Shown here in pieces: positions 1 to 64,000 of a DNA stretch of 64,000 bases; the stretch's first letter is position 1, and every line of letters begins with the position of its first letter. Position numbers and translations under genes: made by a program. Below the pieces are notes generated by a model. That model was not told where the DNA came from. It ran no database searches and saw only the letters and a program-made list of their open reading frames with translations. The stretch comes from Jannaschia sp. CCS1. GTDB lineage: Bacteria; Pseudomonadota; Alphaproteobacteria; Rhodobacterales; Rhodobacteraceae. The stretch spans positions 4,211,501-4,275,500 of the forward strand of contig NC_007802.1 of assembly GCF_000013565.1 (NCBI RefSeq). Reading direction: 5' to 3'.

Positions 1-524
1 ATGTGGGGGTCAATCACCGTCAGCGGCTCATCAAACAGCAGCGCGTTGACGTCTTCGCGCACCATGCCGCGCCCGAGAGAGATCTTCTGTTTTGCATCCG
101 CCGTCAGCCCGCGCGCCTTGCGCCGCAGCACGTCTTCCATCCCGATCATCGCCGCGATTTCCTGCACGCGTTGCTGGACATAGGCTGGATCTGCGCCGCG
201 ATTGCGCAGGGGGAAGGCGAGGTTATCGTGGACCGTCATCGTGTCGTAGACGACGGGAAACTGGAACACCTGCGCGATGTTGCGCTCGGCTGTGGGGGCG
301 TCGGTCACATCCTTGTCGTTGAACAGGATGCGCCCGCGCGAGGGCACCAAGAGGCCGGAGATGATGTTGAGCAGCGTGGACTTGCCGCAGCCCGAGGAGC
401 CGAGAAGCGCGTAGGCCTCCCCGTCCACCCAATCGTGATTCAGCTCTTTCAAGGCCCAGTCATCCTCCCCGTCCGGATTGGGGAGATAGGAATGCGCCAG
501 ATTGCTGAGCGTGATTTTCGCCAT
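1..524 (-). CDS. glpT: ABC transporter ATP-binding protein, GlpT-like (partial, runs off left edge)
   Basis: Energises a carbohydrate or glycerol importer; the N-terminal 174 residues are visible and the rest lies outside the window. Walker A GSSGCGKST is at residues 42-50 and Walker B ALLFDEP at 161-167. The signature is the unusual ISLGRG (148-153) in place of LSGGQ, which I recall as a trait of the GlpT member of the rhizobial GlpSTPQV glycerol transporter. It starts 13 bp after the partner ATPase glpS, so the two should form a heterodimeric ATPase. The family and ABC function are clear; glycerol as substrate is inferred from the GlpS/GlpT pairing. Confidence 0.8.
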   Translation of the reverse strand, partial: MAKITLSNLAHSYLPNPDGEDDWALKELNHDWVDGEAYALLGSSGCGKSTLLNIISGLLVPSRGRILFNDKDVTDAPTAERNIAQVFQFPVVYDTMTVHDNLAFPLRNRGADPAYVQQRVQEIAAMIGMEDVLRRKARGLTADAKQKISLGRGMVREDVNALLFDEPLTVIDPH

Positions 525-537
525 GATCAGAAGGCCC

Positions 538-1626
538 CTACGCGGCTGAGGCATAGGACGCGGGCGCAATCAGCCCGCCATCCTGTGCGAAAATGTAAAC
601 ATGCGTCGGGTCCAAGTAGGCCTTCAGGGCGGTGCCGAGGTCCAGATTGCGCACCCCGTGCACGAGACCCACCCAGCGATCCCCGTGATGATCCAGGTGC
701 ACGAATGTCTCGGACCCGGTGATCTCGGTCACGACCAGCTTGGTGGCGAATTCCAGTGCGTCGCCCGTGTGCCGCTCGATTTCCAGATGGTTGGGCCGGA
801 ACCCTGCCAGATAAGTGCCGTCGGGCAGGTCCGTGTGGACACCCGTGGCGGCGGCCGTCTGCCCGTCGCCAAAGTGCAGCCTGCCATCCGCTTTGCGGAT
901 CTGGAGGAAGTTCATCGGCGGGTCCGAGAAGACGCGCGCGGTCGTGGCATCCACGGGCTGGCGATAGACGTCGGGCGTCTTTCCAAACTGCGTCACGCGC
1001 CCTTCCCAGAGCGTTGCGGTATTACCGCCCAGAAGCAGCGCTTCCTCCGGCTCCGTCGTGGCATAGACGAAAATGGCGCCCGATTCTTCGAAGATGCGGG
1101 GGATCTCGGCCCGCAATTCTTCCCGCAGTTTGTAGTCGAGATTGGCCAGCGGCTCATCCAGCAACACCAGGCCTGCATCCTTCACCAACGCGCGCGCCAA
1201 CGCGCAGCGCTGCTGTTGCCCGCCGGACAATTCCAACGGCTTCCGGTCCAGCATCGGGGTCAGCTGCATCAGATCCGCGGTCTTGTGAACGGCTTCGTCA
1301 ATCTCGGCGCGGGACTTACCCATCAGGCGCAGGGGCGAGGCGATATTGTCGTAGACGCTCATGGACGGGTAGTTGATGAACTGCTGGTACACCATCGCGA
1401 CCTTACGGTCCTGCACCCGCATGCCCGTCACGTCTTCGCCGTTCCAGACGATCCGGCCCGCGTTCGGCGCATCCAGACCCGCCATCAACCGCATCAGGGA
1501 CGTTTTGCCCGACAGCGTGGGTCCCAGAAGCACATTCATCGTGCCCTTCTCCAACTCCAAACTGGTTTGATGAATATGGGTATCGGCCCCGACCACCTTG
1601 GTCACGTTGTCCAAGATCAGGCTCAT
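538..1626 (-). CDS. glpS: ABC transporter ATP-binding protein, GlpS-like
   Basis: A 362-aa cytoplasmic ATPase of the MalK/UgpC type. Walker A is GPTLSGKT (residues 35-42), the signature LSGGQ is at 133-137 and Walker B LVLLDEP at 153-159, followed by a C-terminal OB-fold-like regulatory region from about 240. The GPTLSGKT loop resembles GlpS of glycerol importers. Its ATG overlaps the stop of the upstream 112-aa gene as ATGA, and it ends 13 bp before glpT. The permeases are encoded divergently rather than in the same operon. No substrate-binding protein is visible; it may lie left of the window. Confidence 0.85.
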   Translation of the reverse strand: MSLILDNVTKVVGADTHIHQTSLELEKGTMNVLLGPTLSGKTSLMRLMAGLDAPNAGRIVWNGEDVTGMRVQDRKVAMVYQQFINYPSMSVYDNIASPLRLMGKSRAEIDEAVHKTADLMQLTPMLDRKPLELSGGQQQRCALARALVKDAGLVLLDEPLANLDYKLREELRAEIPRIFEESGAIFVYATTEPEEALLLGGNTATLWEGRVTQFGKTPDVYRQPVDATTARVFSDPPMNFLQIRKADGRLHFGDGQTAAATGVHTDLPDGTYLAGFRPNHLEIERHTGDALEFATKLVVTEITGSETFVHLDHHGDRWVGLVHGVRNLDLGTALKAYLDPTHVYIFAQDGGLIAPASYASAA

Positions 1627-1961
1627 GTTCCGTCTCCTGCGTGTGTCACGGCGCGGGCGGGGCTGTGCGTCGCCCTGGACCCGGTCAGATAAGGGTGCGG
1701 CTGGCGCAGTTGACTGATGAGGGGCTGACCATCACCCACCACGACATCCCGGCCCGGCAGAGGCACGCCCGCCATACCGTCAGCCTGCATCTCCGGGAAC
1801 GTCAGCGCAAGCGCCTCGGTCGCGGATCGTGCTGAACGCTGACAGGTCCCGATCTGGGCGCCGTTCACTTTCACGGATTGATCGACACCCGGCATCCCGC
1901 CAGACACATGACGCAGACTGGAAAGGTGATGGATGTCGCCAATGTCAGCCTTGATGTTCAC
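1623..1961 (-). CDS. Small hypothetical protein translationally coupled to glpS
   Basis: A 112-aa protein that I do not recognise. I chose the GTG at 1961 because the ribosome-binding sequence GGAGGG lies 7 bases upstream; the open frame extends further but that part looks non-coding. The stop overlaps the glpS ATG (ATGA), third positions are mostly G or C like the neighbours, and no other good gene occupies the interval, so it is probably expressed. It has no signal peptide or membrane segment. The middle part (ATEALALTFPEMQADGMAGV) looks like a folded domain; the last 20 residues are low in complexity. Confidence 0.5.
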   Translation of the reverse strand: MNIKADIGDIHHLSSLRHVSGGMPGVDQSVKVNGAQIGTCQRSARSATEALALTFPEMQADGMAGVPLPGRDVVVGDGQPLISQLRQPHPYLTGSRATHSPARAVTHAGDGT

Positions 1962-2364
1962 ATGTCGCCCTCCCCGCACCAAACGTCCGCCAAGCCGAAG
2001 AAAAAGGAAAGCAGTTTTTTCGCTTTTGTTCGATGCGCCCCGCAGACCCATATTAGGCCACTGAATTATCTGACTGAATTGCCCACCGGGGCCAATGACG
2101 CGAACAGTGCCAGGACGCGACGAAACCAGGATGTTCGTTTCCCATTTCACCGCCACCCCCTTTTTGCTTAGATACATCAGGTGCGCAAAGGGCGTATAAC
2201 AGCCGGGATGGGACCCAGTGCCAGCTAAGGTCAGGCAAGCTGATGGAGAGAGATGCGCCGCTTGCGGCGGGCAGGGATCTACTGTGCCGCCGGTCTTCCA
2301 ATTTGCCTAATGTAGTGTGGATACCCATGCCGACGTCCACGCCCCCCTGCGGTCAAAGCTAGCC
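1962..2364. promoter_or_regulatory. Divergent intergenic region between the glp ATPase and permease transcripts
   Basis: About 400 bp with no convincing gene. It must carry the promoters for the leftward orf-glpS-glpT transcript and the rightward permease pair. It is locally AT-richer near 1995-2035 (runs of A and T) than the flanking genes. I see no clear repeat or operator. Open frames here are short and lack ribosome-binding sites. Confidence 0.45.
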
Positions 2365-3228
2365 ATGGCCCGTACCAACCGCCCCCACCCATGGATGATG
2401 CTCCTGCCCGCGCTGGCGATCTTGGTCGTCGTGGGCGTCGTGCCCCTTCTCATCGTGTTCCATTACTCCTTTTACGACATCTTCACCCTGCAATCGCGGT
2501 CATGGGTGGGGACTCAATGGTATCAGGATCTGCTGACATCGGACCGATTCTACGACAGCCTGGCACGCAGCCTTGGCTTTTCCGCGTTGGCGCTGTCCAT
2601 CCAGTTTCCCCTGGGCATCTGCATCGCCCTGATGATCCCGCGCAGTGGCCCGGTGCGGACGGGCACGCTGGTTTTGCTGGCGCTGCCGCTGGTGGTGCCG
2701 TGGAACATGATCCCGATCATCTGGCTGAGCCTGATTGACGCCGATACCGGCCTGATCGGTCAGGCGATCACGGCCGTAGGGTGGGAGTTCGACTATAAAT
2801 TCAATGCCATCCATACGTGGGCTTTGATCGCGGTAATGGACACCTGGCATTGGGTCGGGCTGGTCGCGATCCTGTCCTATTCCGGCCTCGCCAGCATATC
2901 CCCAAGCCATTATCAGGCGGCGGCGATTGATCAGGCCTCGCGCTGGCAGGTGTTTCGCTGGGTTGAGTTGCCCGCCATGCGGGGCGTGCTTTTGATGGCG
3001 TTTCTGCTGCGGTTCATGGACAGCTTCATGATCTACACCGAGGCCTTTGGCATCAACGCCGGGGGGCCAGCCGCGGCCACGTCCTTCCTCACCCTGGATC
3101 TGGGGGAGGAGATGCGCGGGTTCGACTACGGTCCCGCCAGCGCACGGTCCATCGTCTATTTCGCCATGACCGCCTGCGTCGTCTGGGTCTTCCTGCGCGG
3201 CTTCAGTCGTGAGGAGTCGGGCCGATGA
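2365..3228 (+). CDS. glpP: ABC transporter permease, GlpP/UgpA-like
   Basis: A 287-aa inner-membrane permease of the MalF/UgpA group, with six hydrophobic segments starting at PWMMLLPALAILVVVGVVPL near the N terminus. The coupling loop is QAAAIDQASRWQVFRWVELPAM (about 195-216; EAA-type motif). The C-terminal stretch with YTEAFGINAGGPAAATSFL resembles GlpP-type permeases. The start at 2365 is preferred; an in-frame GTG at 2317 has no ribosome-binding site. Its stop overlaps the next permease start by 4 bp. Together with glpS/glpT it gives two ATPases and two permeases. Confidence 0.8.
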   Translation: MARTNRPHPWMMLLPALAILVVVGVVPLLIVFHYSFYDIFTLQSRSWVGTQWYQDLLTSDRFYDSLARSLGFSALALSIQFPLGICIALMIPRSGPVRTGTLVLLALPLVVPWNMIPIIWLSLIDADTGLIGQAITAVGWEFDYKFNAIHTWALIAVMDTWHWVGLVAILSYSGLASISPSHYQAAAIDQASRWQVFRWVELPAMRGVLLMAFLLRFMDSFMIYTEAFGINAGGPAAATSFLTLDLGEEMRGFDYGPASARSIVYFAMTACVVWVFLRGFSREESGR

Positions 3229-4010
3229 AAGCGATCAAACTGCTCTGCCTGCTGCTTCTGGCCGTCTTCATCCTGCTCCCCTTCGTGCAGGTGGCACAGC
3301 TCAGCGTGATCTCCACCCTCGGGACGCCCGACGCGCCCCTGGGCACCGTCACCACCCTGAATTACCGCAACATCTTTGCATCCAGCGCGCTGACGTCGTC
3401 GCTGGTGAATTCCGTGACCTATGTGACCCTCAACGTGGCCCTCACCCTGCTGGTCGCCCTGCCCGCCGCCTATGCCATCTCACGCCACCAGTTTCGCGGC
3501 AAGCGGGCGTTCTTCATCACGTTGCTGGCGTTTCGCGTGACCCCGCCTGTCGTACTTTCGCTGCCAGTCTTCATCTGGTTTTCGCAGCTGAACCTGATCA
3601 ACACGCCCATTGGAATCGCCCTGGTCCATTGCGTCTTCAACGTGCCCATCGCGATCTGGATATTGGAAAGCTTCATTTCTGCCGTTCCCCGCGCCTATGA
3701 CGAGTCCGCCAGGCTGGACGGCTATTCCACGACACGATTCTTCTACACCTTCCTCATCCCCGTCATCGCGCCGGGCATCGGGGTCACGATGTTCTTCTGC
3801 TTCGTGTTCTCATGGGTGGAGGTCGTGTTCGCGCGCACCCTGACCGTGACAGACGGCAAGCCGATCACCATGGCGATCAGCAATCTGTTCGGCTTCAACA
3901 CGGATGTCGGGCTGGTTATGGCGATGACCGTTTTTTCGCTGCTGCCGGGGTTGGTGATGATCTATTTCGTCCGGCACCACATCGCGCGCGGGTTTGTGGT
4001 ACGGGCCTAG
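3225..4010 (+). CDS. glpQ: ABC transporter permease, GlpQ/UgpE-like
   Basis: A 261-aa MalG/UgpE-type inner-membrane permease with a hydrophobic N-terminal segment (LLCLLLLAVFILLPFVQV) and about six membrane segments. The EAA-type loop contains YDESARLDGYSTTRFFYTFL around residue 160. ATGA overlap with the upstream permease implies co-translation and a heterodimeric channel. The stop TAG shares the tetranucleotide CTAG (4007-4010) with the stop of the convergent M14 peptidase gene. Substrate by analogy: glycerol or a related polyol. Confidence 0.8.
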   Translation: MKAIKLLCLLLLAVFILLPFVQVAQLSVISTLGTPDAPLGTVTTLNYRNIFASSALTSSLVNSVTYVTLNVALTLLVALPAAYAISRHQFRGKRAFFITLLAFRVTPPVVLSLPVFIWFSQLNLINTPIGIALVHCVFNVPIAIWILESFISAVPRAYDESARLDGYSTTRFFYTFLIPVIAPGIGVTMFFCFVFSWVEVVFARTLTVTDGKPITMAISNLFGFNTDVGLVMAMTVFSLLPGLVMIYFVRHHIARGFVVRA

Positions 4011-5680
4011 CCCAAGGTCGTGCTCGCGCGATGCGTCCCGCCCTTCTCCGACGACGCGGTCACCGTCACGCTCGCGCCCGACCCGGTGCCCCTTACCAGC
4101 CATTCCACCTTCCTCGACACGGGCGACCATTGCTGGCCCCAGTTGGAATAGGCATAGCGCCGCTCGTTCCGGCCCGCGAGATGTCCCAGATCGACCGAGG
4201 CCGGGTTCATCACGACCTCCGCACCCTCGCAGGCAAGGCTCAGCACGACCGGCTTTGCCACGTTGTTCTTCACCGCAACGTCCGACAGGTTCGTGGGCAG
4301 ATAGCCATGGTTGGACACCACCGCCGTGACGCGGTGCAGGTCAGCGCCGAGTGCCTCGACCTCCACGTTATCCACCAGTACCTGCGGCGCGGCAGCGGCA
4401 TGGCGCAGATTGAACAGGACGTTGTTGTGGCAGATCTCTTCCAGCAGATTGCCGGGCGGGTTGCGGTAGCTCCAGATGTAAACCATCCCGCCGACCTCCA
4501 CCGGGCCGAGTTGCGGATGGTCAAACGCCGTCCAGGGGCGGAAGCCGTGGTCGCCCACATTCTCCACCACCCAATTGTGGACCAACCGCTGCGTCGCCGC
4601 GTCGCGCGGTCCGAGGTTGTAGTACCCCTCTTTCGGCACGCCCGCCGTCCGCTCCAGATCCCACAGCTCCGTCCCGAAGGAGATGATGCCCATCTCTTCA
4701 TAGGTCCAGTCGGTGAGCGTGCCGTGGCGGGCCTTGCTCTTATCCGGTGTGAATTCCTCGTAGACCGAGATCGTGGGATAGCCGGTCAGGCGTTCACCCA
4801 CCTCCCCCAACGCCTTATACAGCGACAGATCCGGCGGGCTCATTTCACTGTCCATTTGCAACATGGACGGGCGCAGGATGATCCCGCCATGGGTGTGATA
4901 GGCGCACATGCCGGTGATATTAGGATGGGCCAGAATGACATCGCGCATCCCCGCCGTCTCGGGCTCGGAAAACGGATACTCCCCCGCGCCATATTCCTGC
5001 GGCGTCCAGTTTGTCGGGAAGTTGCGGTTCATGTTGCCGTCTTCCTGCATCTCGATATGGATATGCACGCCGTCGTAATTGCGGATCATGCCCTCGGGGT
5101 ACAGGCGGTAATACGTGCCGCCTTCTTCCCCCGGTTCGCGCTGCACCATGATGTCGGGGTTTTCATCGTCGCATTTCCATTCGCCCTTGGTGTCGGGCAC
5201 GCGCATCTGAACAATATACCCATCGCCTGTGATGTCCTGCGGGATCAGCCCCTCGATCCGATCCTCCCCGGGCAAAAAGCGTCCGTTCCCGCACCACGGA
5301 TGATACGGCGCGGTCATCGCATTCTCCGCGCCATCGGGGTTGATGCGGGGGATGATGTAGAACACCTGCCCGTCCACCAGCCGCGTGACCTCTTCATCCG
5401 TGCCGTAATTGTTCAGCAGATAGGCGCAGGCGTATAGCGCTGTGGCGCTGGTGGCGTGTTCCTCCGCATGTATCTGCGCATCGATGTAGAAGCCTGGCTT
5501 TTCCAGCGCCGGGCCGGTCTCGGGATTGGTGATCGTCATGAACCACACGTCGCGGCCTTGATGGGACTTCGCGATGGACGTCAGGGTGCACAGCTTTGAA
5601 TAGGCGTCCGCCAAAGCGCGAAGATGCGCGGTCATGGCGTCATAGGTGTGGTAGGTATCAAAGGGAATAGAGACGGTCAT
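4007..5680 (-). CDS. M14 family zinc carboxypeptidase, apparently cytoplasmic
   Basis: A 557-aa metallocarboxypeptidase. Zinc ligands are the HAEE motif (His71, Glu74) and a His in AYHTHGG (about 262-264); the catalytic Glu is in GTELWD (about 338). A C-terminal region of about 120 residues looks like a beta-rich domain. There is no signal peptide, whereas many M14 enzymes are secreted, so it probably trims an imported peptide or amide in the cytoplasm. The start at 5680 is supported by AAGGA 7 bases upstream; the longer frame upstream lacks this. Last gene of the 13-gene minus-strand operon, 10 bp after the M20 peptidase gene. Confidence 0.8.
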   Translation of the reverse strand: MTVSIPFDTYHTYDAMTAHLRALADAYSKLCTLTSIAKSHQGRDVWFMTITNPETGPALEKPGFYIDAQIHAEEHATSATALYACAYLLNNYGTDEEVTRLVDGQVFYIIPRINPDGAENAMTAPYHPWCGNGRFLPGEDRIEGLIPQDITGDGYIVQMRVPDTKGEWKCDDENPDIMVQREPGEEGGTYYRLYPEGMIRNYDGVHIHIEMQEDGNMNRNFPTNWTPQEYGAGEYPFSEPETAGMRDVILAHPNITGMCAYHTHGGIILRPSMLQMDSEMSPPDLSLYKALGEVGERLTGYPTISVYEEFTPDKSKARHGTLTDWTYEEMGIISFGTELWDLERTAGVPKEGYYNLGPRDAATQRLVHNWVVENVGDHGFRPWTAFDHPQLGPVEVGGMVYIWSYRNPPGNLLEEICHNNVLFNLRHAAAAPQVLVDNVEVEALGADLHRVTAVVSNHGYLPTNLSDVAVKNNVAKPVVLSLACEGAEVVMNPASVDLGHLAGRNERRYAYSNWGQQWSPVSRKVEWLVRGTGSGASVTVTASSEKGGTHRASTTLG

Positions 5681-5690
5681 GATGTGGTCC

Positions 5691-7043
5691 TTATGAGCGG
5701 CCAAAATGCTCCATGATGGCGGCGGCGTATTTGATGCCGAGGATGTATTTGTCGACGCGGATGTTCTCGTCCGGCGCATGGAGGTTGCAGCCGGGGTTGG
5801 CGAAGCCGGTCAGCACGCAGGGGATCCAGACATGTTTCAGGATCGTGCCCTCGGCAGAGACACCGTTAACGATGGGGGGCTCGCCATAGACTTCCGTTGC
5901 GGCGGCGATGATGCTCTGGCTGATGTCTTCGCGGGCGGAGATCTTGTAGGGCTCCTCCACGCGCGGTTCGCCGATCACCTCGATATTGTCGAAGCCCTGA
6001 TCCTTCAGGTGTGCCTTCAGCTTGGCCATCGCCTTGGCCGGAGAGATATTGGGGATCAGGCGGAAATCCATCCGCACGCGGGCCTCGGACGGCACGATGG
6101 TCTTGGTGCCGAGGCCGGTATAGCCGCCGGTGATGCCCTGGATATTCGCCGTCGGCTCATAGGTCCGGGCGCGCAGGGCATCGACCCCGTCTCGACCCAG
6201 GGCAAAGGCGTCCACGCCCATCTCATCGCGCAGCATATCAAAGTCGATCCGCGCGGCCTTGTCCTCCAGATAGCCCATATCCTCCGGCGTCGGCTCATAG
6301 AGCCCCTCCGCCCAATCGGGGATCAGGATATTCTTGTCGCGGTCCATGATTGTCGCCAACGCGTGGACCAGATCCCAGACCGGGTTCGGCACCAGCGGTG
6401 CGTTGAGGGAATGGACGTCGGTGCGGGGCCCGCGCGCGACCAACTCCACGAATAGCACCGACTTCAGGCCGAGGGAGACGTCGGGCACATCCACCCCAAT
6501 CTCCAGCGAACCGTCGAGGCAATGCATCCCGTCGGCCTCCAGCATCGCGGCATTCTTCTTGGCCCAGGGACCAAGGTTGGGTGATCCGATCTCCTCCTCT
6601 CCTTCTATAAGAAGTTTGAGACCCACGGGCACTTCACCGCGCACCGCCAGAAACGCCCGCGCTGCCATGTTGAACGCCAACACGCCGGATTTGTTATCCG
6701 TCGCCCCGCGCCCATAGAGCACGCCATCGACCACCGCTCCGGACCAGGGGCCGCCGTGAGTCCAGGCCTCGATCGGTTCGGGCGGCTGGACGTCATAATG
6801 GGAATAACACAGCAGCGTCTTGGCAGATTTCGACGGGATTTCGCCGTAGACGACGGGCGGGCCTTGCTCCAACTCATGGAATTCCGCCGGCAACCCGTCG
6901 CGGTGCATCATGTCGCGGATCAGCGCGGCGCAATCCCGCAGTCCGATATCTTGGGCCGAGACGGAGGGTTGCTGCACAAACGCCTGCAAATCTGCCACGA
7001 AATCATCGGCATGGGCGTCGATGTAGTCATAGATGTCCTTCAT
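5691..7043 (-). CDS. M20 family dipeptidase/amidohydrolase
   Basis: A 450-aa di-zinc hydrolase. The metal-binding pattern is complete: YSHYDVQPPEP (His-x-Asp), GRGATDNKSG (bridging Asp), the EGEEEIGSP Glu pair and a final His in NLHAPDEN near the C terminus. The family cleaves dipeptides, N-acyl amino acids or carbamoyl amino acids. AGGAGC precedes the start by 7 bases, and the start overlaps the SDR stop as ATGA. In this operon it may take the role of allantoate-type or dipeptide hydrolase; the substrate is not evident from sequence. Confidence 0.85.
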   Translation of the reverse strand: MKDIYDYIDAHADDFVADLQAFVQQPSVSAQDIGLRDCAALIRDMMHRDGLPAEFHELEQGPPVVYGEIPSKSAKTLLCYSHYDVQPPEPIEAWTHGGPWSGAVVDGVLYGRGATDNKSGVLAFNMAARAFLAVRGEVPVGLKLLIEGEEEIGSPNLGPWAKKNAAMLEADGMHCLDGSLEIGVDVPDVSLGLKSVLFVELVARGPRTDVHSLNAPLVPNPVWDLVHALATIMDRDKNILIPDWAEGLYEPTPEDMGYLEDKAARIDFDMLRDEMGVDAFALGRDGVDALRARTYEPTANIQGITGGYTGLGTKTIVPSEARVRMDFRLIPNISPAKAMAKLKAHLKDQGFDNIEVIGEPRVEEPYKISAREDISQSIIAAATEVYGEPPIVNGVSAEGTILKHVWIPCVLTGFANPGCNLHAPDENIRVDKYILGIKYAAAIMEHFGRS

Positions 7044-7729
7044 AGCGGGTGCTCCTGTGACAGGTCCCAGGCGTTCAGGCGCTGGCCCGATAGCGCCGGG
7101 TCGCGGGTGGTGGCGAGGTGGGCGAAGGCGGGCGCAAGGCGCGCGGGGTCGATCCACTGGGCCTTCAGCTCAGGTGGGTAATTCGCCTCCGACATGGGCG
7201 TGCGCATCGGCTTGCCCGGCGTCACGGTGTGCGATGTGATGCCATGGGCCTCGCCCTCCATGGCGAGGCATTTGGAGAAGCCTTCCAATGCGTGTTTCGC
7301 GGCGCAATAGGCGGTTTCATCCACGAAGCCCTTGATCCCCGATTGCGACGACACGAAGATCAGCGCACCGCCGCCCCGCGCCTTCATCCCCGGCCAGACC
7401 GCCTGCGACAGCTGAAACGCCGCCTGGATGCCCACGTCCAATGTGGCGCGGAAGGTGGCAAAACTGACCTCTTCCAGCGGCTCGGGGCGCAGGATGGCGG
7501 CATTGTGGATCAGCGTGTCGATGGGGCCGCCAATTTGGTCAAGCGCGGCCCGCGTGGCACTGGCATCGGCAAAGTCCACCTGAATGAACGTCCCATCGGG
7601 GTCGGCAGGCATGTCACGGTCCATCAGGATCAGATCAGCGCCGTCGGCCGCAAAGACCCGCGCGATGCCCGCGCCAAGCCCGTGGGCGGCCCCAGTGATC
7701 AGCACCCGTTGGTCGGCCAGGGCAAGCAT
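7040..7729 (-). CDS. Short-chain dehydrogenase/reductase
   Basis: A 229-aa NAD(P)-dependent oxidoreductase. The cofactor motif TGAAHGLGAG is at residues 12-21, followed by NAAIL, a catalytic Ser in FVSSQSG and YCAAK (Tyr-x3-Lys). The acidic end of beta-2 (LILMDRD) suggests NAD preference. Start and stop overlap both neighbours (TGATG and ATGA), so it is co-translated. It could oxidise a hydroxyl intermediate of the catabolic pathway together with the two Gfo/Idh/MocA proteins. Confidence 0.85.
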   Translation of the reverse strand: MLALADQRVLITGAAHGLGAGIARVFAADGADLILMDRDMPADPDGTFIQVDFADASATRAALDQIGGPIDTLIHNAAILRPEPLEEVSFATFRATLDVGIQAAFQLSQAVWPGMKARGGGALIFVSSQSGIKGFVDETAYCAAKHALEGFSKCLAMEGEAHGITSHTVTPGKPMRTPMSEANYPPELKAQWIDPARLAPAFAHLATTRDPALSGQRLNAWDLSQEHPL

Positions 7730-8811
7730 CAGACCGCGCTCTCCATGTCGAGGTCTTCCCACTTGCGGCTGGCCGTTGAGGCGAACACCGCATCCACCAC
7801 CATCTGGTTGCGCAGCCCGTCCACGAAACTCGCCCCCCGTCGCAGCCCGCGATCCTCGGCGATGGCCCCGCACAGCTCTCGCAAAGCCGCGAGGACGGAG
7901 ACGTTCCAGATCCCCTTGTTCAACCCGTCCAGCGCGGCGTTGGGATCGTCGACGCTGATATCGTCAAAGCCCTGACCGGCGCGCGCGAAATACAGTTTCT
8001 CATCGCCGTTGGACAATGTGATCGTGCCCTTGGTCCCGAAAATCTGCGTCTCGTTGCCCATATTGGCGGCGGCGACACCGCTCATGAAGACCTGCGCCAG
8101 CGCGCCCGACTGCATTTCCAGCGTCATGTGCGACAGGTCATCGGAGGTCGCGGTCCAGGGCTCTCCGGCGTCCTTGCAAACGCGATCCGGCACGATGGTC
8201 AGCGCTTGCCCGATGACGGATGCGGGCTCCCCCAACCACCAGCGCAGCAGGTCGATCTGATGCGAGCCATTGGCCCCCATCCGCCCGCCGCCCATCGCCG
8301 CATCGGACCACCAGTCGCCCTTGGGACGCGACGCCGGATTGGCCCAGGACGCGCCGATGTTGGTGATATTGACGTGGCGGATATCGCCCAGTTCTCCGCC
8401 ATGGATCAGCTCTGCGATGCGCATCCGTGTGGGGTTGAAGCGCAATTCGTGGTCGATCATGTGAAGCCTGTTGGCCCGGCGTGCGGCGTCCAGCATCTGA
8501 CGCGCCTCGCCCGCATTCATCGCGGTGGGTTTTTCGCACAACACATGCGCGCCCTTGGCAATTGCGGCGAGGGCCATGGGAGCATGCATGATTGTGGGCG
8601 TGGCGATGCAGACCAGATCCAGTCGATGGGCGTCAAGCATCGCTTCCCAATCATCATAGACCGCCTCGATCCCGTGGGGTTCTGCGGCGGCCTTCGCACT
8701 GTCCATACGGCCTGACGCCAGCGCCACGACCTGCGCACCGGGGATGTGGGCAAAGGCGGGCAGATACGCGTCCCGCGCGAAACTTGCGCCGATGATGCCG
8801 ACGTTGATCAT
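7729..8811 (-). CDS. Gfo/Idh/MocA family oxidoreductase (first copy)
   Basis: A 360-aa NAD(P)-dependent dehydrogenase with an N-terminal Rossmann fold (VGIIGASFARDAYLPAF), the family EKP motif in HVLCEKPTAMNAGEA around residue 95, and a C-terminal alpha/beta substrate domain. Members oxidise sugars, inositols, amino-sugar or imine substrates. The ATG overlaps the next upstream gene by 4 bp. Adjacent to a second, only distantly similar family member, which suggests sequential redox steps or a hetero-oligomer. Confidence 0.85.
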   Translation of the reverse strand: MINVGIIGASFARDAYLPAFAHIPGAQVVALASGRMDSAKAAAEPHGIEAVYDDWEAMLDAHRLDLVCIATPTIMHAPMALAAIAKGAHVLCEKPTAMNAGEARQMLDAARRANRLHMIDHELRFNPTRMRIAELIHGGELGDIRHVNITNIGASWANPASRPKGDWWSDAAMGGGRMGANGSHQIDLLRWWLGEPASVIGQALTIVPDRVCKDAGEPWTATSDDLSHMTLEMQSGALAQVFMSGVAAANMGNETQIFGTKGTITLSNGDEKLYFARAGQGFDDISVDDPNAALDGLNKGIWNVSVLAALRELCGAIAEDRGLRRGASFVDGLRNQMVVDAVFASTASRKWEDLDMESAV

Positions 8812-9845
8812 GATGTCTCCTTCGGGGTTGTGAGCGCGCGGACCTCGTCAATGGTGACGGTCGCGCGGCGGGCGGAGGCAAGGATGCAAGCCTCCAGCAT
8901 GAACAGGGATTGCAGGTGATCGCGGCCCGTGCATTCGGGCGTGGCCCCGCGCAGGATGGCGACAAAGCGGTCCAGCAAAGCGGCAGCATCCGTGATCCAG
9001 GCCTCATGGGCCGGCAGGTCCACAGGCGTCAGTTCCGGCTCCATCCGTTTCGCCCAGGCCAGATCGCCGAACATGGCCCGTTGTACGACGATCCCTTCGG
9101 ACCCGTCGGTGCGCCAGTTGAAATTCATCGGCTCATGGCCCGACTGCCACGTGCCTTGGTAGGTGATGTGAAAGCCGCCCTTAAATCCGATCAGGGCCGA
9201 GACGTTGGTATCGCCTTCATACATCGTCCAAGACGGGTTGGCCGTGTGGGCCTGCACATATTCCGGTTCCACCCCGTGGACGTAGCGCATCAGGTCAAAG
9301 TGATGGATCGACTGCTCCCACAACATCGGATGATCCATCGTCAGCGGGTAGGAATTCAGCCAGTCCTGGGTGCCATCGCGCCACCTCTCATAGATGAACC
9401 GCCCGAATTCCGGCGTGCCGATCGCGCCGTCGGCCAGGAGCCGCCGCTTTTCCTGCGTCACCGCAAGGTAGCGGAAATTCAGCCCGACGATCAGGGGCAC
9501 GCCCGCCTGCTCGGCCATCTCCACAAATCGCGCGGCTGTCACGACGCTATCAGACAGGGGCTTTTCGGCGAGGACCGCGAGACCATGGGTACAGCAGGCC
9601 TCAATTTGTGCCTCCCGCCCGCGGGGAGGTGTGGCCAGAAGGACGGCATCGGCGGCGGTGCCAATGATGTCTGTAATGTCTTTGCCGATGGGTAGCTTCG
9701 GGAACTGCCTTGCGGCCGCAGAGCGTGCGGATGGGTCAGGATCACATAGCGCAACGATCTCGACATCCGGATTGGCGCGGGCGACCTTGATCCAGGTGAG
9801 CGCCCGCGCGCCAAGGCCCACGATGATCAGGCGAATGGGGGTCAT
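8808..9845 (-). CDS. Gfo/Idh/MocA family oxidoreductase (second copy)
   Basis: A 345-aa protein with Rossmann start IRLIIVGLGARALTWIKVA, the LCDPDPSA cofactor segment and the EKP motif in AVLAEKPLSDSV. The C-terminal domain differs clearly from the neighbouring copy, so it is not a recent duplication. ATGA overlaps on both sides place it in the middle of the operon. A dehydrogenase acting on a sugar- or imine-like intermediate is likely; the substrate is unknown. Confidence 0.85.
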   Translation of the reverse strand: MTPIRLIIVGLGARALTWIKVARANPDVEIVALCDPDPSARSAAARQFPKLPIGKDITDIIGTAADAVLLATPPRGREAQIEACCTHGLAVLAEKPLSDSVVTAARFVEMAEQAGVPLIVGLNFRYLAVTQEKRRLLADGAIGTPEFGRFIYERWRDGTQDWLNSYPLTMDHPMLWEQSIHHFDLMRYVHGVEPEYVQAHTANPSWTMYEGDTNVSALIGFKGGFHITYQGTWQSGHEPMNFNWRTDGSEGIVVQRAMFGDLAWAKRMEPELTPVDLPAHEAWITDAAALLDRFVAILRGATPECTGRDHLQSLFMLEACILASARRATVTIDEVRALTTPKETS

Positions 9846-10774
9846 GGTGTCACCCCCTCGGGGATCAGTTGGTCGAGCGCCTGGGGAATGTTTGTCCAGG
9901 GCACCGCATCAAAGACACTCGGGACGCGGCTGGCCATGGGCGGACGGATTTGGGCGTGGGGCGGTGCGCCAAGCCGGATTGTCGTGCCGGGCACGCGGTC
10001 CGCGATGGCGCGGGCAAGGTCCAGATCGCTCAGCGTCGGCGGTGTGCCCGCGTGCAGCACTTGCGGTCCGTCCGTCGGCAGATCACTGACGAAGGCCGCG
10101 ATCCCATCCGCCAGATCGGGCAGCCAGGACCACTCGCGGACGGCGTCGGGCGTGTGAACGGTGATCACGCCCTCCGCCCGGGCCTGGGCAATCATGCGGG
10201 CCGCGAGGCAGAGGTGCTGACGTGTCTCTCGCACCGCCTCATGGGCTCCAAAGATATTACCCAAACGGAGCGATGCGGTCGCAAAGCCCGGCCCGGCGGC
10301 TGAGGTTGTCAGCAGTTCTCCGGCCCGTTTGGCAGCGCAATAGGTGCAGGTGGCGGTGGGGGGCGTCGCCTCGGTGAAACGATCGCCGTCCGGCGTGTCA
10401 TCGGGCTCGAAGACGCCCATGGAGCTGACGAACAGGAACCCGGTCGCGCCTGCGTTTTGGGCGAAGGCAAGCGTCGCGGTTAACAGATCCATGTTGCGGC
10501 GGATATGCTCGGCGCGGGTAAGACCAAGTTGCTCGGGCGAGGCGGTGATCGCTGCGCCGTGGATCACGGACGTGACGGGGCCAAGGCCCTGGGACAAAAT
10601 GCGGGGCAGATCACCTTCGATGCAGCGCACACCGTCAAGCCTGCGCCGGGTCTCTGCGTCAAAGGTCTGATCGACGGCCACGACATCCACGTCCCGGCGG
10701 TGCAAGGCAAGGACCACCTCAGAGCAGACGAACCCGCCCGCCCCGGTCACAAGGATGGCCCCCGCGTCACTCAT
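9842..10774 (-). CDS. NAD-dependent epimerase/dehydratase (extended SDR)
   Basis: A 310-aa extended SDR. The cofactor motif VTGAGGFVCSEV has Cys where the third Gly of GxxGxxG is usual. It has the catalytic Ser in FVSSMG and YCAAK as the Tyr-x3-Lys motif. The family acts on nucleotide sugars or sugar-like ketones. Overlaps its neighbours as ATGA on both sides. Sits between a DapA-like lyase and the Gfo/Idh/MocA pair, so it probably rearranges or oxidises the same carbon skeleton. Confidence 0.8.
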   Translation of the reverse strand: MSDAGAILVTGAGGFVCSEVVLALHRRDVDVVAVDQTFDAETRRRLDGVRCIEGDLPRILSQGLGPVTSVIHGAAITASPEQLGLTRAEHIRRNMDLLTATLAFAQNAGATGFLFVSSMGVFEPDDTPDGDRFTEATPPTATCTYCAAKRAGELLTTSAAGPGFATASLRLGNIFGAHEAVRETRQHLCLAARMIAQARAEGVITVHTPDAVREWSWLPDLADGIAAFVSDLPTDGPQVLHAGTPPTLSDLDLARAIADRVPGTTIRLGAPPHAQIRPPMASRVPSVFDAVPWTNIPQALDQLIPEGVTP

Positions 10775-11670
10775 CGGGTTTGCGGCCCGGCAAGGCGTAC
10801 CGCCTCGGCAATCGCATCTGAATGGTCAGCGCCCAGTTCCGTGAATGGAGGACGCACGCGGGCCAGACCCTCCCGTCCGGCCTGCGCCGCCACGGCAGCC
10901 TTGATCGCGGGGATCAGAGGCACCCCTTCGAATATGGTCCGCACGGCGCTGACCTGCTCATGCAACGCGTCATGATCCGCGCCATTCAGCCCGTCAATCA
11001 GCGCACGGATCCCGCGCGGGTTCACGTTGGAACTGGCGCTGATGCACCCCGCACCGCCCGCCGCGACATTTTCGGGGATCAGCGATTCCGACGCGGAATA
11101 GGTGTCGATCTGTGGAAACGCCTTGATCACGGCGGCGGTGTTGTCCCACTTGCCGGAGCTGTCCTTGAGGCCTGCGATCTGATCTCCAAACGCCTCAATC
11201 AACCTCTGGATCAAGGGCAAGGTTATGGGCACGCCGGACATCTGCGGGATATGATAGAGGTAGATGCGCAGATCAGGACCGACCGCCTCGATCACCTGGG
11301 CAAAAGCGCGAAACACGCCCTCATCGCTGACGCCCTTGTAATAGAACGGCGGCAACATCAGCACGCCACGACAGCCCAGACCCGTCGCATGGGAGGACAG
11401 GGTAATCGTATCGGCAATTGCACAACATCCGGTCCCGGGGATCAGCTGCGCCGGGTCGATGCCGCTGTCGACCAGAGCCTCCAGCGCGGCCACACGCTCG
11501 GCCACGGTCAGCGAATTGGCCTCACTCGTGGTGCCAAAGGGAGCAAGGCCGTGAGCACCCGCGTTCAGAAGACCCGTCGCACGGGCCACGAACGCGGGCG
11601 TGTCGACGGACAAGTCAGCCGCGAAAGGCGTGATGGCGGGAACAAACAATTCGATCTTGCGAGACATCAT
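10771..11670 (-). CDS. Dihydrodipicolinate synthase (DapA)-family aldolase/lyase
   Basis: A 299-aa class I, Schiff-base lyase. Family landmarks are FGTTSEANSL (about 45-54), the Tyr in IYLYHIPQMSG and the Schiff-base Lys in AGLKDSSGKWDN. Members cleave or form pyruvate adducts (N-acetylneuraminate, 2-keto-3-deoxy acids, DHDP). A biosynthetic DapA would not be expected in this operon, so a catabolic aldolase releasing pyruvate or a keto acid is more likely. The start is 11670 or 11667 (two adjacent ATG codons); the ribosome-binding site is weak. Confidence 0.85.
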   Translation of the reverse strand: MMSRKIELFVPAITPFAADLSVDTPAFVARATGLLNAGAHGLAPFGTTSEANSLTVAERVAALEALVDSGIDPAQLIPGTGCCAIADTITLSSHATGLGCRGVLMLPPFYYKGVSDEGVFRAFAQVIEAVGPDLRIYLYHIPQMSGVPITLPLIQRLIEAFGDQIAGLKDSSGKWDNTAAVIKAFPQIDTYSASESLIPENVAAGGAGCISASSNVNPRGIRALIDGLNGADHDALHEQVSAVRTIFEGVPLIPAIKAAVAAQAGREGLARVRPPFTELGADHSDAIAEAVRLAGPQTR

Positions 11671-11693
11671 GGAGAGGCTTTCAGAAGTGTGGA

Positions 11694-12179
11694 TCAGGAA
11701 GGCGCCGCGAGGATCAGCGGCGGGACGGATTGAAACTCATCATCCTGTTGCGGTCCACCGCGCCACATCAAAACGCTGAAATGGCCGGGGCGCTCCAGCA
11801 CGGTCGCGCCAAGGTGCCAGACCGTCGGCGCATAGATCACGCCCATCGTTCCGGGCATCAAAAATCCAAGTCCTTGATCGAGCAGCGGTTGGCCGGAGGC
11901 ATCGGACGGGAACACAAGCACCGCATAACCCGCCACATCAATCGGCATGAAGCATTGGGCGGCATGGGGGTGGCGTTCAATCCCCGTGACCTCAACGGGC
12001 AGGGGTGAGGGCAGAACGTGATTGACGTGCAAAACCGGCGCGCTGCCCGGGGGGCGGATGTGCAGGGCATCGCTGTAGAACTGGCGCTTTCCCGGCGCGT
12101 CGGGTGGATGGATCAAGCGCCCGAACGGCGCAAACGCGGCCCCATCGGGGGGCTGGAGGGTGATCGCCCGGTGGCTCAT
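11694..12179 (-). CDS. allA: Ureidoglycolate lyase family protein (AllA-like)
   Basis: A 161-aa cupin-fold protein of the AllA family, which splits ureidoglycolate to glyoxylate and urea. Recognisable stretches are FGRLIHPPD near the N terminus, ERHPHAAQCFMPID in the middle and PGTMGVIYAPTVWHLGAT near the C terminus. The start at 12179 overlaps the PuuE-like gene stop by 4 bp; an upstream in-frame extension is dismissed. Its place beside an allantoinase-like gene supports a ureide step, although no urease or allantoate hydrolase is evident nearby. Confidence 0.8.
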   Translation of the reverse strand: MSHRAITLQPPDGAAFAPFGRLIHPPDAPGKRQFYSDALHIRPPGSAPVLHVNHVLPSPLPVEVTGIERHPHAAQCFMPIDVAGYAVLVFPSDASGQPLLDQGLGFLMPGTMGVIYAPTVWHLGATVLERPGHFSVLMWRGGPQQDDEFQSVPPLILAAPS

Positions 12180-13087
12180 GCAGAGGGTCCTGGCGGCACA
12201 TTCATCCGCCAGTGATCGGCAATCTGGTCGCGCCCACAGACCCAGATATCGGGATGGCACGCGATGTGATCCATGAACCGCATCAGGCCCACCAGACGGC
12301 CCGGATGGCCGATGATCCGGCTGTGCAGGCCCACCGACATCATGCGCGGTTTGGCCTTGGCCTCGGCATGCAGGACATCGAAGCTGTCGATCAGGAAGTC
12401 ACCGAAATCCCGGCCCAGAAACACATCACCCGACAGGAACTTGGCGTCGTTCGTGACCATCGTGTAGGGCACCACCAGATGCGGCGCGCCGTCGACGTCA
12501 GTCCAATAGGGCAGGTCGTCGTTATAGGCATCGCTGTCGTAGGAAAAGCCGCCATGGGCCGCCACCAGACCCCGCGTCGCGGTGGAGGCGGAATAGCGAC
12601 AATAGTACCCCACAGGTGCGCGCCCGAGGGTTTGCGTCAGGCTGGCATGGGCTTTGGCGATCTGCTCGGCCTCAACCTCAGGGTCTAAATGGTAGTGTTC
12701 GATCCAGCGGTAGCCGTGGGCGCAGATGTCCCAATCGGTGGCCGCAATCGCGGCGGCGACATCGGGGGTACGTTCCAGCGACAATGCACTGGCGAAGACC
12801 GTGAGCGGCAGGTTACGCGCGCGGAACAGGTCATGAATGCGCCAGAACCCCACGCGGCTGCCGTATTCATAGATCGATTCAACCGCCAGATCCCGGTCCC
12901 CCTGAGGCACGCGGGAGGCGCGGACCTCGCTTAACGCCGCCTCCGATCGGCCATCGCCGTCGGCGATGGAATACTCGGACCCTTCCTCGACGTTGAGCAC
13001 GAAATTTACCGCCAGTCCCGCGCCCCCCGGCCAGCGGATATCGGGAGGATGGGCCCCGTACCCCGCAAGATCCCGGGCGCGGTTCAT
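12176..13087 (-). CDS. puuE: PuuE-type allantoinase / polysaccharide deacetylase-fold amidohydrolase
   Basis: A 303-aa NodB-fold protein close to the metal-independent allantoinase PuuE. Typical elements are NFVLNVEEGSE (about 28-38), YGSRVGFWRI, ICAHGYRWIEH and HGGFSYDSDAYNDDLPYW. PuuE opens the hydantoin ring of allantoin to allantoate. It is followed directly by the AllA-like gene, which fits ureide breakdown. A second, unrelated allantoinase/dihydroorotase-type protein is encoded at 25396-26784, so one of the two probably acts on a different cyclic amide. Confidence 0.8.
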   Translation of the reverse strand: MNRARDLAGYGAHPPDIRWPGGAGLAVNFVLNVEEGSEYSIADGDGRSEAALSEVRASRVPQGDRDLAVESIYEYGSRVGFWRIHDLFRARNLPLTVFASALSLERTPDVAAAIAATDWDICAHGYRWIEHYHLDPEVEAEQIAKAHASLTQTLGRAPVGYYCRYSASTATRGLVAAHGGFSYDSDAYNDDLPYWTDVDGAPHLVVPYTMVTNDAKFLSGDVFLGRDFGDFLIDSFDVLHAEAKAKPRMMSVGLHSRIIGHPGRLVGLMRFMDHIACHPDIWVCGRDQIADHWRMNVPPGPSA

Positions 13088-13105
13088 CGGCTCACGCGGA
13101 AGGTG

Positions 13106-14104
13106 TCAGTCACGGGGACCCTCCACCTTGTTGAAGAAGCAGCACCAGTCGCCCTGATTCACATTGGGCAGCGCGCGCAGGCCAAAGAACATGCCACGGG
13201 CGGGCGCGTGGAGGGCCCCGACCTCATCGCCGAAGATGTTGATGATGCGGGCGATCTTGGTGCCGTTGTCCATCATCGTCAGGAAATCGACGCCCGGCTC
13301 GGGCAGGAAGATGCCCGAGGCGGGGGCAAGCAGAGCCTCCTGCTGGCCGATGGTCGCGTCCGTTGGATAAGTCGCCTGCCCGTCCAGCATGTCATAGTGA
13401 TAACAGATGTTGAGGATGGATTTTGCCAGCTCCTCACCGACATAGCGGAACCGGTCTGGCGAGGTATAGCTGCGCCCGCCAAGCTCCACCGTGATGCCGA
13501 CCTTGCCCGCGTTGTTCATCGCGGCCATCGGGCTGCCGGCCTTGGTGAAGTTGGACATGATGCAGCCCCAGCCCTCGCCCATCGCCTTGGCGAGTTCTAC
13601 GCTTTCGGGCCGCTCGTCCACGAAGATCGCTTTATCAAGGAAGCTGTGGGCGCCGCCGGAATGGATGGAGATTTCCAGATCCGCCACGTCCTTCATCGCC
13701 TGCCAGTGGGCGTCCGCCACGCGGTCACTGAAGTAGCCATCGGGCTTGCCGGGGTAGATCCGGTTCATGTCATAGGTGAACGTGTCCAGCGGATTGCCCC
13801 GCTCCGCCGCGGAGAACGCCAGCGGGTTGACGCAAGGCACCATCACGACCGTACCGCGCAGCTTGGCGGGGTCGATTTGCTTGACGGCGAGGGCGCAGGC
13901 CAGAGGTCCCTCCGGCTCATCGCCATGGATGGCGGCATTGACCCAGAAGGTCGGACCCGCGCCCCCACCGTTGATTACGACCACGGGGATCTCTACCTTG
14001 ACGCCGCCCGCCAGGTCACCCGCCGGGATCGCGCCGCGCACGGCCTCTCCGGGGCTCGCGGTAGCTGTGCCAACCGTTACACGTTCGCCGGACGAGGTGC
14101 TCAT
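13106..14104 (-). CDS. Succinylglutamate desuccinylase/aspartoacylase family protein
   Basis: A 332-aa zinc hydrolase of the M14-related AstE/ASPA group. The zinc site is NAAIHGDEPEG (His and Glu), the later His is in ISIHSGGAH, and a Glu is in GITVELGGRS. The family removes acyl groups from N-acyl amino acids or related amides; ectoine-pathway DoeB is a relative. The start at 14104 is fixed by ATGA overlap with the upstream VOC gene; an in-frame ATG nine codons upstream is less likely. Confidence 0.85.
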   Translation of the reverse strand: MSTSSGERVTVGTATASPGEAVRGAIPAGDLAGGVKVEIPVVVINGGGAGPTFWVNAAIHGDEPEGPLACALAVKQIDPAKLRGTVVMVPCVNPLAFSAAERGNPLDTFTYDMNRIYPGKPDGYFSDRVADAHWQAMKDVADLEISIHSGGAHSFLDKAIFVDERPESVELAKAMGEGWGCIMSNFTKAGSPMAAMNNAGKVGITVELGGRSYTSPDRFRYVGEELAKSILNICYHYDMLDGQATYPTDATIGQQEALLAPASGIFLPEPGVDFLTMMDNGTKIARIINIFGDEVGALHAPARGMFFGLRALPNVNQGDWCCFFNKVEGPRD

Positions 14105-14592
14105 ACTGCCTCCGCCGCGCTGTCTTCCCATTCTTTCAATTGCGCGGGCGTGTAGACCTGCATGAACTCGATCTCGATCCCGCCCGCGTCATTGTCCAAA
14201 AACGCGACCCAGCCTTCCGGGTGTGCGTGGCTGCCTGTTTTCTTGCACGCCTTGCATTCTCGCAGGGATGCGCCTTGTGCCTGAGCGTGGGCCAGCGCGT
14301 CGTCAATATTGTCGACCTCATAACAAATGTGGTGCAGCCCCTCCGCCCCGCGTTCCTTGATCCAGGCGTCAAAGCGCCCACCCTCTTGGGTCGACTGACA
14401 CAGCTGATATTCGATCCCACCCAGATAGAAGAGCGCGACCTTGTTCCCGGACTTGGGAAAGTGCGTGATTTCCGTGTCAGCGGGCACGTGGAGGAACTTG
14501 GCATAGGCCGCCAGCGCCTTCTCTGCGTCGTTCACCGCAAAGGCCATATGCTTGATACTTTTGACGTTGGGGTTGTCAGATTTCACGTTCAT
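14101..14592 (-). CDS. VOC family protein, methylmalonyl-CoA epimerase-like
   Basis: A 163-aa glyoxalase-fold protein with two beta-alpha-beta-beta-beta modules. Metal ligands are plausible at His in IKHMAFAV, Gln in YQLCQ, His in GLHHICYEVDNID and Glu in IEIEFMQ, the pattern of methylmalonyl-CoA epimerases. A short CKACKK segment near 117 is unusual. No mutase or carboxylase is nearby, so it may epimerise another alpha-chiral intermediate. Sits between aminotransferase and desuccinylase-like genes in one operon. Confidence 0.75.
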   Translation of the reverse strand: MNVKSDNPNVKSIKHMAFAVNDAEKALAAYAKFLHVPADTEITHFPKSGNKVALFYLGGIEYQLCQSTQEGGRFDAWIKERGAEGLHHICYEVDNIDDALAHAQAQGASLRECKACKKTGSHAHPEGWVAFLDNDAGGIEIEFMQVYTPAQLKEWEDSAAEAV

Positions 14593-14604
14593 CTGTTGCG
14601 TCCT

Positions 14605-15807
14605 CTATTCGGCAGGTTGTTTGTGCTCGGCGCGGAAACTGTCGACGACGGCGGCCATGCGGTCCATCGCGACCTCGATCCGGTCGACCGGCTGTGTCAT
14701 GGACATGCGCACGAAATCATCGGTGTGATCGCCGTAGATCGTACCCGGATACATCATCACCTGACCCTCGGCCAAAAGCCGTTCGCAAAAGGCACCGGCG
14801 GTGATGCCAAGGCCAAGGCTGGCCACGTTGGCGTAGACGTAGAACGCCCCTTGCGGCTCCGCGTAGGTCATGCCGATGGCGTCCAGGCCCTTGCAGATCG
14901 CGGACCGTCGCCCATCGTAGGTCTGGCGCATGTCCTCGACGCAGGCCTGATCGCCGGTCATTGCGGCCAGTGCCGCGTGTTGACTGACAGCGGCGGTGGA
15001 AATGGCGAAAGCGTGGTTGACCTCGGACATCGGCATGATCAGATCCCGCGGACCGGCCAGGTATCCGATGCGCCAGCCGGTCATTGCATAGGCCTTGGAA
15101 AACCCGGACAGAGTAATAGTGCGATCCTTCATGCCGGGCAGGGACGCCACGGGCAGCACCGTGTTGTTGCCGAAGGTCAGGCGCGAATAGATTTCATCGG
15201 AAATCACGATCAGATCGTGCGTCTTGGCAACCTCCGCGATCCGGCGTACCTCATCGGGGGGCGTGACAGTTCCCGTTGGGTTGTTGGGGTTGATCAGGAC
15301 GAGGATCTTCGATTTCGGCGTGATATGCGCCTCCACCATTTCAGCGGTCAGGGTGAAGTTCGTCTCCATCGTCATCGGCACCTGCACGACGACCGCATCC
15401 GACATTTCGGCGGCTTGGCCGTAGGGATTGTATCCCGGGCACGGCACGATGATCTCATCACCGGGATCGAGCAGCGACAGCGCGATGATGAACATGCCCT
15501 GCTGGCCACCCGGGGTGATCATGATCTCGTCATCGGCGTAATCGGCCCCGCCATAGGTACGGATATTCTCGGCAGTCGCCGCGCGCAGGGGCGCGATGCC
15601 AAGGGGGTGCGTGTAGTGGGTGGCGCCGTTGGCCAGCGCCTCCTGCCCCGCCTTGATGATATGGTCGGGCGTGTCCAGATCCGGATCCCCACGCCCCAGT
15701 TTGATGACGTCGTCCAACCCTTCTGCAATGTCGAGCATTCTGGTGATCAGCGCCCCGTCGGAGAGCTTGACGCGTTTGGCGAGGCGGGCGGCGTTCGGTT
15801 TCGTCAT
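14605..15807 (-). CDS. Class I/II pyridoxal-phosphate aminotransferase (first copy)
   Basis: A 400-aa fold-type I aminotransferase. The PLP Lys lies in LSGFSKAYAMTGWR; INPNNPTG and the Asp/Tyr of VISDEIYSRL are present. Related to aspartate and aromatic aminotransferases. It shares the LGRGDPDxxTP opening with the paralogue at 22788, so the island has one aminotransferase in each divergent operon. Two adjacent ATGs (15810, 15807) are possible starts. Probably transfers the amino group of a released amino acid to a keto acid. Confidence 0.85.
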   Translation of the reverse strand: MTKPNAARLAKRVKLSDGALITRMLDIAEGLDDVIKLGRGDPDLDTPDHIIKAGQEALANGATHYTHPLGIAPLRAATAENIRTYGGADYADDEIMITPGGQQGMFIIALSLLDPGDEIIVPCPGYNPYGQAAEMSDAVVVQVPMTMETNFTLTAEMVEAHITPKSKILVLINPNNPTGTVTPPDEVRRIAEVAKTHDLIVISDEIYSRLTFGNNTVLPVASLPGMKDRTITLSGFSKAYAMTGWRIGYLAGPRDLIMPMSEVNHAFAISTAAVSQHAALAAMTGDQACVEDMRQTYDGRRSAICKGLDAIGMTYAEPQGAFYVYANVASLGLGITAGAFCERLLAEGQVMMYPGTIYGDHTDDFVRMSMTQPVDRIEVAMDRMAAVVDSFRAEHKQPAE

Positions 15808-15825
15808 CAATCTTATCCTTTCGCC

Positions 15826-17355
15826 TCAGGCCAGCGCGTAGATGTCGGAGTATTTCTTGGTGAGATGCGCCAGATAGGGCTCGGGGTCGAGCGGACGGCC
15901 CGTGGCTTTTTCCAACAGTTCATCGCGGCTGAACCGGCGACCGTGTTGGGCGACGTGGTTCGTCAGCCAAGTGCGCAGGGGCGTATAATCGGCAGCGTCG
16001 AGTGCGGTCTGGATGTCGGGGCTCTCAATGGTCGCGGTCTCAAACAACTGCGCGGCCATGATATTGCCGACGGTGTAGTTGCAAAATGTCCCGATCTGAC
16101 CCGAGGACCAGTGCACATCCTGCAAGACGCCTTGCTTGCCGTCATCGGGTACGTCGACGCCAAGGTAGTCCTTCATCGTGGCATTCCAGGCCTCTGGCAA
16201 TTCGGCGACATTGAGGGAGCCATCGACCATCTTGGCCTCCAACTCGCACCGCACCATGACGTGGAAATCATAAGTCAGCTCATCCGCCTCCACGCGCACA
16301 AAGGACGGCTCAGACCGATTGACGGCGCGGTAAAATTCCTCCGCATCCACATCGTCAAGCTTGCCGGGATAGGCCGCGCGGATGTCGTCCATGTGGTTCT
16401 TCCAGAACGCGCGGGACCGGCCCACATGGTTCTCCCACAGCCGCGACTGAGACTCATGCGCGCCGAAGCTGACACCGCCGACGGCGTAAAGGCTGATAAG
16501 GTCCGTCGCGAGAGGCGTGCGCGTGTAGGCGGGATCGACGCCCTGTTCATACATCGCATGACCCGCTTCATGGAGCGCTCCGAACAGCGACATCGGCATA
16601 TAGCGCTCGTTCACCCGGGTCGTAATGCGCACGTCGTTTCGGGTGAAGGATACCTCGAACGGATGCACCGTGGTGTCGAGCCGCCCGCGATGAGTGTCGT
16701 AGCCGATGCGTTCGGCCATTTGCAGCGCGAAAACCATCTGCGCATCGGCGGGGAAATCGCGAAACAGGAACTCCGCGCGGGGTTTTTCGGCGTCAGCAAT
16801 GGCGCGGACGAGGGGGATCATCCCCTCGCGGAGGCGAGCGAACAGGGTCTTCAGACCGGCCTCGGTGGTGCCGGGTTCAAACCGATACATCAGCGCGTCA
16901 TAGGGATGCGTCTCATACCCGATGGCCTGGGCCATCTCACGGTTGATATCGACCATGGTGGTCAGCGCAGGGGCGAAGATAGAGAAGTCGGCCTGTTCGC
17001 GCGCCTCGGCCCAGACCTCATGGGCCGACGACCCGAGCTCTGTCTTGCGGCGAAGCAGCTCGGGCGGGATGCGTTCGTGGTAGTCGATGGCCTCACGCAC
17101 CTGCGCCACGATCCGCGCTTCAGCGCTGTCGTCGGGCTTGCCCGCAACCTCCGCCGCAGCACCATCCAACGCGTGTTTCATTTCATCGGAACATAGCAGA
17201 TCGCGTGCGGCCACGGCCAAGGTTGCCAGCTGCTTGGATCGGCTCTCCGCCCCGCCCTTGGGCATCATCGTGCGCGCATCCCACGACAGAACCGACCCCG
17301 CGTTCAACAGATCGTTCACGCGGCCCGTCGCTTCGGTCAGTTCGGCATAGCTCAT
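15826..17355 (-). CDS. M32 family metallocarboxypeptidase (Taq-type)
   Basis: A 509-aa, mostly helical zinc carboxypeptidase with the HExxH motif in FGALHEAGHAMYEQG and the family motif GGVSFGAHESQSRLWEN downstream. M32 enzymes remove C-terminal residues from peptides in the cytoplasm. It is the first gene of the 13-gene minus-strand operon and shares a 213-bp divergent promoter region with the DUF4438 operon. Its presence with M14, M20 and M24 proteins argues that the imported compound is peptide-like. Confidence 0.9.
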   Translation of the reverse strand: MSYAELTEATGRVNDLLNAGSVLSWDARTMMPKGGAESRSKQLATLAVAARDLLCSDEMKHALDGAAAEVAGKPDDSAEARIVAQVREAIDYHERIPPELLRRKTELGSSAHEVWAEAREQADFSIFAPALTTMVDINREMAQAIGYETHPYDALMYRFEPGTTEAGLKTLFARLREGMIPLVRAIADAEKPRAEFLFRDFPADAQMVFALQMAERIGYDTHRGRLDTTVHPFEVSFTRNDVRITTRVNERYMPMSLFGALHEAGHAMYEQGVDPAYTRTPLATDLISLYAVGGVSFGAHESQSRLWENHVGRSRAFWKNHMDDIRAAYPGKLDDVDAEEFYRAVNRSEPSFVRVEADELTYDFHVMVRCELEAKMVDGSLNVAELPEAWNATMKDYLGVDVPDDGKQGVLQDVHWSSGQIGTFCNYTVGNIMAAQLFETATIESPDIQTALDAADYTPLRTWLTNHVAQHGRRFSRDELLEKATGRPLDPEPYLAHLTKKYSDIYALA

Positions 17356-17472
17356 GGTGTGGTCTCCGCTCTAAAACAACTCGGGGTCTGGCCCGTGGTG
17401 CACCGAAAGGGGCGTGACGACGACGGGGTGTTGACTATCCATTTTGGGCATGTCACCCAGTTGAACAATCAT

Positions 17473-17484
17473 AATGTCGACAAT
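17473..17484. promoter_or_regulatory. Candidate GntR operator A in the divergent catabolic promoter
   Basis: The palindrome TGTCGACA (17475-17482) with flanking AA and AT lies in the 213-bp gap between the two divergent catabolic operons. The same octamer, again in a TTGTCGACA context on one strand, occurs upstream of the dpp genes (28856-28863) and of the adjacent GntR gene (31126-31133). An ACAAT half-site also lies at 17465-17469. Inferred to be bound by the FCD-GntR protein encoded at 31339. Confidence 0.55.
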
Positions 17485-17568
17485 ATACTGATGGCAAGGT
17501 TGGAGTCGGGAGTCAAACCAAAACATTGCCGATCTCAGCCCTCCTGCCCGCAAGAGGATCGCCGCCAA

Positions 17569-18432
17569 ATGCCCAGTCTAAAGACGAATGAAGATGCCCT
17601 GGTCGAGATGGCCGTGTCAGGCGTGATCACCACGCCTGCCGTGCGCCCCGGACAATATATTCCCTACCCCGATGGCACCGCGACGGTCCTGCCGGGCATG
17701 TATGGGATCACCTACAATGTGCGTTGCGGCGACCGGGCGTTCGGGTGGGCGGGCGACCATGTGGAGCCTGGCGTGTCCATTGACGATGACGCGGATGCAG
17801 GCCGCCATCACGCGCTGCATTACCTCAATTGCATCGGGAATGAGGCGTTGGTGACGTCGGGCATGGCCGCGGGCGCGCGCGGCATCGTGGTGGGCGAACA
17901 CGCGCGCATTCTGGTGCAGTTTGACGCCGATGCCCATGACGTGATGGCCCCGGGAGACCGCATTCAGGTAATGACGAAAGGCCAGGGTCTGACCCTGACG
18001 GATTATCCTGGCGTGGCCCTCAAAAAGATGAGCCCACGTCTGTTCCATGCGCTTGGCATCACGGAAAGCGATGGGCGATTGCATGTGAGCGTCGCGATGG
18101 AGCTGCCCATCCGCATCATGGGCTCGGGCGCAGAGCTGAATTCCGAATATGTCGATCAGGACCTGATGTCCGGCGACCGGGCGTTGATGGCGGAGTTGGG
18201 CATCGACCAGATGCGCCTTGGTGACGTGATCGCCATCCGCCATGCGGACCACCATTGGGGCCGGTCCTACCGCGAGGGGGCCGTGTCGATCTGTCTGTGC
18301 ATCCATGGCGACAGCGTGATGACCGGTCACGGCCCCGGCATCCTGACCCTGATGACCGCGCGGGGCGGAGAGATTGATTTCACCATTGATGCCTCCGCCA
18401 ATCTTGCCACCCTCCTCGACCTCGGAGCCTGA
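17569..18432 (+). CDS. DUF4438 domain protein (first tandem copy)
   Basis: A 287-aa protein that I assign to the DUF4438 family, function unknown. Characteristic stretches are YPDGTATVLPGMYGITYNV, GDRAFGWAGDHVEPGVSI and a C-terminal GDVIAIRHADHHWGRSYREGAV. It has no signal peptide or membrane segment. AGAGGA ten bases upstream supports the ATG at 17569 over the longer frame. First gene of the plus-strand catabolic operon, followed after one base by a paralogue sharing AFGWAGD, LRLGDVIAI-like and HGPG-type motifs. The pair may form a hetero-oligomeric enzyme. Confidence 0.8.
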   Translation: MPSLKTNEDALVEMAVSGVITTPAVRPGQYIPYPDGTATVLPGMYGITYNVRCGDRAFGWAGDHVEPGVSIDDDADAGRHHALHYLNCIGNEALVTSGMAAGARGIVVGEHARILVQFDADAHDVMAPGDRIQVMTKGQGLTLTDYPGVALKKMSPRLFHALGITESDGRLHVSVAMELPIRIMGSGAELNSEYVDQDLMSGDRALMAELGIDQMRLGDVIAIRHADHHWGRSYREGAVSICLCIHGDSVMTGHGPGILTLMTARGGEIDFTIDASANLATLLDLGA

Positions 18433-18433
18433 T

Positions 18434-19312
18434 ATGAGCATCCAGACCAACGCCGCCGATATCGTCACCGTCTCTGTCATAGGGCAGGTCGCGAACCCGT
18501 CGCTGTCGGGCCTTCCGGCGGAACCCTACCGGCTGGACGCGGACGGCAAGGCGTTCCTGTGGCCGACTTTCGGCGGCATCGTTTACAACGTCACCGTGGG
18601 TGACAGTGCGTTCGGATGGGCGGGCGATTGCATCCACCCCTCAGTCTCCATCACGCACAAGGACGCGAACAAGAACCGCGGCCTGAACGTCTTTGCCTGC
18701 GTCGGCAACGAGGCGATGGTGGCCAGCGGGGCGGCCAAAGGGGCTCGCGGTGTGGTGACAGGTAAATCGGGGCGGTTCTCGGATCAGGTGATTGTGCACT
18801 TTGATACGGAAACACGTCGGAAAATCGCGGTAGACGACAGCATTCTGGTGAAGAGCGAGGGCGTTGGCCTGACCGTGCCGGACTGCCCAGACGTGGCGTT
18901 CAAATCGCTTTCGCCGTCGCTGTTCGACGCGCTGCCGAAGCGGCTGGAGGATGGCGTGTTGAAGATCGGCGTCGTGGGGACCGTGCCGCCGCACTTCGTG
19001 GGTGCAGGCGCGGGGCTGACGTCTGAGGGTGGCTCGCTGCATATCCAGTCCACGGACCGCGCAGCCCTGGCGGAGCACGGCTTGGATCAGCTGCGACTGG
19101 GTGACGTGGTGGCCATTGCGGACACCGATAGTCGCTACAATCACGGCTACCTGCGCGGCGCGATGAGCATCGGGATCGTCGGCCAGACCGATGGACCCCG
19201 CGCGGGGTACGGCCCCGGCATGACGGTGGTGATGACCGCCCCCGCAGGCCAACTTGGCAGCTACGACGCGCCGGGCACGAATATCGCCGACATTCTGGGG
19301 CTATCCGCATGA
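18434..19312 (+). CDS. DUF4438 domain protein (second tandem copy)
   Basis: A 292-aa paralogue of the preceding protein. Shared motifs include FGGIVYNVTVGDSAFGWAGD, VACVGNEA-like and LDQLRLGDVVAIADTDSRYNHGY, and GYGPGMTVVMTAP at the end. Overall similarity is moderate, so the duplication is old. CGGAG just upstream acts as ribosome-binding site, overlapping the end of copy one. Its stop overlaps the Ldh-type dehydrogenase start (ATGA). Function unknown; the conserved acidic and His residues suggest an enzyme rather than a structural protein. Confidence 0.8.
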   Translation: MSIQTNAADIVTVSVIGQVANPSLSGLPAEPYRLDADGKAFLWPTFGGIVYNVTVGDSAFGWAGDCIHPSVSITHKDANKNRGLNVFACVGNEAMVASGAAKGARGVVTGKSGRFSDQVIVHFDTETRRKIAVDDSILVKSEGVGLTVPDCPDVAFKSLSPSLFDALPKRLEDGVLKIGVVGTVPPHFVGAGAGLTSEGGSLHIQSTDRAALAEHGLDQLRLGDVVAIADTDSRYNHGYLRGAMSIGIVGQTDGPRAGYGPGMTVVMTAPAGQLGSYDAPGTNIADILGLSA

Positions 19313-20397
19313 ATCAGACGATTGTGATGACCAATGTAGACCGGGAACAGTTGCGGACCTTCGTGGCAGAGGGGTTTCGAGCCCTCGGATTGACGGAGGA
19401 AGACGCGGGCATTTTCGCCAATGCGCTGATCTTCTCGGAACTGCGTTTTCATCCCGGTCAAGGGCAAGGCGTCGCCCGTCTGCGCAGGTATCACGAGCGG
19501 ATCGGGAATGGAGAGGTCAACCCCCGCGCTGGATGGTCCATCGTCAAGGAAGGGCCCGCTTTGGCACTGGTCGATGCCCACAATGGGATCGGGACCGTTG
19601 CCGCATCAAAAGCGATGGCGCTGGCAATCAAAAAGGCGAAAGAGGGTGGGATCGGCACCGTTGTCGTCCGCAACTCTACCCACTACGGCTCCAGCGCGGT
19701 TCATGCCTGTCAGGCGCTGGAGCATGGGTGTATCGGTGTGGCCTTCACCAACGCGGGCCCAGAAATGGCGCCTTGGGGTGGGCGCGAAGGCGTGACCGGC
19801 ACCAACCCCTGGTCCATCGCCGCGCCATCGGATCAAGGCTTCCCCACCGTCCTCGACATCGCGATCACGACAGCGGGCAAGGGCATGATGAACTGGCTGA
19901 TCCGCGAAGGGAAGAAAATGCCGCTGGATTGGGCGATCACACCCGACGGCGACGAAACGGACGATCCCGCCGCCGCATTGAAGGGGCCGTTGTTGGGAAT
20001 CGGCGGGCATAAGGGCTATGGGCTGGCCTTCATGACAGAGGCTTTGACCGGCGTCCTGTCGGGTGGCGGCTTTGGCCTGACCCCCTATTCCGATCCGCAA
20101 AAACTGGACGTCTCGCACTACTTTCAGGCCATTGATATCGAATGGTTCATGGACCCGGACGATTACGCCACGCGCATGGGCGCGTTCGTGCAGATGGCCA
20201 AGACCCGCGCGCTGCGCCCCGGGTTTGACGAGATCCTCGTGCCCGGCGAACAGGAGGCGCGCCGGACTGCCGCGAAGGCTGAAAACGGCGTGCCGATTGA
20301 TGATGTCGTACTGGCGGACATGCAGGCGCTGGGGCGAGAGCTCGGGTTGAAAACGCCGCTGGACGGACTTGGTCCCTACACGGGCAGCACGCTGTGA
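19309..20397 (+). CDS. Ldh family NAD(P)-dependent oxidoreductase (malate/ureidoglycolate dehydrogenase-like)
   Basis: A 362-aa member of the malate/L-lactate dehydrogenase superfamily (not classical LDH), with RNSTHYGSSAVHACQALEHG, GGREGVTGTNPWSIAAP and GHKGYGLAFMTEALTGVLSGG. The family includes ureidoglycolate dehydrogenase AllD, delta-1-piperideine-2-carboxylate reductase and sulfolactate dehydrogenase. AllD activity would suit the AllA-like and allantoinase-like genes of the island, but a cyclic imine reductase is also possible. ATGA overlap upstream, GTGA overlap downstream. Confidence 0.85.
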   Translation: MNQTIVMTNVDREQLRTFVAEGFRALGLTEEDAGIFANALIFSELRFHPGQGQGVARLRRYHERIGNGEVNPRAGWSIVKEGPALALVDAHNGIGTVAASKAMALAIKKAKEGGIGTVVVRNSTHYGSSAVHACQALEHGCIGVAFTNAGPEMAPWGGREGVTGTNPWSIAAPSDQGFPTVLDIAITTAGKGMMNWLIREGKKMPLDWAITPDGDETDDPAAALKGPLLGIGGHKGYGLAFMTEALTGVLSGGGFGLTPYSDPQKLDVSHYFQAIDIEWFMDPDDYATRMGAFVQMAKTRALRPGFDEILVPGEQEARRTAAKAENGVPIDDVVLADMQALGRELGLKTPLDGLGPYTGSTL

Positions 20398-21545
20398 CAC
20401 CGCTGGAGCCCACTTTCTTCGCCCGCGCGCGAGATCGGCTACGTGCCCGCGCGATGAATGCAGGGCTCGACGGATTGCTTCTGCTGCGTGCCCCCAATCT
20501 GGCCTACGCGACGGGGCTGTTTCTATCTGCCAACGAACGCCCCATGGGCGTCTGGCTGCCCATGGATGGTGACCCGATCCTGATGCTGCCAGGCCTGGAG
20601 CGGGAGAATGCCAAGGGCACGGGGCTGACCGATCTGCGGTTCTATGACGAATTTCCGGGAAAGGAGCCGCCGGTGCTGTGGATGCTGGATCAGATCGGCC
20701 GCAAGCACATCGGAATCGACGCTCTGGATGCAGCGCTTCTGGATGCGGCGCGCGACAAGGCAGTGCGGATCGACCTGACCGATCACGCCATGGCCGCACG
20801 TACCATCAAGGAGCCCGAGGAAATCGCGCTGACGGTCGAGGCGGCGTCCTTCGCGGACCTGTTTCTGACTCGTCTGCATGCGGCGGCGGGCGATATCATC
20901 AACCAAGGCGGGACGGAGGCCGATCTGATGGCCGACGCCATGGCCCACGCACGCGGTGCTTTGATGGCCAAACACAAGCAGGCTTTTTCGGGCACGCCCA
21001 TGGGCATCACCGCGTCCGTCCATTCAGGGCCGCGCGCCGCTCTGCCCCATGGCGCGGTGCTGGAACGTGTGCCGCAACCCGGTGAGACGCTGATTGCGGG
21101 GATCGGGGCCAGTTTGGGCGGCTACCATGCCGAAAGCGGCGTGACCCTGATCGTAGGCAGCATCAGCGCGGAACAACGCCAGATCATGGCGGCCATGAAG
21201 GCGTGCAACGACGCGGGCGTAGCGGCTTGCGGGGCCCGCACGACCTGCACCCAAGCCAATGATGCCGCATTGGATGCGCTGCGTGCCGCAGGTCTCGGCG
21301 ACACCATACGTCACCGCATCGGCCATGGCATGGGGCTGGAAGGACACGAAGACCCGTGGCTCGCCCCCGGCGATCCAACACCAATCCAGACCCATATGAT
21401 TTTCTCCAACGAGCCCGGCGTCTACCGGCCCGGGATCGACGGATACCGCACCATCAACACCATGATCGTGACCGAGGACGGCGTCGACATCCCGTCCCGG
21501 TTCCAAGCCAACACGCCCATTGACGCCCGCGTCATCGCCCTTTGA
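20394..21545 (+). CDS. M24 family protein (creatinase-like, metal ligands not conserved)
   Basis: A 383-aa protein with an N-terminal creatinase-type domain and a C-terminal pita-bread fold. Of the five M24 metal ligands, His in IGHGMGLEGHEDPW and Glu in FSNEPGVYRPG remain. The first Asp is replaced in LIAGIGASLGGYHAESGVT (the second position is Glu), and the last Glu is Asn in YRTINTMIVTEDG. Loss of ligands is a feature of creatinase and some C-N hydrolases, so cleavage of an amidine or ring amide is more likely than prolidase activity. GTG start overlapping the dehydrogenase stop. Confidence 0.8.
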   Translation: MTPLEPTFFARARDRLRARAMNAGLDGLLLLRAPNLAYATGLFLSANERPMGVWLPMDGDPILMLPGLERENAKGTGLTDLRFYDEFPGKEPPVLWMLDQIGRKHIGIDALDAALLDAARDKAVRIDLTDHAMAARTIKEPEEIALTVEAASFADLFLTRLHAAAGDIINQGGTEADLMADAMAHARGALMAKHKQAFSGTPMGITASVHSGPRAALPHGAVLERVPQPGETLIAGIGASLGGYHAESGVTLIVGSISAEQRQIMAAMKACNDAGVAACGARTTCTQANDAALDALRAAGLGDTIRHRIGHGMGLEGHEDPWLAPGDPTPIQTHMIFSNEPGVYRPGIDGYRTINTMIVTEDGVDIPSRFQANTPIDARVIAL

Positions 21546-21558
21546 AGGAGCCTGAGAG

Positions 21559-22788
21559 ATGCCCGAACCCGCCTCCTGGAAATACCAGAAGATCACCAAG
21601 CCGATGTTCGAGGCCGAGGCCGTGGACTGCGTTTTCTTCGGACGGGTCATCACCTGTGTGGGGGATGAGGTGATCGAGGATGGGTTCGTGCACCTGAAGG
21701 ACGGCAAAATCGCCGCCGTGGGCGTGCGTGGCGAAGCGCCAGATGGGCCAGACACCGTAGATACCCACGGCAGCAAGACGCTGATGCCCGGAATGATGAA
21801 CAGCCACGCGCATCTATCGTGGGATGGAATCCACGAACTGAGCCAGCAGTCCATGTTCGACCCGCCAGAGATCCGCGCCTACAAGGCGGCGGGCAACATG
21901 CTGAAAAGCCTGCGTGCGGGGATCACGCTGGTGCGCGATCTGGGGGTCCATGACGCCAACCTGTTCACCAAGCAGGCCGTGGCGCAGGGGATCTTTCCCG
22001 GCCCGCGCCTTCTGGTCTCGGGCGAAAGCATTATCCAGACCGGCGGGCATACCTATTGGGTGTGCCGGGAGGCATCGGGCGCGGACGAAATGCGGCGGGC
22101 CGTTCGTGATCAGGTCAAAGGCGGGGCCGATCTGATCAAGATAATGGCCTGTCACGACACGCTGGAATTCACCGACGACGAATTGCATGCGGTCATTGAC
22201 GAGGCGCACCGCAACCGACTGCCGATCACCGCGCACGCCACCTACAACGATTGTATCGCCCGCGTGGCCGAATTCGGCGTCGATTGTGTGGAACACGGCG
22301 GGTCGATGACGGACGAGACGATCCAGATCCTGCTGGACAAGAAGCTGCCCATCGTGACGACCTTCTCGGCCCTTGTCATTCAGGCCAATGAAGAGATCGC
22401 CCGCGCCTTCGGCATCCCGGAATGGAAGATTGAAGAGCGGAAGAAAGCCGTGGCGGATAAGTCCCGGTTCGACGGGCTCGTGCGGGCAGCCAAGGCCGGT
22501 GTGCCCATCGTCTTCGGCACCGACGCGGGCAGCCCCGCGGTGGAGCATGACCGCATCGTGCCCGAGCTTGGCTTCATGGTGGAGGTCGGCGTTTGCCCGG
22601 ACAATCTGGATGCCCTACGCGCGATTACGGCACGCGCCGCCGTCCTGAACGGGTTTGGCGACACGCTCGGGACGTTAGAGGCCGGAAAGCTGGCGGACAT
22701 GATCGTGGTGGACGGCAAGCCGGATCACGACCTGACCGCATTGGAGAAGATCGAGATGACCTTCATCGACGGAAAGAGGATGCATTGA
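21559..22788 (+). CDS. Metal-dependent amidohydrolase (imidazolonepropionase/prolidase-like)
   Basis: A 409-aa amidohydrolase. The binuclear metal site is complete: HAHL near residue 86, carboxylated Lys in GADLIKIMACHD, His in PITAHATYND, His in CVEHGGSMTD and Asp in VFGTDAGSP. The closest types hydrolyse imidazolones, dipeptides or N-acyl amides. AAGGAG lies 8-9 bases before the ATG. It ends with a TGATG overlap into the aminotransferase gene. Probably opens a ring or cleaves an amide in the island's pathway. Confidence 0.85.
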   Translation: MPEPASWKYQKITKPMFEAEAVDCVFFGRVITCVGDEVIEDGFVHLKDGKIAAVGVRGEAPDGPDTVDTHGSKTLMPGMMNSHAHLSWDGIHELSQQSMFDPPEIRAYKAAGNMLKSLRAGITLVRDLGVHDANLFTKQAVAQGIFPGPRLLVSGESIIQTGGHTYWVCREASGADEMRRAVRDQVKGGADLIKIMACHDTLEFTDDELHAVIDEAHRNRLPITAHATYNDCIARVAEFGVDCVEHGGSMTDETIQILLDKKLPIVTTFSALVIQANEEIARAFGIPEWKIEERKKAVADKSRFDGLVRAAKAGVPIVFGTDAGSPAVEHDRIVPELGFMVEVGVCPDNLDALRAITARAAVLNGFGDTLGTLEAGKLADMIVVDGKPDHDLTALEKIEMTFIDGKRMH

Positions 22789-23972
22789 TGGGATCGCTTC
22801 TGCATGACCGTACCTCCCCCCGTATCGTGGAGGAGGACGGGTCCTTCCGCACAAAGATGCTGGAAATCGCCTCGGGCCTCGACAACGTCATCGCGTTGGG
22901 GCGCGGGGACCCCGACTTCCACACGCCTGCCCATGTGGTGGAGGCCGCAAAAGCTGCGCTGGACGATAACCAACACCATTACACCGGGCCCACCGGTCTG
23001 CCCCCATTGCGGCAGGCAATCTGCGACAACCTAAAAGCGGATTACGGGCTGGACTACGGCCCGGATGAGATCATCGTCACTGCGGGTGTGCAGGAAAGCA
23101 TCATGCTATGCATGTTGGGTCTTGTGCAGGCGGGTGACGAGGTTTTGATCACGTCACCGCGCTTCACCACCTACGACACGGCGGTGCATCTGTGCGGCGG
23201 CGTGCCGATCCCGGTGCCGACGTATCAGAAGGACGATTTCGCACTGGATGTGGATGAAATCGAAAAACGGATAACGCCCAAGACGCGCATGTTTGTGCTG
23301 GTGTCGCCCAACAACCCCACGGGCGCGGTGACGCCACCCGACGTGATCCGGCGGATCGCGGATCTGGCGATCAAGCACGACATTCTGGTGATCGCAGACG
23401 AGATCTATGCCAAGCTAATTTACCCACCGCATGAGCACCTGTCGCTGGCGACACTGCCCGGCATGAAAGACCGCACGATCACACTGAACGGGTTCTCCAA
23501 AACCTATGCCATGACCGGATGGCGGGTCGGTTACATGGCTGCGCCCGCCGATTTCGTGGAAAAACTGACCGAGCCGCGCCACACGCTGTCGATCAATACC
23601 TGCACCGTGTCGCAATACGCGGCTTTGGCCGCCCTGACCGGCCCGCAAGATGAGATGGAGGGGAGCTTTGCCGACTACGCCGCGCGGCGCGACTATTTGA
23701 TGGGCGCGCTGACCCAGGCCGGGCTGAGCTACGGCGCACCGGGCGGGGCGTTCTACATCTACACCAACATTTCTTCTACAGGAATGAAGGCGAAGTCCTT
23801 CTGCGAAAACCTGTTGCGGGACGCGGGCGTCATGGTTTTTCCGGGTGACATGTTCGGGGAACCCGACAGCGACTTCATCCGCATCTCCTACCTCCAACCC
23901 CTGCCTGTGATTGAAGAGGCGATGGCGCGGATCAAGCGGTTCATTGCCGCCCACAAGGGAGCGGCCGCATGA
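22788..23972 (+). CDS. Class I/II pyridoxal-phosphate aminotransferase (second copy)
   Basis: A 394-aa aminotransferase with the PLP Lys in LNGFSKTYAMTGWRVGY, VSPNNPTG and IADEIYAKL. It starts inside the stop of the amidohydrolase gene (TGATG), which excludes the longer upstream frame, and overlaps the next gene as ATGA. Paralogous to the enzyme at 14605 (shared LGRGDPD opening). It may handle the second amino group of the substrate or the reverse amino donor. Confidence 0.85.
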   Translation: MGSLLHDRTSPRIVEEDGSFRTKMLEIASGLDNVIALGRGDPDFHTPAHVVEAAKAALDDNQHHYTGPTGLPPLRQAICDNLKADYGLDYGPDEIIVTAGVQESIMLCMLGLVQAGDEVLITSPRFTTYDTAVHLCGGVPIPVPTYQKDDFALDVDEIEKRITPKTRMFVLVSPNNPTGAVTPPDVIRRIADLAIKHDILVIADEIYAKLIYPPHEHLSLATLPGMKDRTITLNGFSKTYAMTGWRVGYMAAPADFVEKLTEPRHTLSINTCTVSQYAALAALTGPQDEMEGSFADYAARRDYLMGALTQAGLSYGAPGGAFYIYTNISSTGMKAKSFCENLLRDAGVMVFPGDMFGEPDSDFIRISYLQPLPVIEEAMARIKRFIAAHKGAAA

Positions 23973-25399
23973 ACAATCTGACCCCAAACTCGGATGAGAA
24001 ATTCGTTGGCATCCAGGTCTCTCCGATCAGTTTCATTGATGAGGGCGTCGATACGGTTCTGGACACGCTGAAGGACCGAGTGGGCGTGAACGTCCTGATG
24101 CTTGGCACTGTGTCCTGGCTGGGCCTGAAGACCGGTCGATCCATTGCGCACGCGTTGGATGGTTGGCCAGACCACGGCGTGCCGGAGCCGTTTACGATGA
24201 AAGGCGGCGCCTATTACAACCCCGATCCACGTTACTACACCAAGACGCTGATCAAGGACTTTCGCGCCAAAGACAAGGAGATGGAGGGGATCGATATCCT
24301 CGATCTGGTCATCCCCGAGGCCCACAAACGCGACATGAAAGTCTATGTCGAGCTGATGGAGCCGTTCTTCAAATACGCAGGTCATGGGTCGGTCAACAAC
24401 ATCGAGATCCCCAATCTCGCGACCTGCATGGAGGTTGATGTGTTCGGCGTCCGTAAGGATGAGCCGAGCACGTCGAACCCCGACTACCGTAACTGGATGC
24501 ATGCGATCATCGAGGATCAGGTGCGCAACTACGAGATCGACGGGATCATGTGGTGCAATGAGCGGAACTCTCCGCTGGATCAGATGATGCAGGGCCAAGC
24601 CCCGGGTGATTTTTCGGAGGCCGCGCGGGCGGAAGCCACCCTTCGCGGCATTGATGTAGAGGCCTGCCGCCGCGCCTGCATCGCGATGTATGATTTTATG
24701 CAGGATGCGTTGGGTGGAAAGGAATTCGATGACGGAGCCTTCATCACCTTCATCCGGGTGCTGCTGGACAACCCGGAATTCCTGATCTGGGAGCGTTTCT
24801 GGCTAGAGAGAAACAAGGACCTCGACCGGGAATTGTACGGGTTGGTGAAGTGGTGCAAGCCGCACCTGCCCTTCGGTCTGAACGTCTGGAACCGCAATCA
24901 TTTCAACCTGTTCCGCCGCGCGCAATGGCCGTGGGAGGAACAAACGATGTATGCCGACTGGGTAAAGCCGATCACCTACCAGCACCAATCCGGAGAGATC
25001 TGGCACAAGGAGTTCGGCTTCTTCCAGAAAACGATCCTGCGCGATTTCGACCCTGCTGTGGCGATGCAGATCATGGACGGAATTTTGGGGATCAGAGGCT
25101 CTGGTCTGGACCGGGTGGTGCAGGACGGGTTGGACCCCGACACCTACGTCTACGGCCAATGCGAGGCGGCGCTGACCGGCGTTCACGACAAGGCGAAGGT
25201 GTTCATGGGTCTGGGCATCGATGCGCCTCGCGTGCGGGCGGATCAGGCGAAATGCACGCCGGATATCGCCTATCGGTCAGTCATGGCGACGTATCGTGCG
25301 GGCGGGCATGGGGTGGTCTTGTCGCCCAACTATGCCTCCATGCATCTGACCAATCTGGACGGCGTGGCCAAGGCCCTGACGGAATTGGGGTTGAAATGA
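23969..25399 (+). CDS. Glycosidase-like TIM-barrel protein of unknown function
   Basis: A 476-aa cytoplasmic protein that I do not recognise with certainty. Repeated beta-alpha signatures such as VGVNVLMLGTVSWLG, DMKVYVELMEPF, YEIDGIMWCNERNS, PFGLNVWNRNHFN and KPITYQHQSG look like the strands of a TIM barrel, with Glu and Asp at strand ends as in retaining glycosidases. No signal peptide. It sits between an aminotransferase and an allantoinase-like gene with 4-bp overlaps on both sides. A sugar or cyclitol moiety in the substrate would explain it and the Gfo/Idh/MocA pair. Confidence 0.6.
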   Translation: MNNLTPNSDEKFVGIQVSPISFIDEGVDTVLDTLKDRVGVNVLMLGTVSWLGLKTGRSIAHALDGWPDHGVPEPFTMKGGAYYNPDPRYYTKTLIKDFRAKDKEMEGIDILDLVIPEAHKRDMKVYVELMEPFFKYAGHGSVNNIEIPNLATCMEVDVFGVRKDEPSTSNPDYRNWMHAIIEDQVRNYEIDGIMWCNERNSPLDQMMQGQAPGDFSEAARAEATLRGIDVEACRRACIAMYDFMQDALGGKEFDDGAFITFIRVLLDNPEFLIWERFWLERNKDLDRELYGLVKWCKPHLPFGLNVWNRNHFNLFRRAQWPWEEQTMYADWVKPITYQHQSGEIWHKEFGFFQKTILRDFDPAVAMQIMDGILGIRGSGLDRVVQDGLDPDTYVYGQCEAALTGVHDKAKVFMGLGIDAPRVRADQAKCTPDIAYRSVMATYRAGGHGVVLSPNYASMHLTNLDGVAKALTELGLK

Positions 25400-26784
25400 G
25401 CGCGTTGGATACGGTCATTGCCGGCGGCGACGTACTGTTGCCCGATGGGCTCACGCGGATTGATCTGGGCCTGAGCGACGGCAAGGTTGCGGGGCTTTTC
25501 GCGCCCGGCACGGCGCCCAATGCTGCAGAGGTCATCAACGCCACGGGTCTGACAGTTCTGCCCGGCATCGTAGACATCCACTTCCACGTCCGCGCGCCTG
25601 CCTACCCGGAACGCGGCACCGTGCTGTCCGAGACGCGGGCGGCGGCGGCGGGTGGTGTCACCACGTTGTTTGAGATGCCGATCTCCAAACCCTGTTGCTC
25701 AACCCCCGAAGAACTCGCCCACCGCCGCGATCATTTCGCAGAGACCGCGGTGATCGACTTTGCGCTCTACGCCGCGCCGGGGGATCTGACGGTAGAGAGC
25801 CGGGACAAGATGATGGAACTGGGCTGCATCGCGTGGAAGATCTTCACCACGCCCGCACCAGACGGCCGCGCCGACGAATTCGAAGGGCTGGCTTTCCCGG
25901 ATGAGGCGGACCAACTGCGTGCTTTGAGATTGCTGGCAACTACGGCGTTGCCGGTCGTGGTCCATGCCGAAAGCGCACAACTTTTGGGATATTTCGAGGA
26001 CGCCGCCAAAGCGCTGGACCCGGCGGATGCGGCCACACACAACGAATCTCGCCCTGCGATCTGCGAATCCGTCGCCGTGGCGAAACTTCTGACGATGAAC
26101 ATGGAGGCACAGGCCAAGCTGCACATCGCCCATGTCACCAATGCGCAGACCGTCGATGTATTGCGCGCATTCTCGGGAACATCAGACTTCACCGCCGAGA
26201 CCTGCCCGCAATACCTTTTCACGACAGAGGCCGATGTTGCCAAGGCGGGCATCTATGCCAAGGTGAACCCGCCGATCCGCTTTCAATCGGATCAGGACGC
26301 ACTTTGGCAAGCGATCGAGGACGGCGTGATCAACTACGTGACCACCGACCATGCGCCGTTTGCCAAGGCAGAGAAACAGGCGTCCGAGGGTGATTTTCCA
26401 GGCGCTCCGCCCGGTGTGCCGGGGATCGAGTTCATTGTGCCCGCCATGCTGGACGCCGTGTCGCGGGGGCGGCTGAGTCTGAAACGCGCCCATGAGTTGA
26501 TATGCTCCAACGGAGCCAGGCGCTACGGCCTCTACCCGCACAAGGGCGCTCTACTGCCTGGAAGCTCTGCCGACGTGACGCTGGTGGATTTGAAGGGTGA
26601 GACGACGTTTTCGCCCGAGACGATGCACACCCACGCCCGCGAGGTGGCCCATCTGTTCTATGGGCGCAGGCTCCGCGGCAAGGTCACGCGCACCATCCGG
26701 GCTGGTCAGACGGTGTTTCACGATGGTGAGATCACCGGGTCCCGGGGCGCAGGCCGCTACATCACACCCGGGTTCACGCCCTAG
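25396..26784 (+). CDS. Allantoinase/dihydroorotase-like cyclic amidohydrolase
   Basis: A 462-aa cyclic amidohydrolase: HFHVRAPAYPERG (His-x-His), carboxylated Lys in GCIAWKIFTT, His in PVVVHAES, His in LHIAHVTN and Asp in VTTDHAPF. The family hydrolyses hydantoins, dihydropyrimidines or allantoin. It is the last gene of the plus-strand catabolic operon and starts with an ATGA overlap. Its stop shares the CTAG at 26781-26784 with the convergent dppC stop. With the unrelated PuuE-type protein it gives the island two candidate ring-opening enzymes. Confidence 0.85.
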   Translation: MSALDTVIAGGDVLLPDGLTRIDLGLSDGKVAGLFAPGTAPNAAEVINATGLTVLPGIVDIHFHVRAPAYPERGTVLSETRAAAAGGVTTLFEMPISKPCCSTPEELAHRRDHFAETAVIDFALYAAPGDLTVESRDKMMELGCIAWKIFTTPAPDGRADEFEGLAFPDEADQLRALRLLATTALPVVVHAESAQLLGYFEDAAKALDPADAATHNESRPAICESVAVAKLLTMNMEAQAKLHIAHVTNAQTVDVLRAFSGTSDFTAETCPQYLFTTEADVAKAGIYAKVNPPIRFQSDQDALWQAIEDGVINYVTTDHAPFAKAEKQASEGDFPGAPPGVPGIEFIVPAMLDAVSRGRLSLKRAHELICSNGARRYGLYPHKGALLPGSSADVTLVDLKGETTFSPETMHTHAREVAHLFYGRRLRGKVTRTIRAGQTVFHDGEITGSRGAGRYITPGFTP

Positions 26785-27719
26785 CCATTTTCCTTCAAAC
26801 GCGGATCGAGGAAATCCCGCAGCCAATCGCCGATGATATTGAAGGCCAACACGGTGAAAACGATGGCGAGGCCGGGAAACACTGCCATCCACCACTTATT
26901 GGACAACAGATGGTCGCGACTCTCCGACAGCATGGAGCCCCAGGTGGGCACGTCGGGCGGCACGCCAAGGCCAAGGAACGACAACGCCGCTTCTGACAGG
27001 ATGACCCCTGCCACGTTGAAAGAGGCGATGACGGTCAGCGGCGCGATGATGTTGGGCAGGATCGTGCGGAACAGGATGGAGAACGTGCCGTCCCCCATGG
27101 CGCGGGCGGCCTCCACATATTCCTTCTCGCGCAGGGAGAGCGTCTGAGCCCGAACGATGCGCGCGTAAGTGATCCACTGCCCGATCCCGAGAACGAGGAT
27201 GATATTCACGAGCCCCGGCCCAAGCACGACCAAGAACATGATCGCCAAGAGGATGAACGGAAACGCTAGCTGGATGTCGCCCAGACGCATGATCACATCG
27301 TCAATCCAGCCGCCGAAATAGCCCGCGACCAACCCTGCGACTGTCCCTAGCACGCCGCCCACGACAATGGCGGCGACACCCACAAGCAGCGAAACGCGCG
27401 CGCCATAGAGCAGGCGGGACAGGATATCACGGCCCAACTGGTCAGATCCCAGCCAATAGGTGAGGTCCCCGGCGCCGGGCTGGCCGGGCTCCAACAGGCG
27501 CATCATGATGTTCTGCCGGTTGGGATCGAAGGGCGCGAGCCACGGCCCGAAGATGGCCACGAAGGTCACGATCAGCAGGATCAGCATCCCAATCAACGCC
27601 CATCGGCTGGTGATCATGCTTTGAAACGCGCGACGCAACTCCTTGCGGCGGTAGCTGTTGGCCATACCGCCGACGGACTGGGTCGCCGAAACGCTTGGGG
27701 TCCGGGTCGTGTCAGCCAT
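26781..27719 (-). CDS. dppC: Peptide ABC transporter permease (DppC/OppC family)
   Basis: A 312-aa inner-membrane permease with an N-terminal DppC/OppC segment (RRAFQSMITSRWALIGMLILLIVTFVAIFG), a large periplasmic loop and the EAA-type loop EYVEAARAMGDGTFSILFRTILPN. It pairs with dppB, 10 bp upstream. The transcript runs away from the dppD/dppF ATPase genes, which share the intergenic control region 28705-29025. Imports peptides or peptide-like compounds. Confidence 0.9.
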   Translation of the reverse strand: MADTTRTPSVSATQSVGGMANSYRRKELRRAFQSMITSRWALIGMLILLIVTFVAIFGPWLAPFDPNRQNIMMRLLEPGQPGAGDLTYWLGSDQLGRDILSRLLYGARVSLLVGVAAIVVGGVLGTVAGLVAGYFGGWIDDVIMRLGDIQLAFPFILLAIMFLVVLGPGLVNIILVLGIGQWITYARIVRAQTLSLREKEYVEAARAMGDGTFSILFRTILPNIIAPLTVIASFNVAGVILSEAALSFLGLGVPPDVPTWGSMLSESRDHLLSNKWWMAVFPGLAIVFTVLAFNIIGDWLRDFLDPRLKENG

Positions 27720-27729
27720 CCCGCAATCC

Positions 27730-28704
27730 TTACAATTTCACACGCGGGTCAAGCCGCGCATAGATGAGGTCCACGATCAGGTTCAGGAGGATGAAGATCG
27801 CGGCCAGCAAGATGACCGAGGCCTGAACAACCGGGATGTCGCGCTGGTTGATCGCGTTGAAGACCAGCCGTCCGATCCCGGGGTAGGAAAACACCGTCTC
27901 CACCACCACGACGCCGCCGAGAAGGAAGCCAAACTCCAGCCCGATCATGGTCACGACGGGCAGCCAGGCATTGCGCATGGCGTGGTTGATGACGACGCGA
28001 CGCTCGGAAATACCCTTGGAGCGTGCCGTGCGCACATAATCCTGCTGCAAAACCTCCAGCATCGACGACCGCACCAGCCGTGCATTGCGCGCCAGCGTGT
28101 AGGTGCCTACGGCCACGGCGGGCAGAACCATGTGGTGAATGGTACTTGGCAGATTGGTGAAGGCCTCAGAAAATTCACCCTCGAAGAGCGGCTCCAGGAA
28201 CGGTTCATTGCCAGAGATGGGAAACCAGCCCAGGTAAAGGCCGAAAAACAGGAACATCATGATCCCCATCCAAAAATTCGGGATCGACTGTCCCAGCATG
28301 GCAATGGTCATGATACCGCCGTCGATGGGCTTGCCCCGGTGCAGCGCCGCAAAAATTCCCAGCGGAACGGAAAGGCCAATCGCGATGACGAGAGAGAAGA
28401 AGGTCAGCTCGATGGTGGCGGGCATGGCCTGCAGTACGATATCCATGGCCGGTTGCCGGTAGCTGAGCGAGTTGCCGAAATCCCCCTGCAACGCACCCCA
28501 GATATAGCTGAGGTATTGAATATGGAGCGGGCGGTCGAAGCCAAGGGCGATCCGCGCGGCCTCTATTTCTTCCGTCGTCGCGTTCTCGGACACGAACAGA
28601 TATGTCGGGTCGCCCCCGATCTGGAGCGAGATGAAACTGATCAGCGTCACGCCGATCATCACGATGATGCTTTGCAACAACCGCCTGACGAGGAATGTCC
28701 ACAT
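27730..28704 (-). CDS. dppB: Peptide ABC transporter permease (DppB/OppB family)
   Basis: A 324-aa inner-membrane permease beginning MWTFLVRRLLQSIIVMIGVTLISF, the typical DppB/OppB start; this excludes the 15-residue upstream extension of the frame. The EAA-type loop is QQDYVRTARSKGISERRVVINH, and VVVETVFSYPGIG is present near the C terminus as usual. Forms the channel with dppC. The promoter lies in the region shared with dppD. Confidence 0.9.
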   Translation of the reverse strand: MWTFLVRRLLQSIIVMIGVTLISFISLQIGGDPTYLFVSENATTEEIEAARIALGFDRPLHIQYLSYIWGALQGDFGNSLSYRQPAMDIVLQAMPATIELTFFSLVIAIGLSVPLGIFAALHRGKPIDGGIMTIAMLGQSIPNFWMGIMMFLFFGLYLGWFPISGNEPFLEPLFEGEFSEAFTNLPSTIHHMVLPAVAVGTYTLARNARLVRSSMLEVLQQDYVRTARSKGISERRVVINHAMRNAWLPVVTMIGLEFGFLLGGVVVVETVFSYPGIGRLVFNAINQRDIPVVQASVILLAAIFILLNLIVDLIYARLDPRVKL

Positions 28705-29025
28705 GCCTAGTGCCCCCCACGGGTGTACGCGGCCTTTGGTGCCCAACACGTCATCGGAGGCGCACGATCTTTGAGCGCGCGCAGATGGTGCGGCGGGACA
28801 TCAGCTGGCGGCGCTTGACAATCAAATCGATGTCCTCTCATTGTAGGTGGCAGATTGTCGACAGTAGAACAATATCAACACGCCGCAACAGATCGGTCAA
28901 GCACGCAAGTTGGGACCGGGGCCAGAAATCAGCCTGACCCGCCGTGCCCAGACCCGCACCGCTCAGGCAAGGAGTGTCCGCGATGAAAAAGACATCAGAT
29001 CGTGTAGGCGCGGGACAGTTGCGCC
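28705..29025. promoter_or_regulatory. Divergent dppB/dppD control region with candidate GntR operator B
   Basis: A 321-bp region. On the plus strand it has TTGACA at 28815-28820, CATTGT 18 bases later at 28839-28844, the palindrome TTGTCGACA at 28855-28863 and ACAAT at 28869-28873. The region upstream of gntR has the same elements in the same order with almost the same spacing. This suggests a promoter with the operator just downstream of it. It also holds the start of a 17-codon leader reading frame (28983). Confidence 0.6.
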
Positions 29026-29036
29026 ATGTCGGCTGA
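28983..29036 (+). CDS. Short upstream reading frame overlapping dppD start
   Basis: A 17-codon frame ([17 protein letters not shown]) preceded by a strong AAGGAG (28969-28974) with 8-base spacing. It is out of frame with dppD and ends 11 bp inside it. dppD itself has only a weak ribosome-binding site, so ribosomes leaving this frame may re-initiate at the dppD ATG. It would be a translational-coupling or leader peptide; there is no direct evidence that it is expressed. Confidence 0.4.
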
Positions 29037-30039
29037 GGCCCCGCTTCTGGAAGTCACGGACCTTCAGACCACATTCGACATTACCAAAAAGCTCTCCATC
29101 CGGGCCGTCGATGGGGTCAGCTTTTCCGTGAATGCCGGAGAGACGCTGGCCATTGTGGGTGAAAGCGGGTCCGGGAAATCGGTGACGAGCCTGTCGATCA
29201 TGGGGTTGCTGCCGAAGGACGTGGGCCGTGTGTCAGGCGGCAGCATCAAGCTGCATGGCCGCGATATCACCAACCTGTCTGAGCCGGAAATGCGAGAAAT
29301 CCGCGGCAAGGAGATCGGCATGATCTTCCAGGAGCCGATGACCAGCCTGAACCCAGTGCACACTGTCGGGCAGCAGATCGCAGAGATGGCGATCCGGCAT
29401 GAGGGGCTGTCGCCATCCAAGGCTCGCACCCGCGCAATAGAGATGCTGGACCTCGTGGGCATCCCCGAGCCCGCCACGCGGGTGGACAATTACCCCCACC
29501 AGATGTCGGGCGGTATGCGGCAGCGGGCGATGATCGCCATGGCGCTGGCGTGCGAGCCGCGCATCCTGATCGCTGACGAGCCGACAACCGCGTTGGATGT
29601 GACCATTCAGGCGCAGATGCTGGAGCTGATGCAGGACCTGCAAGACAAGCTCGGCATGGCGATCATCTTTATCACCCATGATCTGGGGGTTGTGGCCGAA
29701 GTCGCCGACCGCGTCGTTGTCATGTACGCGGCCCAAGTCGTTGAGACGGCGGGTGTGGAAGATATCTTCGAGACGCCACGCATGCCCTATACCGCCGGGT
29801 TGATGAATTCGATCCCGCGCCTGGGATCGTCGGTCAACAAGGTGCGGCTTGAGGCCATCCCCGGCAGCGTGCCCGCCCTGACCAATCTGCCCGACGGCTG
29901 CCGCTTCAATCCCCGCTGCGCTTTCGCGACGGATGAATGTCGCGCGACAGAGCCTACACTGGATGCCGCAAGCGCGGGCCACATGATCCGCTGCGCCCGG
30001 TGGCAGGAGCTGTCGCTTGCCCAAGGATCAAGCCAATGA
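29026..30039 (+). CDS. dppD: Peptide ABC transporter ATP-binding protein (DppD/OppD family)
   Basis: A 337-aa ATPase with Walker A GESGSGKS near residue 43, signature MSGGMRQR, Walker [13 protein letters not shown] and the C-terminal OppD/DppD region with the Cys-rich segment [14 protein letters not shown] that usually binds an iron-sulfur cluster. Paired with dppF through a 4-bp overlap. Energises the DppBC channel encoded divergently. Confidence 0.9.
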
Positions 30040-31004
30040 CCGCGCCCCTGCTGCAAGTCGACGCGTTGAAGAAGTACTTCCCGATTGAGGGCGGCATTTT
30101 CAAGCGCACCGTCAACAACGTCAAAGCGGTCGACGATGTATCCTTCGACATCAACCGGGGCGAGGTTGTCGGGCTGGTCGGCGAGAGCGGGTCTGGCAAG
30201 ACGACCGTCGGGCGGACGCTGTTGCGGCTGGAACAGGCGACAAGCGGCAAGGTGCATTTCGACGGCGCGGATGTCATGGCGTTGAACGCCGCCGACCTGC
30301 GCACGTATCGCAAGCGGATGCAGATCATCTTCCAGGATCCTTACGCAAGCCTGAACCCGCGCGAAAAGGTGCGCGATATCCTCACCCATCCCTTGCGCCT
30401 GCACCGCATCGGCCCCTCCAAGGATCATGAGGACCGCGCTGCCACCTTGTTGGAAACCGTAGGCCTTGCGCGTGATCATCTGGACCGCTTCCCGCATGAA
30501 TTTTCCGGCGGGCAGCGGCAGCGGATCGGCATCGCCCGCGCGCTTGCGGTGGAGCCGGAGTTCATCGTCGCGGATGAGGCCGTCTCGGCCCTCGACGTGT
30601 CGATCCAGGCGCAGGTCATCAATCTGCTGGAAGACCTCAAGGCCAATCTGAACTTCACGATGCTGTTCATCGCCCACGATCTGGGCGTGGTGGAGCATAT
30701 CTGCGACCGCGTGATCGTTATGTATCTGGGCCGCGTGATGGAGATCGCGCCGGTGGCAGACCTTTATGCGGCCCCAAACCACCCCTACACCAAGGCGCTG
30801 CTGTCGGCGGTGCCCATTCCCAAGCCCGGCCGCCGCAAAGAGCGTGTGGTTCTGAAGGGCGACATCCCGAGCCCGATCAATCCACCGTCAGGCTGCGTGT
30901 TTCGCACGCGGTGCCCAATGGCGACCGCGGATTGCGCCTCGGTCGTGCCCGAGTTGAAGACTGTGGGCGCGGGTCATCTCAGCGCGTGCATCCATACGAC
31001 CTGA
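30036..31004 (+). CDS. dppF: Peptide ABC transporter ATP-binding protein (DppF/OppF family)
   Basis: A 322-aa ATPase with Walker [24 protein letters not shown], signature FSGGQRQR, Walker [13 protein letters not shown] and a C-terminal [14 protein letters not shown] cluster-binding segment. The ATG at 30036 overlaps the dppD stop. DEAVSALD instead of DEPVSALD is a common OppF/DppF variant. Completes the transporter with dppB, dppC, dppD and the binding protein at 32173. Confidence 0.9.
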
Positions 31005-31338
31005 GCGCCGCGCCACGCACACGCCCGGGCTGCCTAAAAACTGAACGATCCCAACGGTCGCTGGCTCTGCCCCCGCAAGACACTTGACAAATTCCGAGCC
31101 AGAGCCGCATTGTCCACCTATGTATTGTCGACATTCCACAATCTTTATGAGCCATCCGATCCGTGGACTTAATACCGCAGATTGTATGCAATTGACGTCG
31201 TCACTGCGTATTTCTATTGCCACGGCTCTCACCTCCTCTTCTAACCACCGCCACCTGTCGCCCGGAATATTGTCCGGGGCGCACCCTCACCGGGGGGCAC
31301 GTCAGGCTGGTCAGGTTGTTTCTGGAGGAATATGACGC
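31005..31338 (+). promoter_or_regulatory. gntR upstream region with candidate operators C and D
   Basis: A 334-bp region with no gene. It contains TTGACA (31084-31089), CATTGT (31108-31113), the palindrome TTGTCGACA (31125-31133) and ACAAT (31138-31142), copying the order seen before dppD. A second near-perfect palindrome, ATTGTATGCAAT, is at 31181-31192 and matches the style of FCD-GntR operators. GGAGGA precedes the gntR start. Suggests autoregulation. Confidence 0.6.
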
Positions 31339-32034
31339 ATGGCACCCGCAAAGACGGCCTTCGCCGATCCCACACCCCACACCATCGCCCCGATTGAGAA
31401 CGTACCGCTCCGCGTGCAGGTGGCAGACCGACTGCGCAATGAGATCCTCAGCGGGCGGATGCGCCCGGGCTCGGGTCTTGTGGAAACGGCGCTGGCCGAA
31501 CAGATGAACGTCTCCCGCGCGCCCATTCGCGAGGCGATCCAGATCCTTGAAAATGACGGGTTGGTGGAAACCATTGCCTACAAGGGCAAGCGCGTGAAAC
31601 CGCTGACCGCCCGCGAAGTGGCCGAGACCTATAGTCTGCGCGAAGTTTTTGAAGTGATGGCCGTGCGGCGTGTCCTGGAAAACAAGGCACCAGTCGACGT
31701 GTTGCGCACCCATTGCGACGCCATGAAAGCCGCCGCCGATGCCGATGATTTCGCGGCCCTCGTCGCCGCTGACGAAGCCTTCCATCAAGCGCTGATCCGT
31801 CTGGCCGATCATGATCTTCTGCTGGTGTCGTGGAAGAACCTGTACCTGCGCATCCACCAGATCATGGCGCTGCGCAATCGCGACGAGCGCAATCTGCATG
31901 AGGTCGCCGGAAACCATCCTCCCATCGTCGAGGCGATTGCCGCCGGCGATGCAGATCTGGCGATCAAGCTGATCTCTGACCACACCCGCATTCTGGCCGC
32001 CTTCGATCCGGCGTCCATCGTGCAGACGACGTAG
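31339..32034 (+). CDS. GntR family transcriptional regulator, FCD subfamily
   Basis: A 231-aa regulator with an N-terminal winged helix (LRVQVADRLRNEILSGRMRPGSGLVETALAEQMNVSRAPIREA is the family region, about residues 25-68) and an all-helical FCD ligand domain with metal-binding-type His residues in DEAFHQALIRLADH and ISDHTRILA. GGAGGA lies about 9 bases before the ATG. Located between transporter ATPase and binding-protein genes, it is the obvious candidate to sense the island's substrate and to bind the TGTCGACA sites. Confidence 0.9.
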   Translation: MAPAKTAFADPTPHTIAPIENVPLRVQVADRLRNEILSGRMRPGSGLVETALAEQMNVSRAPIREAIQILENDGLVETIAYKGKRVKPLTAREVAETYSLREVFEVMAVRRVLENKAPVDVLRTHCDAMKAAADADDFAALVAADEAFHQALIRLADHDLLLVSWKNLYLRIHQIMALRNRDERNLHEVAGNHPPIVEAIAAGDADLAIKLISDHTRILAAFDPASIVQTT

Positions 32035-32172
32035 GCACCGAGGCGCGTCACATGACGCTTTCCGCCCACACCTGGGCCTTCGGTGCAGACCGCAACCCGG
32101 ACTGGAACCTGACATGCAAAAGGTCAGGGCACGGTTCACCGAAGACCACGCAACAGGTGAAAGGAAAGCCAA

Positions 32173-33723
32173 ATGATAAAATCTACCCATTTGCTTGCAG
32201 CCGGTGCTGCCAGCTTGGCCCTCACGACGGGCGCGTTTGCCCAGGCGGACGATACGCTTGTTGTCGGCCTCAGCACAGATATCAGCACGCTGGACCCCGC
32301 GCCGATCTCTTCGCGCGACAATTCCAACATCGCGCGCCACATCTTCGGCACGCTCTATACGATGAGCGGCGATGGTGAGGCCCTGCCGGTGCTGGCCAAC
32401 AACCTTGAGATCTCCGACGATGGGCTGGCCTACGTCTATACACTGAATGAGGGTCTGACCTGCCACGATGGCGAAGCGCTGACAGCGGAAGATGCGGCCT
32501 ATTCCTTCAACCGCGCTGCTGATCCGGAAAATGCCTTCACCGGCAACACGCCCGGCTTCATCTTTTCCTCGATCGATTTTCAAGGCGCAGAAGCGCTGGA
32601 CGAGCTGCGCGTGCAGGTGAATATCGGCGCGCCAAACCCGATTGCCTTCGGCCTGATCGCGGAGGTGTTCATCCACTGCATGGACAGCTATGAGGCGATG
32701 ACCCTTGATGAGGCGGCCAGCAATCCGATTGGATCCGGCCACTACCGCCTGGTGGAATGGCGTCGCGGTTCCGAGGTCGTGCTTGAGGCTGTCGAAGGCG
32801 CAGAGGTGGGCTTCCAGAACCTCGTCTGGCGGATCATCCCCGAAGCCTCCACTCGCGCGGCGGAACTGATGGCCGGTTCCGTTGACATCATCACCAATGT
32901 GGCCCCGGACCAGATGGATGTGATCAACGCATCGGGCGCGGCAGAGGTGAACCCGATCCAGGGCACACGCCGCATGTATGTGGGCTTCAACCTGTCCGAG
33001 ACGATGGCGCAGGAACCCGGCGGCGACGCGATCCAGGATCCGGCCGTGCGTCGGGCGCTGCAATATGCGGTCAACGTTCCGGCGATTTGTTCGCAGCTTC
33101 TGAACTTTGAGTGTGAGCGGATGACCGGCATCGTGAACCCGCCCAATGCCAACCAGAGCCTGGAGCCCTACCCCTATGATCCGGAAGAGGCCGAGCGTCT
33201 GCTGGATGAGGCGGGTTGGCCCCGGGGCGACGATGGCACCCGCTTCTCAATCGCCTTCCAAGCCGGTCAGGGTCGTTACCTGAATGACGCCAACGTCGTG
33301 CAGGCCATCGCCCAATATCTCAGCGATGTGGGTCTGGATGTCGACTTGCAGATCATGGAATGGTCCAGCGTCTACATTCCGATCATCCGGGAACGCAATG
33401 CTGGCCCGCTCTACTTCATCGGCTCCGGTGGGGCGTTGTGGAGCCCGCTCTATGACATGACCGACCTGGCCGCTGTCGATTCAGGCACCAACTACACCCA
33501 TTGGGATGACCCCCGCTGGTTTGACCGTTGGTCCGACATCGCCGCCGCCGAGACGGAGGAGGAGACCCGCGAGATCGTGGATGAGATGTTGCAGGTCTTC
33601 TACGATGATGGCCCCTGGCTGCACCTCTACTTCCAGCCGGACTTCTACGGTGTGTCCAACCGCGTGAACTGGACCCCGCGGCCCGATGAGAAGGTTTACC
33701 TCTGGGATGCGACGCTGAACTAA
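32173..33723 (+). CDS. dppA: Periplasmic peptide-binding protein (DppA/OppA family 5)
   Basis: A 516-aa solute-binding protein with a clear Sec signal peptide (MIKSTHLLAAGAASLALTTGAFA, cleavage after AFA near residue 23). Family 5 features include LSTDISTLDPAPISSRDNSN, the region FSSIDFQGAEALDELRVQV and VDLQIMEWSSVYIPI. AAAGGA precedes the start. Supplies the substrate to DppBCDF; a rho-independent terminator follows. Confidence 0.9.
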   Translation: MIKSTHLLAAGAASLALTTGAFAQADDTLVVGLSTDISTLDPAPISSRDNSNIARHIFGTLYTMSGDGEALPVLANNLEISDDGLAYVYTLNEGLTCHDGEALTAEDAAYSFNRAADPENAFTGNTPGFIFSSIDFQGAEALDELRVQVNIGAPNPIAFGLIAEVFIHCMDSYEAMTLDEAASNPIGSGHYRLVEWRRGSEVVLEAVEGAEVGFQNLVWRIIPEASTRAAELMAGSVDIITNVAPDQMDVINASGAAEVNPIQGTRRMYVGFNLSETMAQEPGGDAIQDPAVRRALQYAVNVPAICSQLLNFECERMTGIVNPPNANQSLEPYPYDPEEAERLLDEAGWPRGDDGTRFSIAFQAGQGRYLNDANVVQAIAQYLSDVGLDVDLQIMEWSSVYIPIIRERNAGPLYFIGSGGALWSPLYDMTDLAAVDSGTNYTHWDDPRWFDRWSDIAAAETEEETREIVDEMLQVFYDDGPWLHLYFQPDFYGVSNRVNWTPRPDEKVYLWDATLN

Positions 33724-33742
33724 GCCGCATTCTGATACGATT

Positions 33743-33781
33743 AGGGGGCGTCCGATCTACCGCCGGGCGCCCCTGTTTTTT
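33743..33781 (+). terminator. Rho-independent terminator after the dppA-like gene
   Basis: A GC-rich inverted repeat (5' arm GGGGGCG at 33744-33750, 3' arm CGGGCGCCCC at 33764-33773) followed by TGTTTTTTG. It ends the plus-strand dpp/gntR/binding-protein transcript and insulates it from the convergent aldolase gene. Confidence 0.75.
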
Positions 33782-33812
33782 GTCCGCGAGGGCCTGTTGG
33801 CGTGCGAAATCG

Positions 33813-34574
33813 TCAGAACCGAGCGCGCAGCGCGCTTGCCGCATCGGCCAACATCACGAGATCAACGCCCACTGCCGTCATGACCGACCCCAAGGCGATG
33901 TACCTCGTCGCATCATCGGGGTTCAGGGCCATCACGCCCACCGGAACACCGATGCGCGTCAGGGTGGCGAAGGCATCTTCAATCACCGCGACGACGTCGG
34001 GATGACTGGTTTGCCCCCGCAGGCCCATGGATGCACTCAGATCAGCGGGGCCGATGAAAACGCCGTCGACACCCGGCGTCGTGGCAATCGCCTCCAGCTG
34101 TTCCATCGCCTCAATCGTTTCCACCTGCACGATCAGGCACAGTTCTTCTTCAGCCCGGTTGAAATAATCCTCGACCTTCCCGTAGCGCGTGGCGCGGGTC
34201 ATGCCGGCCATGCCGCGAATACCTTGCGGGCCGTAGCGCATGGCGCGCACGGCGCTGGCCGCCTCCTCGGCAGACTGGACATACGGCACCAGGAACGTTT
34301 GCGCGCCCATGTCGAGCAACCGTTTGAACAGGGTCGCATCGTTGGTCGCGGGCCGCACGATGGCCGAAACTTCTGGCGTTTGGCCAATGGCTTGCAGCGC
34401 GGGCAGAACCTCCACCGCTTCAACGGCGGAATGCTCGCAATCCACAAGAACCCAATCGAACCCGGCACCGCCCAACATCTCGGGCACCGTATTACCACCA
34501 ATCGTGTTCCAGAGGCCGATCTGGCTGCGGCCTTCATGCAGCGCGGCCTTGAAGTGGTTCTTGGGCAGGTCCAT
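33813..34574 (-). CDS. HpcH/HpaI family class II aldolase
   Basis: A 253-aa divalent-metal aldolase of the 4-hydroxy-2-oxoheptanedioate / 2-keto-3-deoxy-L-rhamnonate aldolase family. Landmarks: WVLVDCEHSAVEAVE, an active-site Arg in IVRPATND, metal Glu in QVETIEAMEQ and Asp in IGPADLSASMG. Cleaves 2-keto-3-deoxy acids to pyruvate (or oxaloacetate) and an aldehyde. It follows the TRAP genes on the same strand, so it likely processes the acid imported by that transporter. Confidence 0.9.
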   Translation of the reverse strand: MDLPKNHFKAALHEGRSQIGLWNTIGGNTVPEMLGGAGFDWVLVDCEHSAVEAVEVLPALQAIGQTPEVSAIVRPATNDATLFKRLLDMGAQTFLVPYVQSAEEAASAVRAMRYGPQGIRGMAGMTRATRYGKVEDYFNRAEEELCLIVQVETIEAMEQLEAIATTPGVDGVFIGPADLSASMGLRGQTSHPDVVAVIEDAFATLTRIGVPVGVMALNPDDATRYIALGSVMTAVGVDLVMLADAASALRARF

Positions 34575-34600
34575 CTGGTCGCTTTCTTTGTGTAGTGGGG

Positions 34601-35896
34601 TCAGCCGCCGTAGCCGAACTGGCCCGGCAACCATAGAACAAGGCCCGGCATAAAGACGAGGAGCAAGAGTGCAAGGATCAGGACGGCCAGGAACGGCCAG
34701 ATCTCGGATATGATCTCTCGCAGCGGAATGCCGGTGACGGCGTTGATGACGAACAGCAGGATGCCGTAGGGCGGCGTGATCAGGCCAATCATGGAATTGA
34801 CGACGACCAGCACGCCGAAATGGACAAGGTCGATTCCAAGCTCTCGGCAGGCGGGAATGAAAAGGGGCACGATCACGAGGATGATGGTCGTGGCATCCAG
34901 AACGCAGCCGAGGAGCAGGACAAGCAGCATCACCAGCAGCAGGAAGAACGTCGGGCTCATCTCGATCCCCACAAGCGCATCAGCAACCATGCCGGGGATA
35001 TTTTCAGACGCGACGATAAAATTCAGGATCAGCGCACCGCCGATGACAACGCCGACAGACGCGGAGGCGCGCGCGCTGTCCACGAAGATGTCGTAGAGGC
35101 CCCGGAGGCTGAGCGCGCGGTAGAACAGCCCGGCCAGCAGAAGCGCATAGAGCGCGGCGACGGCAGCGGCCTCCGTCGGTGTCGTGACGCCACCGTAGAT
35201 GCCGTAGAGCAGGATCACCGGCATCAGAAGTGCGGGAAAGGCGTTTGCGGTTTTCTTTGGCAGATCGCGCAGCGGCACCGGCTCTTCCAGCGCAAAGCCA
35301 CGTTTGTGGGCGATGACACTGTTCATCGCCATCAGCACGATACCCATGATCAGCCCAGGAATGATCCCCGCCAAAAACAATGCCCCGATGGAGGATTGGG
35401 ACACGAGCGCGTAAAGCACCATGGGGATCGAGGGCGGGATGATCGGCCCGATCGTAGCAGATGCAGCTGTGATCGCGGCGGCGTATCCACGCCCGTAGCG
35501 GCCATCCCTGGTCATCATCTGGATGATGATCTTGCCGATGCCCGCCGCATCCGCCACGGCAGACCCGGACATGCCCGAAAAGATCAGCGAGGCCACAACA
35601 TTCACATGGCCCAACCCGCCCCGAAAGCGCCCCACGGCGGCGACGCAGAAATTCAGCAACCGGTCGGAAATCGTGCCCGCGTTCATGATGTTGGCGGCGA
35701 CGATGAACAGCGGCACGGCCAGCAGCACGAAACTGCGGTAGAGGCCCTGGATAATCTTTTCACCGGCCAGCGCCAGGTCCATGCCGCCGAGGCCCAGGTA
35801 GACCAGCGAGGCGAGGATGATCGAATAGCCTATGGGTGTGCCGATGCCCGCGAGGAAAAACAGCGTGGCGATGCAGGCCAGAACCTCAAAGCTCAT
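34601..35896 (-). CDS. dctM: TRAP transporter large permease (DctM)
   Basis: A 431-aa, highly hydrophobic inner-membrane protein with 11-12 membrane segments, of the DctM family. Typical regions are GMSGSAVADAAGIGKI, TAASATIGPIIPPSIPMVLYA and LITPPYGILLFVINAVTG. The start overlaps the small permease stop by 4 bp. Works with the DctQ-like and DctP-like proteins to drive sodium-coupled organic acid uptake. Confidence 0.93.
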   Translation of the reverse strand: MSFEVLACIATLFFLAGIGTPIGYSIILASLVYLGLGGMDLALAGEKIIQGLYRSFVLLAVPLFIVAANIMNAGTISDRLLNFCVAAVGRFRGGLGHVNVVASLIFSGMSGSAVADAAGIGKIIIQMMTRDGRYGRGYAAAITAASATIGPIIPPSIPMVLYALVSQSSIGALFLAGIIPGLIMGIVLMAMNSVIAHKRGFALEEPVPLRDLPKKTANAFPALLMPVILLYGIYGGVTTPTEAAAVAALYALLLAGLFYRALSLRGLYDIFVDSARASASVGVVIGGALILNFIVASENIPGMVADALVGIEMSPTFFLLLVMLLVLLLGCVLDATTIILVIVPLFIPACRELGIDLVHFGVLVVVNSMIGLITPPYGILLFVINAVTGIPLREIISEIWPFLAVLILALLLLVFMPGLVLWLPGQFGYGG

Positions 35897-36486
35897 GGCG
35901 CGCGCTCGTGGGCTGCGGCGTCGTCAATCAGGTGATGATCGTCGGGCGGGCCATTTCGGAGCGTAGAGATGAACCGCCAGCCGTAGCGCGCGACCAGCGC
36001 GCCGAGGAACACCATGTAGATGATGAAGATCCATTTCAGGCGAATGCGGTCGCCGGTGAACGGGTTTTCAACGGTCGACGTCCGACGCATCCGCATGAAA
36101 TCCACGTAGTCCCATGTCGGCCAGAACGAGATTGCCATCCCGACGACAATGGCACCGGACGCGATCAGCGCCATGATCCGGCGGGGTCCGGGTGGCGCGG
36201 CGAGGTAGAAGATGTCGAACGTCACATGATCCTTCTCGCGCACATTGAAGGCGCAGCCGAAGAACACGATCCAGACCCATAGGATCAGGCACAATTCCAG
36301 CGTCCAGCCGAGGGGTTCGATGCTGTCGAGCCATGCGTAACGTCCGCTCAGCCCGAAATTGTCCACGATCTGCGGCGTGTAGCGGGACCCGACCTGAAGG
36401 AGGAACGTGAAAAACATCGCCGCAAGCAGGGCCGCGGCGATGGAATTTGTGAGGGTGGAGACGCCCGCCTTCAGCTTGTGCAACAC
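35893..36486 (-). CDS. dctQ: TRAP transporter small permease (DctQ)
   Basis: A 197-aa protein with four membrane segments, including AAALLAAMFFTFLLQVGSRY and LCLILWVWIVFFGCAFN, and the DctQ motif REKDHVTFDIF. Longer than the minimal DctQ, with a loop of about 50 residues (LGWTLELCL and preceding YAWLDSIEP). Overlaps dctM by 4 bp; 21 bp after the DctP gene. Confidence 0.88.
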   Translation of the reverse strand: MLHKLKAGVSTLTNSIAAALLAAMFFTFLLQVGSRYTPQIVDNFGLSGRYAWLDSIEPLGWTLELCLILWVWIVFFGCAFNVREKDHVTFDIFYLAAPPGPRRIMALIASGAIVVGMAISFWPTWDYVDFMRMRRTSTVENPFTGDRIRLKWIFIIYMVFLGALVARYGWRFISTLRNGPPDDHHLIDDAAAHERAP

Positions 36487-36507
36487 GGGCGTGCCCTTCC
36501 GCGTGCC

Positions 36508-37518
36508 TTAGTTGCCGAGCGCGTTGATCTGCTCCAGCACGCCGTCGGGCCAGGTTTCGGCAAACTCGCTACCAAGATAGGCCGATTGCACGGCGTCGCG
36601 GAAAGCGGCGAGGTCAGGCTCGTACAAGGTCAGCCCCTCTTCCTCCAGACGCGCACCAAGGTCTGCTTCCAACTGCAGCTGACGCTCGCGGCCCAATGCG
36701 GCGGCGTCATCGGCGGCCTGCTGGACGGTCTCCTGCTGCTCTGGCGTCATGGATTGCCAGACCTCTTCCGAAATCGTGATGTAGTTCAGGTCCACCAGAT
36801 GCGACGTCAGCGCGATCTGGCACGTCACCTCATAAAAGCGGGCGTCCACAACGGTTGGTAGCGGGTTGTCCTGCCCGTCCACGGCGCCGGTGGACAGCGC
36901 GGTATAGACCTCGCCAAAGGACATCGGCGTGGGCGAAGCACCGAGGGCAGACCCAAGGAATTGCCACGCGTCCGTTCCCGGCATCCGCAGGTTCACACCA
37001 TCCAGATCGGCGGGCGTCGTTACAGTCAGTTCATCGGGGCACTGGCGCAGGTTCACGTGACGGCGACCCAGATACATGACCGACAGAAGGCGCACGCCAA
37101 GCTCATCAATCGCGATCTGCTTGAAAGGGTCCATCAGCGGATCGTTGAACACAGCCACCTGATGGGCGGCGTCCTGATGGACATAACCGGCGGTGAAGAT
37201 GGAGAATTCGGGGAAGAACTGCGCCATCTCCTGCGCCGAGGAAATCGCCATCTCAAGGTTGCCACGGCTGATCGCCTCAAGCTCCGTACCTTGCGCGAAC
37301 AGCGTCGCGTTATAGGCGGGCTCGTAGCTGGCGAAGTCGGAGACCGCGGGGCCGAACACCTCGGCCATTGCAACCGAGCGCTGGTCCGTCTCGGAGCCTG
37401 CCATGGACAGACGCAACTGGATCGCGTGACCATCGGCAAAGGCGCCGGTCGTGCTGGCGATGATGCCAATGGCGGCAGCGGTTGAAAGCGCCATACGGCG
37501 GGTGAAATTCGTGATCAT
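36508..37518 (-). CDS. dctP: TRAP transporter substrate-binding protein (DctP)
   Basis: A 336-aa periplasmic binding protein with a signal peptide (MITNFTRRMALSTAAAIGIIASTTGAFA). The carboxylate-binding Arg region is DGVNLRMPGTDAWQFLGSALGASPTPMSFGEVYTALSTGAVDGQDNPLP. GGGAGG six to seven bases upstream selects the ATG at 37518 over one at 37533. A candidate operator (37602-37614) of the second GntR protein lies about 85 bp upstream. Ligand: probably a sugar acid or hydroxy/keto acid. Confidence 0.9.
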   Translation of the reverse strand: MITNFTRRMALSTAAAIGIIASTTGAFADGHAIQLRLSMAGSETDQRSVAMAEVFGPAVSDFASYEPAYNATLFAQGTELEAISRGNLEMAISSAQEMAQFFPEFSIFTAGYVHQDAAHQVAVFNDPLMDPFKQIAIDELGVRLLSVMYLGRRHVNLRQCPDELTVTTPADLDGVNLRMPGTDAWQFLGSALGASPTPMSFGEVYTALSTGAVDGQDNPLPTVVDARFYEVTCQIALTSHLVDLNYITISEEVWQSMTPEQQETVQQAADDAAALGRERQLQLEADLGARLEEEGLTLYEPDLAAFRDAVQSAYLGSEFAETWPDGVLEQINALGN

Positions 37519-37601
37519 ATTGGGTCCTCCCATAGTGGTTAATCACCTTCTTTTTCTCGGCATGATGCCGAATTCACTCCAGATCACAAGATTTTTCTAG
37601 A

Positions 37602-37614
37602 AATCTCTGATATT
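37602..37614. promoter_or_regulatory. Candidate second GntR operator upstream of dctP
   Basis: AATCTCTGATATT matches 10 of 13 positions of the perfect palindrome AATATCCGATATT found before the Gfo/Idh/MocA-gntR gap. It overlaps the end of the oxidoreductase gene by two bases and precedes the TRAP operon. Inferred to be a site for the GntR protein at 38862. Confidence 0.4.
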
Positions 37615-38686
37615 ATTCGGCGGCATCTTTGGCACTCGCCGCGTCGCGCAGGTGGATCGGCTTCCCAGTTTTGGCGGATCTCTGCATCGCATCAATCACC
37701 CGAAGGGTACGCAATCCCTCTTCGGCGGGCACGCGAGGTTCGGCTTCAGTCACGATGACGTCTCTGAAGTGCTGGATCTGATTGACCAGCGGATCAGACG
37801 TTTCGCGGTGCACCATCCGTTCCGACATGGGCGTCCACCAGTCCCGCTGACCGTCGGCATGGGTCCAGACCCGCAGATCTGGGATTGAGAGACTCCCGTG
37901 TGAGCCGCCGATCAGATAGCAGCTCTCGGTTGTCTGCGGATAAACAGGATATTCATGCGACGTCATCTCCCACGACCAAGGGGCGACAACGCTGTCCGAC
38001 ACGCTGATTGTGGCGATCGCTCCGCCCGCCAGGGTCAGAACTGCGGCTGCGACGTCTTCATTGGCGTAGCCGCGTTGTGATGGAGCGGCCTGCGCCGAGA
38101 CGGTCTCCACCTCCCCGCAGAGGTGCCGGATCAGGTCAATATCGTGCACGAGGTTAACGGAAATCGGGCCGGCCCCCGCCTCTTTCCGCCAGGGGGCCAC
38201 ATCAAAATAGGCATCAGGCTTGTAGAACCAGCAGGTGGCGTTCACCGCACGCACGTTACCGATATGGCCATCGCGGATCACCTCATAGGCGGCCTGGATC
38301 AACGGGTTGTAGCGGCGGTGGTGGCCGACAAGGACGGGCACGCCCCGCGCGACAGAGGCTGAGACGAGTGTCGCCGCAGATTCGACACTGGTGGCGATCG
38401 GTTTCTCAACCAAAACCGGGCATCCCAGCGCGATAGCCGCCAACGCCTGTTCCACGTGCAGCGAAGTGGGCGTGGCCACGATCAGCCCGTCAATAGATTG
38501 CTTGGCGAAGAGGTCATCCAGCGTCGCGAAACACGCAAGCCCCATGGCCGCAGCCTTGGCTTGCCCGTCCCGCGACGGCTCCACCACCGCGCTGATCTGG
38601 ACGTCCGGCAGGTTCGCCGCCGCCGTTGCGTGGCGTTGCCCCACAAGGCCGAACCCGCAGATTGCCAGCGAAATGGGCTGATTCAC
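37613..38686 (-). CDS. Gfo/Idh/MocA family oxidoreductase
   Basis: A 357-aa dehydrogenase with Rossmann start ISLAICGFGLVGQRHATAA, the EKP motif in PVLVEKPIATSVESA and the catalytic-region His in SVNLVHDIDLIRHL. The GTG at 38686 is chosen because GGGAG lies 7 bases upstream. Similar enzymes oxidise sugars, inositol or hydroxy acids. Transcribed toward the TRAP operon and divergent from a GntR regulator, so it is probably part of the same sugar-acid regulon. Confidence 0.88.
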   Translation of the reverse strand: MNQPISLAICGFGLVGQRHATAAANLPDVQISAVVEPSRDGQAKAAAMGLACFATLDDLFAKQSIDGLIVATPTSLHVEQALAAIALGCPVLVEKPIATSVESAATLVSASVARGVPVLVGHHRRYNPLIQAAYEVIRDGHIGNVRAVNATCWFYKPDAYFDVAPWRKEAGAGPISVNLVHDIDLIRHLCGEVETVSAQAAPSQRGYANEDVAAAVLTLAGGAIATISVSDSVVAPWSWEMTSHEYPVYPQTTESCYLIGGSHGSLSIPDLRVWTHADGQRDWWTPMSERMVHRETSDPLVNQIQHFRDVIVTEAEPRVPAEEGLRTLRVIDAMQRSAKTGKPIHLRDAASAKDAAE

Positions 38687-38763
38687 CCGCAAACTCCCTT
38701 TGACGACCGGCGTTCTCTGCGATCATGCGAGGCACGTTAGGTTCGAACTTTGCGATTTACAAT

Positions 38764-38776
38764 AATATCCGATATT
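38764..38776. promoter_or_regulatory. Perfect palindrome AATATCCGATATT, candidate GntR operator
   Basis: A 13-bp perfect inverted repeat around a central C in the 175-bp divergent gap between the oxidoreductase and the GntR gene. A similar half-site, AATATCGGACA, lies at 38848-38858 directly before the gntR ATG, and a 10/13 match lies upstream of dctP. Position and repetition suggest autoregulation and control of both neighbours. Confidence 0.55.
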
Positions 38777-38861
38777 TTATCAATTACCCGCCATATCAGC
38801 ATTTCGCTATTAGACGGGCGTGATCCTATATGACTGAAAATCAAAAGAATATCGGACAATC

Positions 38862-39521
38862 ATGATGACGCATCCCGCGGCCACCGTCGGCACCAGCACC
38901 TATCAAAAGATCAAGCGGGATATCCTGTTCGGGGCGCTGCAGCCCGGTGCGAAGTTGAAGCTGGACACGTTGAAGCAAAACTACAATGCCAGCCTGTCTA
39001 CATTGCGCGAAACGCTGAACCGGCTGGCCAGCGAAGGTTTCGTCGATGCCCCTGAACAGCGGGGGTTCTTTGTCAAACCCGTGTCTGCAGATGATTTGCG
39101 CGAGATAGCGCAGCTTCGGGTGCTTTTGGAATGCCACGCCCTGCGCCTGTCGATTGCACATGGCGATACAGAGTGGGAGGGCAATCTGGTCGCAGCCCAC
39201 CACAAGTTGCACGTCATGGAACTGCGTCTGCTGCAGGGCGACGAATCCGAGAAAGAGGCGTGGAAGCGCTATGATTGGGAGTTTCATCAGGCGCTGATAT
39301 CAGCGTGCCAGTCCGCAAACCTGCTGTCGCTACATGCGACGCTTTACGACAAATACCTGCGCTACCAGATGCTGGTCTTGACCCATCGGGGGCAGGAGGC
39401 CGTTGAAGAGCATCGCGTGATGTTCGATGCGGCCCTCGCCCGCGATGCCGATGGCGCCGCAATCGCGCTGGAGACGCATATCATCAGAGGGTTGGAGCAC
39501 ACGGCCGAGGCGATGGCGTAG
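38862..39521 (+). CDS. GntR family transcriptional regulator, FCD subfamily (second)
   Basis: A 219-aa regulator with a winged helix (YQKIKRDILFGALQPGAKLKLDTLKQNYNASLSTLRETLNRLASEGF, about residues 14-60) and an FCD domain with DWEFHQALISACQS, VEEHRVMFDAALARDAD and ALETHI providing His/Asp metal ligands. It diverges from the Gfo/Idh/MocA gene. Two adjacent ATGs (38862, 38865) are possible starts. Likely responds to a sugar-acid ligand and controls the TRAP/aldolase/oxidoreductase genes. Confidence 0.9.
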   Translation: MMTHPAATVGTSTYQKIKRDILFGALQPGAKLKLDTLKQNYNASLSTLRETLNRLASEGFVDAPEQRGFFVKPVSADDLREIAQLRVLLECHALRLSIAHGDTEWEGNLVAAHHKLHVMELRLLQGDESEKEAWKRYDWEFHQALISACQSANLLSLHATLYDKYLRYQMLVLTHRGQEAVEEHRVMFDAALARDADGAAIALETHIIRGLEHTAEAMA

Positions 39522-39765
39522 GCGGCCGCGCTGACGGCGGTGGCGGACCGCGCAGGCCGAATTCTGTCGTCGGGGGCCCGATGGACAGCGAGACTGGCAC
39601 CGCGCTTTTTATCAGAAAACTCGTGCGTAATTGTTCGGAACCGTCCCCGGGTGCTCCCGCGTCCAACACATTTCCGCCACGTTTCGAACGCTTGTTTGCA
39701 AGGCGTTAATCGGTCGGGCCTATGGTCTTGGCCAACCCTTGGACTGAGAGCGAAACAAACACGTC

Positions 39766-41106
39766 ATGGCACCCGATGGACACGACACAAAGGGAGATGA
39801 GCTTCCGGCCGGCGCCTCCCTGTGCCATGGCCAATACACGATTGAGAACTACCTGAATGCTGGTGGTTTCGGCGTGACATATCTTGCCCGCGACAGTCTG
39901 GGGCGACGCATCGTCATCAAGGAGTGCTTTCCAAGCGCGATGTGTTTTCGCTCCAACCAAACCGTGTGCGTCCGCTCACAGGGCAACACCATCGAGTTCA
40001 GCACAATTCTGGATCTGTTCGAGAAGGAAGCGCGCGCCCTCGCGGCGATGCAGCACCCCTATATCGTCGGCGTGCACCAGTACTTCCGCGACAACGGGAC
40101 CGCCTATATGGCGATGGATTTCGTCGAGGGGGAGACGCTTCTAGATATCATTGAGACCGATCCCGGTCGGTTAACCCCTGATTTCGTGAAAAAGCTGCTG
40201 ACACAGCTGCTTCATGCCGTGCGCTATATCCACCGCAACGACATCCTGCACCGCGATATCTCACCGGATAACATCCTGATCGATGAAGGCGGCTTGCCTG
40301 TTTTGATTGATTTCGGTGCAGCACGGGAGGACGCGACGAAGGTCAGCCGCGTGCTGTCACAGGTGCTGACGGTCAAGGATGGGTATTCGCCGCAGGAATT
40401 CTATCTGGCTGGCAGTCAACAGGGCTATGCCAGTGACCTCTACGCGCTTGCCGCAACGTTTTACCACGCCATCATGCGGGAAGCACCTGCCAACAGCCAC
40501 ACGCGGCTGGCGGCTGCGGCGCGTGAAAGGCCCGATCCGCTGTCCGAACTGCCGCAGATTGAAGGGTATGAGCCCGGGTTTCTCGCAGCCGTTTCTCAAT
40601 GTCTGAGCCTGTTCCCGAAAGATCGCCTGCAATCGGCGGAAGCTTGGCAGGAGGCGATTGACGAGGACGTTCGTCAAAAGAAATTGCTGCATGAAGCGGC
40701 ATGTGATCAGGCGATTGATCGATCCGTGGCGGCGCTGGTCAAGGATTTCTTTACAGATTTCAAGCCAAAGTCGTCGGAGCGATCCAAACCCAAGGCGTCT
40801 GAGGGGCAATTCAACGGCAGTAAAGCGACCTCTGCCAGATCCGCGCAGGTGCCGCCCGCTCCGGGGCCGTTCGATGAAGCCTTCTACGACGATATGGAGA
40901 TCGAGGAAACTGAGACACCAAAGGCGGAGCCATGCCCCGATTTCATTGGCCCCCCCGCACCAATCCTGTCGCCTATTGATAGGGTTCGATTAAAGCACGC
41001 GAGGCCGAAACCGAAGGAGCCAGAACCACCCGCCGCCAATGGGTGGTTGCCGCTTTTAAGCCGACGTTTTCTCGTCGGTGACGATACATCTGAGGAGTCA
41101 GTATGA
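39766..41106 (+). CDS. Ser/Thr protein kinase (Hanks type), first gene of the kinase-dynamin operon
   Basis: A 446-aa protein with an intact kinase domain at about 24-290: Gly loop LNAGGFGVTYLA (30-41), Lys52 in VIKECFP, Glu88 in FEKEARAL, catalytic HRDISPDN (162-169) and DFGAAR (182-187). The activation loop is rich in Ser and Thr (KVSRVLSQVLTVKDGYSPQE). The last 120 residues are a low-complexity, Pro/Glu/Lys-rich tail with no membrane segment, so the kinase is cytoplasmic. Stop overlaps the FHA gene start (ATGA). Expected to phosphorylate FHA or GTPase partners in the operon. Ribosome-binding site weak. Confidence 0.92.
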   Translation: MAPDGHDTKGDELPAGASLCHGQYTIENYLNAGGFGVTYLARDSLGRRIVIKECFPSAMCFRSNQTVCVRSQGNTIEFSTILDLFEKEARALAAMQHPYIVGVHQYFRDNGTAYMAMDFVEGETLLDIIETDPGRLTPDFVKKLLTQLLHAVRYIHRNDILHRDISPDNILIDEGGLPVLIDFGAAREDATKVSRVLSQVLTVKDGYSPQEFYLAGSQQGYASDLYALAATFYHAIMREAPANSHTRLAAAARERPDPLSELPQIEGYEPGFLAAVSQCLSLFPKDRLQSAEAWQEAIDEDVRQKKLLHEAACDQAIDRSVAALVKDFFTDFKPKSSERSKPKASEGQFNGSKATSARSAQVPPAPGPFDEAFYDDMEIEETETPKAEPCPDFIGPPAPILSPIDRVRLKHARPKPKEPEPPAANGWLPLLSRRFLVGDDTSEESV

Positions 41107-41852
41107 GTATGAACCGTTTCCGCAACGTGGCCGTCAGGATGCGTCCAAAATCCCTCATCGAAGACCCTCAGACGGATGGGGCAGACGACGCTCAGGCATC
41201 CGCATCCGCCGAGGTGGCGCAACCACGCCGCATCGTGAATACCGCGCCCCGGACGCCGCCGAAGCGCAACATTTGGGATCTGGAAGATCGGGTAGCAGAC
41301 GATCTTCCAGAGCCATCCCCAGCGCCTTCGCCGGCAACACCGCCCCCGGCACCAACCGTAAAACATCAGGAGCCACCCGCTCCTGCAACGGGCGGACGGG
41401 CGAAAACGCGCATCCTGGGGTTCCATGCCGAAGCCCTCGGGTCAGTCGGTGATGCCACTGAGCACCCCCCCAAGGCCGGTCCGGTCTTTCCAGCCGGCTT
41501 TCTTGTGCTGACCGAGGGGCCTGGCCGCGGCGCTTACTTCGCGGTCACAACGCGGGTGTCTACCATCGGGCGCGGCACCGATCAGGACATCGCCCTCGAC
41601 TTCGGGGATGAGAGTATCTCTCGCACCGGCCACGCGTCGGTGATGTTTGACGCAGAGCAGAACCGATTTTTCCTTGGCCATGGCAATAAGGCCAACGCAA
41701 TCCGGCGCAACGGCTCGCCGGTCCTGGCAACCGAAGAAATGATGCACGGCGACACGATCCGCATCGGCAAAACCTCTTTGCGGTTCCACGCCTTCTGCGG
41801 TGCTGATTTCACCTGGGATCATGAGGACGAAGGGGATGTCGCCCATGACTGA
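41103..41852 (+). CDS. FHA domain protein
   Basis: A 249-aa phosphothreonine reader. The first 130 residues are disordered and Pro-rich (for example EPSPAPSPATPPPAPTV); the FHA fold spans about 140-240 with VSTIGRGTDQDIALDF (Gly-Arg), SISRTGHASVMFD (Ser and His) and RRNGSPVLATEEMMHGDTIRIG. The N-terminal tail has Thr residues that the kinase could modify. Overlaps the kinase gene by 4 bp and the phosphatase gene by 8 bp. Likely links kinase output to the GTPases. Confidence 0.9.
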   Translation: MSMNRFRNVAVRMRPKSLIEDPQTDGADDAQASASAEVAQPRRIVNTAPRTPPKRNIWDLEDRVADDLPEPSPAPSPATPPPAPTVKHQEPPAPATGGRAKTRILGFHAEALGSVGDATEHPPKAGPVFPAGFLVLTEGPGRGAYFAVTTRVSTIGRGTDQDIALDFGDESISRTGHASVMFDAEQNRFFLGHGNKANAIRRNGSPVLATEEMMHGDTIRIGKTSLRFHAFCGADFTWDHEDEGDVAHD

Positions 41853-42732
41853 TGCGCTGAAAAGTGAGTATGACGTCGCCTCGATTCTCTCCGTCGGGGC
41901 GCGGGAGCGGCAAGAGGATGCGGTAGCCGTCGCCTTCCCTGATCGCACGGACCTCGGCTTTGCAGTTCTGTCAGACGGTATGGGCGGCCACGCCGCCGGC
42001 GACCTTGCCAGTCGCGCCATCGTGGCGGAAATGTTCGCGTCTCTGACCCTGCGCGAGGCCACTGCCGCGACCCCGATCCCCGAGATTCTATGCGGCGCGG
42101 TTCGTCGCGCGAACGAAGGTGTGAAAGCGTGTATCGAGGCCAGTCCAGATCACGGCGGCATGGGCGGAACCGTCGTCGCTACGCAAATTTCAGGCGACAA
42201 ACTGCATTGGATCTCTGTCGGCGATTCGGTTCTTTACCTGTTTCGTGACCAAAAGCTGAGACGCCTGAATGCGGATCACTCGATGGCCCCGCAGCTTGAC
42301 CTCATGGTGGCCAAGGGTGCCATGACCCAGGCCGAGGCCGAGGCCCATCCGCAGCGCAACTGCCTGACCTCGGCCATCACGGGCGGGCCTATCGACGAAG
42401 TGGATTGTCCGGACCGACCCATCGTTCTGGAGCACGACGATATCGTGCTCCAGGCCAGTGACGGCCTGCAATTTTTGCCCGACCCGATTATCGAAGCCCT
42501 CCTTCTGCGCGCACGCAACAACAGCAGCCAGCAGATTGCGCGCGATCTGATGGACGCGTTGGATACCCTGAATGACCCTGAGCAGGACAACACGTCCATT
42601 GTGGTGATCCGCGCCAATGCTCCCGGCCGCCAATCACGGAAAGGGATACTCGGCCGCGGATCGGGTGCCATGGTGAAAGCACTCCGTCGCGCCGTGAAAC
42701 CCGCCGTCGTCCCGGCACCGGGACAAAGCTGA
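41845..42732 (+). CDS. PP2C-family Ser/Thr protein phosphatase
   Basis: A 295-aa metal-dependent phosphatase with ARERQEDAVAV (metal Asp), LSDGMGGHAAGDLASR, GMGGTVVATQ, WISVGDSVLYLF, LQASDGLQFL and EQDNTSIVVIR, that is, all PP2C motifs. The C terminus has a basic tail (RRAVKPAVVPAPGQS). Start chosen at 41845; 41836 is an alternative. It should reverse the kinase's phosphorylation. Kinase, FHA and PP2C also occur together in type VI secretion regulation, but no tss genes are present here. Confidence 0.92.
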   Translation: MTDALKSEYDVASILSVGARERQEDAVAVAFPDRTDLGFAVLSDGMGGHAAGDLASRAIVAEMFASLTLREATAATPIPEILCGAVRRANEGVKACIEASPDHGGMGGTVVATQISGDKLHWISVGDSVLYLFRDQKLRRLNADHSMAPQLDLMVAKGAMTQAEAEAHPQRNCLTSAITGGPIDEVDCPDRPIVLEHDDIVLQASDGLQFLPDPIIEALLLRARNNSSQQIARDLMDALDTLNDPEQDNTSIVVIRANAPGRQSRKGILGRGSGAMVKALRRAVKPAVVPAPGQS

Positions 42733-42734
42733 CG

Positions 42735-43898
42735 ATGCACGCGCTGCACCCCAACTCAGAAGACGCCCTTGCGCAGCTTGGATTGCTGGCGAAGTCTGAC
42801 AGGCTTCCGGCGCGGGAAGCGGCGCGGTGCGCGCAATTGGTCGATGTGTTGCGGCGGCCAGCTCGCGTCTGTGTTGTCGGGCAAGACGTGAACGTCATCC
42901 GCGCGATGCTGACCGCCCTGATCGGTGAACACGCCACGATCGCAAGCGACACTCTGCCCCCGGCTCTGGAATTGGCCCATGGTGCCACGGTCCGAACGCG
43001 CCTGACCCTGGAGGACGGCACGACCCTGAACCACGAAGGCGCACCGACCGATGATCTGCTAACGCAAGCACCGCTGTTCATGCAGCTTGAGTTACCAAGT
43101 CCCTTGCTGCGCGATATGTCCATCCTTGTGCTGTTGCTCGACAGAGATCCGAGAGTGCATCGCCCGGCCTTGTCTTGGGCCGCGCGGCGCACGGAAATTG
43201 CCGTGTGGTGCACCTCGCGATTCTCCCGGTTGGACGCGCAGATCTGGTCCCACGTCCCGCAGCGGTTGTCGCATCACGCTTACCTTGTGGAGACGCGATC
43301 CGGCGATGTGACTGCCGCTGCACGAGGCAGCTTCACTGACCATTTGCATCTGCCAATCGGGCCAGATCCGACCCTCCGCGATCTTGAACCCCTGATTGCG
43401 CGCTTAAGTGACGATATCGTGGACGGACGCTTGGCCGATCTCGACTCTGCCCAGATGCTGCTGCATCGGCTTGGCCATCTGCAACTACGTCCGACGACGG
43501 CCGGCGAAACTGACCCGGTTGGTGCAACAAGACCGTCCGAAGACGTTGCCCGCCTGCGCCGCATCCTGTCCGAGCCAGTCTTGTTTCTGCAACGACGCGC
43601 GGGCGCGCTGGCCGAAGACCTCGCATGGGCGGACGTTGAGGGGGACGATGATTGGCCAGCCAAGATCCGCAGTGGTTGCCTGGCGACGGCCGAAGGGCTT
43701 CGCGATCGCGCGCAGTCCTGGCCCGACGACATGTCCGTCCTCCAAAGTCTGAGCGCCTTCACAGAGGAAGTGTGCGACGCCTTCTTGTTGCTTGAGTTCG
43801 AAAACGGAGCAGACCAGGCGAAAGACGCCGCAGCCCTCCTTTACCAAATGCGCTGCGAAATCGAGCGGGTACTTTTTCCGCAACCGGAGACCCCATGA
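42735..43898 (+). CDS. Dynamin-like pseudo-GTPase (degenerate P-loop), unknown function
   Basis: A 387-aa protein that I read as a catalytically dead relative of the dynamin-like protein encoded next. VCVVGQDVNVIRAMLTALIGE (about 45-65) aligns with VTLIGQVKAGKTSLVNALAGG of the neighbour but lacks the Gly-Lys-Ser/Thr needed for GTP. LPSPLLRDMSILVLLLDRD resembles the G3 region without DxxG. The C-terminal half is predicted helical. It begins 2 bp after PP2C and ends with ATGA overlap into the GTPase gene. A regulatory partner for the active GTPases is plausible; homology is my inference. Confidence 0.6.
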   Translation: MHALHPNSEDALAQLGLLAKSDRLPAREAARCAQLVDVLRRPARVCVVGQDVNVIRAMLTALIGEHATIASDTLPPALELAHGATVRTRLTLEDGTTLNHEGAPTDDLLTQAPLFMQLELPSPLLRDMSILVLLLDRDPRVHRPALSWAARRTEIAVWCTSRFSRLDAQIWSHVPQRLSHHAYLVETRSGDVTAAARGSFTDHLHLPIGPDPTLRDLEPLIARLSDDIVDGRLADLDSAQMLLHRLGHLQLRPTTAGETDPVGATRPSEDVARLRRILSEPVLFLQRRAGALAEDLAWADVEGDDDWPAKIRSGCLATAEGLRDRAQSWPDDMSVLQSLSAFTEEVCDAFLLLEFENGADQAKDAAALLYQMRCEIERVLFPQPETP

Positions 43899-45967
43899 GA
43901 CAGGACAATAAAATCTTACCGTCCGACAGCGAAGCTGCGATGCTGGCGACCACATGGCAGGGCCTTTCGCCCTTGGCGCGTGACATTCGCAAGTTGGGCC
44001 AGGCTCTCGACCACCTCAAACGGGCGGGTGACAATTTCCACGAGGGACAGATTGACACGCTGCGCCGGACCTTGCGCGAGTTTGAGCCGTCGGTGACACT
44101 GATTGGCCAGGTGAAGGCGGGCAAGACTTCCCTTGTGAATGCCCTGGCGGGCGGGCGCGATCTGCTCCCCTCCGACATCAACCCGTGGACCTCTGTCGTC
44201 ACGTCGCTCCACCAATCGCCGATTCTGACCGGAGCAAATGAGCGCGCGAGCTTCAGCTTTTTCAGTGAGGACGAATGGACTTCGCTTCTGCGGTCCGGAG
44301 GGCGCGTCGGGGAGCTGGCCAGCCGCGCCGGAGCCGATAGTGAACTGGAAAAAGTGCGCCAACAGCTCGACGAAATGCGGCAGGCCTCGCGCCAAAGGCT
44401 TGGCGACCGTTTTGAGATGCTGCTGGGGCAAACCCACGATTATCGCTACGTCGACGCCGAGTTGGTGCAGCGATACGTTTGTCTGGGGGATGCCACCGAT
44501 CAAGGCGAGCCCGCAGATCAAAAGCAGGGTCGGTTCGCAGACATCACGCGATCTGCGGACATATTTGTCAGCCGTCCCTCCCTTCCTGTTCCGGTGTGCT
44601 TGCGGGACACGCCGGGCGTGAACGACACATTCATGGTGCGCGAACAAATTACGCTGAAAGCGATCCGCGGCAGTCGCCTTTGTGTGGTGGTGCTGTCCGC
44701 TCATCAGGCGCTTTCGAATGTCGATCTGGCGCTTGTGCGGATGATCGCCAACGTGCCCGCCCGCGATCTCATTATCTTCATCAACCGGGTCGACGATCTT
44801 ACGGACCCGGCCCAAGAGATCCCGGAGATTGAGCGCAGCGTTCGAGCCACGCTCGCGCGCTACAACGTGTCTGAGGACGCCCAACTCCTGTTCGGCAGTG
44901 CCAAGTGGGCCCTTGCGGCCGCATCGGGGAACCTGAACCAGATGGGACAGGCAAGTGCCGAAGCGCTATTGAATTGGGCACGGTATCAGGCTCTGCACGG
45001 GACGCTCGACAAAGATCCCCTCGGCATGGTTTGGGCCCTGTCCGGCCTTCCGGCGCTTGGCGCCGCTATCTCGGACCGCGTCATCGCCGGAGAAGGCGCT
45101 GAGGTGATCGCCGGGGTCGCCAGCGGCGCCCGCAATGCGATTGGAGCGATTGCAGCCTCTCGCGCCATTGCCGAAAAGCGCGTGATGGAGGGGCAGTTGG
45201 CGCAGGTCGATGGTGCCGCCACAATAGCGACCGTCGATCAGATCACCGCAGATGCGGACGCCCGGTTCGCGGCAGACCTGGACCACGTGTTGAAGGGCCT
45301 GGATCTGCGCCTGCAAAAGGCCCAGGACAGTTTCGGCGCGCGCGCGACTGATGCCTTGATTGAGCATCTCGAAACCGTGGGCGAAGACGTCGAGTGGACG
45401 TATGATCCCACCGGCCTGCGGCTGCTTCTGGAGTCGGGCTACAACGTCTTCACCGCCAAAGCCCAGAAGCTCGCAGAGGATACATATCTGCGCAACGCAA
45501 CTGCAACGCGACAGCTGTTTCTTGATAAGTTCGGGCTAAGTGATGTCGGATTTGACCTTGAACCGCCCGCAGTGCCGCCCCCGCCTGTGCCGGTCATGTT
45601 GGGTCAGACGATCGCGCTCGACATCAAGGGCAGTTGGTGGACTCGCTGGTGGCGCCGCAAACGCAGCTACATCGCCTACGCTGACGAATTCCGGGCCTTG
45701 ATTGACGCTGAAATCGCGCCGGTCCTAACGGCACTAAGGGAAGATCACGCCGAAGGACACGTCCAGGCCCTACGAGATATCCTGACCCGTTTCACCACCG
45801 AGCAACGCGACGTGATAGTCGGTCTGGCTGGCCAGGATCGATCCGATCTCAACCGGCTGCGGCGCGAAACGGCGGAGATTGCCGACGCGAAAGCGGAAGA
45901 ACTGGACAGCGCGCGCGCGCAACTCGCCTCGATTGGGACTGGCGACATATTGAGGGACCGCACATGA
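43895..45967 (+). CDS. Dynamin-like GTPase
   Basis: A 690-aa large GTPase. G1 is GQVKAGKTS (71-79), G2 Thr lies in NPWTSVVTSL, G3 is RDTPGVND and G4 NRVDD. Helical stalk regions follow. A Trp/Arg-rich patch (GSWWTRWWRRKRSY, about 579-592) may insert into or lie on the membrane. The C-terminal segment is a long helix. Bacterial dynamin-like proteins often come as pairs and remodel membranes. Here a second GTPase gene follows with 4-bp overlap, and a kinase, phosphatase and FHA gene precede it. Confidence 0.85.
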   Translation: MRQDNKILPSDSEAAMLATTWQGLSPLARDIRKLGQALDHLKRAGDNFHEGQIDTLRRTLREFEPSVTLIGQVKAGKTSLVNALAGGRDLLPSDINPWTSVVTSLHQSPILTGANERASFSFFSEDEWTSLLRSGGRVGELASRAGADSELEKVRQQLDEMRQASRQRLGDRFEMLLGQTHDYRYVDAELVQRYVCLGDATDQGEPADQKQGRFADITRSADIFVSRPSLPVPVCLRDTPGVNDTFMVREQITLKAIRGSRLCVVVLSAHQALSNVDLALVRMIANVPARDLIIFINRVDDLTDPAQEIPEIERSVRATLARYNVSEDAQLLFGSAKWALAAASGNLNQMGQASAEALLNWARYQALHGTLDKDPLGMVWALSGLPALGAAISDRVIAGEGAEVIAGVASGARNAIGAIAASRAIAEKRVMEGQLAQVDGAATIATVDQITADADARFAADLDHVLKGLDLRLQKAQDSFGARATDALIEHLETVGEDVEWTYDPTGLRLLLESGYNVFTAKAQKLAEDTYLRNATATRQLFLDKFGLSDVGFDLEPPAVPPPPVPVMLGQTIALDIKGSWWTRWWRRKRSYIAYADEFRALIDAEIAPVLTALREDHAEGHVQALRDILTRFTTEQRDVIVGLAGQDRSDLNRLRRETAEIADAKAEELDSARAQLASIGTGDILRDRT

Positions 45968-46815
45968 CCGATGCAGCAGCGACCCCCACCGCTCCACACA
46001 GCCAAAAACCGCGCGTTCTGCTCCTCGGTGAATTCAGCGCAGGCAAAAGCACTCTGGCCAACATCCTGCTTGGCTCCGCGCAGTCGCCGGTGCGGGTGAC
46101 CGCCACGCAGATGCCGCCGATCTGCTATGTGGCAGGCGTGGATCAACCGATGCGTGTGACGCGAGACGGGAACGAGATCCCGGTCGACATGGTGGATGTA
46201 CCGCGTGTCCCCCTTGACGGAACACGGTTCATTCGCGTGCCTTTCGATGCTCCACTTCTGGAGCAGGTTGATCTTGTCGACATGCCTGGCAGCTCGGACC
46301 CCAACATGTCGGTCGATATCTGGAACGACCTCTTGCCGCTGGCCGATATTGTCCTTTGGTGCACACCGGCAACGCAGGCTTGGCGACAATCGGAGGCCGC
46401 GCTTTGGGACACGCTGAAAAAACAAGTTCAAGACCGAAGCCTGCTGTTGCTGACCCGCATCGACAAGATTGGCAGCACATCTGACCGCGATCGCGTCATG
46501 GCGCGTGTGACGCAGGAAACGCGTGGTCTGTTCCGCGCCGTCCTGCCAGTTTCCCTTGTCGGACTGGAGGGAGCGCCTGCATCCATCAGTTCACCGGACC
46601 TGGCAGTCTTGGTGACCGCACTCCAAGATGTCATTTTGAACCCGGATTTGCCCGAGCAAACCCCCGTACAGCAAGAGCCCGCCTCGGCACAGGCAGCGGT
46701 CCAAAGCGCACCTCCACGTAAACCCAAGGTCAGTCCACGGCGGGTTAGTGCACTCGACGCTGGTGCTGCGCGGCCAAGGGCACGTCGCCAACAGGCCGGG
46801 GATCGACTGATATGA
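45964..46815 (+). CDS. Small dynamin/Era-like GTPase
   Basis: A 283-aa GTPase with G1 GEFSAGKST (22-30), Thr in VTATQMPP, G3 DMPGSSD and G4 TRIDK. The last 70 residues are a Pro/Ala/Arg-rich tail with several Arg-Arg or Lys-Pro clusters, which could bind membrane lipids or DNA. Overlaps its neighbours by 4 bp on each side. Probably the partner of the large dynamin-like protein. Confidence 0.85.
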   Translation: MTDAAATPTAPHSQKPRVLLLGEFSAGKSTLANILLGSAQSPVRVTATQMPPICYVAGVDQPMRVTRDGNEIPVDMVDVPRVPLDGTRFIRVPFDAPLLEQVDLVDMPGSSDPNMSVDIWNDLLPLADIVLWCTPATQAWRQSEAALWDTLKKQVQDRSLLLLTRIDKIGSTSDRDRVMARVTQETRGLFRAVLPVSLVGLEGAPASISSPDLAVLVTALQDVILNPDLPEQTPVQQEPASAQAAVQSAPPRKPKVSPRRVSALDAGAARPRARRQQAGDRLI

Positions 46816-47183
46816 GCGCCCAGATGACCTCTGAAGCGCTGGCCGAGTTCCGGGTGCAGGTACCGGCGTGTCAGCTGGCTCTGTGGAGCGACATTCGATC
46901 CGGTACGGTCTTGGCCGTCGACGGAACGCTCGACCATCCGCAGGAGTATCTTGATGCGTTCAGCTCCATGGCGGCGCAAGCTCTGTCTCTGCCCGGCCCG
47001 CGGAGCGACGAGGCAGCTTGTACCTTTGCCGCGAATGCGACGGGTCTGCATCTGTTTGTCACCGGGGCGGCGATACCCGGCGTTGCACTAACCTGTGTTA
47101 TGGCCCTGGACGCAGATGTTGATCAAATCGAAGACGCGGCTGTCTCGTTCTTGTCGTCCGTTGACCCCGCAGGGATGGCGTGA
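46812..47183 (+). CDS. Small protein, possibly roadblock/LC7-like
   Basis: A 123-aa protein of unknown function. Its core (CQLALWSDIRSGTVLAVDG, then an amphipathic helix DAFSSMAAQALS, then GLHLFVTGAAIPGVALTCVMALD) has the beta-alpha-beta order and spacing of roadblock/LC7 domains, which act as GTPase partners in bacteria (MglB). That would suit its place after two GTPase genes, but similarity is only by eye. It has no membrane segment. Confidence 0.5.
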   Translation: MSAQMTSEALAEFRVQVPACQLALWSDIRSGTVLAVDGTLDHPQEYLDAFSSMAAQALSLPGPRSDEAACTFAANATGLHLFVTGAAIPGVALTCVMALDADVDQIEDAAVSFLSSVDPAGMA

Positions 47184-47971
47184 TGCAGACCTCGGCCGTC
47201 GTTCACGACATTTTGCTTGCAACCGCCTCGAAAGGGCGCGTCGCAAGAGATCTGTCCAAAGTAGGTGGCCAAGACGCCATCCGGTTTCTGGCGACGGAGA
47301 TTGATCGCACAATGCTACCATGCCGCCTGCGTGCGATATTTGGAGACGGGACATCCGTCCACTTTCTCGTGCGAAATCGCCGGCTGCATGGCGTCGGAGC
47401 GGACGGCAGTCAAACCCTTCCGATTCAATTCGCTGACGGAAAATTGAGCGCTGATCTGGCGCTGGATCTCGTCCAATGGATCAGTGACCTGAGTGCTTCG
47501 GTTGGATTGAACCAGATCATGCGCGATGATCTCTTGCCGGACGATGATCTGTCGTCTCTCGGCATCTCGTCCGCCCGTCTGGCGCTGGCCGCCGGACTTG
47601 ATCTGGAGCCGACCGCACAGCCCGATCTTCAGGACCGGATCCGTCAGTTTATTGACGTTGATCCATCTCGTATCCAGGCCGCGTTCCTGATGGCGGAGGA
47701 CGAGGTGTCGGTCATCCATGGCTCCGACCACGCCGTCGAGCGGCAAACCGAAACGGCGTTAGATCTGCTGGCCCATGTCACGGCAGACAATACGCCGCTT
47801 GCGAGCCTGCTTGAAACCGAAGGTCTGCTGCTTCTACCGTATCCATGTGACACCAATGGGTGCATGATAATTGCTGGGTCGCTTGGGTTGGTATTCCTTA
47901 TCATCGCCGAGGCTACGACAGCGGCTGATGCATTCCGTTGGTGGCAATCTGGAACTCCGCGCACACCTTAG
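47183..47971 (+). CDS. Hypothetical protein, last gene of the kinase-dynamin operon
   Basis: A 262-aa protein that I do not recognise. The start is ATG 47183, or GTG 47180, which would overlap the preceding stop by 4 bp. Moderately acidic, mainly mixed alpha/beta, without signal peptide. A C-terminal stretch CMIIAGSLGLVFLIIAEATTAADAF is hydrophobic enough for one membrane helix or a buried strand. A weak inverted repeat (GTAACC at 48081 and GGTTAC at 48098) follows downstream. The operon position is the only clue to function. Confidence 0.6.
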   Translation: MQTSAVVHDILLATASKGRVARDLSKVGGQDAIRFLATEIDRTMLPCRLRAIFGDGTSVHFLVRNRRLHGVGADGSQTLPIQFADGKLSADLALDLVQWISDLSASVGLNQIMRDDLLPDDDLSSLGISSARLALAAGLDLEPTAQPDLQDRIRQFIDVDPSRIQAAFLMAEDEVSVIHGSDHAVERQTETALDLLAHVTADNTPLASLLETEGLLLLPYPCDTNGCMIIAGSLGLVFLIIAEATTAADAFRWWQSGTPRTP

Positions 47972-48138
47972 AGCGCCGTGATGAGCTGCCTCTTGATCTG
48001 GTGTCTCGCGTACCGTTGGAGTCGATTGACCTTCCATCCCGTTTACAAGCCGCGCATCTCATCAAAGACCGGCGATCAATGTAACCGTCATAGAAGAGGT
48101 TACGCGTCTCGCACCCATAATGATTGACGTGCTTTGTC

Positions 48139-50181
48139 CTATGCGACCGCGCGATGTGCGCCACTGACGACGGCGCGCAAATCCTCGAGCGACAGAGGCC
48201 GACCAAAGTAGTAGCCTTGGACAAAGGAACAGCCTTCACTTTGCAGGAAGTGGAGTTCCTTTTCCTGCTCGACTCCTTCGGCCAAGACCGGAATGCCGAG
48301 GGATGAGCCAAGCAACAAGGTTGCCCGGACAATGGCTGCGCGCTGAGGGTCGTCATGGACATCGGTTATGAAACTTCTGTCGATCTTGATTTTGTCAAAC
48401 GGGAACATCTGTAACGTGGCCAAAGAAGAATATCCGGTTCCGAAGTCATCCATGGCGATGCGAACACCCATCGCTTTGATTTTCTTAATAATCTCCAGTG
48501 TAAATGCCTGGTCAGAGATCACGCTGGCTTCGGTGACCTCCAACTCCAGCCGGCGCGGCTCCAAGCCGCTTTCCGCTAAAACGTCCGCCAGGTTTTCTAG
48601 AAATGTCGGTTGGGTCAGTTGCTGCGGCGCGACATTGACCGCAAGGCTCAGGGGTTGCGTCCAACTGGCGGCTTCAATGCATGTGGTGCGCAGAACCCAG
48701 AAGCCGATATCCTGGATAATCCCCGTCTCTTCGGCGATTGGGATAAATCTGTCAGGCGGCACCAATCCACGCTTGGGATGTCGCCACCGCAACAGGGCCT
48801 CACAGCCAATCGGTTCAAGATTGCTCAGATCGTGCTGGAGCTGATAGACGAGTTCGAACTCTTCATTGCAAATTGCGCTTCGTAAGTCGTAGACAAGCAT
48901 GATCCTTTCGCGGTTTTGCTCATCCATTTCAGCATCGTAGACGCAGATGTTCGTATCGGTCGAAGCCTTGGCGCGATACATGGCAAAATCTGCCTTTTGG
49001 ATCAGATCATCGGTGTTTTCGCCATCCTTGAGGCTTGTGGCGATGCCCAGAGAGCCATCCAGTTGGGCGAGGTATGCGGCTGCTTCGACGGGCGCCTCAA
49101 GAACACCGCGCAACCGGTTCGCAAAATCGATCACCTCGTCCAATCGTGAGAACCCGGTCTTGATCGCCGTGAATTCATCCCCGCCACTGCGCGCGACATC
49201 TTCGTCGTCCTTGCACACGGCGACAAGGCGTGAGGCCACGGTCCGCAGGACAAGATCCCCAGCCGCATGTCCGCGCAAATCGTTGATTTCCTTAAAGTTG
49301 TCCAAATCGATAGCGATGATTGCTATCGTGTGACGACGCCCGGCGATCTTGTCTCGGCCGAACTTCTCAAGCCATTCCGACAACCATAATCGGTTGGGAA
49401 TGCCGGTCAGGTGGTCATGGGATGCTGCATGGGCCAGCTTCAGCATCGCTTCATCTTCAAGTTTGCTCTCAATACTCAACGCTGCAAAGCCAACAGCCAG
49501 AATGATCGCAGTGACGCCAAATACCAGATGCCCCAGCACGTGATCAGAAATGACCTGAGGTGGAACAACCGCTAGCGGACTCAGTTCGATAGAAATCGAC
49601 GCCATACCGATCAGGTGGAGGGAGCAGATGCTCAACGCCATGAGCGTCGCACCGCCCAGCCAGCAATAGCGCGTAACCGGGTATGCAATGCGGTGGTAGG
49701 CTACAGCCCCCAGCGCAACGCCAATGACAACCGATGCGAGTTTCAGCTCAACATTCCAAAGGATACGGCCCGGAAGCAGATACGCTTGCATTCCGATATA
49801 GTGCATGACGGCCACCGTCGCACCGAATGCCGCGCCAGCCATAAGCGTCCAACCCAGGCTTTTGCGCGTCGCAAACACAAGACCCGCAATCAGCGTTCCG
49901 AAGATAGCGGCAAGAAAGGAAAGGCCAGTTAATACAGGGCCATAGCCATGATCCACGCCCGGCTCAAAGGCGAGCATAGCTATGAAATGCGTGGACCAGA
50001 TGGTGGATCCGGTCAGCAAAGCCGCAAGGAACAATTGAGCGCGGCGGCGTTGAAGGGACGCATTGCGCAACCGGCGAGACGCCAGGACAGACAGGCAGCA
50101 TCCGGTTACACAAACCAAAATGGCCACCAACAATAGCCCGACGTCATGGGCCTGTGTAATGCAGTCGACGATCCGGTTCAT
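48139..50181 (-). CDS. MHYT-GGDEF-EAL cyclic-di-GMP signalling protein
   Basis: A 680-aa membrane protein. The N-terminal 250 residues form an MHYT sensor with about seven helices and the repeats THFIAMLAF, MHYIGMQAY and LHLIGMAS, whose Met and His residues are thought to bind copper. The GGDEF domain has an intact SGGDEF (about 328-333). The EAL domain has CEALLRWRHP, DDFGTGYSS and LAEGVE, so both diguanylate cyclase and phosphodiesterase activities are possible. Single-gene unit, convergent with the kinase-dynamin operon. Confidence 0.92.
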   Translation of the reverse strand: MNRIVDCITQAHDVGLLLVAILVCVTGCCLSVLASRRLRNASLQRRRAQLFLAALLTGSTIWSTHFIAMLAFEPGVDHGYGPVLTGLSFLAAIFGTLIAGLVFATRKSLGWTLMAGAAFGATVAVMHYIGMQAYLLPGRILWNVELKLASVVIGVALGAVAYHRIAYPVTRYCWLGGATLMALSICSLHLIGMASISIELSPLAVVPPQVISDHVLGHLVFGVTAIILAVGFAALSIESKLEDEAMLKLAHAASHDHLTGIPNRLWLSEWLEKFGRDKIAGRRHTIAIIAIDLDNFKEINDLRGHAAGDLVLRTVASRLVAVCKDDEDVARSGGDEFTAIKTGFSRLDEVIDFANRLRGVLEAPVEAAAYLAQLDGSLGIATSLKDGENTDDLIQKADFAMYRAKASTDTNICVYDAEMDEQNRERIMLVYDLRSAICNEEFELVYQLQHDLSNLEPIGCEALLRWRHPKRGLVPPDRFIPIAEETGIIQDIGFWVLRTTCIEAASWTQPLSLAVNVAPQQLTQPTFLENLADVLAESGLEPRRLELEVTEASVISDQAFTLEIIKKIKAMGVRIAMDDFGTGYSSLATLQMFPFDKIKIDRSFITDVHDDPQRAAIVRATLLLGSSLGIPVLAEGVEQEKELHFLQSEGCSFVQGYYFGRPLSLEDLRAVVSGAHRAVA

Positions 50182-50317
50182 TCAGCACTCAAACACTCGT
50201 TATTGCCCCACATAGGACACGACCTCTAAACACCGGGTAACTTAACTGGGGCGAAGTGCTGACATTTACCTCAAGTTTTCAGCGAATGAGCTCGATGGAG
50301 CGGCCGCCCGGAGGGAC

Positions 50318-50370
50318 CTAAACCCTGCAGTTTGATCAGGTTTACGCCAGTTGCGGACCCCGCAACCTTC
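50318..50370 (+). promoter_or_regulatory. Structured leader with two hairpins before the M20 gene
   Basis: Two inverted repeats lie in the 5' region of the M20/M24 operon: TAAACC (50319-50324) with GGTTTA (50339-50344), and TTGCGG (50351-50356) with CCGCAA around 50360-50365. The second is not followed by a T-run, so it is not a simple terminator. The order hairpin-hairpin-ribosome-binding site resembles a small regulatory leader, but I could not match it to a known riboswitch class. Confidence 0.35.
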
Positions 50371-50394
50371 GTGTTTGTCTACTAAAAAGGGGAG

Positions 50395-51546
50395 ATGCCG
50401 TTGACCGATCAAGACTTGGTAGACCTGCGTCGCGCCTTTCACCGCGCGCCCGAACTTGGGTTTCAGGAGGATGTGACCAAGGCCAGGATCGCCGATCTTC
50501 TGAGGGGGTTTGGCCTTGATGTGTATGAAGGTGCGGGCGTTGTCGGCGTCCTAAAGCGCGGCTCTGGCAACCGTGCGATTGGACTGCGCGCGGATATGGA
50601 TGCGCTGCCGATCCGGGAGACGAGTGCCCACGATTACACTTCGGAAACGCCGGGCGTGATGCATGCCTGCGGCCATGATGGGCATATGACGATGCTTCTG
50701 GGGGCCGCCGAGAAACTGGCCCGCGACGCGGCGTTCGATGGCACCGTCGTCTTCCTCTTCCAACCCAATGAAGAGCATGGCCTGGGTGCAAAGGCCATGC
50801 TTGCAGAAGGCGTTCTGGAGCGGTTCCCGATGGAGGAGGTCTATGCCATCCACAACCTGTCGGGCGCATCCGTGGGCCATGTCTCGACGCGCGTGGGCCA
50901 GATTTGCTCCAGCGAAAGCCTATTCGAGATCCAGATCGTTGGTCAGGGCGGTCACGCCTCCATGCCCCATGTCGGGCGCGATGCGATCACTGTGGGGGCC
51001 GAGATTGTTCTGGCCCTGCAAACCATCGTCGCGCGCAAGCTGTCGCCGGGCGCGGGCGTTGTGGTGTCAGTGACAGAGTTCCTGACCGACGGGCAGCGCA
51101 ACGTGCTGCCCAGCGTCGTGACGCTGAAAGGCGACGTACGCGCCCGCCTGGCCCCGGATCGAGAGGAGGTCGCCCGCCTGATGCGCCAGATTGCAGACGG
51201 GATCGGTGCCGCCCATGGTGTCGCGGTCACCACCTCGTTCCAGACAGAATTCATTGAGACTATGAACGCCGCCATGCCGACGCAGGCTGTGATAGACGCC
51301 GCAACCGCGCAGGGATTAGGCGTCGACGGCACCTGTGACCCGATGAGTTTCTCGGAAGATTTTGCTCATTTCTCTGCCGCCGTGCCTGGGTGTTTTCTGA
51401 TGTTGGGCAACGGGACGGATGGGCCCCATGGCCAACCCCTTCACGCCTCAGACTATGATTTCAACGACGCACTCTTGCCCATCGGGCGGGACCTTTGGGT
51501 GCAACTGGTCTGCGATCGGCTGCCTTCGGGAGGACATGATGTTTGA
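50395..51546 (+). CDS. M20 family amidohydrolase (hippurate hydrolase-like)
   Basis: A 383-aa aminoacylase-type hydrolase: RRAFHRAPELGFQE, GLRADMDALPI, the metal motif HACGHDGHM (about 88-96), FQPNEEHGLGAKAM (Glu pair) and the dimerisation-domain QGGHASMPH. Cleaves N-acyl amino acids to free amino acid and acid. GGGGAG is only 2 bases before the ATG; a TTG at 50401 would have better spacing, so the true start may be two codons later. Its stop overlaps the M24 gene start. Confidence 0.88.
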   Translation: MPLTDQDLVDLRRAFHRAPELGFQEDVTKARIADLLRGFGLDVYEGAGVVGVLKRGSGNRAIGLRADMDALPIRETSAHDYTSETPGVMHACGHDGHMTMLLGAAEKLARDAAFDGTVVFLFQPNEEHGLGAKAMLAEGVLERFPMEEVYAIHNLSGASVGHVSTRVGQICSSESLFEIQIVGQGGHASMPHVGRDAITVGAEIVLALQTIVARKLSPGAGVVVSVTEFLTDGQRNVLPSVVTLKGDVRARLAPDREEVARLMRQIADGIGAAHGVAVTTSFQTEFIETMNAAMPTQAVIDAATAQGLGVDGTCDPMSFSEDFAHFSAAVPGCFLMLGNGTDGPHGQPLHASDYDFNDALLPIGRDLWVQLVCDRLPSGGHDV

Positions 51547-52684
51547 AGACCGGATAACCACGTTCCGCACCCGGATCGACGAGGCCGGGATTGACGTTGC
51601 GTTGATCACTGATGACGACGCGGTCTACTACCTGACGGGCTACTACGACTACCTGCATATGGAGTTCGGACGCCCCACGATCCTGGTGGTGCCAAGCGAT
51701 GGCCCCAGCCTTCTGATAACCCCAACCATTGACCTCAACACCGCGCAGGCCAATGCACGGGTGGACCGGATCGCGCCGTGGAACGACGGCATGGGCGATG
51801 AATGGCGCGCGGAGCTGCCTTGGGCTCTGAAGGGCTGTGCCAGCGTCGGGATTGAACCCGATCACATGCCGCCGCTTGTCCGCGCATATGTGGATGATCT
51901 GGTGCCGCGCGACCGCCAAACCTCGGCCACGCCAATCTTGTCCACCATGCGGATGATCAAATCGGACGGGGAGTTGCAATTGGCCCGCCACGCGGGGCAA
52001 GTCGCCAACGCCATGATGGCCGCCGGGCGCGCGGCAATTGCAGATGGCGTGCCAGAGTTCGAGGTGGCGCTTGCAACCTCCCAGGCCGGCACGCGCAAAG
52101 CAGCCAAGTTGCTGGCCGCCCACTACCATGACGCAGACATGTCGCCCAACACGCATTTCCTGCAAATCATGGCCTCGGGCACGGAGATCACCAAGACGCA
52201 TCACCGCGCGTCCACCCGTGTCATGCGACGAGGCGAGCCAGTGTTTCTTTGCTTCTGCGGGATGACCAATTTTCACCGGTTCAAGCTGGGGTTCGACCGA
52301 ACGTTCTGGATCGGAGAGGCCCCTGACGATCACGTCGCAGTCTATGAGGTCGCCTTGGCCAGCCAAGCGGCTGCTCTTGCGGCGCTACGCCCCGGGGTCA
52401 GCGCAGAGAGCGTCCACGCCGCCTATGCGGAGGTGATCGAAGGCGCGGGTCACGCCTATCCGTTTCGCTGCGGTCGCGCCACGGGTTTCAGCTTTCTAGA
52501 AGCCCCGCAACTGGTCACCGGCGACACGACAATCCTGCAACCGGGCATGGTGCTTGCCGTAGACGGATCCGTCGCTGTGGAGGACTTCCGCGCGCAGATC
52601 GGTGACAGCGTCATCATCACCGAAGACGGGTATGAACCGCTGACAGATCATCCGAAACAGATCTCCGACATCATCCTGGCCTAG
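51539..52684 (+). CDS. M24 family protein (creatinase/ectoine hydrolase-like, metal ligands lost)
   Basis: A 381-aa pita-bread-fold protein with N-terminal creatinase domain (AVYYLTGYYDYLHMEFGRP). Canonical metal ligands are absent: the first Asp site is FLCFCGMTNFHRFKLGFDRTF, the His region is CGRATGFSFLEAP, and the Glu sites are Asp in LAVDGSV and QIGDSVIITEDG. Like creatinase it may cleave a C-N bond without metal. Overlaps the M20 gene by 8 bp; two adjacent ATGs (51536, 51539) follow GGAGG. The pair could open a ring and then remove an acyl group. Confidence 0.8.
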   Translation: MFEDRITTFRTRIDEAGIDVALITDDDAVYYLTGYYDYLHMEFGRPTILVVPSDGPSLLITPTIDLNTAQANARVDRIAPWNDGMGDEWRAELPWALKGCASVGIEPDHMPPLVRAYVDDLVPRDRQTSATPILSTMRMIKSDGELQLARHAGQVANAMMAAGRAAIADGVPEFEVALATSQAGTRKAAKLLAAHYHDADMSPNTHFLQIMASGTEITKTHHRASTRVMRRGEPVFLCFCGMTNFHRFKLGFDRTFWIGEAPDDHVAVYEVALASQAAALAALRPGVSAESVHAAYAEVIEGAGHAYPFRCGRATGFSFLEAPQLVTGDTTILQPGMVLAVDGSVAVEDFRAQIGDSVIITEDGYEPLTDHPKQISDIILA

Positions 52685-52691
52685 ACACCGC

Positions 52692-53546
52692 CTAAGCCGG
52701 GTCGCGCGCGCATTCCGTTACCCAGTCGCCAAAGGCCTTCGCCTCAGCCGATGGCGCCGTGACGGCCAGGTGATAGCCTTGGGTGCTAGGGATCGTTGCG
52801 TCATGCACCTGCACCAGATCGCCCTGCGCCAGTGCGCGCGCCGCAAGAAGTGAGGAGGTCAACGCCACACCCGCCCCGCCAACAGCCAGATCCAGCGCCG
52901 CCCCATGGGAATCCACAAAAAGCGTGGGCTCCGGCACGCCCTCAACGCCAGAGGTCTTCGCCCAATCGCGCCACCCCTCAGACATGCCGACGGGCTCAAT
53001 CAGGGTCTGGGCAGCCAACGGACCAGCCAATGGGCGCGCGGCAACGGCGATCAGCGCGTCCGGTCCAAGTCGCGTGGCGTCGCGCCCGACCTGCCGGTCA
53101 GACCCAAAGCGGATCTCCACATCCGCAAGCGCGGCCTTGAACTCATCGGGCCAGATCATACCGAGAAGCCGAATACGCAGGCCGGGGATCTGGCGCGTAA
53201 ACTCAGTCATCCGGGGCGCGATGATCCAGCGCACGACACTGACCGAGGCCGCGACAGTCAACAGCCCCTCCGTTGGCCCAGTCTCAAACTCAGCTGTGGC
53301 GCGGCCAAGTTGATCCAGCGACGCGCCCACCTTTGGCTGCAACGTGCGCCCCTCATCTGTCAGGATCAGACCCCGCGGCTTGCGCACAAACAGCGCCACA
53401 CCCAATCGTAGTTCAAGCGACCGGACCTGCTGGCTGATCGCAGACTGGGTCAGGCCAAGCTCATCTGCGGCGGCCGTGAAACTCAGCGTGCGGGCTGACG
53501 CCTCAAACGAGCGAAACCAAGTGAGCGGGGGAAGAGAACGGGCCAT
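52692..53546 (-). CDS. LysR family transcriptional regulator (GcvA-like)
   Basis: A 284-aa regulator with the helix-turn-helix FTAAADELGLTQSAISQQVRSLE (about 24-46) and a substrate-binding domain. The opening PPLTWFRSFEASARTLSF is typical of GcvA/TrpI-type LysR proteins. The ATG at 53546 is preferred; the frame extends 20 codons further without a ribosome-binding site. Convergent with the M24 gene and divergent from the AA_synth operon, which it probably controls. Confidence 0.88.
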   Translation of the reverse strand: MARSLPPLTWFRSFEASARTLSFTAAADELGLTQSAISQQVRSLELRLGVALFVRKPRGLILTDEGRTLQPKVGASLDQLGRATAEFETGPTEGLLTVAASVSVVRWIIAPRMTEFTRQIPGLRIRLLGMIWPDEFKAALADVEIRFGSDRQVGRDATRLGPDALIAVAARPLAGPLAAQTLIEPVGMSEGWRDWAKTSGVEGVPEPTLFVDSHGAALDLAVGGAGVALTSSLLAARALAQGDLVQVHDATIPSTQGYHLAVTAPSAEAKAFGDWVTECARDPA

Positions 53547-53651
53547 AAGGTCAATCTTGCCATTAACGACGCTAATGGCAATGGCGCGGAATTCCTCGTT
53601 TGTCAAAATCCCGGATCACCCCGACGGTGCACCCGGAGCGGGAGAGCCCAG

Positions 53652-54251
53652 ATGCAGCCAGAGATTCGGAAGATCGTCACCTATGATGAGGAGGTCTTGA
53701 TCGAAGGCTTCCGCAAAGCCGATGCACCCTGGCGCATGTTCGCAATTGCCTGCGTGGTGCGGAACCCCTGGGCGGGTCGTTTCGTGGAGGATCTTAAGCC
53801 CGAGATCATGGCCTATGGCCCCGTTTTGGGGGAACTGATGACCGAGCGCATGATCACGCTGGCAGGCTCTGGCGATGCGATTGAAGCCTACGGCAAGGCC
53901 GCAATCGTCGGCGTGGACGGAGAGGTGGAGCATGCCTCCGGCCTGATCCACACGTTGCGGTTCGGGAACTTTTTCCGGGAGGCGGTCGGCGCGAATTCGT
54001 ACCTCGCCTTCACCAACACCCGCGGCCCGGCCAATGCACCGATCATGGTGCCGCTGATGGACAAGAATGACGCCGGGCGCAGGTCCCATTACCTGACGAT
54101 CCAGTTTGCGATCCCCGATGCCCCCCGCGCGGACGAGATCGTCGTTTTGCTGGGGGCGGCGACGTCCGGAAGGCCCCATCACCGCATCGGCGACCGTTAC
54201 CAAGACCTCAAGGACCTGGGCCATGACCTGGACAACCCGGCCGCGGTCTGA
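53652..54251 (+). CDS. Amino acid synthesis (AA_synth, DUF1185) family protein
   Basis: A 199-aa protein of the DUF1185/AA_synth family, by resemblance (RKIVTYDEEVLIEG, YGKAAIVGVDGEVEHASGLIH, AIPDAPRADEIVVLLGAATSGRPHHRIGDR). Molecular function unsettled; it is often found in operons for catabolism of N-containing compounds. It overlaps the following hydrolase gene by 29 bp. First gene of a four-gene operon ending with an aldehyde dehydrogenase. Confidence 0.75.
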   Translation: MQPEIRKIVTYDEEVLIEGFRKADAPWRMFAIACVVRNPWAGRFVEDLKPEIMAYGPVLGELMTERMITLAGSGDAIEAYGKAAIVGVDGEVEHASGLIHTLRFGNFFREAVGANSYLAFTNTRGPANAPIMVPLMDKNDAGRRSHYLTIQFAIPDAPRADEIVVLLGAATSGRPHHRIGDRYQDLKDLGHDLDNPAAV

Positions 54252-54972
54252 ATTCGGCCCGCTTCAGGCGGTCCGTGCAGGCGCGGGACCATGCGTCGTG
54301 TTATTGCACGGCGTGGGCCTGCGGGCCGAGGCCTGGGGCGCACAGATCAACGAACTGAGCCAGGACTTCGACGTGATCGCGCCCGATATCATGGCGGGCG
54401 AGGGCCTCGCCGAGTTCACGGACCCCGTTGCCGAGGCCTTGGACCGTCCCGCCTGGATCATCGGTCATTCGATGGGCGCGATGATGGCCCTTGATCTCGC
54501 GATCCGCTACCCTGGCAGAGTGCGTGGCGTCGTGGCCATGAATGCGATCTTTCGCCGGTCGGATGAGGCCAAACGCGCTGTCCAGGCACGGGCCGCACAA
54601 CTGGACGGAACCACGATCACCGATCCGTCGCCAACGCTTACCCGCTGGTTCGGTGACACTCCGTCGCCTGAGCGAACCGCCTGTGATCGTTGGCTGACAA
54701 CCGCAGACCCCAACGCCTACCGCGCCGCTTACACGGTCTTTGCAAATGAAGACGGGCCTTCTGACACCGCGTTGAAAACCGTCGCCTATCCTGCCCTTTT
54801 CCTGACGGGCGCGGACGAGCCGAACTCCACCCCTGCCATGTCCCAGGCAATGGCCGCGCTCACGCCCCAAAGCCGTGCCGTCGTCATTCCCGACGCCGCC
54901 CACATGATGCCCATGACCCACCCCGCCGCCGTCAACGCGCATCTTCGCGCGTTCCTGACCCAAGGAGCCTAG
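54223..54972 (+). CDS. Alpha/beta hydrolase
   Basis: A 249-aa hydrolase with oxyanion segment LLHGVGLRAEAW, nucleophile Ser in IIGHSMGAMMA (GxSxG, near 89), acid Asp in FLTGADEPNS and catalytic His in DAAHMMPMTHP. The start at 54223 follows AAGGAC and lies 29 bp inside the preceding gene. Similar proteins are lactone or ester hydrolases next to luciferase-like monooxygenases; one hydrolyses the product of the other. Confidence 0.85.
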   Translation: MTWTTRPRSEFGPLQAVRAGAGPCVVLLHGVGLRAEAWGAQINELSQDFDVIAPDIMAGEGLAEFTDPVAEALDRPAWIIGHSMGAMMALDLAIRYPGRVRGVVAMNAIFRRSDEAKRAVQARAAQLDGTTITDPSPTLTRWFGDTPSPERTACDRWLTTADPNAYRAAYTVFANEDGPSDTALKTVAYPALFLTGADEPNSTPAMSQAMAALTPQSRAVVIPDAAHMMPMTHPAAVNAHLRAFLTQGA

Positions 54973-54975
54973 CCG

Positions 54976-56007
54976 ATGGATTTTTCTCTCTTCGCCCATA
55001 TGGAACGCCTCACGCCCGACCAGCCCCATGACGTCATGCGAGAAGATTTTCTGAGCCTTTGCAAACTGGCAGATGACGGTGGCATGCGCGCGATCTGGAC
55101 GGGGGAGCATCACGGGATGGAGTTCACAATTGCGCCCAACCCATTCCTCTCGATCCTTGATCTGTCCCATCATACGAAAAACGTGCGCCTTGGAACCGGC
55201 ACGGTTGTCGCCCCCTTCTGGCACCCGATCAAACTAGCCGGAGAGGCGGCTGCCACGGACCTGATGACCGGGGGACGCCTGGAATTGGGGATCGCGCGCG
55301 GGGCGTATTCCTACGAATACGAGCGCCTCATGCCCGGTATGGATGCGTGGGAGGCGGGCCAGAGGATGCGTGAGACGACACCTCTGCTGCGTCAGTTGTG
55401 GGACGGGGATTGTGCGCATGAGGGCGAATACTTCACCTTCCCTGCCAGCACCTCTGCCCCCAAGCCAGTGCAACCCAACGGTCCCCCGATCTGGATCGCC
55501 GCCCGCGACCCCAACAGCGTTGAGTTTGCCATTCAGCGTGATTTCAATGTGCAGGTCACACCACTCTGGCAAGGCATCGAAGAGATCGAGACGCTGATGG
55601 GCCGGTTCAATACCGCCTGTGACGCCGCAGAAAAGCGGCCCAAGGTCATGCTGCTCCATCATACGTTCGTGGGCGCAGACGCGGATGACGTTAGCCTTGC
55701 CGCAGACGAACTCAGCCGGTTTTACTGCACGTTCGGCGCGTGGTTTCAGAACAAGCGCACCGTGAGCCAGGGCCAGATCGCGCCGCTGTCCGATGACGAG
55801 GTCGCCGCCAATCCGATGATGACGCCCCAGAACATGGCCCGCGATCTGACCATCGGCACAGCACAACAGGTCATTGACCAAATCAAACGATACGAGGACC
55901 TTGGCTACGACGAATATTCGTTCTGGATCGACAGCGGCATGAACGCAGAGCGCAAACGCGCCTCCCTGTCGCGTTTCATCGACGATGTCATGCCGGCGTT
56001 TCAATAG
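54976..56007 (+). CDS. Luciferase-like (LLM class) flavin-dependent monooxygenase
   Basis: A 343-aa flavin-dependent oxygenase of the bacterial luciferase fold. Markers: WTGEHHGMEFTIAPNPFL, LGTGTVVAPFWHPIKLAGEAAATD, GRLELGIARGAYSYEYERLM and PPIWIAARDPNS. It uses FMNH2 from a separate reductase. It starts 3 bp after the hydrolase gene. With hydrolase and aldehyde dehydrogenase it forms an oxygenation-hydrolysis-oxidation route for an unknown substrate. Confidence 0.88.
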   Translation: MDFSLFAHMERLTPDQPHDVMREDFLSLCKLADDGGMRAIWTGEHHGMEFTIAPNPFLSILDLSHHTKNVRLGTGTVVAPFWHPIKLAGEAAATDLMTGGRLELGIARGAYSYEYERLMPGMDAWEAGQRMRETTPLLRQLWDGDCAHEGEYFTFPASTSAPKPVQPNGPPIWIAARDPNSVEFAIQRDFNVQVTPLWQGIEEIETLMGRFNTACDAAEKRPKVMLLHHTFVGADADDVSLAADELSRFYCTFGAWFQNKRTVSQGQIAPLSDDEVAANPMMTPQNMARDLTIGTAQQVIDQIKRYEDLGYDEYSFWIDSGMNAERKRASLSRFIDDVMPAFQ

Positions 56008-56019
56008 GGGCCGTTTCTT

Positions 56020-57483
56020 ATGGACCACTTCCAACTGTTCATCGACGGCACCTGGTGCGAGGGCGGCGCTACGATGGAGACACTCAATCCCGCCACCGGC
56101 ACGGCATGGGCCACCTTTGCCTGTGCCGTGCCCGACGACGTTGATCGCGCCGTCAAAGCTGCTGCCCGCGCGCTGGACGATCCGACATGGCGCGACATGA
56201 CCCAGACCGCACGCGGCAAATTGATCGCGAAGCTCGCAGATCTGGTGGAGCGAGATGCCGTAAAGCTGGGGCGGTTGGAGACGACAGACAGCGGCAAGCT
56301 GTTGGCAGAGACCTCGACCCAAACCGCCTACGTCGCCGATTACTACCGCTACTTCGCTGGCCTTGCCGACAAGATCGAAGGGGCGGTGCTACCGATCGAC
56401 AAGCCCGACATGCACGTCTTCACCACGCGCGAGCCCATCGGCGTCGTGGCCGCCATCGTGCCGTGGAACGCGCAGATGTTCCTGACCGCGACAAAGCTCG
56501 GCCCAGCCCTGGCAGCGGGCTGTGCGATTGTCATCAAGGCGTCTGAGATCGCGCCTGCCCCGATGCTCGCCTTCGCAAAGCTAATCGAGGAGGCGGGGTT
56601 TCCGCCCGGTGTCGTGTCCATCATCACCGGCGACGCAGAGGGATGCGCCATCCCGCTCACCCGTCACCCGCGCGTCGACCGTATCGCGTTCACCGGTGGG
56701 CCGGAGACCGCCCGCAACGTCGTTCGAAACTCCGCCGAGAACTTTGCCGTCACGTCGCTGGAGCTGGGCGGCAAATCTCCGATCCTAGTCTTTGAGGATG
56801 CCGACCTTGGGTCTGCCGCAAACGGACTAATCGCCGGCAATTTCGGCGCGTCGGGACAATCCTGCGTCGCGGGGTCCCGTGGGTTGGTGCATCGGTCGAT
56901 CTTCGAATACCTCGCCGCGCTGATCCAGGACCGCTCCGCCGGGATTGTCGTTGGCGACCCATTGCAGGCCGCCACCCATGTCGGCCCGCTATGCACCCGC
57001 AACCAGGTCGACAAGATCACCGACACCCTGTCCAAGGCGCAGAAACAGGGGGCCAAAATTCGCTTTGGTGGGGCGGCTGTGGACAGCCCCGGCAACTATA
57101 TGACGCCCACCCTTGTGGAATGCGCCGGGCCCGGGACAGAAACGCTGAAGGTCGAGATGTTCGGCCCCGTCATGTCGCTGCTGCCCTTCGATACCGAGGA
57201 GGACGCGATTGCGCTGGCCAACGCATCCGACTTCGGCCTCGGGTCCGGCATCTTCACGCAAGACGTCGCCCGGGCGCACCGCGTATCCAAGCGGCTGAAG
57301 GCGGGGATCTGCTGGGTGAACACCTATCGCGCAATCTCTCCCATCGCGCCGTTCGGCGGCTTCAACCAATCGGGCTACGGGCGCGAAGCGGGGATGGAGT
57401 CGATCCTCGACTACACGCGCACGAAAACTACGTGGATCAACACGTCGTCCGAGCCAATGGCCAACCCATTCGTCATGCGCTGA
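56020..57483 (+). CDS. NAD(P)-dependent aldehyde dehydrogenase
   Basis: A 487-aa aldehyde dehydrogenase with VPWNAQMFLTATKLGPALAAGC, the cofactor motif FTGGPETARNV, general base Glu in LELGGKSP and nucleophile Cys in GQSCVAGSR. Full family length. Similar to betaine-aldehyde and lactaldehyde types. Starts 12 bp after the monooxygenase gene and ends the operon. Oxidises the aldehyde made by the preceding enzymes. Confidence 0.92.
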   Translation: MDHFQLFIDGTWCEGGATMETLNPATGTAWATFACAVPDDVDRAVKAAARALDDPTWRDMTQTARGKLIAKLADLVERDAVKLGRLETTDSGKLLAETSTQTAYVADYYRYFAGLADKIEGAVLPIDKPDMHVFTTREPIGVVAAIVPWNAQMFLTATKLGPALAAGCAIVIKASEIAPAPMLAFAKLIEEAGFPPGVVSIITGDAEGCAIPLTRHPRVDRIAFTGGPETARNVVRNSAENFAVTSLELGGKSPILVFEDADLGSAANGLIAGNFGASGQSCVAGSRGLVHRSIFEYLAALIQDRSAGIVVGDPLQAATHVGPLCTRNQVDKITDTLSKAQKQGAKIRFGGAAVDSPGNYMTPTLVECAGPGTETLKVEMFGPVMSLLPFDTEEDAIALANASDFGLGSGIFTQDVARAHRVSKRLKAGICWVNTYRAISPIAPFGGFNQSGYGREAGMESILDYTRTKTTWINTSSEPMANPFVMR

Positions 57484-57601
57484 GGTGGGCCTGTAGCACG
57501 GCCAATGCGACGTCGAACTGCGCCGAGTTTGCCGCTGCCCGCGCCTCAACCAATAAGTAGTCATGGCCCTGGGCCTCCAAGGCCTCAGCCCGCGCCGATG
57601 A

Positions 57602-58261
57602 TCAGCGGGTCCGCCCTACCGCTGGTGGTTTGGCGTGGGGCAGGTGCCCGGTCTTCATCCAGACCGTCGCGCCCTCGGACCCGGCGACGGCATGCATCGT
57701 GGAGCTTTCCGGCAAGCGAAGCCAGCCCCCTGTGATCAGCGTGTCTCCACCTTCCGTCAGGCTGCCTGCCAGCACCAACAACTCAGCCCCGCCATCGGCC
57801 GGGTCCTCAAGCGCCGCGCCGGGGGCAAGTCGGTGGTAGGTCACGATCTCAAACGCATCTTCGTGAAGGACAGATCGGTCGCCTCCAGCCGCCATGTCGC
57901 GGCGAAACTGCGTCCGGTCGTCCATGTCGAACTGCCACAGTTTCACAAAGATCGTGCATCCCTCGTCCGAGCCCGGGGTATGGGATGTCGTTGGCGGATT
58001 GCGCACATAGGTACCCGCCGGGTAATCCCCGTGCTCATCCTGAAACACGCCATCGAGGACGACGAACTCCTCCCCGCCGGTATGGGTATGGGCCGAGAAG
58101 TTTGAGCCCGGCGCATACCTCACGATGGACGTCGCCCGCGCGACCTCCCCGCCGATGCGGTCAAGCATCCGGCGGTCAACGCCAGGCATGGGCGAGGCGA
58201 CCCAGTCCAGATCGGCCGACTGCACCATCACTCTTTCCGAGAAATCCGCATTGATATCCAT
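57602..58261 (-). CDS. Two-cupin ChrR-like protein
   Basis: A 219-aa protein with two cupin domains of the ChrR type. The first has a full metal motif, [16 protein letters not shown] with the later His in PPTTSHTP (about 58-93). The second ([23 protein letters not shown]) keeps Glu but lacks the His pair. ChrR anti-sigma factors carry an extra N-terminal zinc domain that is absent here, and no sigma factor lies next to it, so it is probably an oxygen- or metal-sensing or enzymatic cupin. Confidence 0.8.
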
Positions 58262-58428
58262 GACTCGTCGCTCCGCCCTGCTTCAAAAGGTTAGTCTTAC
58301 CTCCCTGTTACTCGGTAGGTAAAATGAGAACAGTTAACACGTGGCCAAACGGGAATGTGACTGCGGCATTGCAGGACCGCGCACCTTGCCGCACATAAGA
58401 TTGGACTGATTATCGGAGGGATAGGGCA

Positions 58429-58779
58429 ATGGCCGTCAAGCGTTTGCTGACTGAATTTGGCATGGGCAGCTCACTGCGCCGCCAGGACTATACAGAAGCC
58501 GCGACGCGGGCCGTGAAGGACGCTTTGTGGCACAACTCGATCAATCTTGCGGAGCTCTTCGGCAAGCAGAAGGAAGAGATGCAGATCACGGTGGAGGTCG
58601 GCGTGCAGAACCCCGACGCGCTGGACACTGACAAGATCGCAGCGATCTTTCCCTATGGTCAGGTGACCGTCGTGCCGCGAAATGGCGGGCTCGATGTGCC
58701 GCGCACCGACGGCGGCAATCCGACGGTTATTGCCAATGTTGCCATCTCGGTGGCCCTCGACCTGGAGCACGCACAATGA
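58429..58779 (+). CDS. Lin0512 family protein (first tandem copy)
   Basis: A 116-aa member of the Lin0512 family of unknown function: LLTEFGMGSSLRRQDYTEAATRAVKDALWHNS, VEVGVQNPDALDTDKIAAIFPYGQVTV and VANVAISVALD-like end. CGGAGGG upstream serves as ribosome-binding site. The next gene is a paralogue overlapping by 4 bp. The family's conserved Asp/Tyr and Gly residues suggest a small enzyme; the pair may form a hetero-oligomer. Confidence 0.8.
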   Translation: MAVKRLLTEFGMGSSLRRQDYTEAATRAVKDALWHNSINLAELFGKQKEEMQITVEVGVQNPDALDTDKIAAIFPYGQVTVVPRNGGLDVPRTDGGNPTVIANVAISVALDLEHAQ

Positions 58780-59119
58780 GCGACCAGAGGTTCATCATCG
58801 AAATGGGCATGGGCAATGACCAATACGGCCAAGACTATACCAAGGCCGCAGCCCGCGCGATTGAGGACGCTATCCGCCATTCGGCCATCCCGATGTTCGA
58901 GGCGACGGGCCTGACCCACGATCAGATGCGCGTGCAGGTCACGATCGGCGTGCAGGACCCCGATGCGGTGGACTGCGCCGCGTTGGCGGACGCGTTGCCC
59001 CGGGGCCGCGCGACGGTGACGGCCGTTCACGGCGGCCTGGACGTGACCAACCCTGACACCGGCAAAACACTCGTCATTGCCTCTGCCGCCGTGGAAGCCT
59101 TCTTGCCACGCCAGCCGGG

Positions 59120-59123
<4 letters not shown>
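58776..59123 (+). CDS. Lin0512 family protein (second tandem copy)
   Basis: A 115-aa paralogue: FIIEMGMGNDQYGQDYTKAAARAIEDAIRHSAIPMFEATG, VTIGVQDPDAVDCAALADALPRGRATV. The ATG overlaps the first copy's stop as ATGA. Its stop shares CTAG (59120-59123) with the convergent PcaQ-like gene. Function unknown. Confidence 0.8.
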
Positions 59124-61276
<2,153 letters not shown>

Positions 61277-61301
61277 ACGCCCCACTGAAAGGATGTCCGA
61301 T

Positions 61302-61676
61302 ATGACGGAAAGATTTGAGACCGGCATGGCCACCCGTCGCACGGTTTTGGGGGATGCCCATGTGGATCAGGCCACCGCCAAGACGACGCCATTTGACGCG
61401 CCGTTCCAACAGATGATCACTGAAGGCGCCTGGGGGACGCTTTGGGCGGATGACGCGATCCCGCACCGGGAGCGGTCTATGCTGACGCTCGCACTGCTGG
61501 CGGCCACCGGGAATTTTGAGGAGATCCCGATGCACATCCGCGCCACGGCCAATACCGGTGCCAGTCAGGAGGATGTGATCCAGGCCTTCCTCCACGTGGC
61601 CGTCTATGCGGGCGTGCCCAAGGCGAACCATGCGATCAAATTGGCCAAGCAGACATTCGCGGAGATGGAGGCATGA
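61302..61676 (+). CDS. pcaC: 4-carboxymuconolactone decarboxylase
   Basis: A 124-aa PcaC protein. Recognisable: FQQMITEGAWGTLWADDAIPHRERSMLTLALLAATGNFEEIPMHIRA with the family His and Glu. Decarboxylates gamma-carboxymuconolactone to the enol-lactone. GAAAGG lies 7-8 bases before the ATG at 61302; an in-frame ATG at 61293 is less well spaced. Overlaps pcaH by 4 bp. Confidence 0.92.
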   Translation: MTERFETGMATRRTVLGDAHVDQATAKTTPFDAPFQQMITEGAWGTLWADDAIPHRERSMLTLALLAATGNFEEIPMHIRATANTGASQEDVIQAFLHVAVYAGVPKANHAIKLAKQTFAEMEA

Positions 61677-62389
61677 GCATTCATGCCCCCCGCGATCTGT
61701 CTCGCCATCCTGCCGCGCTGACACCACGCTACAGAAGCTCTGTCCTGCGATCGCCGAAACAGCGGCTGATCGCGCTGCCCGATGGTCCTGCGGATCGTAC
61801 GGGGCCGACCTTTGGCCACGACATGATCGGCGCATTGGACCACGATCTGATCCTGAACCACGCCCACGACGGTGCGCCTGTAGGGGAGCGGATCATCGTC
61901 CACGGCCGCGTGCGGGATGAGGATGAACGACCCGTTCGGAATACTTTGGTGGAGGTTTGGCAGGCCAACGCGTCGGGTCGCTATCGACATAAGAAAGATA
62001 CGTTCATGGGCGCGATAGATCCCAACTTTGGCGGTTGCGGGCGGACAGTGACGGACGATCAGGGCTACTACCGGTTCAACACGATCAAGCCGGGCGCCTA
62101 TCCGTGGCCCAATGGCGGCAACAACTGGCGGCCTGCCCATATCCATTTCAGCGTCTTTGGGGCCGCATTTTGCCAGCGCCTGATCACTCAGCTTTACTTC
62201 GAAGGCGACCCTCTGATCCCGCTATGTGACATCGTTCAGACTGTGCCCGACCCGCGGGATATCGACATGTTGATGGCCAAGCTGGATATGGAAACCACCC
62301 TGCCTTTCGACAGCATAGCCTACCGGTTCGACATCGTCTTGCGAGGCGCAAGATCGACCCCGTTCGAAAACCGGATGGAGGGCAACTGA
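61673..62389 (+). CDS. pcaH: Protocatechuate 3,4-dioxygenase beta subunit
   Basis: A 238-aa iron(III) intradiol dioxygenase subunit. Tyr ligands lie in ASGRYRHKKD and PGAYPWPNGG and His ligands in WRPAHIHFSVFG. It cleaves protocatechuate to 3-carboxy-cis,cis-muconate together with PcaG. Overlaps pcaC by 4 bp and pcaG by one base (TGATG). Confidence 0.93.
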   Translation: MSIHAPRDLSRHPAALTPRYRSSVLRSPKQRLIALPDGPADRTGPTFGHDMIGALDHDLILNHAHDGAPVGERIIVHGRVRDEDERPVRNTLVEVWQANASGRYRHKKDTFMGAIDPNFGGCGRTVTDDQGYYRFNTIKPGAYPWPNGGNNWRPAHIHFSVFGAAFCQRLITQLYFEGDPLIPLCDIVQTVPDPRDIDMLMAKLDMETTLPFDSIAYRFDIVLRGARSTPFENRMEGN

Positions 62390-62934
62390 TGTCTGATCTC
62401 AAGGAAACGCCATCGCAAACCGCCGGTCCATACGTGCACATCGGCCTTGCGACCGAAGCGGCGGGCTTCACCACGTTCCCGGCCTTTGGCGCGCAGATCT
62501 TCAGTCCAGACATCCCCGGCGAGCGTATTCGCGTGGGAGGTCGCATCCTTGACGGAGACGGCGCACCGATGACCGACGCGCTTCTGGAGATCTGGCAGGC
62601 GGACGCTTCTGGCACCTACAGCGACAGTGCCGAGGGCTTCGGTCGTATCGTGCCGGATTTTGAGACCGGCGCTTATGGCTTTGACACCATCAAGCCCGGT
62701 GCCACCAACGGCGCGCCGCATCTGCATCTTTGGCTGGTCGCGCGGGGCATAAACCTGGGGCTGCACACGCGGATGTATTTTGAGGATGAGGGGGAGGCCA
62801 ATGCCGCAGACCCTGTGTTACAGGGCCTTGATCTCGAGCGACGCGCAACCCTAATTGCCGCGCGCGACGGCACGACTTACCGCCTCGACATCCGTGTTCA
62901 GGGCGACAATGAAATGGTGTTCTTCGATGTCTGA
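62389..62934 (+). CDS. pcaG: Protocatechuate 3,4-dioxygenase alpha subunit
   Basis: A 181-aa non-metal-binding partner of PcaH, beginning SDLKETPSQTAGPYVHIGLA as usual. It keeps the family core (LLEIWQADASGTY, GFDTIKPGATNGAPHLHLWLVARG) but has no Tyr at the iron-ligand position. Overlaps pcaH by one base and the BKACE gene by 8 bp. Confidence 0.93.
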   Translation: MSDLKETPSQTAGPYVHIGLATEAAGFTTFPAFGAQIFSPDIPGERIRVGGRILDGDGAPMTDALLEIWQADASGTYSDSAEGFGRIVPDFETGAYGFDTIKPGATNGAPHLHLWLVARGINLGLHTRMYFEDEGEANAADPVLQGLDLERRATLIAARDGTTYRLDIRVQGDNEMVFFDV

Positions 62935-63760
62935 CCCCAAACCCTGCATCATCTGTGTGGCCATCACCGGCTCTGTGCCCACAAAGGCCGCAAACCCTGC
63001 CGTTCCGATCACGGTAGCCGAACAGATCGAGTCCACCCATGCCGCGTTTGAGGCGGGCGCGGCCATCTGCCATGCCCATGTCCGCAACGATGATGAAACA
63101 CCCTCCTCGGACCCCGAAAAGTTCGCCCGCCTGAAAGAGGGCGTTGAGGGGCATTGTCCCGGTATGATTGTCCAACTTTCCACTGGCGGGAGGTCGGGCG
63201 CGAGCAAGGAACGGGGTGGGATGCTCCCCTTGCGGCCCGATATGGCGTCGCTGTCTGTGGGCTCAAACAACTTCCCCACCCGCGTCTATGAGAACCCGCC
63301 CGACCTGGTCGATTGGCTGGCCGCCGAGATGCGCACGTATGACATAAAGCCCGAGATTGAGGCCTTTGACCTCAGCCATATTCACCATGCCGCCCTGATG
63401 CATCAACGGGGGCAGTTGGCCGGCCACCCCTATGTGCAATTCGTCATGGGCGTCAAAAATGCCATGCCCGCCGACCGGGAGACATTTGATTTCTATGTCG
63501 CGACCATGACGCGGTTGTTGCCTGAGTCCGAGTGGTGTGCGGCAGGCATTGGGCCCAACCAGATCGTCCTGAACGAATGGGCCATTGCAGCGGGTGGCCA
63601 TGCGCGGACTGGATTGGAAGATAACGTGCGCTGGGACAAACAGACCCTCGCGCCGTCCAATGCTGCGTTGGTCGAGCGCACGGCTGAGATCTGCGAAAAG
63701 AACGGGCGACCGGTGGCCACGACGGCACAGGCGCGAGAGATATTGGGCCTGCGTACCTAG
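62927..63760 (+). CDS. 3-keto-5-aminohexanoate cleavage (BKACE) family protein
   Basis: A 277-aa zinc-dependent member of the BKACE family, which condenses beta-keto acids with acetyl-CoA. Metal His are in CHAHVRND (about 45-52), with LSTGG, SVGSNNFPTRVYENP and MGVKNAMPADRETF also typical. ATG 62927 overlaps the pcaG stop by 8 bp. In the pca operon it could process a beta-ketoadipate-like acid in place of, or beside, the CoA-transferase route; the substrate is not evident. Confidence 0.85.
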   Translation: MSDPKPCIICVAITGSVPTKAANPAVPITVAEQIESTHAAFEAGAAICHAHVRNDDETPSSDPEKFARLKEGVEGHCPGMIVQLSTGGRSGASKERGGMLPLRPDMASLSVGSNNFPTRVYENPPDLVDWLAAEMRTYDIKPEIEAFDLSHIHHAALMHQRGQLAGHPYVQFVMGVKNAMPADRETFDFYVATMTRLLPESEWCAAGIGPNQIVLNEWAIAAGGHARTGLEDNVRWDKQTLAPSNAALVERTAEICEKNGRPVATTAQAREILGLRT

Positions 63761-63798
63761 GGGTGGCGCAAGTTGACAGACCGATAGGCCCTGTGAAT

Positions 63799-64000
63799 AT
63801 GTCGCCCATGGCCGTCGCGCCCCCCCAATCCGAGAAAGAACAGCAGATCGCCGCCGCTGCCCTGCGCGTGTTCTCTCGCTATGGGTTGAAGCGCGCCACC
63901 ATGAACGACATCGCCGAGGAGGCTGGCGTCGTGCGGCAGACCCTCTACAACGTTTTTGCCAACAAGGATGAGGTCATCCACGGCACATTGCTGTTCTACA
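63799..64000 (+). CDS. TetR family transcriptional regulator (partial, runs off right edge)
   Basis: The first 67 residues of a TetR-type repressor with helix-turn-helix region AALRVFSRYGLKRATMNDIAEEAGVVRQTLYNVFANKDEVI. The ATG at 63799 is preferred; a GTG at 63793 and an ATG at 63808 are alternatives. Starts 38 bp after the BKACE gene. The ligand domain lies outside the window. Confidence 0.88.
   Translation, partial: MSPMAVAPPQSEKEQQIAAAALRVFSRYGLKRATMNDIAEEAGVVRQTLYNVFANKDEVIHGTLLFY

Follow-up and report, generated by a model that had tools for sequence, protein, structure and literature searches.

A conserved eight-gene operon joins a bacterial dynamin pair with kinase, FHA, PP2C and predicted roadblock-type genes

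Introduction

Bacterial dynamins are mostly known as pairs. Eukaryotes and MglA/MglB provide the best-known examples of membrane GTPases controlled by roadblock and longin proteins. The conservons of Streptomyces are conserved small operons in which a signalling gene stands together with a roadblock gene and a GTPase gene; the GTPase is Ras-like, the signalling gene is histidine-kinase-like, and no dynamin, FHA or PP2C genes are known from them. PpkA, PppA and Fha are the names of the genes of the threonine-phosphorylation pathway in type VI secretion. For LeoABC, we know of no kinase, FHA, PP2C or roadblock genes. A study on the dynamin-like proteins DLP1 and DLP2 of Campylobacter jejuni reports tetramerisation as the trigger of GTPase activity and of lipid binding in vitro, and presents a role of the pair in membrane repair as the authors' speculation (PMC6104087).

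Here we analyse an operon from Jannaschia sp. CCS1 located in a stretch of 64,000 nucleotides, referred to as the window. The original prediction for this locus stated that its author knew of no described system with this composition. Our literature search, which covered mostly open-access papers and no preprints, agrees: the matches listed, as far as their accessible text goes, contain no description of kinase, FHA and PP2C genes combined with a dynamin pair and roadblock proteins.

Results

The ORF list contains eight touching same-strand ORFs at 39766-47971 of the window (Table 1), just where eight genes overlapping or at most 2 bp apart had been described before. Neighbouring ORFs share 4 bp, except for genes 2 and 3, which share 8 bp with the start at 41845, and genes 3 and 4, which are 2 bp apart.

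Table 1 Features of the operon in Jannaschia sp. CCS1 (window positions)
Feature	Position	Strand	Description
Gene 1	39766..41106	+	Hanks-type Ser/Thr kinase, 446 aa
Gene 2	41103..41852	+	FHA-domain protein with a long N-terminal region of low complexity, 249 aa
Gene 3	41845..42732	+	PP2C phosphatase, 295 aa from ATG 41845; GTG 41800 is an alternative start
Gene 4	42735..43898	+	Putative degenerate DLP2-like dynamin-family protein (pseudo-GTPase), 387 aa; gene 6 relative
Gene 4 degenerate P-loop	42879..42905	+	Residues 49-57
Gene 5	43895..45967	+	Large dynamin-like GTPase, DLP1-like, 690 aa
Gene 5 WWxxWW motif	45635..45652	+	Residues 581-586
Gene 6	45964..46815	+	DLP2-type dynamin G domain and low-complexity tail, 283 aa
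Gene 6 tail PRRV motif	46735..46746	+	Residues 258-261; short linear motif
Gene 7	46812..47183	+	Predicted Roadblock/LC7-fold protein, 123 aa
Gene 8	47180..47971	+	Two-part protein, 263 aa; probably roadblock/longin-like

A relative of gene 5 (E ≤ 1e-15) is present in 77 of 295 genomes of the family sample. The class and phylum samples gave 2 matches in 289 and 4 matches in 299 genomes, all from the same family; membership of the sampled genomes in the Rhodobacterales was taken from named relatives. Of the 80 named loci, 66 contain all eight genes in identical order, a number that describes this set and not all 553 gene 5 relatives, since the named loci are the best 80 of them ranked by gene 5 similarity. 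Of the remaining 14 loci, thirteen are truncated at a locus end, and in the other one gene 4 is split. Within the genus, the operon is found in 8 of 13 genomes, a patchy occurrence that argues against a housekeeping role; the full order is kept in all seven other genomes whose operon region was examined, and the intact unit sits at several different sites. The recurrence of the whole gene order exceeds chance. A search of genome contigs with gene 6 alone gave no match, while a search with the alignment of gene 5 did find relatives.

Median spacing in the relatives reveals three coupled blocks, genes 1-2-3-4, genes 5-6 and genes 7-8, separated by median gaps of 99 and 69 bp. Gene starts in the relatives were taken from the longest ORF, so that gene overlaps there are upper bounds, and the largest spacing between genes 2 and 3 (9304) stems from a second PP2C gene in locus L150. 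An empty site was sought in four members of the genus that have a close relative of the M20-type gene lying downstream in the window; three of them lack the operon, and one (G848) carries it elsewhere. Within the 16.5 kb compared, the remaining genes that flank the operon in the window are not adjacent there, save a few weak matches, so that no clean empty site was seen in these four genomes. Gene 5 relatives occur in 18 plasmid records, all typed as non-mobilizable, and none was found in 50,697 phage records at 1e-10; an origin from a phage or a transferable plasmid was rejected on these grounds.

Gene 5, described earlier as a large dynamin-like GTPase, matches Dynamin_N in Pfam (5.4e-13), and the best PDB sequence for its profile is C. 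jejuni DLP1 (5owv_A, 9.8e-11). All its G motifs are kept, and the patterns for G1, DTPG and [NT][RK]xD are each found in 80 of 80 relatives. The WWxxWW motif is present in 72 of 80 relatives, its four Trp are invariant (15/15), and it is a candidate for a membrane-touching tip. Gene 6 had been called a small GTPase; it is a G domain of the dynamin family instead (Dynamin_N, 3.9e-11), with C. jejuni DLP2 as the best PDB sequence for its profile (5owv_C, 2.7e-18). This match is confined to the G domain (profile positions 19-231), and a low-complexity tail stands at the end, where P258 and R260 of the PRRV motif are invariant (30/30). The P-loop is found in 79 of 79 gene 6 relatives and a G4-like pattern in 66 of 80, the latter being a loose pattern whose count includes a stray weak match in locus L105.

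Gene 4 has no Pfam match up to E=1. The best PDB sequence for its profile is again DLP2 (5owv_C, 2.1e-10), its profile aligns with that of gene 6 at 7.5e-28 across 212 columns, and a C-terminal region of ~150 aa completes the protein. The description of this protein as P-loop-less is correct for the window, where the motif is degenerate, but not as a general trait, since gene 4 carries a GxxxxGK[ST] P-loop in 49 of 78 loci. Judged from these comparisons, genes 4 and 6 are related, with gene 4 as the degenerate form, and the loss of the P-loop is a trait of particular lineages.

The original assignments of the first three genes are confirmed by Pfam, with Pkinase for gene 1 (2.7e-31), FHA for gene 2 (4.5e-07) and PP2C_2 for gene 3 (5e-07). 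Gene 1 contains the VIKE, HRD and DFG motifs; text patterns found HRD in 68 and DFG in 69 of 70 kinase relatives, and a loose one found the VIKE-type lysine in 58. Plain hydropathy predicts no transmembrane helix for gene 1, nor for 57 of the 70 relatives. Gene 2 reaches 18.5 bits (0.0014) against the VI_FHA (TagH) model, the cut-off of which is 120.25. Gene 3 matches the Stp1 model at 3e-41, below the cut-off of that model; its DGMGGH motif is kept in 75 of 76 phosphatase relatives, and a loose text pattern for DN[TA][ST] was found in 13 of 76. A search by eye for a conserved phosphosite in the N-terminal region of the FHA protein and in the tail of gene 6 revealed short motifs only, none of them with a conserved Ser/Thr.

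In variant loci, some kinases have a transmembrane helix with an extension behind it, as judged from hydropathy. Locus L051 encodes a PBP-OmpA protein and two PilJ-domain proteins downstream of gene 8, and solute-binding-type proteins follow the kinase, FHA and PP2C genes in locus L069 and in Ruegeria conchae. These features provide a link to the envelope, but such envelope-type neighbours belong to a few variant loci and are absent from the window.

The suggestion that gene 7 might be a roadblock protein is borne out by structure prediction, although not by sequence models. Its single Pfam match is Prim-Pol (0.023, below the cut-off of that family), Robl_LC7 is absent from the 22 Pfam families matched by 61 members of the gene 7 family, and the genome as a whole contains no match to the Robl_LC7 model. 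Profile searches of Pfam and of the PDB gave nothing meaningful on roadblock for gene 7 or gene 8. The predicted model of gene 7 (pLDDT 91.5) has the alpha-beta-beta-alpha-beta-beta-beta-alpha order of the Roadblock/LC7 fold. A structure search with this model found 3kye (E 2.3e-05, TM 0.71), and all 50 matches listed are roadblock-type chains or Rag GTPases with such a domain, with MglB near the top. We assign gene 7 a predicted Roadblock/LC7 fold. Gene 8, formerly described as an unknown protein, has no Pfam match up to E=1, and its 60 family members yielded no meaningful Pfam family. Weak likeness to roadblock/longin proteins was found for its predicted model (pLDDT 88.1, pTM 0.69): the best Foldseek matches are Ragulator, Rag and Mon1-Ccz1 (lowest E 1.3e-03, low TM over the whole chain), and the structure matches listed are mostly roadblock/longin proteins. 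The C-terminal half has the helix and strand order of roadblock, the N-terminal half is perhaps roadblock/longin-like, and on the basis of this model gene 8 is probably roadblock/longin-like as well. The profiles of genes 7 and 8 gave no convincing match to each other.

In locus L060, a gene-6-type GTPase carries at its C-terminus a fused domain of the gene 7 type, with strong sequence support (i-E 1.6e-17). The C-termini of seven related GTPases showed a weak match to the roadblock domain (hhalign, E 0.011); five of them (without L055 and L056), combined into one profile, had a roadblock protein as best PDB match, also weak (E 0.081). Three related GTPase C-termini had no Pfam match.

The operon contains no tss genes and is not a type VI secretion locus. 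This agrees with the original prediction. The genome, however, does carry a type VI locus (VipB matches at C2:3.047 Mb) more than 1.1 Mb away from the operon (window at C2:4.21-4.28 Mb). A further set of an FHA gene and two kinase genes lies near C2:1.59 Mb with a PP2C-like ORF. Co-occurrence with VipB was counted for gene 5 relatives, not for whole operons. It leans in the direction expected for type VI control (odds ratio 1.75); however, VipB gave no match in 52 of the 77 genomes that carry a gene 5 relative, and the 25 genomes with both stand against 18.8 expected (p=0.064). For gene 5 relatives of at least 500 bits (61 genomes), 19 have VipB against 14.9 expected (p=0.18).

Discussion

We propose, with moderate confidence, that the operon encodes a self-contained machine for phosphorylation-gated membrane remodelling. 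Its dynamin pair would tether or repair the inner membrane when the envelope is under stress, and would be controlled by the kinase, FHA and PP2C proteins together with the roadblock proteins. Genes 5 and 6 could form the hetero-oligomeric pair, one DLP1-like and the other with a DLP2-type G domain, which would bind the inner membrane from the cytoplasmic side and tether or seal it. As gene 6 consists of little more than its G domain, the tetramer geometry of C. jejuni is not simply transferable. Gene 4, a copy of the DLP2 G domain that is losing its function or has lost it, stands in one coupled block with the kinase, FHA and PP2C genes and would most likely serve as an adaptor of their products or as a brake on the pair. 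The roadblock-type genes 7 and 8 might bind gene 6, probably at the tail, and control its GTP cycle or its position in the cell, comparable to the action of MglB on MglA and of Ragulator on Rag GTPases. Upon envelope stress the kinase would phosphorylate its partners, the FHA protein would read the mark and the pair would assemble, with PP2C resetting the system. Several weaker relatives among 40 hand-chosen stretches carry same-family dynamin/GTPase pairs without the adjacent kinase module, which means that not every such pair requires phosphorylation.

More tentatively, as an idea that might well prove wrong, the operon could encode a dynamin under Rag-like regulation, in which roadblock proteins beside or fused to the G domain scaffold and time the pair, and the third copy, repeatedly a pseudo-GTPase adaptor, relays the kinase, FHA and PP2C signal. 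If this Rag-like reading were true, it would to our knowledge be the first roadblock-controlled dynamin and the first phosphorylation-gated dynamin machine in bacteria.

The original prediction had offered phosphorylation-controlled membrane remodelling, stress or phage defence, and polarity control; membrane remodelling, of the dynamin-pair type, is now the best supported, and the other two are less probable. In a defence system, infection would be sensed by the kinase, the roadblock-type proteins would act as sensors, and the phage would be stopped by the dynamin pair, which would reshape or disrupt the membrane. We regard such a function as unlikely. Patchiness in family and genus, differing sites of the intact unit and the presence of gene 5 relatives in plasmid records are defence-like; in addition, dN/dS of gene 8 is the highest of seven genes in 9 of 13 pairs (gene 2 left out), and PADLOC matches gene 1 to defence-system kinases (PD-T4-6, 1.8e-43) and gene 5 weakly to LeoA (4.6e-12). 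However, in our judgement any Hanks kinase or dynamin may give PADLOC matches of this kind, and genes 2, 3, 4, 7 and 8 have none. The lack of matches in the phage records likewise speaks against defence. The flanks of the 80 named loci point the same way: no defence gene was recognised in the representatives of their 30 widest clusters, which were inspected by eye.

Rather improbable, in our view, is control of polarity or cell elongation by a roadblock/GTPase switch of the MglA/MglB kind, which would position the dynamin pair or the elongation machinery. Such a switch would fit the predicted fold of gene 7, whose top structure matches include MglB, and an MreB-like gene (named by eye) is found downstream in 9 of the 80 named loci and also in L037 and L041; in seven of the nine it lies 200-235 bp past gene 8, and an MreC-like gene mostly comes next. 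Gene 6, however, is of the dynamin type and not Ras-like. Moreover, all nine loci fall into a single well-supported group (Silicimonas/Boseongicola and relatives, 14 rows) in the gene 5 tree, which was built by a quick method, and may therefore go back to one event; in the available stretches of the other 71 named loci no MreB-like gene was found. Coming from one group, the MreB neighbourhood is only a weak lead for elongation. Remote control of type VI secretion with the dynamins as passengers, suggested by the regulation of type VI secretion by kinase/FHA/PP2C triads (cf. PMC5995506), is very improbable, and such control in trans was rejected after the co-occurrence proved not significant.

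Returning to a stress-controlled dynamin pair at the inner membrane, the operon ties a dynamin pair genetically to a full phosphorylation circuit and to roadblock-type proteins, and thereby provides a defined set of candidate regulators. The lineages of gene 4 form a natural series in which a G domain turns from an enzyme into a pseudo-enzyme, and the operon bears on the attachment of roadblock/longin control of membrane GTPases to dynamins.

Compared with known systems, the operon resembles the membrane-tethering pair Cj-DLP1/Cj-DLP2 (5owv; PMC6104087), which likewise has DLP1-like and DLP2-like genes next to each other. It differs in a second, degenerate DLP2-like gene, in the reduction of gene 6 to little beyond the G domain, and in the association of the pair with kinase, FHA and PP2C genes and with one predicted and one probable roadblock gene. 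As in MglA/MglB and Rag-Ragulator, a GTPase gene stands beside a predicted roadblock gene, and the structure matches include MglB, LAMTOR and Rag, but the GTPases of the operon belong to the dynamin family and Pfam found no Ras-like gene among the eight. The conservons of Streptomyces similarly unite signalling, roadblock and GTPase genes, but with other kinds of signalling gene and GTPase. LeoABC likewise has several dynamin-type genes together; with a marginal LeoBC match (7.6e-04, PADLOC) next to the weak LeoA match of gene 5, neither likeness is strong. In the threonine-phosphorylation pathway of type VI secretion, genes for a kinase, an FHA protein and a PP2C phosphatase are neighbours as well, but the operon lacks tss genes and encodes an FHA protein that scores far below the VI_FHA (TagH) cut-off.

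Operon layout and conservation

The eight open reading frames of the original prediction were confirmed in their positions and lie head to tail, with overlaps of 4 or 8 bp at the junctions plus a single 2-bp gap. They encode a kinase, an FHA protein and a PP2C phosphatase (genes 1-3, the triad), a degenerate DLP2-like protein (4), a DLP1-like dynamin (5), a DLP2-type G domain (6), a predicted roadblock protein (7) and a probably roadblock/longin-like protein (8). Pfam identified genes 1-3 as kinase, FHA and PP2C, and genes 5 and 6 as dynamin-family GTPases; it gave no match for genes 4 and 8 and no meaningful one for gene 7. Further matches, to kinase-, FHA-, phosphatase- and GTPase/dynamin-type models, came from NCBIfam and PADLOC; no NCBIfam match lay above that database's cut-offs. 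In the 64-kb window neither tRNA genes nor Rfam families at the gathering score were found.

Location of the operon and of further loci in the same genome (G000; C2, contig holding the window)
Feature	Position	Strand	Content
Operon, genes 1-8	window 39766-47971	+	eight genes
Gene 2	window 41103-41852	+	FHA protein
Gene 8	window 47180-47971	+	probably roadblock/longin-like protein
L162	G000:C2:1586000-1605900		second signalling set, with PP2C-like ORF (by eye)
FHA match in L162	C2:1591979
Kinase matches in L162	C2:1597982 and 1600187
L163	G000:C2:3038000-3057900		type VI secretion locus; two adjacent VipB matches; neither kinase nor FHA matches at E<=1e-3

Gene 5 is single-copy in the window's genome and has relatives in 77 of 295 sampled genomes of the same family (E<=1e-15); the class sample yielded 2 of 289 genomes (E<=1e-10) and the phylum sample 4 of 299 (E<=1e-8), all of this family. 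In a GTDB-based contig collection 553 stretches encode gene 5 relatives, and the best 80 of these 553, all Rhodobacterales by their record titles, are the loci compared here. Genes 1-8 stand in the same order in 66 of these best 80; the other 14 comprise 13 cut by the locus end and L129, with gene 4 in two pieces. Within the genus gene 5 occurs in 8 of 13 genomes, and all seven besides the window's own have the full gene order. Flank comparison covered roughly 3 kb on the upstream side and 4.4 kb on the downstream side (5.9 kb in the case of the window); the window's flanks were common to none of these seven, and shared flanks defined at least four operon sites (L168/L169; L170/L172/L173; L171; the window), L174 having only a short downstream match in common with L170/L172/L173. 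Around the 80 loci the flanking genes vary widely: ABC-transporter ATPases form the widest cluster, reaching 19 loci, and the next reaches 9. Due to the conserved order and the differing sites and flanks, the operon is a coherent unit kept whole at different places. In Leisingera aquaemixtae the unit is also found on a plasmid, with genes 4, 7 and 8 publicly annotated as "hypothetical protein".

An alternative order, genes 5-6-7-8, a second dynamin, a further GTPase (gene-4-type in L072) and then kinase-FHA-PP2C, is seen in L072 and in L160 from Ruegeria conchae, the latter with two solute-binding-type genes behind. In L069 kinase-FHA-PP2C lies on the opposite strand. In L054-L060 and L064-L068 the stretch covered contains dynamin/GTPase pairs, at times as tandems of two or three, and no kinase module.

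Dynamin-type genes

The best PDB sequence for the gene 5 profile is Campylobacter jejuni DLP1 (5owv_A, 9.8e-11), and for those of genes 6 and 4 it is DLP2 (5owv_C, 2.7e-18 and 2.1e-10). Genes 4 and 6 are related over the G domain (profile comparison, 7.5e-28, 212 columns); the match of gene 5 to either is confined to the P-loop surroundings. The P-loop is kept in all 80 gene 5 and all 79 gene 6 relatives. Gene 4 has it in 49 of 78 loci, two of the 29 without it (L088, L107) being truncated at the end of the locus, and on the gene 5 tree (76 rows including the window, 5 dropped) its state changes at least three (starred branches) to four times. Since the motif is present in gene 6 and DLP2, we infer repeated loss in gene 4 as the natural reading. 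The DxPG string is present in 8 of 78 gene 4 relatives compared with 76 of 80 for gene 6. Because dN/dS is 0.14-0.40 in six P-loop-less pairs (dS >1 in several pairs), gene 4 is still under purifying selection, and together with the repeated P-loop loss and the rarity of DxPG this makes it look like a pseudo-GTPase with a job rather than a dying gene.

Spacing in relatives couples gene 4 tightly to gene 3 (median -4 bp, maximum 7), and a median gap of 99 bp then separates it from gene 5. This makes gene 4 a member of the signalling block and is our reason for proposing it as the adaptor. Genes 5-6 and 7-8 have median spacings of -4 bp, with maxima of 49 and 52, and the median gap between genes 6 and 7 is 69 bp.

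Signalling genes and possible envelope links

Kinase relatives keep HRD (68/70), DFG (69/70) and a VIKE-type lysine pattern (58/70); PP2C relatives keep DGMGGH (75/76), the search pattern DN[TA][ST] matching just 13 of 76. In the low-complexity N-terminal part of many FHA relatives of gene 2 a short (R/K)xIWD(L/I)-like motif recurs, the pattern [IVL]W[DE][LIM] being found in 32 of 76 relatives.

No transmembrane helix is predicted in the window's kinase; one is predicted in 13 of 70 relatives, and long-kinase variants carry an extension behind it. Gene 8 is followed in L051 by a PBP-OmpA protein and two PilJ-domain proteins, in L069 (with a Pfam match below the cut-off) and in R. conchae the triad precedes solute-binding-type proteins, and L042 has a LysM protein close to an additional PP2C gene, some kilobases past gene 8. 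Kinase architecture and neighbours together point to envelope signals, at least in these variant loci.

Predicted roadblock genes

The predicted structure of gene 7 (pLDDT 91.5, element order H-E-E-H-E-E-E-H) matches Roadblock/LC7 structures (best E 2.3e-05, TM 0.71), among them Streptomyces 3kye, MglB, LAMTOR and Asgard roadblocks. The Pfam Robl_LC7 sequence model missed all 61 members of the gene 7 family and recognised no gene in the whole genome. The gene 8 model (pLDDT 88.1, pTM 0.69) repeats the roadblock element order in its C-terminal half, and Ragulator, Rag and Mon1-Ccz1 proteins top its Foldseek matches weakly (best E 1.3e-03). Several related loci that lack the kinase module encode gene-6-type GTPases with an additional C-terminal domain, which in L060, one draft genome, is clearly gene 7 (i-E 1.6e-17); five other such C-termini, pooled, had a roadblock protein as best PDB match, not significant alone (0.081). 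These domains are the best evidence that roadblock protein and dynamin G domain may work together.

Proposed function

Because genes 5 and 6 are homologous to the C. jejuni DLP1/DLP2 pair, the best reading is that a gated dynamin pair would tether or repair the inner membrane. The C. jejuni pair is reported to bind lipid in vitro and has been described as a tethering machine (PMC6104087).

Anti-phage defence is the main rival: the unit occurs patchily and at changing genomic locations, and gene 8 evolves fast, ranking first in dN/dS among the seven genes compared for 9 of 13 pairs. Support for polarity control comes from the predicted roadblock fold and from an MreB-like gene that neighbours the operon in 9 of 80 loci, but all nine fall within one group. 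The MreB-like gene lies 200-235 bp after the operon in L085, L090, L092, L093, L097, L109 and L132, mostly with an MreC-like gene next, also directly after it in L037 and L041, and 4-5 kb further off in L091 and L108. Control of type VI secretion by the operon is not supported by the test of co-occurrence across genomes.

Among the literature matches listed there is no description of such a unit. Each kind of component, the dynamin pair included, is already known; what is undescribed, as far as searched, is a dynamin pair joined both to a phosphorylation circuit and to roadblock-type proteins.
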